Source of the DNA: an uncultured Pelagibacteraceae bacterium
GTDB lineage: Bacteria; Pseudomonadota; Alphaproteobacteria; Pelagibacterales; Pelagibacteraceae
Direction of reading: 5' to 3'
Length of the DNA: 47,799 bases
NCBI GenBank assembly: GCA_902604055.1
Contig: CACKXA010000001.1
Coordinates: forward strand, 74,789 to 122,587
The notes beneath the pieces were generated by a model, which saw only the letters and a list, made by a program, of their open reading frames with translations, was not told where the DNA came from and did not search any database. The position numbers and the translations under genes were made by a program. This document shows positions 1 through 47,799 of this stretch, piece by piece (positions within the stretch are counted from its first letter, which is position 1; each line of letters opens with the position of its first letter).

Positions 1-256
1 CGATTATTTGAGCAAGTTTTTTTTTTGAAATTTGTCCACAGTAATAGTCTTTTTCGAAATTAAAAAACATTACTTGAAAAAATGGTTTTTTACATTTTTG
101 TTTCATTTCTGGAGCGTCTATACCTTCTAATCTTATTTTATAAGATTTGATGTAGATTGTATCTCCGTCAACTATTTTAGGAAATCCTTCTATTTCAGAT
201 GCTTGGATTATTTGATAGAAAAAAAAAGTAAAGGTTATGATTATAAATTTTATCAT
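1..256 (-). CDS. Staphylococcal-nuclease-like (thermonuclease) secreted protein, partial
   Basis: This gene is shorter than its usual length because its 3' end lies beyond the window edge; 85 codons are visible. Reading the minus strand from ATG at 256, the protein opens with a hydrophobic signal-like stretch (MIKFIIITFTFFFYQIIQA). It continues with VDGDTIYI and KIRLEGIDAPEMKQKC. These match the SNase fold: the Asp of the DGDT loop, and the Arg, Asp and Glu of the RLxGIDAPE motif that form the Ca2+/catalytic site in staphylococcal nuclease. A Cys pair (MKQKC and YYCGQ) is common in the proteobacterial secreted forms. The likely role is periplasmic or extracellular nucleic-acid cleavage, possibly phosphate or nucleotide scavenging (inference). 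Its ATG overlaps the stop of the upstream VanZ-like gene by four bases (ATGA), so the two are probably co-translated. Confidence 0.75.
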   Translation of the reverse strand, partial: MIKFIIITFTFFFYQIIQASEIEGFPKIVDGDTIYIKSYKIRLEGIDAPEMKQKCKKPFFQVMFFNFEKDYYCGQISKKKLAQII

Positions 257-654
257 CCTACAATTCTTTTAAATAAAAAAACTATTAATACTCCAGCAAT
301 ATTAGCGAATAAATCGTAAAGTTCGAAAGCCCTATTCGGAATAATATAATGTGAAGCTTCTAAAATGATTGATAGGAAAAAAATAAAATAGATATTAGTA
401 AAAATTTGTCTTTTTTTTAAATTATAAATTTCAGCAAGGATTGTTAGGAGAATGAAAGAAAGAAAGTGATTAATTGAAGTGTCGAAAGGATTGTCAATTA
501 TATTGGGTTGTTTGCTCAAATCTCCATATAAAAAATATCCTATGAGACTGCCTGGATATAAATACAGAATTAAAAATACTATAAAATATAGATAGTAAAG
601 ATATTCAATAAGTTTAAAGAAAATATTTTTCATTATAAATTTAATATAGTACAT
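253..654 (-). CDS. VanZ-like family membrane protein
   Basis: A 133-residue protein with about four hydrophobic segments (roughly residues 16-38, 62-76, 86-100 and 115-130). The C-terminal motif PNRAFELYDLFANIAGV matches the conserved R-x-x-x-x-D-x-x-x-N-x-x-G pattern of the VanZ-like family. The family's biochemical function is not established; VanZ itself gives low-level teicoplanin resistance. An alternative start is Met8 (ATG at 633), which would leave a cleaner first membrane helix. It lies 21 bp from the divergent gpmA start and overlaps the downstream nuclease-like gene by ATGA. Confidence 0.65.
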   Translation of the reverse strand: MYYIKFIMKNIFFKLIEYLYYLYFIVFLILYLYPGSLIGYFLYGDLSKQPNIIDNPFDTSINHFLSFILLTILAEIYNLKKRQIFTNIYFIFFLSIILEASHYIIPNRAFELYDLFANIAGVLIVFLFKRIVG

Positions 655-675
655 AGTATCTGATATTTATCTATT

Positions 676-1392
676 ATGAGCAAATTAATCTTAACTAGAC
701 ACGGCCAAAGTACATGGAATGCAGAAAATAGATTTACTGGATGGGTTGATGTTGATCTATCTGAAAAAGGAATTCTTGAAGCTCAAAAATCTGGACAATT
801 GATTAAAGATTTAAATATTAATATAGATTTTTCTTATACATCCTTCTTAAAAAGAGCTATCAAAACTCTTACAACAATACTCAAAGAAAATGATTTAGAA
901 CTTAAATTTAACACTTCTTGGGAATTAAATGAAAGACATTATGGTTCTTTAACTGGTTTGGACAAAGAGGAAACTAAGAATAAAATTGGCGAAGAACAGT
1001 TTAAAAAATATAGAAGATCTTGGGATATATCGCCTCCCCCAATGGCTGAAAATGACAAAAGTCATTCTTTATTTAGTCCTTTAAATGCAAGTATACCTTT
1101 GGGGATGATACCTTTTACGGAGTCCTTAAAAGATACTTATGAAAGAGTAATTCCTTATTATGAAAAAGAAATTAAAAAACATATTGAAGAAAATAAAAAT
1201 ATATTAATTTCAGCTCATGGAAACTCATTAAGAGCACTATGCAAATATCTATTTAAAATTTCTAATCAAAAAATAATTGATTTAGAAATTCCAACAGGAA
1301 ACCCTTTAATAATTGAATTTAAAAATCTTCAAATTAAGAAATATTATTATTTAGATAAAGTAAGAGCTAAAATGATTTTCTTTAATCAATAA
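676..1392 (+). CDS. gpmA: 2,3-bisphosphoglycerate-dependent phosphoglycerate mutase
   Basis: A 238-residue cytosolic enzyme that interconverts 3- and 2-phosphoglycerate in glycolysis and gluconeogenesis. The N-terminal LTRHGQSTWN contains the phospho-accepting His9 of the histidine phosphatase superfamily. FTGWVDVDLSEKG and NERHYGSLTGLDK are typical of dPGM, and the second catalytic His lies in SAHGNSLRAL near residue 180. The length is close to that of E. coli GpmA (250). The gene converges on murU and their 3' ends overlap by 11 bp, so no separate terminator fits between them. Confidence 0.95.
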   Translation: MSKLILTRHGQSTWNAENRFTGWVDVDLSEKGILEAQKSGQLIKDLNINIDFSYTSFLKRAIKTLTTILKENDLELKFNTSWELNERHYGSLTGLDKEETKNKIGEEQFKKYRRSWDISPPPMAENDKSHSLFSPLNASIPLGMIPFTESLKDTYERVIPYYEKEIKKHIEENKNILISAHGNSLRALCKYLFKISNQKIIDLEIPTGNPLIIEFKNLQIKKYYYLDKVRAKMIFFNQ

Positions 1393-2077
1393 TTTTTAAA
1401 TTTGATATTTTATCGTATATGTCTTTTGTATTTAAATGATAAAACTTTTGCTCACTTTCATTTCCTATTAGGTTTTCTTCCTTAATCAAGTGATCCCAAA
1501 TATTGTTCATAGAAAATATTTTATCCTTTTTAAAACTAAATACACTTTGATCTAAAATTTGTAGACCAGTAAAAATAAATTCATTGCTATCGTCTCTGCT
1601 AATTATACCATTTCGCAGATTAAAATCTCCCGTAAAAGAACTATCAAAACTTAAATTTTTATTGACTAACAATAAACAAGGCTTTTTTTCTTTAAAATAA
1701 AGATCTTCTAAATCTTTTAATTCTTTAGTATAAACGCTACTCCATAACGTATCAGGATTTACTACGATAAAAGGTTTTTTGAAAGATCTAGTGGCTTGAA
1801 GTATTCCACCCCCAGTATCAAGTAAAATATCTTGTTCATCAGAAATTATAATTTTTACTTTGTATTTCTTTTCAATAATAAAATTTTTTATTTGATCTGA
1901 TAGATGATAAACATTAATAGCTATTTCCTCTATTCCATGATTAATTAATAACTCTATAGCTCTTTCTAATAAGTTCTTGTTACCTATTTTGATTAATGGC
2001 TTTGGAGTTTTTAGAGTAATAGGCTGCATTCTTTTCCCTAAACCTGCTGCAAGAATCATTCCATGTTTAATTTTCAT
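1382..2077 (-). CDS. murU: N-acetylmuramate 1-phosphate uridylyltransferase (MurU-like nucleotidyltransferase)
   Basis: A 231-residue sugar-1-phosphate nucleotidyltransferase. The N-terminal MILAAGLGKRMQPIT is the NTP-binding LxxGxGxRM signature, followed by KPLIKIGNKNLLERAIE and the metal-binding region around VNPDTLW. In Pseudomonas, MurU makes UDP-MurNAc from MurNAc-1-P and UTP in a peptidoglycan recycling bypass. The neighbour just upstream is an AmgK-like kinase whose stop overlaps this start by ATGA, and tsaE precedes that. This is the usual alphaproteobacterial tsaE-amgK-murU order. The family assignment is strong. The exact substrate is inferred from context, since glucose-1-P or mannose-1-P transferases are close relatives. 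Confidence 0.8.
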   Translation of the reverse strand: MKIKHGMILAAGLGKRMQPITLKTPKPLIKIGNKNLLERAIELLINHGIEEIAINVYHLSDQIKNFIIEKKYKVKIIISDEQDILLDTGGGILQATRSFKKPFIVVNPDTLWSSVYTKELKDLEDLYFKEKKPCLLLVNKNLSFDSSFTGDFNLRNGIISRDDSNEFIFTGLQILDQSVFSFKKDKIFSMNNIWDHLIKEENLIGNESEQKFYHLNTKDIYDKISNLKIID

Positions 2078-3033
2078 ATTCTAGATTTTTTCAATTTTTT
2101 TAAGGGTAGATGCTTTTTAAATAGAGCGTTAAGTTTGTTGAAAATAGGGTTTTTCATTCTTCTTTCAATAAGAGACCAGGTGTAGGGTAAATATTTAAGA
2201 TAATTTGCTTTTTTATCTCTTTTGTGAAGACGTGTAAAAATTCCAAGTATCTTTAAATTTCTTTGAACAGATAAAATATCAAAATCATTTTTAAAATAAG
2301 ATTGATCTTTAGATTTAAACTTAGATTTTTGTATATAATACTTAAGTAAAGTATCTTGTAAATTTTTTGGAATTTTAATCCTCACATCATCAATCAATGA
2401 AGCAACATCATACAAAGGGTTTCCAATTATTGCATCTTGACTATCAATAAGACTTAATTTTTTTTTCATCATCATAACATTTGATGCATGAAAATCCCTA
2501 TGTGTAAAACAATTATTCTTAAAATTAAGTTTTTTATAAATATTATTAAGTTCTGTTCTTAATATTCTTTTTATTTTGCTAAGTTTTAAATTTTTTGAAT
2601 AATATTTTAAATGCCAATCGAAAAATAAATCAGACTCTTTGTGTAAATGATTTAGAGAATATTTAGTGAATCTTATTTTTTTTCCACTAAAGTAATATTT
2701 TTTTTTAAGTTTTATCTTCTGTAATTTAATAATTAATTCAATTAATTTTTTGTAATCTTTAAACTTATTTTTTTTATTTTTAATATAATCATAAAAAGAT
2801 TTATCACCAAAATCAGTAATTTCTATTATATTATCCTTATAATAATTTTTTATAAGCTTAGGTGATAAAATATTATAACTATTTAAAATCTTATTTACAA
2901 AAGAATAAACAATTAAATTTTTATATTGTTCTTTTCTTGCAAAGACTATTATTGATGTTTTATTGTTTTTTTTTAATCTATAAAATTCTCTAAAAGACGC
3001 GTCTCCAGAAATTTTTTTTAATCTATAATTCAT
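2074..3033 (-). CDS. amgK: AmgK-like N-acetylmuramate/N-acetylglucosamine anomeric kinase (aminoglycoside phosphotransferase family)
   Basis: About 319 residues with an aminoglycoside-phosphotransferase/choline-kinase fold. SGDASFREFYRL near the N terminus matches the glycine-rich start of AmgK proteins. FTHRDFHASNVM is the catalytic HxDxxxxN loop, and LIDSQDAIIGNPLYDVASL supplies the metal-binding Asp. The role, known for Pseudomonas AmgK, is 1-phosphorylation of MurNAc for MurU. The open frame extends to a TTG at 3069, which would overlap tsaE by 47 bp. I prefer the ATG at 3033 (MNYRLKKISGD), which overlaps the tsaE stop by 11 bp; an ATG at 3060 is also possible. The protein is very lysine-rich, as is usual in low-GC genomes. 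Confidence 0.8.
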   Translation of the reverse strand: MNYRLKKISGDASFREFYRLKKNNKTSIIVFARKEQYKNLIVYSFVNKILNSYNILSPKLIKNYYKDNIIEITDFGDKSFYDYIKNKKNKFKDYKKLIELIIKLQKIKLKKKYYFSGKKIRFTKYSLNHLHKESDLFFDWHLKYYSKNLKLSKIKRILRTELNNIYKKLNFKNNCFTHRDFHASNVMMMKKKLSLIDSQDAIIGNPLYDVASLIDDVRIKIPKNLQDTLLKYYIQKSKFKSKDQSYFKNDFDILSVQRNLKILGIFTRLHKRDKKANYLKYLPYTWSLIERRMKNPIFNKLNALFKKHLPLKKLKKSRI

Positions 3034-3478
3034 TTGTTTTAATATCTTTCCATTTTCCATATCCTGCAAAGCTTAATTCTCTTTCATTCTCTTTTTTAGA
3101 ATATTTAAAATGTAATTCTAATCTGTTTGCTAAATTTGGTTCTACTAATTCTGGCCATTCAATTATTTTGATGGAACTTAAATCATCCTTAAAAATACCA
3201 AGTCGATCTAACTCTTTGCTTTTATTAATTCTATAAAGATCATAATGCATTACTTTTAAACTATTAATATCGTATTCATATAATAAGTTAAATGTGGGGC
3301 TTAAAACTTCAGTCTCTTTAATTCCTTCTCTCTTTTGCAAGTAATTAATAAAATATCTTGTAAAAGTTGTTTTCCCTGCACCAATTTCGCCTATCAAAAA
3401 AATACAATCGTTTTCGGATACTTTGTCAGCAATCTTATTGGATATTAATTTAAGGTGATCTAAAGATTTAATAATCAT
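3023..3478 (-). CDS. tsaE: tRNA threonylcarbamoyladenosine biosynthesis ATPase TsaE
   Basis: A 151-residue P-loop ATPase that works with TsaB and TsaD to make t6A37 on ANN-decoding tRNAs. Walker A is seen as GEIGAGKTTFTRYF (residues about 30-43). SPTFNLLYEYD and the Asp/Tyr of MHYDLYRI are typical of the YjeE/TsaE family, and IIEWPE is the conserved Trp-Pro-Glu site. Length is normal for the family. It begins 11 bp after the ahcY stop, so it is probably in one transcript with chvI-chvG-ahcY upstream and amgK-murU downstream. Its partner tsaB lies elsewhere in this window (46324-46707). Confidence 0.92.
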   Translation of the reverse strand: MIIKSLDHLKLISNKIADKVSENDCIFLIGEIGAGKTTFTRYFINYLQKREGIKETEVLSPTFNLLYEYDINSLKVMHYDLYRINKSKELDRLGIFKDDLSSIKIIEWPELVEPNLANRLELHFKYSKKENERELSFAGYGKWKDIKTNEL

Positions 3479-3489
3479 TAGCTACTTAT

Positions 3490-4779
3490 TTAGTAGCGAT
3501 AAGTATCTGGTTTAAATGGTCCTGATGGTTTAACGCTAATATAGTCTGCCTGGTCTTTTGACATTTTAGTCAATTTTGCTCCAACTTTTTCTAGGTGTAA
3601 CATAGCTACTTTTTCGTCTAAATGTTTTGGTAAAACATAAACTTTCTTTTCATATTTATTTGAATTATTCCATAATTCGATTTGTGCAATCACTTGATTT
3701 GTAAAAGAAGCACTCATTACAAAACTAGGATGCCCGGTAGCACAACCTAAATTTACCAATCTTCCTTCAGCTAATAAAATAATTCTTTTTTTGCTTGGCA
3801 ACTCTATTTCATGAACTTGAGGTTTAATTTCATCCCACTTATAATTTTTTAGGGCCTCAACTTGAATTTCATTATCGAAGTGACCGATGTTACATAATAT
3901 TGCTCTATCTTTCATATCCCTCATGTGATCCGCTGTTACAATATCTTTGTTTCCTGTAGCAGTTACTACAATGTCAGCATCTTTAATTGCATCATTCATT
4001 AATACAACTTCATATCCTTCCATAGCCGCTTGAAGGGCGCAAATGGGATCTGTTTCTGTAACCATAACTCTAGCACCAGCTTGTCTTAAAGAAGCTGCAC
4101 TTCCCTTTCCAACATCACCAAATCCTGCAACAATTGCTACTTTCCCAGACATCATAACATCTGTTGCTCTTTTTATTCCATCGACTAAACTTTCTCTACA
4201 CCCGTATAAATTATCAAATTTAGATTTTGTAACCGAGTCATTGACATTAATTGCAGGTATTAAAAGTTCTTTTTTTGCTTCCATCTTTTTTAAGGCTAGA
4301 ACACCAGTTGTTGTTTCTTCTGAAACACCTTTTATATTTTTAAGCATATCTTTATAATCCTTGTGCATTAAAGCGGTAAGATCTCCACCATCATCTAAAA
4401 TCATATTTGGCTTCCAATCTTTTTTTCCTTCTATAGTTTGTTTAACACACCACCAATACTCTTCTTCAGTTTCACCTTTCCAAGCAAATACTGGTATACC
4501 AGCTTTCGCGATTGCTGCTGCTGCATGATCTTGCGTTGAAAAAATATTACAAGAAGACCATCTTACTTCTGCTCCTAAATCAACGAGAGTTTCAATTAAC
4601 ACTGCCGTTTGAATAGTCATATGAAGACAGCCAAGTATACGCGCACCCTTTAAAGGTTTTTTAGTTGTATATTCTTTTCTTAATGCCATCAATCCGGGCA
4701 TTTCAGTTTCAGCTAGAGAAATTTCTTTTCTGCCAAAATCAGCTTGATTGATATCTTTTACTTTATAATCTTGAGACAT
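3490..4779 (-). CDS. ahcY: S-adenosyl-L-homocysteine hydrolase
   Basis: A 429-residue NAD-dependent enzyme that splits SAH into adenosine and homocysteine, removing the product inhibitor of methyltransferases. The Rossmann motif [12 protein letters not shown] (residues about 217-228) and the C-terminal KPDTYRY are hallmarks, as are [17 protein letters not shown] and [13 protein letters not shown]. The protein is slightly shorter than the rhizobial enzymes of about 466 residues. The 48-bp gap from chvG is too short for a SAM or SAH riboswitch, and I see none. Linkage to chvI-chvG is a known alphaproteobacterial arrangement. Confidence 0.97.
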
Positions 4780-4827
4780 ATTTTAGAGGTATTTAACAAT
4801 ATAAATGAAAGTTATCAAGAAAGATTG

Positions 4828-6351
4828 CTAAGAAAATTTTGGAAGCAATACCTCAACCTGAGCACCTCTTTTTTTCACCCTATTTGAGGCTGATATTGTT
4901 CCTGAATGCAATTCAACAATATTCTTGACGATATTAAGTCCTAAACCAGAGTGTTTTCCAAAACTTTTGGGTCTATTACTGTAAAACCTTTTAAATATTT
5001 TTTGAGGCGAAGTTTCAGAAAAACCTGGTCCTTCATCTTTTATCAATATCCCAATATTATTTAAATTTTCTTCAATATTAATTTCTATTTTGTTATTTTC
5101 TTCACTAAATGAAATGGAATTATCTAGTAAATTAGCTACTACTTGTTCCAATCTATTTTCGATACCTAATATGTAATATCCGTTTTCTGAAATATTTTTC
5201 TTTTTAATAACTATATCAATTTTTTTATTTTGGTTTTTTAAATCTTGTCTGAAATCTTCAGCTACATTGTTAATAATTTCAATTAAATTAATTTTACTCA
5301 TTCTTTCTCTTGACCAAGTTGCTTCGTCTTTCAGCATTTGTGAATAATCAGTTATTAATCTTTCTATTCTTTCAACGTCATGATTTATAATTGTTAATAA
5401 CTTTTCACTTTCCACCTTTTTAGTAGTTTTGTCTAAAAGTTCTGATGCACTTTTTAGTGAAGCTAAAGGGTTTCTAATTTCATGAGCGAGATCGTTTGAA
5501 AAAGTTTCTGCTCTAGTAGTTCTTTTTTGAAGCTCTCTAGTCATTTCATCAATAGATTTTGTTAATTTTCCTATTTCATCTTCTCTTACAAAAAAATTCT
5601 TTATATCGATATTTTTGTTAGATTTTTTTTTTATTGCTTCACTATATGAAACCAAAAGACCAATTGGCTTTAAAATATATTTATTTAAAAAAAGCGAGAA
5701 AATTAAAATTACTAATGCTACGGCTAATACAGTCCTTATAATGAATGCTTTTCTTTCTTTAACAGCATTAAGAATGTCATTGGCTTGTTCAGACACAACA
5801 ATGTAGCCAACATCTTTATTTTCAAAATTAATTCTACTTAAGGTGCTTACAAAAAAATTATTTTGGAATTTTTCTGAAATTGTAATGGGTTCATTTTGAT
5901 ATTTGTTTAATATCGTTTCTTTTACTAAATTTTTATTCTGTTCTGTCGCTAATTTTTCAGAATTATTTTTTTTTCTTATTTTCCCATCAATTGTTTCTTC
6001 GATAATAATATCTGACCTAGTAAAAACATTTTGGTCTAAATCTAAAATATTTGTATCTCCAATAAGATTTCCGTCCATGTCAAAAAATTGAACTCTATCA
6101 AGACTTTGAAATAAAAACCTAGTTGATAATAAAAAAGTTCTTAAATCTTTTTTAGTGAAGTTTATTTTGAGTCTTTGTAAGTGATCAACAGTATTTTCAA
6201 TTATAACGTAATGGTTTGCTGCTCTCTTTTTTACTAAGTTTGGTTGCACAGCTTTTAAATAAACTATTGTAAAAAGCCCTAAAACTGAAAATACACCTAA
6301 ATTAAATAATAAAAATTTTCTTAATATAGATGCTGATTTTTTTTGTTTCAT
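4828..6351 (-). CDS. chvG: ChvG/ExoS-family sensor histidine kinase
   Basis: A 507-residue membrane histidine kinase. A first membrane helix lies at about residues 12-33, an extracytoplasmic sensor region runs to about 203, and a second helix spans about 204-224. A HAMP linker (about 225-280) follows. The H-box has phospho-accepting His290 in NDLAHEIRNPLASLK, and the HATPase domain ends with HSGLGLNIVKNIVELHSG. It pairs with the response regulator just upstream, whose TAA overlaps this ATG by one base (TAATG). In rhizobia ChvG/ExoS senses acidity and envelope stress. The assignment rests on the chvI-chvG-ahcY order and sequence type, so EnvZ-like naming is also possible. Confidence 0.82.
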   Translation of the reverse strand: MKQKKSASILRKFLLFNLGVFSVLGLFTIVYLKAVQPNLVKKRAANHYVIIENTVDHLQRLKINFTKKDLRTFLLSTRFLFQSLDRVQFFDMDGNLIGDTNILDLDQNVFTRSDIIIEETIDGKIRKKNNSEKLATEQNKNLVKETILNKYQNEPITISEKFQNNFFVSTLSRINFENKDVGYIVVSEQANDILNAVKERKAFIIRTVLAVALVILIFSLFLNKYILKPIGLLVSYSEAIKKKSNKNIDIKNFFVREDEIGKLTKSIDEMTRELQKRTTRAETFSNDLAHEIRNPLASLKSASELLDKTTKKVESEKLLTIINHDVERIERLITDYSQMLKDEATWSRERMSKINLIEIINNVAEDFRQDLKNQNKKIDIVIKKKNISENGYYILGIENRLEQVVANLLDNSISFSEENNKIEINIEENLNNIGILIKDEGPGFSETSPQKIFKRFYSNRPKSFGKHSGLGLNIVKNIVELHSGTISASNRVKKRGAQVEVLLPKFS

Positions 6352-7049
6352 TAACTAACATTCCATCTATACCCACTTCCATATCTAGTTTCAATTGCAG
6401 AAAATTTATCATCTACTTTTTTAAACTTTTTTCTTATCCTTTTCACGTGACTATCAATAGTTCTATCTTCTATTTCAGTATTTTCCTTGTAAGCAATATC
6501 CATAAGATGAGCTCTTTCTTTAATTACTCCTGGTCTTTTAGCCAACTCTTTAACAATTAAAAATTCTGTTGTTGTAAGTTTATCAGGTAAAGGTTTGCCT
6601 CCCCATTCACATTCCAATTGGGAAGGATCCAATTTTAATTTACCATGAGTTATTATGTTTTTAGCATCATCAATTGTATTGTTTTTTTTTCTTAATTGAA
6701 CTCTTATTCTTTCGATTAAAACTTTCGTTGAAAAACCCCCTGATTTTTTTACAAAATCGTCAGCCCCTAATTTAAGACCTAAAAGTTCATCGACCTCTTC
6801 ATCCTTAGAAGTTAAAAAAATTATAGGGATAGACATTTTTTTTCTTAATTTCTTAAGTAATTCCTCTCCATCCATTTTTGGCATCTTAATATCTAGAATA
6901 GCTAAATCAGGTGGATTTCTTGTTAAGCCAATTAAAGCAGCCTCGCCGTCAATATAAGTTTGGACATTAAAACCCTCTCTCTCAAGAGCAATACTTATAC
7001 TTGTTAAAATATTTCTATCGTCATCTACAAGTGCAATCGTTTGTGCCAT
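6351..7049 (-). CDS. chvI: ChvI-family OmpR/PhoB-type response regulator
   Basis: A 232-residue response regulator. The receiver domain has the acidic pair in ALVDDDRN, the phospho-acceptor Asp53 in LAILDIKMPKMDG, Thr in IIFLTSKDEE and the conserved Lys in GADDFVKK. The C-terminal winged-helix domain (about 130-232) contains LTTTEFLIVKELAKRPGVI and RTIDSHVKRIRKKF, as in PhoB/OmpR proteins. It is the first gene of the run chvI-chvG-ahcY-tsaE-amgK-murU and begins 39 bp after the polA stop. It probably controls envelope functions in response to ChvG (family knowledge). Confidence 0.85.
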   Translation of the reverse strand: MAQTIALVDDDRNILTSISIALEREGFNVQTYIDGEAALIGLTRNPPDLAILDIKMPKMDGEELLKKLRKKMSIPIIFLTSKDEEVDELLGLKLGADDFVKKSGGFSTKVLIERIRVQLRKKNNTIDDAKNIITHGKLKLDPSQLECEWGGKPLPDKLTTTEFLIVKELAKRPGVIKERAHLMDIAYKENTEIEDRTIDSHVKRIRKKFKKVDDKFSAIETRYGSGYRWNVS

Positions 7050-7088
7050 ATATTCATTCTCAAAATATTATTGTCAAAATTTAGGCGT

Positions 7089-9854
7089 TTAATGTGCCTC
7101 ACCCCAATTATTACCTGAATTAATGCTTACCTCTAAAGGTATTGAAAACATATGATGCTCGGAACTAGAAATAGAAGTCATCCCTTCTTTAATGATTTGC
7201 TTGATCTTATTTTCATCTTTCTTAAGGCATTCAAAAATTAATTCGTCATGTATCTGAAGAAGCATTTTAGCTTTATCTTTTTTATCCTCAAGAAGTTTAT
7301 CTATTTTAATCATCGCTAGTCTTATTATGTCTGCGGCTGATCCTTGTATAGGTGCGTTGATTGCAGCCCTTTCTTGAAAGCTTCTGACACTAAAATTTTT
7401 ATCATTAATACCTCTTAGATGAATTCTTCTACCAAATATATTAGTTACATAGCCTTGTCTTCTGCAAACTTTTATTGTTGAATTCATATATTCTTTTATC
7501 TCAGGAAATTTTTTAAAATAAGCGTTAATAAAATCTAGTGCCTCTTGATTTGACACAGAAATTTGTTTAGCTAAACCATATTGTGTAATTCCATAAATAA
7601 TACCAAAGTTTATTGCTTTTGCTTTTCTCCTTAAATCTTCAGTTACTTTATCAATTGAAGCTCCAAAAACTTGACTAGCGGTTAAAGAGTGGATGTCTTG
7701 TTTATTTTGAAAGGCCTTTTTCAAAGCTTTAACATCAGCTATATCAGCTAGTATCCTCATTTCTATTTGATTATAATCTGCTGATATAAGAATATTATCT
7801 TTTTCCGCAATAAATGCTTTACGAATTTCTTTTCCATCAAGTGTTTTAATTGGAATATTTTGTAAGTTAGGATCGCTTGAAGCCAATCTACCAGTATTTG
7901 TTGCTGCTAAAAGAAAAGATGTATGAACTCTTTTTGTTTTTTTATTAATATGGTCTTGTAGAGCATCCGTATAAGTACTTTTTAATTTTGACACCTGTCT
8001 CCATTCTAAAACTAGATTAGGAAATTTGTGTCCAGTAGATGCCAGATCTTCAAGAATTTTAGCGCTTGTTGCAAGGCTTCCTTTTTTTGTCTTTTTTAAT
8101 TTAGCAATTTTTAATTCATTGTATATTATTTCCCCCAATTGTTTCGGTGACCCAATATTAAATTCCTTTCCAGAAAGTTTGTAAATTTCTTTTTCTATCT
8201 TTTTTAATCTTTCTTCGAATTTTCTGGACAATTTCTTCAAGTATTCACTGTCTACTTTGACACCTTCCATTTCTAATTTTGAAAGTAGTTTAATCATTGG
8301 TTTTTCGAATACTTCATAGATTTTATTCAATTTTTCATTGTTTACTCTATCGGATAAAATTTCATAAAGTCTTAATGTTACGTCAGCATCTTCCGCTGCA
8401 TATTCTGTTGCCTCTTTTAATTTTACTTCTGAAAAATTAAGCTGTTTTTTACCAGAACCAACAACATCTTTATAAGAAATAGTCTTATGACCTAAATGTA
8501 ATTCAGAAAGAGTATCCATGTTATGTCTATTATTTCCAGCATCTAAAACATAAGATAATAACATTGTGTCTTCTACAGGATCTATTTTAATCCCATTATT
8601 TTTTAAAATTATAAAATCATACTTAATGTTTTGGCCAATTTTTTTAATGCTACTATCCTCTAAAAGAGATCTTAATTTTTTTATTACTAATTCTTTTTTC
8701 AAACCTTTAATACTCTTGTGAGCCACTGGAATGTAATACGCTTGGTTAGAGTCGTGACTTAATGAAATACCAAGTAAATTTGCCTCGTGGGGGTTAAGCG
8801 ATGAAGTTTCCGTATCGATAGAAATATACGATTTTTCATTTAATTTGTTTATTAGTTTGTCTAGGTCCTTTTCATTAAGAACGCTCTTATAAAGTTTTCT
8901 ATCTATTTTCGTAAAGCTCTTTTTTGTAATTGATAGCGACTTGTCTTTATTATCTTCACCATAAAAACTAATGGCTTGGCTCAACAACCTATTAAATTCC
9001 ATCTCTCTTAAAAAGTCATATAAAATATCTGTTTTTACCTTTTTTATAATAAAACTATTAGGTTCTTCTTTTAACGGTACGTCATCTTTCAATGTCACCA
9101 GCTTTTTACTTAATATAGCCTTGTCTTTATTGTTAATTAATGTTTCGCGTCTTTTGTTTTGTTTTATTTCAGAAGCTTTATTAAGTAATGTATCCAAATT
9201 CTTATATTTAGTAATTAGCTCAGCTGCAGTTTTAACCCCTATACCTGGAACACCAGGAATATTGTCTGACGAATCTCCTGCTAGTGATTGCACATCTATA
9301 ACCTGATTAGGCTTAACCCCAAACTTATCAAAAACTTCTTTTTCTCCAATAACTTTGCTTTTCATAGGATCATATAATCTCACTTTGCTGGAAACTAACT
9401 GCATTAAATCTTTATCCGAAGAAATAACTGTTACTTTCGCACCGGCAGAAGTGATTAGTTTTGCGTAAGAGGCTATTAGGTCGTCAGCTTCATAATTTAG
9501 AAGTTCTATAGAAGGTAAATTAAAAGCTTTAACTGATTTTCTGATGTACTCAAATTGTGGAGCTAAATCTTCAGGAGCTTCTGATCTGTTCGCTTTATAA
9601 TCCCTATAAATTTCATTTCTAAAATTCTTTCTAGCTGAGTCAAAAATTACTGCAAAATGAGTTGGCTTATTAACTGAGTCATCTGATCTCGAGTCTTCTA
9701 ATAATTTGAATAGCATTGAACAAAAACCACTCACTGCACCAGTTGGAAGTCCATCGCTTTTTCTCGATAACGGAGGCAAAGCATAATAAGCTCTAAATAT
9801 GTAACCAGATCCGTCTATTAGATAATAATGGTCTGTTTTTTTTATTGAACTCAT
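7089..9854 (-). CDS. polA: DNA polymerase I
   Basis: A 921-residue three-domain repair and lagging-strand polymerase. Residues 1-300 carry the 5'-nuclease (LIDGSGYIFRAYYALPP, YEADDLIASYA, SLAGDSSDNIPGVPGIG). Residues about 330-500 are a 3'-5' exonuclease that appears active: DTETSSL (exo I), GQNIKYDF (exo II) and YAAEDADVTLRLY (exo III) are intact. The polymerase domain has ISADYNQIEMRILA (motif A), RRKAKAINFGIIYG (motif B, O-helix) and QIHDELIFE (motif C). Length equals that of the E. coli enzyme (928). Transcription is away from the divergent ABC gene across a 43-bp AT-rich gap. Confidence 0.97.
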   Translation of the reverse strand: MSSIKKTDHYYLIDGSGYIFRAYYALPPLSRKSDGLPTGAVSGFCSMLFKLLEDSRSDDSVNKPTHFAVIFDSARKNFRNEIYRDYKANRSEAPEDLAPQFEYIRKSVKAFNLPSIELLNYEADDLIASYAKLITSAGAKVTVISSDKDLMQLVSSKVRLYDPMKSKVIGEKEVFDKFGVKPNQVIDVQSLAGDSSDNIPGVPGIGVKTAAELITKYKNLDTLLNKASEIKQNKRRETLINNKDKAILSKKLVTLKDDVPLKEEPNSFIIKKVKTDILYDFLREMEFNRLLSQAISFYGEDNKDKSLSITKKSFTKIDRKLYKSVLNEKDLDKLINKLNEKSYISIDTETSSLNPHEANLLGISLSHDSNQAYYIPVAHKSIKGLKKELVIKKLRSLLEDSSIKKIGQNIKYDFIILKNNGIKIDPVEDTMLLSYVLDAGNNRHNMDTLSELHLGHKTISYKDVVGSGKKQLNFSEVKLKEATEYAAEDADVTLRLYEILSDRVNNEKLNKIYEVFEKPMIKLLSKLEMEGVKVDSEYLKKLSRKFEERLKKIEKEIYKLSGKEFNIGSPKQLGEIIYNELKIAKLKKTKKGSLATSAKILEDLASTGHKFPNLVLEWRQVSKLKSTYTDALQDHINKKTKRVHTSFLLAATNTGRLASSDPNLQNIPIKTLDGKEIRKAFIAEKDNILISADYNQIEMRILADIADVKALKKAFQNKQDIHSLTASQVFGASIDKVTEDLRRKAKAINFGIIYGITQYGLAKQISVSNQEALDFINAYFKKFPEIKEYMNSTIKVCRRQGYVTNIFGRRIHLRGINDKNFSVRSFQERAAINAPIQGSAADIIRLAMIKIDKLLEDKKDKAKMLLQIHDELIFECLKKDENKIKQIIKEGMTSISSSEHHMFSIPLEVSINSGNNWGEAH

Positions 9855-9897
9855 ATATATATATTACATTAATTTGTGAGGTATATTTAATCAAACT

Positions 9898-10827
9898 ATG
9901 AATAAATTTGCTTTAACTGTTGAAAATCTTACAAAAATTTTCTCAGATACTAAAAACAAAAAAGAGAATAGAGCTCTTAATAAATTAAATTTTCAAGTTA
10001 AACAAGGTGAGATTTTTGGTTTACTTGGTCCCAACGGAGCTGGAAAAACTACTTTTTTAAACATTTTAGGAGGAACTGTTTCTAAAACAAAAGGTAATAT
10101 CAACGTATGGGGATTTGATATTGATAAAAATCCAAGACAAGTCAAAGCTTCTATTGGAATAGTGCCTCAAGAAGTAAATTTAGATGCTTTTTTCAGTCCC
10201 AGAAAATTACTTGAACTTCAAGCGGGCTTATATGGTGTTGTTAAAAAAGATAGAATTACAGACTTAATTTTAAAAATGGTCGCACTAGAAAATAAAGCAA
10301 ATGCGTATTCTAGAAGTTTATCAGGTGGTATGAAAAGAAGATTGCTCATAGCAAAGGCAATGGTACATCAACCGCCTATATTAATTTTGGATGAACCGAC
10401 CGCAGGAGTTGATGTTGAATTAAGAAAAAATCTTTGGAACAATGTAAAAGAGCTTAATAAAGCAGGAGTAACAATAATATTAACTACTCACTATTTATTA
10501 GAGGCTCAAGAAATGTGCAATAGAATAGCGATTATAGATAAAGGAAATTTAGTTGCACTAGATACAACAAGAAATTTAATAGAACGAATAAAAACAAAAA
10601 AAATAAATTTTAAAGTTAAAGATGTTGATTTAAAAAAAGATTTATCTATAAAAGACATAATTTTTAAAATTAACTCAAAAAATTCAATTTCAGCTACTTA
10701 TGAAAAAAATTCCTTAGATTTTGGTGAAATAGTTAATTATCTTAATCAAAATGATATTAAAATAGAGGATATTTCTACTGAGGATGGTGATTTAGAAGAT
10801 GTTTTTGTTCAGCTAACAAAACACTAG
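9898..10827 (+). CDS. ABC-2-type export ATP-binding protein (orphan)
   Basis: A 309-residue ABC ATPase of the DrrA/CcmA/YadG class. It has Walker A GLLGPNGAGKTTFLNIL (about 40-56), Q-loop GIVPQEVNLD, signature LSGGMKRRLLIAKAM, Walker B ILILDEPTAGVDVE and H-loop TTHYLLEAQEM. The last 90 residues form the extra C-terminal domain typical of ABC-2 exporters, ending GDLEDVFVQLTKH. No ABC-2 permease is adjacent, although YadG-like ATPases normally sit next to one. The substrate is unknown. An AGG-type ribosome binding site (GTGAGG, about 14 bases ahead) precedes the ATG. It is followed 31 bp later by bioY, but it lacks EcfA-like features and is unlikely to power BioY. Confidence 0.85.
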   Translation: MNKFALTVENLTKIFSDTKNKKENRALNKLNFQVKQGEIFGLLGPNGAGKTTFLNILGGTVSKTKGNINVWGFDIDKNPRQVKASIGIVPQEVNLDAFFSPRKLLELQAGLYGVVKKDRITDLILKMVALENKANAYSRSLSGGMKRRLLIAKAMVHQPPILILDEPTAGVDVELRKNLWNNVKELNKAGVTIILTTHYLLEAQEMCNRIAIIDKGNLVALDTTRNLIERIKTKKINFKVKDVDLKKDLSIKDIIFKINSKNSISATYEKNSLDFGEIVNYLNQNDIKIEDISTEDGDLEDVFVQLTKH

Positions 10828-10858
10828 ATTTTATTTTAAAAAAAGTTAAATTATAATT

Positions 10859-11437
10859 ATGGAATTAGTAAAAAATCGTAAACAAGTAAAAATTATTAGA
10901 ACTATTTTTTTGGCTTTATTGGGTACAATAATATTAGCTATTTCTTCTAAAATCAAAATTCCATTTTATCCTATACCTATGACTATGCAAACATTAGTTG
11001 TTTTGCTTTTAGGAATACTTTTTGGTTGGAAATTAGGTGTGGCTACAGTTTTATTATATTTATTTGAAGGAGTCATTGGTTTGCCGGTTTTTGCAGGGAC
11101 GCCAGAAAAAGGAATAGGTTTAATGTATTTTACTGGTCCAACAATGGGTTATCTTATTGGATTTATACCTGCAGTTTTTTTTGCAGGATTTTTTAAAGTT
11201 CCATTTAAATACAACCTTATTCACCGATTTTTAATAAATTTTATAATCTATACTTTTTCAGTTTCTTTTATTTATATTTTTGGATTAATTTGGTTAACAA
11301 ATTTTGTACCTGTTGAAAAAGTCCTGATATTTGGAGCTCTGCCTTTTTTACCAGCTGAATTATTGAAAATTTCTATTTTAGCAGTTTTTGCTACTTTATT
11401 TAATAGATCAATATTATCTTGGAGATCTTTTAGATAG
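10859..11437 (+). CDS. bioY: Biotin transporter BioY
   Basis: A 192-residue membrane protein with about six helices. The motif KIPFYPIPMTMQTLVVLLLG matches the BioY signature P-x-P-x-T-x-Q, and FEGVIGLPVFAG and FTGPTMGYLIGFIPA are further conserved family blocks. BioY is the substrate-binding S component for biotin uptake. Solitary BioY proteins are reported to transport without an ECF module in some bacteria. No ecfA/ecfT genes are in the window. The 3' end overlaps the converging regA by 24 bp. Presence is consistent with biotin uptake, which many streamlined marine bacteria need. Confidence 0.92.
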   Translation: MELVKNRKQVKIIRTIFLALLGTIILAISSKIKIPFYPIPMTMQTLVVLLLGILFGWKLGVATVLLYLFEGVIGLPVFAGTPEKGIGLMYFTGPTMGYLIGFIPAVFFAGFFKVPFKYNLIHRFLINFIIYTFSVSFIYIFGLIWLTNFVPVEKVLIFGALPFLPAELLKISILAVFATLFNRSILSWRSFR

Positions 11438-11986
11438 TATTCTTTGTAAGGTTCTTCTGTGCATTTTAAGCCTTCTAGCAGTCTCAGAAACATTCCTATT
11501 ACATAGCTCAAAGACTCTATGAATATGCTCCCACTTTACTCTATCCGCTGACATTGGATTTTCTGGCGGCTTGGCTTTCGACTCAGGTGAGGCTAGTAAT
11601 GCCGCCTCTACATCATCTGCATCAACTGGTTTAGCCATATAATCTATTGCACCTGCTTTAACAGCTGCTACAGCAGTGGGTAAATTCCCGTATCCCGTTA
11701 ACATTACAATTCTACAATCTTTTTTATTCTTAGAAAGCTCTTTAATAACATCTAAACCATTTCCATCTTCTAGTCTAAGATCAACCAATGCGAAACCAGG
11801 AGGCTCTTTTGCCACTATTTTAAGGCCCTCAGCGACTGTCTTAGCCTCTTTAACCGAAAAACCCTTCTTTTCCATAGCTCTAGCTAGTCTGCCACGCAGC
11901 GGGTCATCATCATCGAGTATAAGTAGTGACTTATCAGTGAAATCTGACAGATTTAGTTGTTCAGCATATTCTTTTTGTGATCTCAT
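11414..11986 (-). CDS. regA: Redox response regulator RegA/PrrA/ActR
   Basis: A 190-residue response regulator. The receiver domain shows LLILDDDDPLR, phospho-acceptor Asp69 in ALVDLRLEDGNG, VMLTGYG and MAKPVDADDV. The C-terminal Fis-type helix-turn-helix NVSETARRLKMHRRTLQRIL is almost diagnostic of RegA/PrrA/ActR. Members of this family control respiration, electron-transport and carbon/nitrogen genes in response to quinone-pool redox state. The cognate kinase RegB lies 3.3 kb away on the same strand, separated by an opposite polyamine operon. Usually regA and regB are adjacent with senC. Its promoter probably lies within 11987-12060. Confidence 0.93.
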   Translation of the reverse strand: MRSQKEYAEQLNLSDFTDKSLLILDDDDPLRGRLARAMEKKGFSVKEAKTVAEGLKIVAKEPPGFALVDLRLEDGNGLDVIKELSKNKKDCRIVMLTGYGNLPTAVAAVKAGAIDYMAKPVDADDVEAALLASPESKAKPPENPMSADRVKWEHIHRVFELCNRNVSETARRLKMHRRTLQRILSKRSPR

Positions 11987-12144
11987 ATGAGTTTCATATA
12001 GTCACTTGATAAGATTTTACAATGCCCCAAATTGACATTTTTTTCTTTACATAGAGTGCAAAAAACCTTAAATGCGAATTATAAGGTTTTTTTTATTGAA
12101 ATTTTTTAAAAGCCTTCTGTGTAAACAATCGAGGGACACATGAA
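11987..12144. promoter_or_regulatory. Divergent regA / polyamine-operon control region
   Basis: A 158-bp non-coding region between the regA start and the decarboxylase start. On the plus strand I see a TTGACA hexamer (12032-12037) without a good -10 at 17 bp, and a -10-like TACAAT (12018-12023) without a clear -35. It also holds a terminator-like hairpin (12060-12094) and a GAGGGA ribosome binding site at 12131-12136, about 9 bases before the ATG at 12145. The exact promoter cannot be fixed by eye. Because both regA and the operon read out of this region, RegA autoregulation affecting polyamine synthesis is plausible (inference). Confidence 0.5.
12060..12094 (+). terminator. Terminator-like hairpin in the leader of the polyamine operon
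   Basis: The arms AAAAAACCTTA (12060-12070) and TAAGGTTTTTT (12082-12092) are perfectly complementary across an 11-nt loop, and the right arm continues into a run of eight T (12087-12094). No plus-strand gene ends just before it, since bioY ends 620 bp upstream. It therefore sits about 50 bp ahead of the decarboxylase start and could act as an attenuator, or end a short leader RNA. Only the CCTTA/TAAGG core contains G-C pairs, so stability is modest. Confidence 0.5.
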
Positions 12145-13324
12145 ATGCGAAAATTTAAAGACGTTAACAAATTAGTTAATGAACTAAAACCAGATTACCC
12201 CGTATATTGTATACGGCCTGAGTCTATAAAGAAATCTACAAAATTTTTTAAAGAAAATTTTCCTGGAAAAGTACTTTACGCAGTAAAAACTAATCCTAAT
12301 GAAAAAGTCATAAAACAAATTATCTCAAGTGGCATTCAAGACTTTGATGTTGCTTCGCTTAACGAAATAAAATTAATTAAAAAGATCAAATCAGAGGCAA
12401 ACTTATATTTTATGCATACCGTTAAAAGCAAAGAAAGTATAACTTCTGCATATTTTGATTATGGGGTTAGAAATTTTGCGCTTGATAATAAGGACGAACT
12501 GAGAAAGATATTAGATGCTACAAAGCAGGCAAAAGATATTAACTTATTCGTTAGAATAGCTATCTCCAATGAACATGCTGAAATTGATCTATCTAGAAAA
12601 TTTGGAGCTTTAGCATCCGAAGCTTTAGGTTTAGTTAGACTGTGTAAAGAATATTCTAAAAAACTTGGAATAAGTTTTCATGTAGGTTCTCAATGTATGC
12701 ATAAAATATCTTATTCAAAAGGAATTAAAGAAATTGGTAATATAATAAAAAAAAACTAAAATTGTTCCTGATATAATAAATGTTGGGGGAGGATTTCCAT
12801 CAATATATCCTGATTTAAATCCTGAACCATTAAACAATTATCTCGATGAAATAAAAAAATCTTTAAAAGATTTAAAACTACCAAACCTTCCAGAAATTAT
12901 TTGTGAACCAGGAAGAGCTCTGGTGGCAGAAAGTGGCTCGACTATTGTAAAAGTAATATTAAGAAAAAAACAAAACCTTTATATTAATGATGGAACTTAT
13001 GGATCTTTGTTTGATGCAGGTGTCCCTAACTTTGTTTTACCAACTAAGATGATTACTAACGGTAGAGTTCATTCAAAAAAATTAACTTCTTTCAGTCTTT
13101 TTGGACCAACTTGTGATAGCTTAGATTTTATGAAAGGTCCTTTTTTATTACCAAACAATATTAAAGAAGGAGATTACATAGAATTAGGTCAGCTAGGTGC
13201 ATATGGATTAACTTTTAGGACAAAATTTAATGGTTTTTACTCAGACGAAATATTTGAACTGAATGATAAACCGATCATATCTTTATACGAGGACTCAAGT
13301 AAAGTTGATTACTTGGTTGCTTAA
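12145..13324 (+). CDS. Type III PLP-dependent ornithine/lysine decarboxylase, frameshifted at a poly-A tract
   Basis: A fold-type III decarboxylase that makes putrescine (from ornithine) or cadaverine (from lysine). The reading frame is interrupted: codons from 12145 stop at 12759, just after a run of nine A (12747-12755). Removing one A gives a continuous 392-residue protein of normal length. Motifs are LYAVKTNPN (PLP lysine), VGGGFPSIYP (glycine-rich phosphate site), CEPGRALVAESGS and FGPTCDSLDF (catalytic Cys and Asp). The second half alone could start at a GTG (12923) but would lack the PLP lysine. It is preceded by GAGGGA and its TAA overlaps the next ATG (TAATG). Substrate choice between ornithine and lysine cannot be decided by eye. 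The break may be an assembly error, a slippage site or true decay. Confidence 0.85.
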
Positions 13325-14374
13325 TGACAAAAAAGAATAGTCCTAATATTGGACATAATAAAAAATCATTTTTAAATAGTCCTGTAGAGCACATAGATAT
13401 TACTTCTTTTGATGCTCGCAAAATAATCGAAGGCATGGAAAAAATGTCATTTACCTCAAGAGATGCAGCAAATGCGGCTAAAATTTACAATGAGATGATT
13501 AAAGATAAAAACTGCTCAATTTTTTTAACTATTGCCGGCTCCACTTCTGCAGGGGGTTGCATGAAACTTTATTCAGATTTAGTCAAATACAACATGGTAG
13601 ATGCAGTGATAGCTACGGGGGCATCTATAATTGACATGGATTTCTTCGAGGCTCTAGGGTTTAAACACTACCAAGGATCTCAGTTTCAGGACGATACGGA
13701 ATTAAGAAAAAATTATATAGATAGAATTTATGACACATATATTGACGAGGAGGAACTTCAGGCATGTGATCAAGCTATTTGTGATGTTGCCAATTCAATG
13801 AAACCCAGAGCCTATACTTCAAGAGAATTCATTTTAGAACTAGGTAAATTCTTAAAAAAAAACGCAAAAAAAAAAAGGTTCTTTAATAGAAACAGCTTTT
13901 GATAATAATGTGCCTATTTTTTGCCCTGCGTTTACTGATAGTTCTGCTGGGTTTGGTCTAGTTATGCACCAAGAACAAAATCCAGAAAAACATATAACTA
14001 TAGACTCAATAAGAGAATTAAGAGAGCTAACAGAAATTAAAATAAAATCTAAACAATCTGGATTATTAATGGTAGGTGGAGGAGTGCCTAAAAATTTTGT
14101 TCAAGACACAGTCGTTTGTGCTGACCTAATAGGTAAGCAAGTTGATATGCATAAGTATGCAATTCAGATTACTGTGGCAGACACAAGAGATGGGGCGTGT
14201 AGTAGCTCAACATTAAAAGAAGCTAGCTCTTGGGGGAAAGTAGATATTGCGAAGGAACAAATGGTTTTTGCTGAGGCAACAAGTGTTTTGCCTTTAATTG
14301 CAAGCGACGCGTATCATCGTCAAAATTGGAAGATTAGAAAAAAAAGAAATTTTTCTCAAATATTTAAACCTTAA
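13324..14374 (+). CDS. Deoxyhypusine-synthase-like protein (possible homospermidine synthase), frameshifted at a poly-A tract
   Basis: This family transfers an aminobutyl group from spermidine using NAD. Bacteria lack eIF5A, and several bacterial members are thought to make homospermidine from putrescine. The N-terminal part (13324-13902) has LTIAGSTSAGGCMKL and ATGASIIDMDFFEALGFKHY. The C-terminal part has PIFCPAFTDSSAGFG and SSWGKVD, whose Lys aligns with the catalytic Lys of deoxyhypusine synthase. The frame breaks at an A11 run (13866-13876), with an A9 run (13854-13862) just before it. Removing one A fuses the halves (KKKGSLIETAFDNNVPIFCP) into about 349 residues, a normal length. The final TAA abuts the agmatinase ATG, so the three genes form a tight operon. 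Confidence 0.82.
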
Positions 14375-15256
14375 ATGAATTATTTAAGCCAAAAAAAAGG
14401 TTTTCTTGGTTATGATGCAAATTATAAAATTGAAAACAAAGTAGTAGTAATTCCTTTTGGTTTAGAAAAAACTGTAAGTTATGGTGGAGGAACAAAAAAT
14501 GGTCCCAAAGAAATAATTAGTGCTTCTCACCAAGTTGAATTATTTGACGAAGAATTAAATAAAGAACCGTATAAAGAAATTGGAATTAAGACAATCAAAC
14601 CATTTCCTATAAAAAAAACAATTAGTTCTGCACTAGAACAACTATCTAAAATTAATGAAAAAATAATTTCAAAGAAAAAATTTCCGCTAGTTTTTGGTGG
14701 AGAACACTCTATTACTCCGGGTGCTATAAAACCTTTTGTTAAAAAATATGATCAAATAACTATTCTACATTTTGATGCACATGCAGATTTAAGAGAAAGT
14801 TATAATGGAGAAAAATTTTCTCATGCATCAGCAATTAGAAGATGCTTAGACTATAACAATGTAAAAGTTGTATCCTTTGGTATAAGAAATCTATCACAAG
14901 GAGAAATGAAGTATTATAAAGATAATAAAAATAGAATTGAAATTTTTTGGAGCAAGGATAAAAAAAGATGGGATTTAAATAAACTAAAAAAATTTTTTAA
15001 TGGAAAAAATGTTTATATTACTTTTGATGTAGATGGTTTTGACTCAAGTATAATGCCTGCTACAGGTACACCTGAACCTGGAGGGTTGTTTTGGGATGAT
15101 GTATTGCCAATAATAAAAAAAGTCTGCCAGATAGGTAATATAGTAGGTGCAGACATAAATGAGTTAGCTCCAATAAAAAATTTTAATTCATACAATTTTT
15201 TAGTAGCAAAATTAGCTTATAAAATTTTATCTTACACTTTTGAATTTAAGAATTAG
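14375..15256 (+). CDS. speB: Agmatinase-family ureohydrolase (SpeB-like)
   Basis: A 293-residue manganese enzyme. The binuclear metal site is complete: GGEHSITPG supplies His, HFDAHADLRESY supplies Asp-His-Asp, and TFDVDGFDSSIMPATGTPEPGG supplies the last two Asp. The family converts agmatine to putrescine and urea; arginase and guanidinobutyrase are close relatives. Context with a decarboxylase and a deoxyhypusine-synthase-like enzyme supports polyamine synthesis. No arginine decarboxylase is in the window, so the source of agmatine is not shown. The ATG follows the previous stop directly, and the 3' end overlaps the converging regB by 11 bp. Confidence 0.85.
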   Translation: MNYLSQKKGFLGYDANYKIENKVVVIPFGLEKTVSYGGGTKNGPKEIISASHQVELFDEELNKEPYKEIGIKTIKPFPIKKTISSALEQLSKINEKIISKKKFPLVFGGEHSITPGAIKPFVKKYDQITILHFDAHADLRESYNGEKFSHASAIRRCLDYNNVKVVSFGIRNLSQGEMKYYKDNKNRIEIFWSKDKKRWDLNKLKKFFNGKNVYITFDVDGFDSSIMPATGTPEPGGLFWDDVLPIIKKVCQIGNIVGADINELAPIKNFNSYNFLVAKLAYKILSYTFEFKN

Positions 15257-16535
15257 ATATTAGATTTTTGATATTCCATTCAACTATTACTGAAGCACCT
15301 TTTAATTTTGTATCTTTAGTAAAATTCAAGTTAGCAGACTGTCTCTCTAAAAGAGTTTTGCCAAGAAAGGTTCCTAATCCTGTTCCCGAATTAGAGCTGA
15401 CCTGATTTGATTTAGACTGTATATACGGCTCACCTATCATTTCTATAATATCCTCTGGAAACCCAGGTCCATCATCATTTATCTTAATCTGGATAGTTTG
15501 CTCGTCACTTATTAAAATAATTTCTACCCGACTTTTAGAAAATTTAACTGCATTACCAATAAAGTTTCTAAGACCATAGATTAATTCCGGTGTTCTTTGA
15601 AGTTTAAAACTATTTTTGTTATCTTTAGAAACTAAAACAATTTCTTTAGAAGAAGTTTCTCTAAAAGAAACAAGTATTTCATCTAATAAATCTTCTAAGT
15701 TGGTTTTACTAAAAAATTCATCTTCCTTTATTTGCTTTTTTGATATTTTTTTAAGTATCTCACCACATCTCTTCGTTTGACTAACTAACAAATCAATATC
15801 TTTTGAAAATTCTTTATTGTTTCCTAGTTCTTTTTTAAGTTCAGTAGCAACAACACTGATGGTTGCTAATGGAGTGCCCAACGAATGTGCTGCAGCAGCA
15901 GCTTGACCACCTAAAGATTCTAATTCGTATTCTTTAGCTATGGCCTGCTGTAACTTATTGACAGCGTCAGACCTTCTTTTGCTTTCACCTGAAAATCTTA
16001 TACCAAAGTAACTTAAAAATATTAAACCAATAACTATTGCAATAAAATATCCTATTAAATATAATTTCGGAAAAGTAATTGATTCATCATGTATTCCGGG
16101 CAGAGGGTGGTGAAAAATAGTTAATAAAAATAAAAAACTTACTGTTAAAACTCCTAAAACGATAGTACTTCCCATACTTAGAAAAGTTGAGGAAACTATT
16201 GTTGGAATAATCATTAGTATACAGAAAGGATTTGAAATACCCCCAGTCAAATAAAGAAGTAAAGAAAGTTGAATTAAATCAAATGTTAAAAATAAACTAG
16301 CATAAAAATCTTTTAATTGAATGGATTTTATTCTAAATTGTAAAACAAGATTTGTACTTACTCCTAATAAAATAATTGCATAAGCAATTAAAATAGGAAA
16401 TTCCAATTTAAGGGAAAAATAGACTAAATTGATTGCAGCTAGCTGTCCTAGGAGTGCAATCCATCTTAAAATTATTAATGTTTTTCTATCTAAATTAAGA
16501 TTTTCTCCTAATCTAAAGAGAGTTGACAAATTCAT
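15246..16535 (-). CDS. regB: Redox sensor histidine kinase RegB/PrrB/ActS
   Basis: A 429-residue kinase with about six membrane helices in residues 20-180. The loop GGISNPF (98-104) is the conserved quinone-sensing GGxxNPF motif. The H-box AAAAHSLGTPLATI places the phospho-acceptor at His217. The redox-active cysteine of the family is present as Cys257 in QTKRCGEIL; the 40-residue His-to-Cys spacing equals that of Rhodobacter capsulatus RegB (225/265). The HATPase motifs are NAVKFSKS, DDGPGFPE and GTGLGTFLGKTLLER. It starts 8 bp after the gyrB stop and may share its transcript. Both known redox-sensing sites look intact, so function is likely conserved. Confidence 0.93.
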   Translation of the reverse strand: MNLSTLFRLGENLNLDRKTLIILRWIALLGQLAAINLVYFSLKLEFPILIAYAIILLGVSTNLVLQFRIKSIQLKDFYASLFLTFDLIQLSLLLYLTGGISNPFCILMIIPTIVSSTFLSMGSTIVLGVLTVSFLFLLTIFHHPLPGIHDESITFPKLYLIGYFIAIVIGLIFLSYFGIRFSGESKRRSDAVNKLQQAIAKEYELESLGGQAAAAAHSLGTPLATISVVATELKKELGNNKEFSKDIDLLVSQTKRCGEILKKISKKQIKEDEFFSKTNLEDLLDEILVSFRETSSKEIVLVSKDNKNSFKLQRTPELIYGLRNFIGNAVKFSKSRVEIILISDEQTIQIKINDDGPGFPEDIIEMIGEPYIQSKSNQVSSNSGTGLGTFLGKTLLERQSANLNFTKDTKLKGASVIVEWNIKNLISNS

Positions 16536-16543
16536 TGTATTAA

Positions 16544-18625
<2,082 letters not shown>

Positions 18626-18636
18626 TTAGATGAATG

Positions 18637-18645
18637 TTTATACCA
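18637..18645 (-). promoter_or_regulatory. Extended -10 promoter for gyrB
   Basis: On the minus strand TGG is followed by TATAAA (hexamer at 18642-18637), an extended -10 element (TGnTATAAT-like). A -35 at 17 bp is weak (TTTCTA). The implied transcript starts near 18630, leaving a leader of about 14 nt before ATG at 18616. Together with the terminator after dnaN, this suggests gyrB is transcribed separately from dnaA-dnaN. Confidence 0.45.
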
Positions 18646-18723
18646 TTTTTTGAGTTCAATAGAAAACGACCAACACAACCAGTTGCTTAGAATGATTAAT
18701 TACCAATGCTTTTAGCTTAAAAT

Positions 18724-18753
18724 AAAAAAAAATTTGTAAATTACAACAAATTT
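18724..18753 (-). terminator. Intrinsic terminator after dnaN
   Basis: On the minus strand an 8-bp perfect stem AAATTTGT / ACAAATTT (plus-strand arms 18746-18753 and 18730-18737) has an 8-nt loop and runs into a T-rich tract (18732-18724). The left arm overlaps the dnaN stop codon. The stem is AT-rich, so efficiency is uncertain, but form and position are right for ending the dnaA-dnaN transcript. Confidence 0.6.
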
Positions 18754-19867
18754 AGATTTTCATAGGCATTATAACATAATAACTATTTTTATCTGAAGCA
18801 TCTTCAATTAATACTGGAGAAGCAGAGTCTTTTAAATTCATTTTTAAATCTTTATCTTCAATTTCTGAAGCAATATCAATAAGGTATTTTGAATTAAAGC
18901 TTATATTAAGATTTCCTGAATTAAAATTAGCTTTTATTATTTCATTCCCCTCTCCTGAGTTAGCGCTATTAACAGAAAGTTGAACATTATCTTTACTAAT
19001 TGCTAATTTAACTCCTTCTTTTCTGTCTATTGAAACTGTTGTTACCCTTTCTACGGAGTTTATAAAATCTTTAGATGATAAAACAAGAGTTTTATCATTC
19101 CCTGTAGGCACCACTTTTTTGTAATCAGGAAACTTTCCATCAATAACTTTAGAAATTAATTTTATGTTTCCTAAACTAAATTTAATCTTGTTTTCGCTGG
19201 TTTGCATTAATAACTTTTCGTTTGACTCTGTCAATAAAGAGCAGAGTTGAAAAACAGTTTTTCTAGGTAGAATTAACGATGAAAAATCGTTCATCTCTTC
19301 GATTTCAAGACTACTAGAAGATAATCTGTGACTATCTGTTGAAACTCCAGTTAAGAAATTTCTACCATTCGACTCTGTAATATGTAAAAAAATACCATTT
19401 AAATAGTGTCTGGTATCATCATTTGAAATAGCAATTTTTGTCTTATTTAGTAATTTTAAGAATTTTTTATTGTTTAAAGATATTTCTGAACCATCAAATT
19501 CATCTGCAAAAGTTGGAAAATTTCCAGTTGGTAGACAAAGTAAATTAAACTCAGCACTATCACTTTTTAGACTAAGTTTGTTTTCTGATTTCAAATCAAA
19601 ATTTAAGTCAGAATTTGACGAGACTTTCCTAAGTATGTCATAAAGAACGGCTGCTGATGTAGTTGTGCTTCCTTGTTTAGATATTTTTACATCATGTATT
19701 TCATCGTAAAAAACTATATCTAAGTCTGTAGCAATTATAGCAAGTTTATTGTCCTTTAATTCTAATAAAACATTTGAAAGTATAGGAAGTGTATTTTTTT
19801 TCTCAACAACGCCTTGTACAAAGTTTAACGATTTTAATAGTATGTCTCTTTTAACAATAAATTGCAT
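18752..19867 (-). CDS. dnaN: DNA polymerase III beta sliding clamp
   Basis: A 371-residue beta clamp, normal length for the family. The N-terminal MQFIVKRDILLKSLNFVQGVVEKKNTLPIL and the C-terminal SDKNSYYVIMPMKI match DnaN ends; VMPMRL-type endings are universal. Three repeated clamp domains of about 120 residues are evident from spacing (TRHYLNGIFLH, GVSTDSHRLS, VDGKFPDYKKVVP). It begins 8 bp after the dnaA stop and is certainly co-transcribed with it. recF, which normally follows dnaN, is absent here. Confidence 0.96.
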   Translation of the reverse strand: MQFIVKRDILLKSLNFVQGVVEKKNTLPILSNVLLELKDNKLAIIATDLDIVFYDEIHDVKISKQGSTTTSAAVLYDILRKVSSNSDLNFDLKSENKLSLKSDSAEFNLLCLPTGNFPTFADEFDGSEISLNNKKFLKLLNKTKIAISNDDTRHYLNGIFLHITESNGRNFLTGVSTDSHRLSSSSLEIEEMNDFSSLILPRKTVFQLCSLLTESNEKLLMQTSENKIKFSLGNIKLISKVIDGKFPDYKKVVPTGNDKTLVLSSKDFINSVERVTTVSIDRKEGVKLAISKDNVQLSVNSANSGEGNEIIKANFNSGNLNISFNSKYLIDIASEIEDKDLKMNLKDSASPVLIEDASDKNSYYVIMPMKI

Positions 19868-19875
19868 TCTAATTA

Positions 19876-21264
19876 CTATTCGAGTAATAGACTTTTTATT
19901 TGATTAATATTCTTTTTCATTTCATCATCTTGTTCGGATAACCTAGTTATAGTTTTAACTGCATGTATAACTGTGGTGTGATCTCTATTTGCAAACCTTC
20001 TTCCAATTTCAGGCAAGGATCTTGCGGTCATCTTTTTTGCCAAAAACATTGCTATTTGCCTTGGTCTAGCTAAAGGTCTAGAACGTCTCTGTGATAACAT
20101 TTCGCTTAGTGGAATATTAAAATAATTTGAAACAACATTTTGAATTTTATCCACTGTTACAACTTTAATTTGGTTAAACACATCTTTTAAAATACTTTTA
20201 CAATCATTCATTGTTAAAATTTTGTTATGGACTCTACTAAAAGCGATTACTCTATTTAATATTCCTATCAGCTCCCTAATACTTGTTTTGCTCTCGTTGG
20301 CAATATAGTTAATTACATCATCATTTAAGTTTATATTTTCTTTAAATTGACTTTCTATTTCAATGATCTTTTTTTTTATAATATTTATTTTTAACTCTAA
20401 ATCAGGAGTATCTATATCTACAACCAGTCCTCCTGCTAATCGAGATTTGATTCTTTCTTGAATTCTATCTAATTTCATGGGTGTTCTATCAGCTGATATA
20501 ATTATCTGAGACCCTTTATCCATTAGACTATTAAATGTGTGAAAGAATTCCTCTTGTAAGCTTTCTTTTCCTCTCATGAATTGAATATCATCAATTATAA
20601 AAATTGACGATTTTCTAAAAAAATCCTTAAAATTCACCATGTCATTTTTTTTAATTGATTTTATAAAATGATACATAAACCTCTCAGCTGAAATAAACAT
20701 AACATTGTTATCTGGTTGTAATTCTAGCCCAATTGCATTGAGTAGATGGGTTTTTCCTAAGCCAACACCTCCACAAATATATAATGGATTATATCTAGAC
20801 AAGTGTTCACATACTTTTTTAGAATAAGATAAGGCAATTTCATTGCTTTTGCCCTGAATAAAATTTTCAAAATTTAAATTAGGGTTAAGCCTATTGTAAT
20901 TTAATATAGAGTCTTTTATCTCTGTGACTTTATTAATTTCATCAATTTTTGAGAGATTTGTGCCACCCCTGCTTTCTTCAATTATCTTAAATTCTATTCT
21001 ATTTAGACTTAATTTAAAACTTTTAACTTGTTCTAAAATCTTATCCAAATATCTAGAAACTATCCAATCTCTAAAAAACCTCGTCGGTACTCCTAAAATG
21101 AGATAGTCGTTATATTCTTTTATTAAAGAAATTTTTTGCAGCCAGCTGACATAGATTTCATTGCCAAATGATTTTTTAAAAGAATTTTGCACATCTTCCC
21201 AATTTAATGTTTTCTCTTCTTCCGAGACGTAAACATTTTGTTTTTTTGTATTATTTTTGTCCAT
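19876..21264 (-). CDS. dnaA: Chromosomal replication initiator DnaA
   Basis: A 462-residue AAA+ initiator. The N-terminal domain I includes WEDVQNSFKKSFGNEIYVSWLQ. Walker A is CGGVGLGKTHLLNAIG, Walker B is IFIIDDIQFMRGKE, and sensor/arginine-finger motifs follow (SADRTP, RIKSRLAGGLVVDI). Domain IV has the DnaA signature RRSRPLARPRQIAMFLAKKMT and GRRFANRDHTTVIHAVKTI, which contact the DnaA box. It is followed 8 bp later by dnaN. The 217-bp upstream region contains no recognisable DnaA-box cluster (see the intergenic entry). Confidence 0.97.
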   Translation of the reverse strand: MDKNNTKKQNVYVSEEEKTLNWEDVQNSFKKSFGNEIYVSWLQKISLIKEYNDYLILGVPTRFFRDWIVSRYLDKILEQVKSFKLSLNRIEFKIIEESRGGTNLSKIDEINKVTEIKDSILNYNRLNPNLNFENFIQGKSNEIALSYSKKVCEHLSRYNPLYICGGVGLGKTHLLNAIGLELQPDNNVMFISAERFMYHFIKSIKKNDMVNFKDFFRKSSIFIIDDIQFMRGKESLQEEFFHTFNSLMDKGSQIIISADRTPMKLDRIQERIKSRLAGGLVVDIDTPDLELKINIIKKKIIEIESQFKENINLNDDVINYIANESKTSIRELIGILNRVIAFSRVHNKILTMNDCKSILKDVFNQIKVVTVDKIQNVVSNYFNIPLSEMLSQRRSRPLARPRQIAMFLAKKMTARSLPEIGRRFANRDHTTVIHAVKTITRLSEQDDEMKKNINQIKSLLLE

Positions 21265-21481
21265 GTAATTAATTTAAAAAGATAATCCTTTAAACTATTT
21301 TTATAAAACTTTTGCAACTAGCTAGAGGTTGTAATGAAAAAAAAAATTAAATTGGTTGCATCTTTAGCGTTTTAATAGAATAAAAAATTTTCTTACAACT
21401 TGGAAAAGAATTTTATATTATATAAATAAACTAAATGTAGGAGAATTTATCTAGATTGGCCTACTTGTTGATTTAAATAGT
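21265..21481. promoter_or_regulatory. dnaA upstream region with repeated TTRCAAC-type sites
   Basis: The longest intergenic region in the window (217 bp). A candidate dnaA promoter on the minus strand is TTGCAA (21317-21312) with a 17-bp spacer and TTTAAA (21294-21289). Four similar heptamers occur in mixed orientation: TTGCAAC at 21312-21318 (+), TTACAAC at 21328-21334 (-), ATGCAAC at 21355-21361 (-) and TTACAAC at 21393-21399 (+). The first two form an inverted repeat around CTAGCTAG. Nearer rpsT there is a GTAGG/CCTAC inverted repeat with no T-run. I see no TTATCCACA-type DnaA boxes, so this does not look like a classical oriC. Confidence 0.4.
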
Positions 21482-21739
21482 TTATGATTTTATTTTTTTT
21501 GATATTCTCGAAATTTTTCTTGATGCAGTTCGTTTATCTACTACTCCTGATTTAGCAACCTGCATTAGAATTGATTGAAATTTTGAAAAATACTGTTTAG
21601 CTTTAGTCTTATCTTTGGATTTTACAAGAGCTTCCATGTTTTTAACAGCGGTCTTGTACTTGCTTTTTCTAATTCTATTAGTTTGAGTTTGTTTTTTAAC
21701 TCTTCTTACTCTTCGAATTGCTGATTTTGTATTTGGCAT
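21482..21739 (-). CDS. rpsT: 30S ribosomal protein S20
   Basis: An 85-residue basic protein, normal size for S20. The N terminus MPNTKSAIRRVRRVKKQ and the conserved GVVDKRTASRKISRI near the C terminus identify it. It binds 16S rRNA early in 30S assembly. The rpsT-dnaA neighbourhood is typical of Alphaproteobacteria. It has its own good promoter directly upstream (21751-21779). Confidence 0.96.
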   Translation of the reverse strand: MPNTKSAIRRVRRVKKQTQTNRIRKSKYKTAVKNMEALVKSKDKTKAKQYFSKFQSILMQVAKSGVVDKRTASRKISRISKKIKS

Positions 21740-21750
21740 ATTTTTAAAGA

Positions 21751-21779
21751 TGTATATATCGCACTATTATTAGGGTCAA
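21751..21779 (-). promoter_or_regulatory. Sigma-70-type promoter for rpsT
   Basis: On the minus strand TTGACC (21779-21774) and TATACA (21756-21751) are separated by exactly 17 bp. The expected transcript begins near 21744, giving a very short leader before ATG at 21739. The -35 element starts just past the restored mutM stop (21785-21787), which fits a separate rpsT transcript. Confidence 0.6.
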
Positions 21780-21784
21780 CTTTA

Positions 21785-22652
21785 TTATTTTTGACATATA
21801 ACACAAAAAAAACTCGATCTGTTTGAAAGATTAATTTTCTTTATCTTTCCATTACAATCAGCGTTAGAACATTTCTCACTTTTTCTTCCATATACATTGA
21901 ATAATTGTTGAAAATTTCCTTTTTTTTCCTTCGCTATTTGAAAAATTTTTAATTGAGGAACCACCCAACGATATTGCCTTTTTCAAAACAGTTTTTGTGT
22001 GTTTGATAATACTTATTATGTTTTGATCGGTTAATTTAACTATTTTTCTTTTTGGATTGATTTTACTTAAAAAAAGAATTTCATTTGCATAAATGTTCCC
22101 TAAACCTGAAAGAAATTTTTGATCCATCAAAAGATCTTTGATATTTCTTTTTTTTCCCTTTAAATAACTTTTGAAATATTCAAAATTAAAATTACTACTC
22201 AACGGCTCAGGTCCAAGCAACTTAAGATGTTCAACGTTATCAATGTTATTTTTAGAAAAAATTTTTATAAAACCAAATTTTCTAACATCATTAAAAATCA
22301 ATTGTAAATTACCACTAAAGTAAAAAATTATTCTATTATGTTTTTTTAAACTATCTTCAATTTGGTAATAAAAACTAGTTTTTAATATCTTTTTATTCTT
22401 GTTAATTAAAAAAAATTTTCCTGTCATTCCTAAATGAGCAACCATAGTAAAATTTTTATCAAAAAAAAATAATAGATACTTAGATCTTCTAATAATTTTT
22501 TGTATTTTTAATCCAATAATCTTTTTTAAATCTTGTTTTTTAACTTTATATCTTAAATTTCCGTCATTTATTTTAACTTTTTTTAAAGTCAAATTAATTA
22601 TTTGACTTTCTAGAGACCTTTTAACAACTTCAACTTCTGGTAATTCTGGCAT
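21785..22652 (-). CDS. mutM: Formamidopyrimidine-DNA glycosylase (Fpg/MutM), frameshifted before the zinc finger
   Basis: A base-excision repair glycosylase/AP lyase for 8-oxoguanine. PELPEVEVVKRSL supplies the catalytic N-terminal Pro and Glu, RRSKYLLFF contains the beta-clamp Lys, and FLSGLGNIYANEILF is the H2TH motif. The frame as written ends at 21876 with an aberrant tail, right after an eight-base poly-A tract (coding strand; plus-strand T run 21920-21927). Removing one A restores GNFQQLFNVYGRKSEKC and a four-Cys zinc finger (CSNADC and CVICQK) with the key Arg in NRSSFFC, ending at 21785 with 288 residues. Without the finger the enzyme would be expected to be inactive. The start is 11 bp from the divergent ubiE start. 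Confidence 0.88.
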
Positions 22653-22663
22653 ATAATTTAATT

Positions 22664-23368
22664 ATGAAAAACACTATTCTAGATAAAACTAAACTAGTCA
22701 ATTCAGTATTTACAAAAGTCCATGAAAGATATGATCTAATGAATGATATTATGTCATTAGGTGTTCATAGAATATGGAAAAATAAGTTTTTAAACTGGAT
22801 GAGTCCGCAAATAGATAATACTCTAATAGATGTTGGATCAGGCACAGGAGATATAGCAAAATTATTTTCAAATAAAACCGATCATTTCACTGAAATTTCA
22901 TGTGTTGAGCCTAATAAAGAAATGTTTCTCGCTGGTAAAAAAAATTTAGTAAAATTTAAAAATATACAATGGTATAAATCTAAAGCTGAAAGCTTGCCAT
23001 TTAAAGAAAATAAATTTGATTTTTATACAATAAGTTTTGGCATTAGGAATGTTTCCGACATAAACAAAACTTTAAAAGAAGCTTATAGAGTAATAAAACC
23101 GGGTGGAAGATTTATGTGCCTAGAATTTTCTAAAGTGAATAACGAAATTATTAATCTATTTTACCAACAATACTCTAAAGCAATTCCCTTTGTAGGAAAA
23201 TATATAGTTGGATCATCCAAGCCATATGAATATTTAATCAAAAGTATTAATGATTTTTATAATCAAAAAGAGTTAGCTCAATTGATTATTAAAAATGGAT
23301 TTTCAAATGTAGAATATAGAAATCTTTCTGGTGGTATTTCTGCTATACATTCTGGATGGAAAATTTAA
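22664..23368 (+). CDS. ubiE: Ubiquinone/menaquinone biosynthesis C-methyltransferase UbiE
   Basis: A 234-residue SAM-dependent methyltransferase. VHERYDLMNDIMSLGVHRIWK is the UbiE N-terminal signature, IDVGSGTGDIAKLF is the SAM-binding motif I, and LKEAYRVIKPGGRFMCLEFS is a post-motif block. The C terminus NLSGGISAIHSGWKI is also typical. It methylates the quinone ring during ubiquinone synthesis. It is followed directly (TAA then ATG) by ubiB, the usual proteobacterial pair. Confidence 0.96.
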   Translation: MKNTILDKTKLVNSVFTKVHERYDLMNDIMSLGVHRIWKNKFLNWMSPQIDNTLIDVGSGTGDIAKLFSNKTDHFTEISCVEPNKEMFLAGKKNLVKFKNIQWYKSKAESLPFKENKFDFYTISFGIRNVSDINKTLKEAYRVIKPGGRFMCLEFSKVNNEIINLFYQQYSKAIPFVGKYIVGSSKPYEYLIKSINDFYNQKELAQLIIKNGFSNVEYRNLSGGISAIHSGWKI

Positions 23369-24934
23369 ATGTTTAATCGAGTTTTTCAACTAATCAAAAT
23401 TGCCAGAAAATTATCTACTTCTGGGGCAGTCGAGACAATAAATCAAATATATAAATTACCATTAACAATTAATTTTTTTTTTAATATTATCTCTATAGGC
23501 TCACAGAAAAAAATATTAAATAATCAAAAAAAACCTGGGGAGAGACTTTGTATTGCTTTAGAAAGTATGGGTACTACTTTTATTAAACTTGGTCAATTTC
23601 TAGCTACTAGACCGGATATTCTTGGAGATGAATTAGCTCAAAATTTAGAAAAACTGCAAGATAAACTTCCTGCATTTGATACCTATGAAGCAAAAAAAAT
23701 AATTAAAAAAGAAGTTGGTGAAACCCAATTTAATAAAATCTTGAAAATTAGTGAACCTATTGCGGCTGCATCTATTGCTCAAGTACATATTGCTAATATT
23801 GAAATCGAAAATCAAAGTAAAGAAGTTGCTATAAAAATTTTACGTCCAAATATTGAAAAGCTATTTAATGAAGAGTTGGATGCTTTGATGTTGTTTGCTT
23901 ATATAGTTGAAAATACATTCTCTAAAGCTAAAAGATTAAAACTTATTGAAGTAGTTCATTTATTGCGCGAGATAACTAATATAGAAATGGACTTGCGGTT
24001 TGAGGCTGCAGCAGCTAACGAATTATATGATAATACTAAAAATGACAAAGGTTTCAATGTCCCTAAAATTTACTGGAACTATACTTCAAAAAAAATTCTT
24101 ACTTTGGATAGAGTAAACGGAGTTTCTATAAGAGAACATTCAAAACTAAAAGAGTCAGGTATAGATTTAAAAATGTTAGCTGAAAATCTAATACAACATT
24201 TTTTAAAACAAGCAGTAAGAGATGGTTTTTTTCATGGTGATATGCATCAAGGCAACTTATTTGTAGATGAGCAAGGAAATATTATACCTGTTGATTTTGG
24301 AATAATGGGCAGATTAGATAAAAATAATAGAAAATTTTTAGCAGAGATTTTGTATGGTTTTATTCAAAGAGATTATACTAAAGTAGCTGAAGTGCATTTT
24401 CAAGCAGGCCTAGTCCCACAAAACGCTTCGAAAGATGAGTTTGCTCAGGCATTAAGATCTGTTGGTGAACCAATTTTTGGTCAAACAATAAAAGATATAT
24501 CTGGGGGAAATTTGTTAGCCCAACTTTTTGAAATAACTGAAAAATTTAATATGCCTACTCAAACTCCTCTGCTTATTTTACAAAAAACTATGGTAGTAGT
24601 AGAAGGTGTTGCACGAAAATTATACCCTGAAACTAATATCTGGGAAGTTTCAAGACCAATCTTAGAAGATTGGCTGAAAAATGTTAAAGGACCTAAGTCC
24701 ACTTTAGATACTGCGATTAATACTTCAGCTGAAATTATAAAAAGAATTCCTGACTTTCCTGATATAATGGACAAAGCTAATTATGCTTTACAGTTAATGG
24801 CGGAAGGTAAACTCAATTTAGGTATAAGTAATAATAGGAATTTGGAATTTGAGCAGATGAAGATAAAAAACTTCAGAAACAATTTAATTATAGGCTCTTT
24901 TGGTATTGTAATTATTATCTTATTAGTATTTTAA
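23369..24934 (+). CDS. ubiB: UbiB family atypical kinase/ATPase required for ubiquinone synthesis
   Basis: A 521-residue ADCK/UbiB protein. The KxGQ-type motif is FIKLGQFLATRPDILGDELA, the Ala-rich nucleotide loop is PIAAASIAQVH, and catalytic residues lie in FFHGDMHQGNLFVDE and IPVDFGIMGRLD. A single C-terminal membrane helix is visible at about residues 500-520 (LIIGSFGIVIIILLVF). The protein supports the ubiquinone complex at the inner membrane, probably extracting lipid precursors using ATP. It lies between ubiE and coaBC. Confidence 0.95.
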   Translation: MFNRVFQLIKIARKLSTSGAVETINQIYKLPLTINFFFNIISIGSQKKILNNQKKPGERLCIALESMGTTFIKLGQFLATRPDILGDELAQNLEKLQDKLPAFDTYEAKKIIKKEVGETQFNKILKISEPIAAASIAQVHIANIEIENQSKEVAIKILRPNIEKLFNEELDALMLFAYIVENTFSKAKRLKLIEVVHLLREITNIEMDLRFEAAAANELYDNTKNDKGFNVPKIYWNYTSKKILTLDRVNGVSIREHSKLKESGIDLKMLAENLIQHFLKQAVRDGFFHGDMHQGNLFVDEQGNIIPVDFGIMGRLDKNNRKFLAEILYGFIQRDYTKVAEVHFQAGLVPQNASKDEFAQALRSVGEPIFGQTIKDISGGNLLAQLFEITEKFNMPTQTPLLILQKTMVVVEGVARKLYPETNIWEVSRPILEDWLKNVKGPKSTLDTAINTSAEIIKRIPDFPDIMDKANYALQLMAEGKLNLGISNNRNLEFEQMKIKNFRNNLIIGSFGIVIIILLVF

Positions 24935-24940
24935 TTAGAA

Positions 24941-26170
24941 ATGACACTTAAAAATAAAAAAATATTGATAATTGTTGGGGGTGGCATAGCTGCTTATAAA
25001 GCTCTCGATTTAATCAGATTATTAAAAAAAAATAATGTCATTATTAAAACCATCCTCACAAAAAGTGGTAGGGAATTTGTAACACCACTTTCAATTACCA
25101 CATTAACAAAAAGTAAAACTTTTGAGGATATGTTTGATAAAAATAGCGAAGCAGAGATAGACCATATTTCTTTATCTAGGTGGGCTGATTTAATAATTGT
25201 TTTACCTACAACAGCAAACTTTATGACTAAATTAAGTTTGGGTAAGGCTGAAGATTTAGCAACTACAGTTTTACTAGCTTCAAACAAGGATATACTTTTA
25301 GTCCCAGCAATGAATGTTCGAATGTGGCTGCATAAAGCAACGCAAAAAAATTTAAATATTTTACAAGACTATGGCTACCATTTTATTGGACCTGAAAAAG
25401 GGGAAATGGCATGTGGAGAGTATGGTGAAGGTAAAATGTCTAGTCCAAGACAAATTTTTGTTTATCTTAAAAATTATTTTCACCAAAAAAATTTAGTTAA
25501 GAATAAAAATTTAAAAGCGCTTATCACAACTGGTCCAACAAGGGAATATCTCGATCCTGTAAGATATATTTCAAACGAGTCAAGTGGAAAACAAGGCTAT
25601 GAGTTGGCTTTGGCTTTAAAAAGATTGGGTGTAAAAACTAAACTTATAACAGGTCCAACGAATTTAACTCATGGAAATGATTTAAAAATAAAAAAAATTA
25701 TTTCTGCCAAAGAAATGATGGATGAAGTAAAAAAATCTTTACCAGTAGATATTGCAATATGTGCTGCAGCTGTTTCAGATTTTAAACCAATTAGAAAAAG
25801 TAAAACCAAAATTAAAAGAAAAAACTTTAATGAAAAAAATATTACTTTAGAAAAAAATCCAGATATTTTAGATTATTTAAGTAAAAATAATAAAGCAAGA
25901 CCAGGAGTTGTTGTAGGGTTTTCAGCTGAAACAGAAAATGTTATTCATAATTCAATAACAAAGATAAAGGAAAAACATTGTGATTTAATTATTGCAAATG
26001 ATGTCTCTCGAAAAAGTTTTGGTTTTAATTCTGACTATAATAAAGTTTCGATAATTGATAAAAATGGTAAGATAAAATTTATTCCTAAAAATAAAAAAAG
26101 TTACATTGCAAATATAATAGCTAAAATTATACTAGATAAACTTTTGGTTAATGATAAAAATTTTAATTAA
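24941..26170 (+). CDS. coaBC: Bifunctional phosphopantothenoylcysteine decarboxylase / phosphopantothenate-cysteine ligase
   Basis: A 409-residue two-domain coenzyme A enzyme. The CoaC half (1-190) has GGGIAAYKALDLIRLL, the catalytic His in IDHISLSRWAD, PAMNVRMW (the PxMNxxMW substrate motif) and MACGEYGEGKM with the reductive Cys. The CoaB half has TTGPTREYLDPVRYISNESS, the CTP site region ICAAAVSDFKP and IANDVSRKSFGFNSD. It overlaps dut by 20 bp, another alphaproteobacterial coaBC-dut pair. Confidence 0.96.
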   Translation: MTLKNKKILIIVGGGIAAYKALDLIRLLKKNNVIIKTILTKSGREFVTPLSITTLTKSKTFEDMFDKNSEAEIDHISLSRWADLIIVLPTTANFMTKLSLGKAEDLATTVLLASNKDILLVPAMNVRMWLHKATQKNLNILQDYGYHFIGPEKGEMACGEYGEGKMSSPRQIFVYLKNYFHQKNLVKNKNLKALITTGPTREYLDPVRYISNESSGKQGYELALALKRLGVKTKLITGPTNLTHGNDLKIKKIISAKEMMDEVKKSLPVDIAICAAAVSDFKPIRKSKTKIKRKNFNEKNITLEKNPDILDYLSKNNKARPGVVVGFSAETENVIHNSITKIKEKHCDLIIANDVSRKSFGFNSDYNKVSIIDKNGKIKFIPKNKKSYIANIIAKIILDKLLVNDKNFN

Positions 26171-26588
26171 AAAGTTATCAAAAAAAGTTTCTTTGCCAAA
26201 ATATGAAACCAGCGAGTCCTCTGGCATGGATATATCTGCAAATATTGACTCAAAGATAAATATAAAACCAGGTGATACCGCTATTATTCCTTCAGGCATA
26301 GCTTTATCAATTCCAAAGGGGTTTGAAGCTCAAATAAGACCACGATCCGGTTTAGCAGCTAAACAAAAAATTAGTGTTTTAAATACTCCAGGCACTATCG
26401 ATGCAGATTATAGAGGGGAAATTAAAGTAATCTTAATTAATCATAGTAGAGAATTGTTCACTGTTGAAAATGGTCAACGTATAGCACAAATGGTTATTTG
26501 TCCTATTGTCCAAGTTCAGCTTGAGGAAGTTGATGTCTTAAGTGAGACGAAGAGAGGAAAAGATGGTTTTGGCTCTACTGGAAAATAG
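26151..26588 (+). CDS. dut: dUTP diphosphatase
   Basis: A 145-residue trimeric dUTPase that keeps uracil out of DNA and feeds dUMP to thymidylate synthesis. All five motifs are visible: SGMDISANID (1), RPRSGLAAKQ (2), NTPGTIDADYRGEIKVILIN (3), NGQRIAQMVI (4) and RGKDGFGSTGK (5). Length is normal. Translation is probably coupled to coaBC through the 20-bp overlap. Confidence 0.96.
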   Translation: MIKILIKKLSKKVSLPKYETSESSGMDISANIDSKINIKPGDTAIIPSGIALSIPKGFEAQIRPRSGLAAKQKISVLNTPGTIDADYRGEIKVILINHSRELFTVENGQRIAQMVICPIVQVQLEEVDVLSETKRGKDGFGSTGK

Positions 26589-26597
26589 TAACCTAAA

Positions 26598-27341
26598 ATG
26601 AAATTTAGATATAATCAATATAGAAGATTTGAAAAACAAATAATATTAAAAAAAATAGGGCTAAAGGGTCAAAAAAAAATATTTTCAAGCAAAGTTTTAG
26701 TAGTAGGGCTTGGAGGTTTGGGGTGCCCTCTTTTAATTTATCTAGCAAATTCAGGTATAGGTAAAATTGGCATTGTTGATTTTGATAAAATAGAACTCTC
26801 AAATTTAAATAGGCAAATTTTATTTAGTATCAATGACATAGGTAAATATAAGGTCAACCAAGCTAAAAAAGTTATTAAGAAAATTAACAAAAAAATCAAA
26901 ATAAAATCCTTCAATGAAAAATTGTCAATCAGAAATATTAATAAAATTTGTAAAAACTACGATATTATTTGTGATGGTACAGACAATTTCGATACCAGAT
27001 ACCTAATTAATGACTTTTGCAGAAAAAAAAACAAAATTTTGATTACCTCTGCCATAAGTAAATTTGACGGTCATTTAATGAAATTTAATTTTAAAAAAAA
27101 GGGACCTTGTTTTAGATGTTTTATGCCCAAGCCGCCAGAATTAGAAAATAATTGTCAGTTAGAAGGGATATTTTCCCCTGTAGCTGGAATAATGGGATCG
27201 TTGCAAGCAAATGAGGTTTTAAAATCAATTTTAAAGTTAAGAAATGATTTAACTAATCAAATTTTAATATTTGATGCTTTGAAGGCTGACTTTCGTAAAT
27301 TAAAAATATCTATCAATTCAAAATGTACTAATAAATGTTAA
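26598..27341 (+). CDS. MoeB/ThiF-family E1-like adenylyltransferase
   Basis: A 247-residue ThiF-fold enzyme that adenylates the C terminus of a small ubiquitin-like sulfur carrier (MoaD or ThiS). It has the nucleotide motif VVGLGGLGCPLLIYLANSG, the arginine of LSNLNRQILF, CDGTDNFDTRYLIND, and a CFRC zinc pair. The second zinc pair at the very C terminus is KCTNKC, spaced C-x3-C rather than the usual C-x2-C. Whether it serves molybdopterin or thiamin synthesis is not decided by the sequence, and no moa/thi genes are nearby. The stop overlaps the next ATG by seven bases. Confidence 0.85.
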   Translation: MKFRYNQYRRFEKQIILKKIGLKGQKKIFSSKVLVVGLGGLGCPLLIYLANSGIGKIGIVDFDKIELSNLNRQILFSINDIGKYKVNQAKKVIKKINKKIKIKSFNEKLSIRNINKICKNYDIICDGTDNFDTRYLINDFCRKKNKILITSAISKFDGHLMKFNFKKKGPCFRCFMPKPPELENNCQLEGIFSPVAGIMGSLQANEVLKSILKLRNDLTNQILIFDALKADFRKLKISINSKCTNKC

Positions 27342-27778
27342 GAATTTTAGTTATCTTAAGTTTTTTTTTTTTTGAAAGTATTAGTTTTTCTAATGACGAA
27401 TACTTCTTAACTTTACGTTATAATGAGGTGAATTTGAGACAAGGTCCTTCAAAAGAATATCCTATAAAAATTTTATATAAAAAAAAATTTTTACCTGTCT
27501 TAGTTCAAGATCAATCTTACAATTTTAGAAAAATTAAAGATCATGAAAATAATACAGGATGGATTCATATTTCTCAACTTTCAAAAAAAAAAGCAGCAAT
27601 CAATATTGAGAAAGAATTAATAATGTTCAAGAGATCGACCGTTTATTCAAATCCAGTAGCAATTTTGAAAAAGGGTAGACTTATAAAAATTAAAAGATGT
27701 AAAATCAATTGGTGTAAAGGGGTTTCAGGAAAATTTGAAGGTTGGCTTAAAAAGGATGGTCTTTGGGGTCGTCTTTAA
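27335..27778 (+). CDS. Secreted bacterial SH3-domain protein
   Basis: A 147-residue protein with a short signal peptide (MLRILVILSFFFFESISFS) encoded partly by a 13-T homopolymer. It is followed by two SH3-like segments: VNLRQGPSKEYPI...GWIHISQL and TVYSNPVAILKKGRLIKIKRCKINWCKGVSG...GWLKKDGLWG. This matches the SH3-like proteins of Alphaproteobacteria (COG3807 type). Such domains usually bind peptidoglycan or other envelope targets; the exact role is unknown. Its 3' end overlaps the converging DUF2061 gene by four bases. Confidence 0.75.
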   Translation: MLRILVILSFFFFESISFSNDEYFLTLRYNEVNLRQGPSKEYPIKILYKKKFLPVLVQDQSYNFRKIKDHENNTGWIHISQLSKKKAAINIEKELIMFKRSTVYSNPVAILKKGRLIKIKRCKINWCKGVSGKFEGWLKKDGLWGRL

Positions 27779-28017
27779 TTTTTCATCTTTGATGCCCAAA
27801 ATTTATCTAACAAAAAATACCATACAGCATTAGCTAAAGGCTCAACTATGGCATCCGTTAATGCTATCATAAATGGCACATCTGCGATTGACATCAAGAC
27901 GATTATAGCAATTGCGAAGTGACCAATAGTATAAACTATTGTTCTTAAAATTGACCCTTTATTATTTGAGTATACATTCTTAGCAGCAGTAAAAATTCCT
28001 TGAGTAAATTCTACCAT
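27775..28017 (-). CDS. Small DUF2061-like membrane protein
   Basis: An 80-residue protein with two hydrophobic helices (about residues 26-42 and 48-66). The pattern LRTIVYTIGHFAIAIIVL followed by ALTDAIVEPLANAVWYFLLDKFW resembles DUF2061 proteins, in which a paired helix unit ends with a conserved Y/F-x-x-x-x-x-W. No biochemical function is known. It starts 7 bp after the katG stop and is almost certainly on the katG transcript. Confidence 0.6.
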   Translation of the reverse strand: MVEFTQGIFTAAKNVYSNNKGSILRTIVYTIGHFAIAIIVLMSIADVPFMIALTDAIVEPLANAVWYFLLDKFWASKMKN

Positions 28018-28024
28018 AAATATA

Positions 28025-30202
<2,178 letters not shown>

Positions 30203-30214
30203 TTAGTTTAGTAT

Positions 30215-30239
30215 CTAGTTTATAATAATTCTAAACTAG
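30215..30239. promoter_or_regulatory. Irr-box-like palindromic operator upstream of katG
   Basis: Left arm CTAGTTTATAA (30215-30225) and right arm TTCTAAACTAG (30229-30239) are inverted repeats with 10 of 11 positions matching around a TAA centre. The core differs by one base from the rhizobial iron control element bound by Irr (TTTAGAA-N3-TTCTAAA). It covers the spacer and -10 of the katG promoter and lies immediately downstream of the irr gene. Repression of katG by Irr, relieved by peroxide or haem status, is the natural inference. Confidence 0.65.
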
Positions 30240-30247
30240 AAAGTCAA
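30219..30247 (-). promoter_or_regulatory. Sigma-70-type promoter of katG
   Basis: On the minus strand TTGACT (30247-30242), exactly 17 bp, then TATAAA (30224-30219). The expected start is near 30212, giving a leader of about 16 nt. This is one of the best promoter matches in the window, which suggests strong expression when not repressed. Confidence 0.65.
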
Positions 30248-30257
30248 CAATAGATAA

Positions 30258-30680
30258 TTATTTTTGAATTCTAATTACAACTTCGAGATTTTTTATTTTT
30301 TTACCTTTTGGTGGAATTGGCACTTTGCTTAATTTTATTTGATTATAATTTATATCAGTAAGTTCCTTTGACCCTTCATCATAGAAATGATGGTGCGACT
30401 TAATGTTCGTATCGTAGTAGCTTTTATTTTTGCTGGTTAAAATTTCTTTTAAATAGCCGGCGTTAGTAAATGCCTCAACTGTATTATATATTGTTGCTAA
30501 GGAAATTTTTTCATTTCCACTTTTATTTATTTTTCTATTTAGAGTTTCAACTGTGAAATGGAAAGTTTTATTATTGTCAAATAAATTTTTAGCTATTAAA
30601 ATTCTTTGTTTAGTGGGCCTAAGGCCTGAACCTCTTAATTTATTTATAATTTCGTTTTTTTGGTTCATAAATTTGGTCAT
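30258..30680 (-). CDS. irr: Iron/haem response regulator Irr (Fur superfamily)
   Basis: A 140-residue Fur-superfamily repressor. LRPTKQRILIAKNLF and SLATIYNTVEAFTNAGYLKEI form the winged helix. YYDTNIKSHHHFYDE contains the His triplet typical of Irr (haem/metal site), and the C terminus LEVVIRIQK matches the Irr ending. No cysteine is present, so the N-terminal Cys-Pro haem motif of Bradyrhizobium Irr is absent, as in many other Irr proteins. Divergence from fabA-fabB-fabI is the same order as in rhizobia and supports Irr over PerR or Fur. ATG at 30680 is used; Met5 (30668) is an alternative. katG lies 61 bp downstream. Confidence 0.85.
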   Translation of the reverse strand: MTKFMNQKNEIINKLRGSGLRPTKQRILIAKNLFDNNKTFHFTVETLNRKINKSGNEKISLATIYNTVEAFTNAGYLKEILTSKNKSYYDTNIKSHHHFYDEGSKELTDINYNQIKLSKVPIPPKGKKIKNLEVVIRIQK

Positions 30681-30683
30681 TTA

Positions 30684-30715
30684 TTGATTAATTATATAAT
30701 TATTTATATATAATT
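30684..30715. promoter_or_regulatory. Divergent irr/fabA promoter with AT-rich palindrome
   Basis: For fabA on the plus strand, TTGATT (30684-30689) is followed after 17 bp by TATATA (30707-30712). A perfect 9-bp inverted repeat, AATTATATA (30690-30698) and TATATAATT (30707-30715), spans the spacer and -10. The region is almost pure A/T, so chance palindromes are likely. Position between irr and its divergent partner makes autoregulation worth testing. Confidence 0.35.
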
Positions 30716-30750
30716 GTATATAAATCAAGTAAAAACTACTAACTTAACCT

Positions 30751-31254
30751 ATGCAAAAAAATAGCTTTAATTATGAAGAGTTAATCGCTTGCGGCAAAGG
30801 AGATTTATTTGGAGAGGGGAATGCAAAACTACCTTTACCGCCAATGTTAATGTTTGACAGGATAACAGAAATAAAAAAAGATATTGGTGAATTTAAAAAA
30901 GGTTTTATTAAAGCTGAACTAGATATCAAAGATAATTTATGGTTTTTTGATTGCCATTTTCAAAATGATCCTGTAATGCCTGGATGTTTGGGCTTAGATG
31001 CAATGTGGCAGTTAGTTGGATTTTATTTAGGATGGACAGGAGAACCTGGTAAAGGAAGAGCTTTAGGAGTAAACTCAGTAAAATTTACAGGAGAAGTGCT
31101 TAAAAATACCAAGATAGCTACTTATGAAATAAATATGAAACGAATTTTAAAAAAAGAAGGTGCAGTAGTTGGCTTAGCTGATGGTATACTAAATGCAGAT
31201 GGTAAAACTATTTACAAAGCGGAAAATTTAAAAGTAGGACTGTTTAAATCATGA
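30751..31254 (+). CDS. fabA: 3-hydroxydecanoyl-ACP dehydratase/isomerase FabA
   Basis: A 167-residue hot-dog-fold enzyme that dehydrates 3-hydroxyacyl-ACP and isomerises trans-2- to cis-3-decenoyl-ACP, the branch point for unsaturated fatty acids. The active-site His lies in [14 protein letters not shown] and the Asp in [16 protein letters not shown], both as in E. coli FabA (172 residues). It opens the fabA-fabB-fabI operon, and its TGA overlaps the fabB ATG by four bases. Confidence 0.97.
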
Positions 31255-32462
31255 AAAGAGTAGTTGTAACAGGTGTAGGAATTGTATCTTGTCTTGGCAA
31301 CAATCAAGATGAGGTTTACAAATCATTATTAAATTCAACATCAGGAATTTCTTTTTCTGAAGAATATAAAGAGTTTAATCTTAAAAGTAATGTTCATGGC
31401 AAACCAAAGATTAAACTTGAAGACCACGTTGATCGAAAATTTATTAGATTCATGGGGCCTGGATCAGCTTATAATTATATATCCATGAATGAAGCTGTAA
31501 AAGACTCTGGTTTAGAAGAAAAAGATATAAGCAACATTACTACTGGAATGATAATGGGATCAGGAGGACCTTCCATTGAAAATGTTATTTTAGCAGCTGA
31601 TAAAACAAGGGAGAAGAATCCAAAAAGAATGGGTCCTTTTGTTGTCCCTAGAACAATGTCTAGCACCGCTTCAGCTACTTTAGCCGTTCCATTTAAAATT
31701 AAAGGAGTGAATTATACAATTAGTTCCGCATGTGCGACTAGTGGACACTGTATTGGTAATGCGATGGAATTAATACAACTTGGAAAACAGAAGATTATAT
31801 TTGCAGGCGGAAGTGACGAAGTTCATTTTGCTATGACAGCAATGTTTGACGCTATGACAGCATTATCATCAAAATACAATGATACTCCCGAGAAGGCCTC
31901 AAGACCTTATGATAAAACTAGGGATGGCTTTGTTATTTCGGGTGGAGGTGGAGTAGTAGTTTTAGAGGAATATGAACACGCTAAAGCAAGGGGTGCAAAA
32001 ATTTACGCAGAACTTACAGGATATGGAGCAACTTCAGATGGTTATGATATGGTGGCACCTTCTGGAGAGGGTGCAGTAAGATGTATGAAAATGGCTTTAA
32101 ATACTGCAAAGAATAAGATTGATTACATAAATACTCACGGTACCTCTACTCCTGTTGGAGACATAACTGAATTAAAAGCGGTCGGAGAAGTATTTAAAGA
32201 TTACAAACCTAAAATTAGCTCAACAAAATCTTTAGCTGGTCATTCTCTTGGAGCTACTTCAGTGCATGAAGCCATTTACAGTCTAATAATGATGAAAAAT
32301 AAATTTATTGCAGCTTCGGTCAATATTACAGATATGGATGAGGAAGCTAAAAAATATCCTATTGTAACTAAAGTTGAGAAAGACGTAACTTTGAATTCAG
32401 TAATGTCAAATAGTTTTGGTTTTGGAGGAACTAATGCAACTTTAGTTTTTGAAAAGGTATAA
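31251..32462 (+). CDS. fabB: 3-oxoacyl-ACP synthase I FabB
   Basis: A 403-residue condensing enzyme. The Cys-His-His triad is present: [14 protein letters not shown] (Cys), [11 protein letters not shown] (His) and [17 protein letters not shown] (His). The C terminus [17 protein letters not shown] is typical. Pairing with fabA, and the SAHS-like loop, indicate FabB rather than FabF, so it should elongate cis-unsaturated acyl chains. It starts with an ATGA overlap with fabA and is followed 3 bp later by fabI. Confidence 0.96.
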
Positions 32463-32465
32463 CTT

Positions 32466-33251
32466 ATGAGTTTAATGAAAGGTAAAAAAGGATTAATCAT
32501 GGGCGTCGCGAATGAGCGTTCTATTGCATGGGGTATTTCTCAAAAACTTGCTGAAGCAGGTGCTGAGCTAGCATTTACATATCTAGGTGATGCATTAAAA
32601 AAAAGAGTAATTCCTTTAGCAGAAAAGTTAAATTCTAATGCCACTTTTAGCTGTGATGTAGAAAAGAAAGATCAAGTGGTTAAGCTTTTTGAAGATATTA
32701 AATCTCAATGGGGCAAAATTGACTTTGTTGTTCATGCAATAGCTTTTTCAGACAAATCAGAGTTATCAGGTGAATATTTAAATACGACTAGAGAAAATTT
32801 TTTAAAAAGCATGTTAATTTCATGTTTTTCTTTTACAGAAATAGCAAAAGAGTCCTCAAAAATTATGAATGAAAATGGAAGTATGCTTACTCTTACTTAT
32901 GAATCTACGAAAGCTATACCAAATTATAATGTAATGGGAGTTTGTAAATCTGCTCTAGAAGCAAGTGTAAAATATTTAGCAAGAGATTTGGGTGTAAAAA
33001 AAATAAGAGTGAATGCAATAAGTGCTGGCCCAATTAAAACTTTAGCTGCTTCAGCAATCGGTGATGCAAAATTTTTATATAAATGGAATGAAGATCATTC
33101 CTTTCTTAAAAGAAATGTGGATATAAAAGATGTTGGAAATTCAGCCTTATACCTAATTAGTGACTTAGCTTCAGGCGTTACTGGTGAAATACACTACGTA
33201 GATGCTGGTTATAATAAAGTTGGTATGCCTAACCCAAAAAATATATCCTGA
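32466..33251 (+). CDS. fabI: Enoyl-ACP reductase (NADH) FabI
   Basis: A 261-residue short-chain dehydrogenase. GVANERSIAWGISQKLAEAG is the FabI cofactor motif and AIAFSDKSEL is the conserved mid-region. The catalytic Tyr-x6-Lys is seen as YNVMGVCK, with an upstream Tyr in LTYES. DLASGVTGEIHYVDAGYN is the C-terminal signature. It completes the fatty-acid elongation cycle and is the enzyme class targeted by triclosan. It is the last gene of the fab operon. Confidence 0.96.
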   Translation: MSLMKGKKGLIMGVANERSIAWGISQKLAEAGAELAFTYLGDALKKRVIPLAEKLNSNATFSCDVEKKDQVVKLFEDIKSQWGKIDFVVHAIAFSDKSELSGEYLNTTRENFLKSMLISCFSFTEIAKESSKIMNENGSMLTLTYESTKAIPNYNVMGVCKSALEASVKYLARDLGVKKIRVNAISAGPIKTLAASAIGDAKFLYKWNEDHSFLKRNVDIKDVGNSALYLISDLASGVTGEIHYVDAGYNKVGMPNPKNIS

Positions 33252-33303
33252 CCTGCAAAGGTATCATACCTAATATAAATCATTAACATATAGATAAGAG
33301 TAA

Positions 33304-33822
33304 ATGATAAATAATTTTAAAAAAAAAATTAAAGATAAATTAAACAATTTTTTTGATTGGGTTAAAGGCGCAGAATTAATCGAGTTAAATACTTGCAATG
33401 TAGAAGAGGATCCTATTAGACCTGAGCTTAATTTGGAATTTAGAACAAGTTATGGGCGCAAAATTTTTGGAGTAAAATATAAAGATGAAATTTGTGCTAT
33501 TATGTGTTTTGGCTACACAAATGATATTCCAAAAACAATTGAGGAATTAGATTTGATGACTAAAGATGCTCACCTTCAAAGTACCCTTAGAGATCAAAAA
33601 GTGGGAAAAATAGCTATTGCTTATACAGTTTGGTCAAAAAAAAAGGGTGGGGGAAAATTAATAGTAAAAGAAGTTTTTAAAAAAATCAAACGTTCAAATC
33701 ATTTAAACAGGTTAGTTACTTTATCTCCACTTACTGAAATGGCTAGAAGCTTTCATTTGCGTAACGGCGCAATAGAGCTTCAGGTTAATCAAAAAACACA
33801 AAATTTTGAATATAAAATCTAA
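33304..33822 (+). CDS. Uncharacterised protein, possibly GNAT-like
   Basis: A 172-residue soluble protein I do not recognise by name. The second half, around KKKGGGKLIVKEVFKKIKRS then RLVTLSPLTEMARSFHLRNGA, resembles the acetyl-CoA loop and the closing beta-alpha unit of GNAT N-acyltransferases. The first half is unlike common GNATs. It begins 52 bp after fabI; the gap contains a 13-base palindrome (AGGTATCATACCT, 33259-33271). The 3' end is 4 bp from the converging pnp stop. Function unknown. Confidence 0.6.
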   Translation: MINNFKKKIKDKLNNFFDWVKGAELIELNTCNVEEDPIRPELNLEFRTSYGRKIFGVKYKDEICAIMCFGYTNDIPKTIEELDLMTKDAHLQSTLRDQKVGKIAIAYTVWSKKKGGGKLIVKEVFKKIKRSNHLNRLVTLSPLTEMARSFHLRNGAIELQVNQKTQNFEYKI

Positions 33823-33826
33823 GAAT

Positions 33827-35899
33827 TTATGCTACAGCTTGTTTTATCGATAGTTTGACTTTACCTCTGTCAAACCCAACAACCTTTACTGAAACTTCAT
33901 CACCTTCTTTTACAACATCTCCTACTTTAGCAACTCTTTTAGCTGCAAGTTCAGAAATATGAACCAGTCCGTCCTGCTTGCCTAAAAAATTAACAAAAGC
34001 TCCGAATTCCATAATTTTTACAACTTTTCCCTTATAAATTTTTCCCATCTCTGGTTTAGCTACTAAACTTTTGATGAACTCTAGAGCTTTATTTCTTGAG
34101 GCTTCATCTGGTGCAGCAACTGTTACTTCTCCAGTATCTTTAACATCAACTTTTGCACCTGACGTCTCAACTATTTCTCTGATTGTTGCTCCTCCTTTGC
34201 CTATTACTGTTGCGATATCTTTCTTATCGACTTTTATAGTTTCCATTTTAGGAGTATGTTTTGAAAACTCTTTTCTAGAAGACTTTAGGGCTTTATTCAT
34301 CTCACCTAGAATATGCTCTCTTCCACCTTTTGCTTGGTCTAGAGCTTTTTCCATAATATCAAATGTGATGCCTGTAATTTTAATATCCATTTGAAGAGAT
34401 GTAATACCATCTTTAGTTCCCGCTACTTTAAAATCCATATCTCCTAAGTGATCTTCATCACCTAAAATATCTGAAAGCACTGAGTAATTATCGCCTTCTT
34501 TTATCAATCCCATCGCTATACCAGCTACAGGCTCTTTTATGGGTACCCCCGCATCCATAAGTGATAAGGAGGTTCCGCAAACTGTGGCCATAGAGGAAGA
34601 GCCATTAGACTCTGTAATTTCTGACACAACTCTTAGAGTATAGGGAAAATTTTCTTTTAATGGTAATGATGAATTAATAGCTCTCCAGGCTAATTTACCG
34701 TGTCCAATTTCTCTTCGACCGGTTCCAATTCTACCACATTCACCAACAGAGAAAGGCGGAAAGTTATAATGTAGCATAAAACTAGATCTCTGCATTCCTT
34801 CAAGGCTTTCTAATCTTTGTTCATCATCAGTCATTCCCAAAGTTGTAACAACTAATGCTTGGGTCTCTCCCCTGGTAAATAAGGCAGAACCATGCGTTCT
34901 TGGAAGTACTCCAACTTCACATTGAATTTTTCTTACATCAGCCAACCCTCTTCCATCAATTCTTTTTTTGTCTTTTAATATCGCTGTTCTAACAATATCT
35001 TTTTCTAAAGATTTTAATTGTGCCATAGCCTGATTTTCTGTAACACCTTCATCTTCAGTAAACATTTCTTTTACTTTAGACTCTATTTCAGAGATGGCTG
35101 TTGATCTTTTCTTTTTATCTATTTCTTTAAAAGCTGCTCTAAGGCCAGCTTCGAATTTATCAGTAATTTTCTTTTTTACAACTGAATGATCTACTTCTTC
35201 TATTTCCCATTTAGGTTTGCTAGCTTTTTTAGCTAATTTTTCAATTGCTTTAATTACAGGTATAAAGTTTTCATGACCAAACTTTACTGCATCCAACATT
35301 ATTTTTTCTGAAAGGCCAGAAGTTTCTGACTCAACCATTAAAACTGCATCTTTAGTTCCAGCAACAACTAAATCTAATTCTGAGTCCTTTAATTCTTCTA
35401 TAGATGGATTAATTAAAAATTTGCCATCTTTATATCCAACTCTACTTGCAGCTATAGGACCCTGAAAAGGAAGTCCTGATATTGATAAAGCCGCAGATGA
35501 AGCGATAATTGATAAAATATCTGGTTGATTTTCACCATCATAAGACAACACTGTGGGAAGCAATTGAACTTCATTTAAAAAGCTCGAAGGAAATAAAGGC
35601 CTAATTGGCCTGTCAATAAGTCTTGAAATTAAGGTTTCAGCCTCAGTGGGTCTTGCTTCTCTTTTAAAATAACCACCTGGAATTTTTCCAGCTGCGTAAT
35701 ATTTTTCTTGATAATTTACTGACAATGGAAAATAATCTTGCCCATCCTTCAATTTTTTTGCTCCAACCGCTGTAGCTATTACAACAGTTTCTCCACAAGT
35801 TGCGATAATTGCTCCATCTGCTTGTCTAGCAATTCTTCCTGTTTCTAAAGTTATTTTTTTTCCATTTATTTCGACTTCTTCTTTGTGAATTTTAAACAT
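33827..35899 (-). CDS. pnp: Polyribonucleotide nucleotidyltransferase (PNPase)
   Basis: A 690-residue phosphorolytic 3'-5' exoribonuclease of the degradosome. Two RNase PH-like cores (about 1-220 and 310-540) include [20 protein letters not shown] and [33 protein letters not shown] is the active-site block. The KH domain has [12 protein letters not shown] and the C-terminal S1 domain has [19 protein letters not shown]. It follows rpsO through a TAATG overlap, the near-universal rpsO-pnp pair. Confidence 0.97.
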
Positions 35900-36159
35900 T
35901 ATTTCCTTAAATTTAGTTGTTTTATAATTTTTTGGTATGATTCAGAATTTTTCTTTTTAAGATAAACTAGTAGTTTTTTTCTTTTATTAACTGATTTTGT
36001 TAGACCTAAAGTTGAATGCTTATCTTTCTTAAATTTTTTAAAATGTTCTGAAAGTTTAGATATTTTATCAGTTAATAATCCTATTTGTATTTCTGTAGAT
36101 CCTACATCTTTAGCATGAATTGCTAATGATTTAATTGTATCTTTTTTTTTCTGTATCAT
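35899..36159 (-). CDS. rpsO: 30S ribosomal protein S15
   Basis: An 86-residue protein of normal length. [24 protein letters not shown] and [22 protein letters not shown] match S15, which binds the 16S rRNA central domain. Its start overlaps the rbfA end by 29 bp. truB normally lies between rbfA and rpsO but is missing here, so rbfA and rpsO are fused into one overlapping stretch. Confidence 0.95.
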
Positions 36160-36529
36160 TTATTTTTATTTTTCTTATTATTTTCTCAATCTTTTCAGCA
36201 TATTCAAATGAGTTATCTTCAACAAATGTAAGTTTAGGAAGAAACTTTATATCTAGCCTTTTAGACAGCGCTTTTCTAACAAGATGAGAGTATTCCGTCA
36301 AGGCTCTTACTGTTTCTTTCATATCTACGCCACCTAGAGGTATTACGTATACCCTAGCTGTTTTTAAGTCAGGAGTCATTCTAACTTCTGTGACTGTGAC
36401 TAATTTTGAATTTATTGTTGGAATTTTAGCTTCATTCCTTATAAATAATTCACCTAAACTTTGCTTAACTAATTCTCCAACTCTTAACTGTCTTTGACTA
36501 AAAGTTCTTTGAGAAGATTGATTTCCCAT
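36131..36529 (-). CDS. rbfA: Ribosome-binding factor A
   Basis: A 132-residue KH-fold assembly factor for the 30S subunit (16S 5' end maturation). FSQRQLRVGELVKQSLGELF and VTVTEVRMTPDLKTARVYVIPLGG are RbfA signatures, and KRLDIKFLPKLTFVEDNSFEYAEKI is the typical C-terminal block. It starts at the infB stop (one-base overlap) within the nusA operon. Confidence 0.95.
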   Translation of the reverse strand: MGNQSSQRTFSQRQLRVGELVKQSLGELFIRNEAKIPTINSKLVTVTEVRMTPDLKTARVYVIPLGGVDMKETVRALTEYSHLVRKALSKRLDIKFLPKLTFVEDNSFEYAEKIEKIIRKIKINDTEKKRYN

Positions 36530-38715
36530 TATATTGTCCTTTGTATTTTTTCCGCTTGGTATGACTCGATCACATCTTTTTCTTTAAAGTCGATGTAATC
36601 TTTGATGCTTATTCCGCATTCTAAACCTGTGCCTACTTCTTTGACTTGATTTTTCTCTCTGTAAATACTTTGAATTTCACCGTTATACACAACCACGCCA
36701 TCTCTAATAATTCTTGCTTTAGATCTACTTTTAATTTCTCCGTTAATTACTTTTGATCCAGCAATTTTACCAGCATTGGATACCTTAAATATTTTTTGTA
36801 TTTCTGCAGATCCTAAGATCGTCTCTTTTATATCCGGTTCTAGTAAACCAGATAGAGATTTTTCGACATGTTCTAATGCTTCATAAATAATATTAAAGTA
36901 TTTTATATCAATTTTTTGTTCTTCAGCTAATTTTTTAGCTTCTCTATTTGGTTTTACATTAAATCCTATTAAAATTGCATTTGATGCTTTAGCTAAAGAA
37001 ACATCTGTTTCATTGATCATTCCGATATCAGATAAAATAATTTTTGCTTCAACTTCTTCATGTTTAATTTTATTAATTGCCATCTTTAAAGCTTCGCTGG
37101 AACCTTGAACATCAGATTTTATAATAATGTTTAATTCATCTTTTTCTTTGACATTGTCAAAAAGTGTAGTTTTGTCTTTAACTAAAACTTTATTTTTTAC
37201 AAAATTATTTTTTTTATATTCAGCCATTTCTTTAGCTTCATTTTCATTTTTTGTTACCAAAAATTCGGCGCCAGCAAATGCTGAACTATTCATTCCTAAA
37301 ATTTCAACTGGCATTGAAGGGATTGCTTCTTCGATATTTTTACCCTCATAATTAATCATGGCTCTAATTTTACCCCACGTATCTCCACAAATAAAATGAT
37401 CACCTTTTTTTAATTTTCCATTACTTATTAATACTGTTGATACAGGGCCTTTACCTTTATCAATTTTAGACTCAATAACAACTCCTTTGGCCTGCCCAGA
37501 AAATGAAGCTTTTAAATCTAAGATTTCAGATTGCAACAATATGCTCTCTTTTAATTTATCCAAATTAGTTTTTTTAAGTGCTGATACTTCTACAAAAAGA
37601 GTGTCTCCACTCAGATCTTCAGCAATTAACTCGTACTGCATCATCTCGTTTTTAATTTTACTAATATTTTTTTCAGGTAAATCACATTTATTAATTGCAA
37701 CTATTATCGGAACTTTTGCTGCCTTAGCGTGCTTTATAGCTTCTACAGTCTGAGGCTTAATGCCGTCATCAGCTGCAACCACTAAAACTACTATGTCAGT
37801 TATCTTAGATCCTCGAGCTCGCATTTCAGTAAAAGCCGCATGTCCTGGTGTGTCAATAAATGTAATACTTCTATTTTTCTCAGTTTTAACTTGATATGCC
37901 CCTATATGCTGAGTAATTCCTCCGTGCTCTGCAGAGACAACGTTTGCATCTCTTAAAGAGTCCAATAAAGAAGTTTTTCCATGATCAACATGTCCCATAA
38001 TCGTAACTACAGGAGGTCTTATTTTTACCTCTCCTTCAAGTATTTCTTTTACTTTATTTGTCTCTAAAGATGGTTCATCTTCAATTATAGGCTTATGACC
38101 AAATTCTTTAACAATATATTCAGCAGTATCTTTGTCTATATTGTGGTTGATGGTTGCTATTACCTTCATGTTAAACAAGAACTTTATTATATCGTTAGAT
38201 TTTTCCGCCATTCTGTTAGAAAGTTCTTGAATAGTTATTTGCTCAGGTATTTTTACATCTCTAATAACTTTTTTAAATTCTTTTTTTTCTTCGTTTTCTG
38301 GTTTTGTTTTTTTTTCTTTTAGTCTAGCTCTTTTTACAGATGCCAAACTTCTTTGTTTGATCTCTATTTCTTCAACATTTAAAGCTCTTGAAACTGTTAA
38401 CTTAAAATCTCTTTTGTCTACTGGACTTTTTAGTTTAAGTTTACTCTTTCCAGTTGGCTTATTATCTTTTTTAATAAATTCTTTTGTTGCCTGCTGCTCA
38501 ATAAATTTCCGAGCAAAATTCTTTTTTTTAAAACTAGACTCATTGGTATTTTTTATTGGCTGGTTAGATTTAGAAAAGCTTTGATTATTTCTAAAAGGTT
38601 TTTTCTTTTCAATGGAAAAAGCTTTTTTTCCATCTCTATTTATAGAAGAAGTCGTGTCAATTTTTTTTTTTAAATTAGATGATATCGTAAGTGTTTTCTT
38701 TTTATCTTTTTCCAT
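36529..38715 (-). CDS. infB: Translation initiation factor IF-2
   Basis: About 728 residues. A lysine-rich, poorly structured N-terminal region (1-150) is followed by the IF2N domain, then the G domain with [16 protein letters not shown] (G1), [15 protein letters not shown] (G3) and INKCDLP (G4). The C-terminal beta-barrels include [18 protein letters not shown] and [13 protein letters not shown]. The open frame reaches a TTG at 38733 that would overlap nusA by 14 bp. I prefer the ATG at 38715 (MEKDKKKTL), four bases after the nusA stop. It places initiator tRNA on the 30S subunit. Confidence 0.96.
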
Positions 38716-38719
38716 AACA

Positions 38720-40273
38720 TTATTTGTAAACAATCTCTCTAGCAGCCATAATTAACTCGTCGGCTTCTTTCCTTGATAATGAGAATTCTTCCAAATATCC
38801 TTCAATTCTTATTTTTTTTCCTTTTATTTCATCAAATCCCCCTATCAGCTCATCAGAAGATAAGTCAGCAAAATCTTGTAACTTTTTTATATTTTTTTGT
38901 CCTAATATTACAAGCATTCCTTGGGTCATACCTTTTAAATTAATTAAAGACTCCTCGACGCCTAATTCTTTTAGTTTTTGAGCAACAGCTTCTTTTTCTT
39001 TTATTAAATTCTCTTTTGATCTATTAATTAACTCTTGTGCAGTTTCTTCATCAATAGCGTCAATTTTTGAAATATTCTCTGGAGTAGTTTGAGCTATTTC
39101 CTCAATGCTTGTGAACCCTTCGGATACTAAAAGCTGTCCTAGGGTTTCGTCAACTTCAAGATTTTTGATTAAAGTTTCTGTTCTGTCTTTAAACTCTGCT
39201 TGCCTTCTTTCTGAGTCTTCTTTGTCAGTTAAAATGTCAATTTCAAAATTTGTAAGTTTAGATGCTAACCTTACATTCTGTCCTCTTCTACCAATAGCTT
39301 TACTTAAATTTTCTTCGGTCAAAATTATATCAATTCTCTTATTTTCTTGATCAATTAAGACTTTCTGAATTTCTGCTGGAGAGAGAGACTCTGAAATTAA
39401 TGTTGGCAAGTCCTCTGTCCACTTTATAATATCAATTTTTTCTCCATGTAATTCATTAACTATCGTTTGAACTCTGCTTCCTCTCATTCCAACACATGCG
39501 CCAACAGGGTCGATGGATGAGTCTTGTGAGAAAACACAAATTTTGGCTCTACTACCTGGATCTCTCGCCACTGATTTAATTTCTATTGTCCCTTCATAAA
39601 TCTCAGGAACTTCTTGAAAAAATAATCTTGCTAAAAACTGAGGATGGGCTCTAGATAAAAATATTTGATGACCTTTAAGTTCTTTTTTAACTTCATAGCA
39701 ATATGCTTTTACTCTGTCGCCTGTTTTTAGTATTTCTCTAGGGATTAGTTCATCTTTCTTGATTACTCCTTCTGCTTTTCCTAGATCGACAATTATGTTT
39801 CCGTATTCTAGTCGTTTAATTATCCCACTTAAAATTTGTCCTTGTTTATCAATGAAGTCTTCATACTGTCTATTCTTTTCCGCTTCACGTACTCTTGAAC
39901 TAATTACTTGTTTAGCGCTCTGGGCTGCTATTCTTCCAAAATCAATTTGTGGTAATTCTTCAAAAATTTTATCACCAATTTTTAGTTCATCAGCAGCTTT
40001 TGTATCGATCTTTTTCGCATCATTTAACGTAATTTCTCTCGCAGAGTCTTCAACTTTTTCAACAATATCTAAAACTTTTTGGATTTTAATATCACCACTT
40101 TCTCTATCTATTATTACTTCTATATTATTGTCGTTTCCAAATTTAGTTAAAGCAGCTTTTTGAATGGCGCTTTCCATTGAACCTATCACTAGCTCTTTAT
40201 CAATTGACTTCTCGTTGGCGACTGCATCTACAATTCGCAAAAGTTCTTGTTTATCTAATCCTCTATTTAACAT
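38720..40273 (-). CDS. nusA: Transcription termination/antitermination factor NusA
   Basis: A 517-residue elongation factor. The N-terminal RNA polymerase-binding domain (1-130) is followed by S1 (about 135-200), then KH1/KH2 with GACVGMRGSRVQTIVNELHGEKID and IGRRGQNVRLASKL. The C terminus carries two helical acidic repeats (QLLVSEGFTSIEEIA and ILGQKNIKKLQDFADLSSDELI), as in proteobacterial NusA. A clear AGGAGT ribosome binding site (40287-40282) precedes ATG by 8 bases. rimP, usually just upstream, is absent, and a terminator hairpin lies there instead. Confidence 0.96.
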   Translation of the reverse strand: MLNRGLDKQELLRIVDAVANEKSIDKELVIGSMESAIQKAALTKFGNDNNIEVIIDRESGDIKIQKVLDIVEKVEDSAREITLNDAKKIDTKAADELKIGDKIFEELPQIDFGRIAAQSAKQVISSRVREAEKNRQYEDFIDKQGQILSGIIKRLEYGNIIVDLGKAEGVIKKDELIPREILKTGDRVKAYCYEVKKELKGHQIFLSRAHPQFLARLFFQEVPEIYEGTIEIKSVARDPGSRAKICVFSQDSSIDPVGACVGMRGSRVQTIVNELHGEKIDIIKWTEDLPTLISESLSPAEIQKVLIDQENKRIDIILTEENLSKAIGRRGQNVRLASKLTNFEIDILTDKEDSERRQAEFKDRTETLIKNLEVDETLGQLLVSEGFTSIEEIAQTTPENISKIDAIDEETAQELINRSKENLIKEKEAVAQKLKELGVEESLINLKGMTQGMLVILGQKNIKKLQDFADLSSDELIGGFDEIKGKKIRIEGYLEEFSLSRKEADELIMAAREIVYK

Positions 40274-40287
40274 TTTTTAACACTCCT

Positions 40288-40314
40288 AAAAAAAAATGGG
40301 CTAATGCCCATTTT
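40288..40314 (-). terminator. Intrinsic terminator between metK and nusA
   Basis: On the minus strand the 9-bp stem AAAATGGGC / GCCCATTTT (plus-strand arms 40306-40314 and 40293-40301) has a four-base loop and runs into nine T (40296-40288). This is the clearest rho-independent terminator in the window. It ends metK transcription, yet its T-tract stops one base from the AGGAG of nusA, so any nusA transcript starting upstream must pass it. Confidence 0.8.
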
Positions 40315-40367
40315 GATATTCTCCAGCTATATTGTCTGTTTAGTTCAAAATTGAGGTTTTTTCAAGA

Positions 40368-41531
40368 TTACACTTTAAATATATCGGTTTTATCGGTTTT
40401 TTCCCAAGTAAATTCACCTTTGTTGGAAGGTTTTCTTCCAAAATGGCCATACGCTGAGGTAATTTCATAAATAGGGTTGTTTAATTTAAGCATTTCTCTT
40501 ATTCCTCTAGGAGATAAATTAAAATTTTCATCTATTGCCTTTTTTACTGTCTCTATTTTATCTTCGTCCCCATTTGCTAGTTTAATAAAAATAGACAATG
40601 GTTTAGATACACCAATTGCGTAAGCTAATTGGATTAAACATTTTTTAGAAACACCAGCAGCAACAATATTTTTTGCTAAGTATCTTGCTGCATATGCTGC
40701 AGATCTATCAACTTTTGTAGGATCTTTTCCTGAAAATGCTCCTCCACCGTGTGGAGCTGCACCTCCGTAGGTATCTACAATAATTTTTCTACCAGTTAAG
40801 CCAGTATCTCCGTCAGGCCCTCCTATTATGAATTGTCCAGTTGGGTTAATGTAAATTTCTTTTAAATCTAAATCTTGAACATAATTTTCCGGAATACTTT
40901 TTTTAATATACGGAATAATCATTTCTCTTACTTTTTCCTGGTTTAATTCTTTAGTATGTTGTGTTGAAATCACAACAGAAGTAACCTTGATTGGTTTATC
41001 ATTTTCATAAAGCATTGTTACTTGGCTTTTCGAGTCAGGTTCAATACCTTTGAGTATTCCTTTTTTTCTGTCTTCAGCCATTAGTCTTAAAATTTTATGC
41101 GAAAAATGGATTGGAGCAGGCATTAAATCCTCTGTCTCTTTACAAGCATAGCCAAACATAATCCCCTGGTCACCAGCGCCTTCATCTTTATTATCTTTAG
41201 AGTCAACTCCCATTGCAATATCCGCAGACTGTTCGTGTAAAAAAGTTTCAATATCAGTTGTTTTCCAGCTAAATCCTTTTTGATCGTAACCGATATCTTT
41301 TATACAGTCTCTTACTTTATTTATAATTTCTTCTTTATCTATTTTTGGACCTCTTATTTCCCCAGCTAATATAACTTTATTAGTTGTTGTAAGCGTTTCA
41401 CATGCCACCCGAGAAAAAGGATCTTTTGATAAATAAGAATCTACTACCATGTCAGAAATTCTATCGCATACTTTATCAGGGTGCCCTTCAGAAACTGACT
41501 CGCTTGTAAATAAATATTTATTTTGTTGCAT
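40368..41531 (-). CDS. metK: S-adenosylmethionine synthetase
   Basis: A 387-residue enzyme making SAM from methionine and [23 protein letters not shown] is the N-terminal ATP/metal motif, [15 protein letters not shown] is the GDQG signature, and [21 protein letters not shown] is the P-loop-like phosphate site. Its ATG overlaps the lnt stop (TAATG), leaving no room for a SAM riboswitch, so control must come from an operon promoter farther upstream or inside lnt. Supplies the methyl donor whose product AhcY (same window) recycles. Confidence 0.97.
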
Positions 41532-43093
41532 TAGTTTTTATTTTTAAAAATTAAAAAGATAAATAGATATGTAAATAAAAGAGCAAAAAATATCAAATCA
41601 TTTTTATTTTTATATTTCGGTTTAATAACCGGAATTCCCATTTCTATGTTACCTGACTCATAAGTATTAAGCTTTTTAACAATTTCTCCATTGTTATTAA
41701 TAATGGCGCTTATTCCCTTGTTAGCTGATCTTACTAAAAATGAATTGTTTTCTACCGCTCTAAAGATTGCTTTAGCAAAATGTTGGTGTGGGCCAATTGA
41801 ATTTCCGAACCATCCGTCTTCAGATATATTTATTATTAGATTAATCTCTTCACTAGACTTTTGAACTAACTCTGGAAATATAATTTCATAACAAATAAGA
41901 GGTAAGATATTTAAATTATTAATTGAAATATTTTTCGATATTTTTCCTTTACTAAATGAAACATAACCTTGAGTGATTTTTTTAAATCCTAATTTATTCA
42001 ATATTTTATCAAATGGTAAAAATTCCCCAAATGGAACAAGTTTTTTTTTGTCGTATTGATGTAAAATTTTAAAATCATTATTAACAACAATTAGACTATT
42101 AAAATAGTCTCCTGTCTTTTTATCTACAGTATTAATTCCCAAAACTATTAAGTGATCCTTCTTAAAGTTTTCTTTAATCAAATAACTGAATTCAGATATT
42201 TCATCAAAGCTATATCCTGTAAACACTCCCTCGGGCCAAATAAATAATGTAGCTTTTTTATCATTAGGTTCACTGTACTTGATCAAATCTTTTAATCTAT
42301 TTTCTATTTCTTCGAGAGATACATTATATTTTAGTTCAAAGTTAGGAGATATGACCTTAGTATAAATCTTTTGATTATCATTAATATAATTTAATACAGC
42401 TCTGTTTTTGTTTATAGAAAATGTTCCGTATATATATATGAGAAAAATAAATAAAAACGTCAAACTGGTAATAAGTATCTTTTTATTCAATCTAATATTA
42501 AAAAATAAAACAGCAGGTAACATAAATATTGTTATTACTAAAAGGTTGTATGCGTATAGGCCTACAAGATTTAAAACTTGCAAAGCTTCATTAAGCCAAG
42601 ACCAACTATAACTCCATAAATTCCAAGGAAAGCCAGATAATATTTTACCTCTTACATAATCTGCTAAAGAAAAAAAACCAGAAAACAGTAAGATTGATGA
42701 AAAATTATAACTTAAAAATTGACCGACAGCTATTGTGGTTAAGCCTGTAAATATACTTAAAAATAAAGGTATTAATATTATTGCAAATGGTATTAAAATT
42801 TTAAAACTTTCATCAAAAGTTAGAGAATAAGCTACCCAAAAAATTCCACTTAAATAAAAACCAAATCCAAATAGCGTTCCAACAAAAAAAAAATTTCTTA
42901 AATAGGGCTTTTTTCTATAGGTACTCTTAGATTTCTTTTTTACATAAACAAGTATAAAAAATAAAACTGGAAGTAAAAAAAAATTAATAAATGAAAAATT
43001 GAATGGCTGAAATGAAAATACAGATAACAATCCTAAAAAAAAAGGCAATAAATATAAAATGAAAGTTCGATTGTTTAAAATTTTCTCTAACAT
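41531..43093 (-). CDS. lnt: Apolipoprotein N-acyltransferase
   Basis: A 520-residue inner-membrane protein with about six helices in residues 8-220 and a final helix near the C terminus, around a periplasmic carbon-nitrogen hydrolase domain. The Glu-Lys-Cys triad is present: [11 protein letters not shown] (Glu), [14 protein letters not shown] (Lys) and [13 protein letters not shown] (Cys). It adds the third acyl chain to lipoproteins. The start follows the ybeY stop without a gap. The corC gene that often separates ybeY and lnt is absent. Confidence 0.94.
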
Positions 43094-43558
43094 CTAATTT
43101 ATATATTTTAGATATTTTCTTTCGATTGATTGCATTATAAAAAAATCTTGATTTTTTTTATGTTTATGACCAAATAAGTGGGCCAGCCCATGTATCCAAA
43201 GCTTATTAAATTCCTCTTGAAATTTTATTTTTTTTTTTTTATCTTTAATCTTATCTAAATTAACAATTATATCTCCAATATAAACTTCCTTATTTCTTTT
43301 TATCATCTTCTTGAGATGTTCTTTTTTATAAAATGGAAAGGACAAAACATCTGTAGATTTATTCATCTTTCTAAATTTTTTATTTAATTTTTTTATTTCT
43401 TTTGATCTTGAAAGTAATAGTGAGAATATAAAGATATTTTTTTTATACAACTTGCTCTTCTTGTTAAATAATTTTACTTTTTTACCTATAAAGCTATTAG
43501 GATTTTTTAAATATTTTTTCCAAACAACGCTATGTAAGATTACATTAGCTTTAATCAT
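43094..43558 (-). CDS. ybeY: Endoribonuclease YbeY
   Basis: A 154-residue zinc metalloprotein for 16S rRNA maturation and ribosome quality control. The metal site is HGLAHLFGHKHKK (H-x3-H-x5-H), preceded by TDVLSFPFYKKEH and YIGDIIVNLDKI, all family signatures. It is very lysine-rich. Its start overlaps the phoH stop by eight bases, the usual phoH-ybeY pair. Confidence 0.93.
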   Translation of the reverse strand: MIKANVILHSVVWKKYLKNPNSFIGKKVKLFNKKSKLYKKNIFIFSLLLSRSKEIKKLNKKFRKMNKSTDVLSFPFYKKEHLKKMIKRNKEVYIGDIIVNLDKIKDKKKKIKFQEEFNKLWIHGLAHLFGHKHKKNQDFFIMQSIERKYLKYIN

Positions 43559-44549
43559 CAGTGCTTTTTTTTTGATAAGCCTGGATTATCTTTGATACTA
43601 AAGGGTGCCTAACGACATCGTTATGATCAAATTCAATAATCTTAATTTCCTTCAATTTTTTTAATATATCTCTTGATTTTATAAGTCCAGATTTAGATTT
43701 ATCTATTAAATCTACTTGTGACGGATCCCCATTCACCACTAATTTTGAGTTTTCACCAATTCTTGTTAAAAACATTTTTATTTGAGTTTCTGTAGCGTTT
43801 TGAGCTTCGTCCAGTATTGCAAAACAATTTTTTAAGGTTCTTCCTCTCATAAATGCGAGTGGTGCTATTTCAATTTCACCTGACTCGATTTTTTTATCTA
43901 TTTTATCTGCTCCAAACAGTTCGTATAATGCATCATAAAGTGGTCTCAAATATGGATCTACTTTTTCTTTCATGTCTCCAGGTAAAAAGCCTAACTTTTC
44001 TCCTGCTTCAACTGCTGGTCTTGATAAAATTACTCTTTCTATTTTTTTCTCTATTAGTAGCGTCACTGCTACTGAAACTGCTAAGAAACTTTTTCCTGTA
44101 CCTGCAGGTCCTAATGCTACCACAATCTCATTTTCCTTAAGAGCTTTAATATAATCTGACTGTTTTTCGGATCTAGCTATAACTGATTTTCTAGGAGTTT
44201 TTATAAGCTGTTTAAAAGATTTAACGTTAGATTCTTCTAATTTCATATTTTTTTTTACGGATAAACTAATATCACTTTTTTCAATAAGATTTGTCAAAAG
44301 ATATTTGTTAACCAAAAATTTAATTGCCTCGGAAAAATCTTTTAAATTTGACTCTTTACCTTTGCAAGTGATCGAATTACCTCTAAAAAAAATTTTTGTG
44401 TTAGTAATTTTTTCTAATTCTTTCAAGTTTTGGTTAAATTCACCGACTATTGTCATTAACATAGAATTATTTGTTATCTGAATATTAATAGTTTTAGAGT
44501 CTATTTTTCTAAGAATTAAGCTTTGATCTAATTTGCTAATTTCTGACAT
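43551..44549 (-). CDS. phoH: PhoH-like ATPase (PhoL/YbeZ)
   Basis: A 332-residue P-loop protein. An N-terminal KH-like region precedes Walker A ALGPAGTGKSFLAVSVA (about 145-160), RPAVEAGEKLGFLPGDM and Walker B FAILDEAQNATETQ. The C terminus EFDHNDVVRHPLVSKIIQAY is typical. It is thought to partner YbeY as an RNA helicase-like factor in ribosome maintenance. It begins 5 bp after the miaB stop. Confidence 0.93.
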   Translation of the reverse strand: MSEISKLDQSLILRKIDSKTINIQITNNSMLMTIVGEFNQNLKELEKITNTKIFFRGNSITCKGKESNLKDFSEAIKFLVNKYLLTNLIEKSDISLSVKKNMKLEESNVKSFKQLIKTPRKSVIARSEKQSDYIKALKENEIVVALGPAGTGKSFLAVSVAVTLLIEKKIERVILSRPAVEAGEKLGFLPGDMKEKVDPYLRPLYDALYELFGADKIDKKIESGEIEIAPLAFMRGRTLKNCFAILDEAQNATETQIKMFLTRIGENSKLVVNGDPSQVDLIDKSKSGLIKSRDILKKLKEIKIIEFDHNDVVRHPLVSKIIQAYQKKSTDD

Positions 44550-44554
44550 AATTA

Positions 44555-45889
44555 CTATGCTGCATATTCTTCATATTTATCATTTACAATAATTTCACCG
44601 TATAAAGTGTTTTGATTACAATTCTTTATTTTTATATCTAAAATCTCACCTCTTAGATCTTTATCGCAATTTACAATTACAGAATTAAAATACTCATCTC
44701 TTCCAAAATATTTATTTTGACCGTTAACTTTATTCTCTATTAATACCGTTGTTTTCGATTCAACTAATTTATCTCTATAATTTTTTTTTAACAAACCCGC
44801 CTCCCTTTGAAAAACAAATAATCTATCTTTAGCAATTTTATTTTCTATTTTATTCATATCTGCGGCTGGAGTTCCAGGTCGTGCACTGAAAATAAATGAA
44901 TAAGAATTAATAAATTTTAATTCGTGCAATAACTTTAAAGTTTTATCAAAATCGTCATTTGTCTCACCAGGATAAGCAATTATAAAGTCACTAGAAAGTT
45001 TTATATTTGGTTTCTTGTCTTTAAGTTTTTCAATTATTTCTAAATATTCTTCTATTGTGTGCCCCCTGTTCATATTTTTTAAGATCTTATTTGAACCGCT
45101 TTGAACAGGCAGATGTAAAAGAGGCATTAATTTTTTACAATCTGCGTGAGCTTCAATTAAATCATTTGAAAAATCTTTTGGGTGAGAAGTAGTATATCTT
45201 ATTCTTTCTACTTCTTTATTCTCATTAATAGAGTAGATAAGATCTGATAGTTTTTTATTCTGATAATTATAACCATTTACATTCTGTCCAAGTAGAACAA
45301 CTTCTTTTGATCCATTATCAACCAGTTGCTTTACCTCTGATAATATATCTGAAAATGGTCTTGAACACTCAGGACCCCTGGTGTACGGAACCACACAAAA
45401 CTTACAAAATTTATCGCACCCTTCTTGTATAGTTATATAAGAAGAAGTTTTGCTTTCATTATTTTTTATTAAATTAAGCTGATCAAATTTTTCTATTGTT
45501 TCAAATTCAGTCGAATTAATTCTAGAATATTTTTTTTCTACATTTAAAATTATCTTATTAATTTCGTGATAAGATTGTGGGCCTATAACAGCATCAATGT
45601 ACTTTTCTTTTTTTAGAAGCATATCACCTTCTGCTTGAGCTACGCATCCCACAATTAATATGATTGGTTTTTTTTTATCTTTAAATTCTTTTTTTAATCT
45701 TCCAACTTCATGATAAACTTTTTCAGTGGCTTTTTCTCTAATATGGCAAGTGTTAAGAACATAGCAATCTGTGTCTTTAAGACTTTTAGTTAAACAATAG
45801 TTAATTTTTTTCACAAAATCTAAAATACGGTTACTGTCGTATTCATTCATTTGGCAACCTAAAGTTTTGATGAATATTTTTTTTTGCAA
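44555..45889 (-). CDS. miaB: tRNA-2-methylthio-N6-dimethylallyladenosine synthase MiaB
   Basis: A 444-residue radical-SAM methylthiotransferase that modifies A37 of UNN-decoding tRNAs. The N-terminal domain supplies Cys residues for the auxiliary cluster (KTLGCQMNEYDS, LNTCHIREKA, VGCVAQAEG). The radical-SAM CxxxCxxC is GCDKFCKFCVVPYTRGPE. A C-terminal TRAM domain runs from about residue 380. The TRAM and MTTase features separate it from plain radical-SAM enzymes. It lies between fur and phoH, as in other Alphaproteobacteria. Confidence 0.96.
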   Translation of the reverse strand: MQKKIFIKTLGCQMNEYDSNRILDFVKKINYCLTKSLKDTDCYVLNTCHIREKATEKVYHEVGRLKKEFKDKKKPIILIVGCVAQAEGDMLLKKEKYIDAVIGPQSYHEINKIILNVEKKYSRINSTEFETIEKFDQLNLIKNNESKTSSYITIQEGCDKFCKFCVVPYTRGPECSRPFSDILSEVKQLVDNGSKEVVLLGQNVNGYNYQNKKLSDLIYSINENKEVERIRYTTSHPKDFSNDLIEAHADCKKLMPLLHLPVQSGSNKILKNMNRGHTIEEYLEIIEKLKDKKPNIKLSSDFIIAYPGETNDDFDKTLKLLHELKFINSYSFIFSARPGTPAADMNKIENKIAKDRLFVFQREAGLLKKNYRDKLVESKTTVLIENKVNGQNKYFGRDEYFNSVIVNCDKDLRGEILDIKIKNCNQNTLYGEIIVNDKYEEYAA

Positions 45890-45890
45890 T

Positions 45891-46310
45891 TTATTTTTTT
45901 ATTTTTGAACCGTATAATTCGAGTTTATGATCTACTAATTTGTAACCTAATTTATTAGCGATCTTTTCTTGCAAGACTTCTATTTCTTTATCCACGAACT
46001 CAACTATTTCACCACTATTAATGTCAATCAAGTGATTGTGGTCATCATTAATTTCATATCTAGCTTTACCAGTTTTAAAATCATGTTTAATTAATATTCC
46101 AGCTTCTTCAAAAAGTTTTACAGTCCTGTAAACAGTGGCAATACTTATTTTATCATCAATCTTTGTTACACGTTTATGAAGTTCGTCAACATCAGGATGA
46201 TCTTTTGATCCATACTCTTCTTTGGACTCAGAAAGAATTTTTGCAATTATCTTTCTCTGGTCTGTTAATCTTACGCCCTTTTCTTTACATTTTTGTTCAA
46301 TAGTACTCAT
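45891..46310 (-). CDS. fur: Fur/Mur-family metal-responsive repressor
   Basis: A 139-residue Fur protein. GVRLTDQRKIIAKIL and SIATVYRTVKLFEEAGILIKH form the DNA-binding domain, and DDHNHLIDINSGEIVEF is the metal-site region. The Cys-x2-Cys structural zinc pairs of E. coli Fur are absent, as is usual for alphaproteobacterial Fur/Mur; rhizobial Mur responds to manganese. It heads the run fur-miaB-phoH-ybeY-lnt-metK. Iron or manganese specificity cannot be read from sequence. It is clearly distinct from the Irr protein at 30258. Confidence 0.9.
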   Translation of the reverse strand: MSTIEQKCKEKGVRLTDQRKIIAKILSESKEEYGSKDHPDVDELHKRVTKIDDKISIATVYRTVKLFEEAGILIKHDFKTGKARYEINDDHNHLIDINSGEIVEFVDKEIEVLQEKIANKLGYKLVDHKLELYGSKIKK

Positions 46311-46323
46311 AAAATTTATTAAC

Positions 46324-46707
46324 TTAACTAGAATATAACGGTTTAATCAAATTTTTCTCTATTAAATTTTTATTGATCATAATTTCAATATTTGCAAGGT
46401 TAAATTGAGCTAAATCATCATTTTTAAAAACGAATAATTTTGCCTTTTTCGATATTTTTATTCCTTTTGCTATAGATAGGGCAATTCTTATAGATGAAAA
46501 ACTACCTGGGCCGCAATTAACAAGAATTGAAAAATTTTTATCAATTTTTGCTTTGTGCTTATTGGTAAAATTTAATATTGTTGAGACTAACAATTCATTA
46601 TTTTGAATTTTTGTTTGAAAATTATGAATAAAAAAATTATTATTAATCTTTAAACCAATTTTGTCATTTTTGCCAGTGCAACTAATTATTAAACAATCTT
46701 TGATCAT
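46324..46707 (-). CDS. tsaB: TsaB-like t6A biosynthesis protein (short form)
   Basis: A 127-residue protein with the ASKHA signature LVNCGPGSFSSIRIALSIAKGIK, which is the TsaB/YeaZ GPGSFTGLRIG motif. Canonical TsaB is about 230 residues. Here the second half of the fold is mostly missing, although the chain ends with IKPLYSS, like the usual PVYLR-type end. TsaB scaffolds TsaD for t6A synthesis; the dimerising first half is what is kept. Position upstream of fur is normal, but rimI is missing. The start region overlaps the divergent deacetylase start. Confidence 0.7.
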   Translation of the reverse strand: MIKDCLIISCTGKNDKIGLKINNNFFIHNFQTKIQNNELLVSTILNFTNKHKAKIDKNFSILVNCGPGSFSSIRIALSIAKGIKISKKAKLFVFKNDDLAQFNLANIEIMINKNLIEKNLIKPLYSS

Positions 46708-47731
46708 TTTTTTATATTTAATTTTTTTACATCCTCAAAATAAACTTTATTCTGCAACTGAAAAGCATAATATTGAAGACTATGGAATTATTTCTCTTAT
46801 GTATCATAGATTTGAAGAAAATAAATACCCGTCTACAAATATAAGGATAAAAGATTTTAAAAAACACTTAGATATAATTAGCACCCAAAATATCAGCTTT
46901 GTTAATCCAAAAAGTTTTGAGATTGATTTAAATAAAAACAAAAATAAAAGAAAAGTTTTACTTACTATAGATGATGGTTTTTTATCATTTTACAAATATG
47001 CATGGCCAATTCTTAAAGAAAAGAAAATACCTTTCATTTTATTCGTTAATACAAGAGAGGTAGGAGCATTTGGTTATATGAACTGGGAGCAAATCAAAGA
47101 AATTGATAAGGAAGATTTTGTTGAAATTGGTAACCATAGTCACACACATGAATATTTGGTTAATGAAAAACCCGAAATAATTAAAAACGACATAATCACC
47201 TCTATTAATATTTTTAAAAAAAATTTAGGAAAAAATTCAAATTTTTTCTCTTACCCATTCGGAGAATATAGCGTTGAGTTTAAAGAAATTATTAAATCCT
47301 TAGGGTTTAAGTACGCCTTTGGTCAACATTCTGGAGTAATGGATGAAACAAAAGACCTCTATGAACTTCCAAGATTTCCAATCAATGAAAAATACGGTGA
47401 GCTAAAAAGATTTACCTCGTTAACTAAAACGCTTCCTTTCAAATATAAAAAGTTAATACCCGAAGAAAAATTTTTGATAGATAAGAAAAATCCTCCAAAA
47501 GTAGAGATCGAATTTTTTGAAAATATTACAAATCTAAAGTCATTAAATTGCTATTCGAATGAGGGTAACAAATGGCGTAAATCATCTATTAGCTTCACAG
47601 ATAAAAAAACTTTGAAGATTAATATTAATGAAAAATTTATTGGTGAAAGAGGGCGTATTAATTGTTCTTTAAAAGTTTATGACAACTTTTGGAGATGGTT
47701 GGGTATACAATTTGTAATTGCTGAAGATTAA
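46700..47731 (+). CDS. Secreted polysaccharide deacetylase family protein
   Basis: About 343 residues with a NodB-type carbohydrate esterase 4 domain. LMYHRFEE opens the domain, TIDDGFLSFYKYAWPIL supplies the Asp pair, and EIGNHSHTHEYL supplies the H-x3-H metal site. FFSYPFGEYS is motif 3. No ATG precedes the domain; a TTG at 46700 gives a short signal peptide (IIFLYLIFLHPQNKLYSA), while a TTG at 46661 extends it by 13 residues. The last 95 residues are beta-rich and unassigned. Likely acts on peptidoglycan or an exported polysaccharide (inference). Confidence 0.75.
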   Translation: MIIFLYLIFLHPQNKLYSATEKHNIEDYGIISLMYHRFEENKYPSTNIRIKDFKKHLDIISTQNISFVNPKSFEIDLNKNKNKRKVLLTIDDGFLSFYKYAWPILKEKKIPFILFVNTREVGAFGYMNWEQIKEIDKEDFVEIGNHSHTHEYLVNEKPEIIKNDIITSINIFKKNLGKNSNFFSYPFGEYSVEFKEIIKSLGFKYAFGQHSGVMDETKDLYELPRFPINEKYGELKRFTSLTKTLPFKYKKLIPEEKFLIDKKNPPKVEIEFFENITNLKSLNCYSNEGNKWRKSSISFTDKKTLKININEKFIGERGRINCSLKVYDNFWRWLGIQFVIAED

Positions 47732-47734
47732 TCT

Positions 47735-47799
47735 TTATAAATTCAATTCTTGATTTGGTATAGAGTTGGCTAGTCTTACTGGCTCAAAATCCATTAATT
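47735..47799 (-). CDS. C-terminal end of a gene cut by the window edge
   Basis: On the minus strand an open frame runs in from the right edge and stops at TAA (47737-47735), giving a tail MDFEPVRLANSIPNQELNL preceded by at least one more Leu codon. It could be the C terminus of the next gene upstream, or chance. Too little is visible to name it. Confidence 0.3.
   Translation of the reverse strand, partial: LMDFEPVRLANSIPNQELNL

What the first reader, a model, noticed from the sequence alone, without database searches (positions are those of the whole stretch)
30215..30239. Irr-box-like 25-bp palindrome sitting on the katG promoter, next to irr
Seen: two 11-base arms match at 10 positions around a 3-base centre, overlapping the spacer and -10 of a TTGACT-17-TATAAA promoter. 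Known: rhizobial Irr binds the iron control element TTTAGAA-N3-TTCTAAA, differing here at one base, and Irr is lost under peroxide in Bradyrhizobium. Inference: katG in this lineage is directly repressed by Irr, coupling peroxide defence to haem/iron supply instead of OxyR or PerR, in a genome with few regulators.
Basis: partly seen in the sequence, partly recalled or inferred. Interest (0 to 1): 0.72.

Follow-up and report, generated by a model that had tools for sequence, protein, structure and literature searches.

The report
Irr operator on the SAR11 katG promoter
In the ocean bacterium SAR11 the switch in front of the peroxide-destroying enzyme KatG is a conserved docking site for the iron/haem regulator Irr, whose gene lies next door, and the same link appears across the wider alphaproteobacteria, so these bacteria probably run peroxide defence from an iron/haem sensor instead of the usual peroxide sensor.

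Summary
The palindrome is real: one base off the ICE consensus, overlapping spacer and -10 of a TTGACT-17-TATAAA promoter between irr and katG. A single such site is not rare in this AT-rich genome; conservation is the evidence. Of 79 unique irr-katG gaps, 72 carry the box at one mismatch (0.2% of shuffles). Of 118 genus genomes with both genes, 117 have them adjacent. In relatives without katG, rubrerythrin fills the slot, with the same box. Four genomes pair katG with OxyR and lack both irr and box. Class-wide, 23 of 105 katG genomes have a box upstream (0.2 loci expected), all in irr-bearing genomes; box and neighbouring OxyR nearly exclude each other. Best explanation: Irr represses katG by covering its promoter; binding, sign and signal are untested. 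Peroxide lability cannot be borrowed from Bradyrhizobium, because this Irr has no cysteine. Irr and ICE are known; direct Irr control of katG, the katG/rubrerythrin swap and a near one-target Irr regulon were not found in the papers I could read.

The parts
30215..30239 (-). 25-bp palindrome; ICE core at 30219-30235 (TTTAGAATTATTATAAA on the katG strand), proposed Irr operator
30219..30224 (-). -10 hexamer TATAAA of the katG promoter, embedded in the right half-site
   Evidence: conserved in relatives
30242..30247 (-). -35 hexamer TTGACT of the katG promoter (17-bp spacer)
   Evidence: spacer of 15-17 bp in 61 of 79 unique gaps
28025..30196 (-). katG, catalase-peroxidase, 723 aa
   Evidence: TIGR00198 1016 bits, cut-off 770
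30258..30680 (-). irr, Fur-family regulator, 140 aa, no cysteine, HHH motif at 96-98
   Evidence: NF045678 IrrA 146.3 bits, best hit, cut-off 150; alignment
30751..31254 (+). fabA, divergent neighbour of irr, conserved in relatives (context)

Best explanation
The palindrome is an Irr operator on the katG promoter. Haem-free Irr, made from the gene just upstream, binds TTTAGAATTATTATAAA across the spacer and -10 and blocks RNA polymerase. When haem and iron suffice, and perhaps when peroxide oxidises Irr, Irr lets go and KatG, a haem enzyme, is made. Shown here: the promoter/palindrome overlap, its conservation with irr, its absence from katG genes in irr-less genomes of the class sample, and near exclusion by a neighbouring OxyR. 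Inferred: binding, repression, and the signal. In SAR11 Irr appears reduced to a local switch for one peroxide-scavenger slot behind it (katG or rubrerythrin), often with its own promoter added.
For: Anchored alignment of 46 upstream regions: the 14 specified core positions are 98-100% identical while most flanking positions vary. Unique irr-katG gaps: 72 of 79 with a box at 1 mismatch, 76 at 2 or fewer (shuffles 0.2% and 1.3%); irr-rubrerythrin gaps: 37 of 42 at 2 or fewer (0.5%). The box occurs with three KatG types, 90+%, 70% and 54% identical to the window's, and before katG genes that are not next to irr (G130; G147). 117 of 118 genus genomes with both genes have them adjacent, same strand, 50-116 bp apart; the other is split between contigs. 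Class-wide: 23 of 105 katG genomes have a box within 250 bp, in at least 17 families, against 0.21 loci expected; 23 irr+/box+, 65 irr+/box-, 0 irr-/box+, 17 irr-/box- (Fisher p = 0.02). Box versus adjacent divergent OxyR-like gene: 26 box only, 28 OxyR only, 1 both (p = 0.002). The class-wide sites fit the Irr half-site better than PerR, Fur or Mur patterns. Irr repression from promoter-overlapping boxes is established (PMC3413700).
Against: No binding or expression data for SAR11. In R. sphaeroides the Irr effect on the katE catalase is indirect (no box, no binding; PMC3413700). In Ca. Pelagibacter ubique the irr transcript follows stationary phase more than iron limitation and Irr protein did not change significantly (PMC2864753). 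65 of 88 irr-bearing katG genomes show no box within 250 bp. Irr can also activate. Related genomes are not independent, and the Fisher tests are not corrected for phylogeny.
Confidence: 0.8

Rival explanations
1. Same operator and repressor, but the signal is peroxide itself: Irr here works like PerR, its Fe/Mn site catalysing oxidation of its own histidines so that it leaves katG.
For: The five PerR ligands H37, D85, H91, H93, D104 align with Irr H41, D90, H96, H98, D109, all invariant in 16 alphaproteobacterial Irr proteins. The partner gene is a peroxide scavenger, katG or rubrerythrin, in nearly every locus read. PMC4700492 likens Irr His-cluster oxidation to PerR. A divergent OxyR-like gene replaces irr beside katG in 4 genomes.
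Against: The same residues occur in Irr proteins known to sense haem; haem-free B. japonicum Irr was not oxidised by H2O2 (PMC4700492). The Zn-site cysteines of PerR are absent.
Confidence: 0.35
2. The site is read by the other Fur-family protein (window 45891-46310), not by Irr.
For: Fur of Magnetospirillum gryphiswaldense occupies the katG promoter by ChIP (PMC3251581). The genome encodes a Fur-like protein.
Against: Class-wide katG sites match TTAGAATNATTCTAA exactly in 9 loci, while the Fur pattern never comes closer than 3 mismatches. Boxes are absent from irr-less genomes of the class sample; in the genus, irr-less G005 and G061 still give a Fur-level match but carry only degenerate boxes.
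Confidence: 0.06
3. Irr binds but activates katG, or only tunes irr-katG read-through.
For: Irr can act as an activator depending on box position (PMC7762939). irr and katG are co-oriented with a short gap.
Against: The box covers the -10 of katG's own promoter, a repressor position.
Confidence: 0.1
4. The palindrome is chance or promoter conservation only, with no regulator.
For: ICE-like sites are common in AT-rich DNA: 32 versus 30.8 expected at up to 3 mismatches; the right half-site is the -10 itself.
Against: The left half-site TTTAGAA lies in the promoter spacer, normally free to vary, yet is 98-100% conserved. The box recurs before katG in GC-rich genomes, 23 genomes against 0.2 loci expected.
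Confidence: 0.03

Closest known systems
Irr / ICE (iron control element) regulation in Rhizobiales, e.g. Bradyrhizobium japonicum bfr and blr7895
   Same: Same regulator family, same TTTAGAA-N3-TTCTAAA box, promoter-overlapping position typical of repression (as described in PMC3413700)
   Different: Target is katG; the regulon seems to be one or two promoters at the irr locus, not an iron/haem network; this Irr lacks the Cys haem motif needed for B. japonicum degradation
Rhodobacter sphaeroides Irr with mbfA and ccpA (PMC3413700)
   Same: Small Irr regulon aimed at oxidative-stress enzymes, including a haem peroxidase (ccpA), with direct binding shown
   Different: There the catalase katE has no box and is not bound; here katG carries a conserved box
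PerR control of katG and other scavengers (Gram-positives; from general knowledge)
   Same: Fur-family repressor, 7-1-7 operator, scavenger target, same five metal ligands in the regulator
   Different: Operator half-site is Irr-type TTAGAAT on the left; the regulator scores as Irr and lacks the Zn-site cysteines; the signal is unknown
OxyR-katG divergent pairs
   Same: Dedicated regulator gene beside katG
   Different: A LysR-type regulator gene replaces irr and its box in 4 of 169 genus genomes; OxyR and box nearly exclude each other class-wide

Membership tests
Irr (Fur superfamily) | Best profile match to Irr models | tested here: met
   NF045678 IrrA 146.3 bits, NF045677 Irr 133.1, next PerRB 64.6; just under the curated cut-off of 150
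Irr (Fur superfamily) | HxH haem/metal motif | tested here: met
   H96 and H98 invariant in 16 Irr proteins
Irr (Fur superfamily) | Cys heme regulatory motif (B. japonicum type only) | tested here: not met
   No cysteine in the 140 aa; not needed for the R. leguminosarum type (PMC7762939)
Irr (Fur superfamily) | Haem-responsive DNA binding | not testable with these tools
   Needs purified protein
ICE / Irr box | TTTAGAA-N3-TTCTAAA palindrome at a promoter | tested here: met
   1 mismatch, overlapping spacer and -10; conserved
ICE / Irr box | Bound by Irr | not testable with these tools
   Only co-distribution with irr tested
PerR | Five-ligand Fe/Mn site H37 D85 H91 H93 D104 | tested here: met
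   Equivalent residues invariant
PerR | Structural Zn CxxC sites | tested here: not met
   No cysteines in the protein
PerR | Best profile match to PerR models | tested here: not met
   PerR models score 35-65 bits against 146 for IrrA

The most novel reading that the evidence does not exclude
In SAR11, Irr has stopped being a global iron regulator and become a dedicated local switch for one peroxide-scavenger slot (katG or rubrerythrin, exchanged in place behind irr under the same operator), doing the job OxyR or PerR does elsewhere. More widely, Irr is a direct controller of katG in many alphaproteobacteria, mutually exclusive with OxyR-katG pairs.
Probability: 0.55. Interest if true: 0.72.

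Novelty: new variant of a known kind. Interest (0 to 1): 0.62.

Why it matters
SAR11 is among the most abundant groups of cells in the ocean, and many offshore SAR11 genera carry katG (PMC12636525), which bears on who removes peroxide for whom at the sea surface. If katG is held by Irr, peroxide removal in iron-poor water would be tied to haem and iron status, which is testable in culture and in metatranscriptomes. It also extends the Irr target list from iron genes to the main catalase-peroxidase in about a fifth of the katG-bearing alphaproteobacteria sampled.

Tried and rejected
Genome-wide ICE search in the window's own genome: three sites at 1 mismatch or fewer, the other two inside or at the end of genes, so motif counting alone proves nothing. 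A wider Irr regulon: the extended motif in 18 genomes and the exact core in 169 genomes show only the irr locus above control; 17 off-locus hits among those listed, and those read lie in or at the end of coding genes such as an alanine-dehydrogenase-like 3' end. A Fur 6-1-6 box in the gaps: only a few rubrerythrin gaps have one. Failed by coordinate, strand or filter error and repeated. The first KatG tree missed the 70% and OxyR-linked types and was redone. Rodionov et al. 2006, the key prior regulon prediction, is not held, so an earlier prediction of katG in the Irr regulon cannot be excluded. In the class scan some katG start codons were misassigned, so 23 is a lower bound; a 450-bp window gave 27.

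Full report
What is there. Window 30215-30239 holds CTAGTTTATAA-TAA-TTCTAAACTAG. It sits in the 61-bp gap between irr (30258-30680, minus) and katG (28025-30196, minus). Read on the katG strand the gap contains TTGACT, a 17-bp spacer and TATAAA; the ICE-like core TTTAGAATTATTATAAA covers most of the spacer and the -10. The one deviation from the ICE consensus (TTATAAA for TTCTAAA) is the -10 hexamer itself. KatG and Irr are identified by profile: TIGR00198 at 1016 bits, and NF045678 IrrA at 146 bits, just under its cut-off of 150 but far ahead of any PerR or Fur model.

Is it more than chance. Not by counting. ICE-like sites at up to 3 mismatches are as common in the window as in shuffles, and within the genome the pattern at up to 2 mismatches is no commoner than its reversed control. 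The evidence has to be conservation.

Conservation in the genus. The window lies in a streamlined genome whose nearest named relatives are SAR11 single-cell genomes labelled Pelagibacteraceae. In 169 genomes of the genus, katG was found in 133, irr in 125, both in 118; in 117 of the 118 they are adjacent on one strand with a gap of 50-116 bp, the exception being split between contigs. In an anchored alignment of 46 distinct upstream regions the 14 specified core positions are 98-100% identical while most other positions are not, including the left half-site that lies in the promoter spacer and has no promoter reason to be fixed (the anchoring favours the motif, and only one region, from a contaminated genome, lacked an anchor). 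Without anchoring: of 79 unique irr-katG gaps, 72 have a box at 1 mismatch and 76 at 2 or fewer, against 0.2% and 1.3% of shuffles.

The slot. In relatives with irr but no katG, the gene behind irr is a rubrerythrin-like protein (PF02915; NF045767 best hit, below its cut-off) with the same box; irr followed by rubrerythrin is also the order in other alphaproteobacteria. 37 of 42 unique irr-rubrerythrin gaps have a box. Most rubrerythrin promoters have one box abutting the -35 and a second, sometimes weaker, over the -10; most katG promoters keep only the second. KatG came in at least three types, 90+%, 70% and 54% identical to the window's, nearly all with the box when irr is the neighbour. 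So different peroxide scavengers have occupied one Irr-controlled slot. Many relatives also have a box before irr itself (73 of 112 unique fabA-irr gaps), but the window's own close relatives do not.

Natural experiments. Four genus genomes have katG beside a divergent OxyR-like gene; they lack irr, the three read in full lack the box, and they are the only genomes in which that OxyR was found. In G005, G061 and G151 irr is missing between fabA and katG and the box carries 2 mismatches to the ICE (TTTGGAATAATTATAAA, TTTAGAATTATCGTAAA, TTTAGAATCGTCATAAA), consistent with decay. Conversely, in G130 and in G147, a 4.3-Mb genome outside the order with a GC-rich katG region, katG is not beside irr yet carries a box or two.

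Class-wide test. From 337 alphaproteobacterial genomes drawn evenly, 120 have katG; upstream DNA was read at 110 loci in 105 genomes. A box at 2 mismatches or fewer lies within 250 bp in 23, against 0.21 loci expected from shuffles, mostly in GC-rich DNA and in at least 17 families. In the same loci the hit rate is 27 in 28 kb upstream of katG against 7 in 195 kb elsewhere, and several of those 7 are also near irr or katG. All 23 are in genomes with irr; none of the 17 irr-less genomes has a box (p = 0.02). A box and an adjacent divergent OxyR-like gene coincide once, with 26 box only and 28 OxyR only (p = 0.002). The sites fit the Irr pattern exactly in 9 loci; PerR, Fur and Mur patterns never fit exactly. 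These tests do not correct for shared ancestry.

Mechanism. Irr bound across spacer and -10 should block initiation; promoter-overlapping placement goes with repression in characterised Irr targets (PMC3413700). Irr elsewhere binds DNA when haem is scarce (PMC7762939), so the expected logic is: no haem, no KatG. Whether peroxide also lifts repression is open. In B. japonicum oxidation and degradation need haem and are driven largely from a Cys motif (PMC4700492); the window's Irr has no cysteine. It does keep the five residues equivalent to the PerR iron site (H41, D90, H96, H98, D109), so a PerR-like response is possible but not shown.

What is not there. No second promoter in the genus carries the motif above control levels except irr's own.

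Relation to the literature. Irr and ICE are known. R. sphaeroides Irr directly binds mbfA and ccpA, both oxidative-stress genes, but not katE (PMC3413700). Fur occupies the katG promoter in Magnetospirillum (PMC3251581). SAR11 katG is known from offshore genera without mention of its regulation (PMC12636525). I found no report of direct Irr control of katG, but the main regulon prediction paper could not be read.

Noticed in passing
L081, L082, L083, L251 (G024, G086, G003, G225): Four genus genomes replace irr by a divergent OxyR-like LysR gene next to katG; no other genus genome gave a match to that OxyR.
   Followed up: yes
L084, L089, L237 (G005, G061, G151): irr is missing between fabA and katG, and the Irr box carries 2 mismatches.
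   Followed up: partly
L109 1503-1519 (G092): A near-perfect Irr box remains between DUF2061 and fabA where irr would be expected; irr-katG lies on another contig of the same genome, as if relocated.
   Followed up: no
L097 900-1014; L252-L254: A Fur-box-like palindrome (such as TTGATAATAATTATCAA) lies beside the Irr box in a few irr-rubrerythrin gaps, suggesting possible dual input.
   Followed up: partly
L280 (G541), L295, L312, L320, L333, L339, L346, L351: irr directly upstream of katG also occurs in alphaproteobacteria outside the window's family.
   Followed up: partly
window 27775-28017: A small DUF2061 membrane protein lies just downstream of katG; its homologue stays near fabA in the distant relative G092 (L109).
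   Followed up: no
L104 1519-1941, L103 1632-2051: irr followed by a short rubrerythrin (about 140 aa, shorter than the 194-position model) in alphaproteobacteria well outside SAR11.
   Followed up: partly
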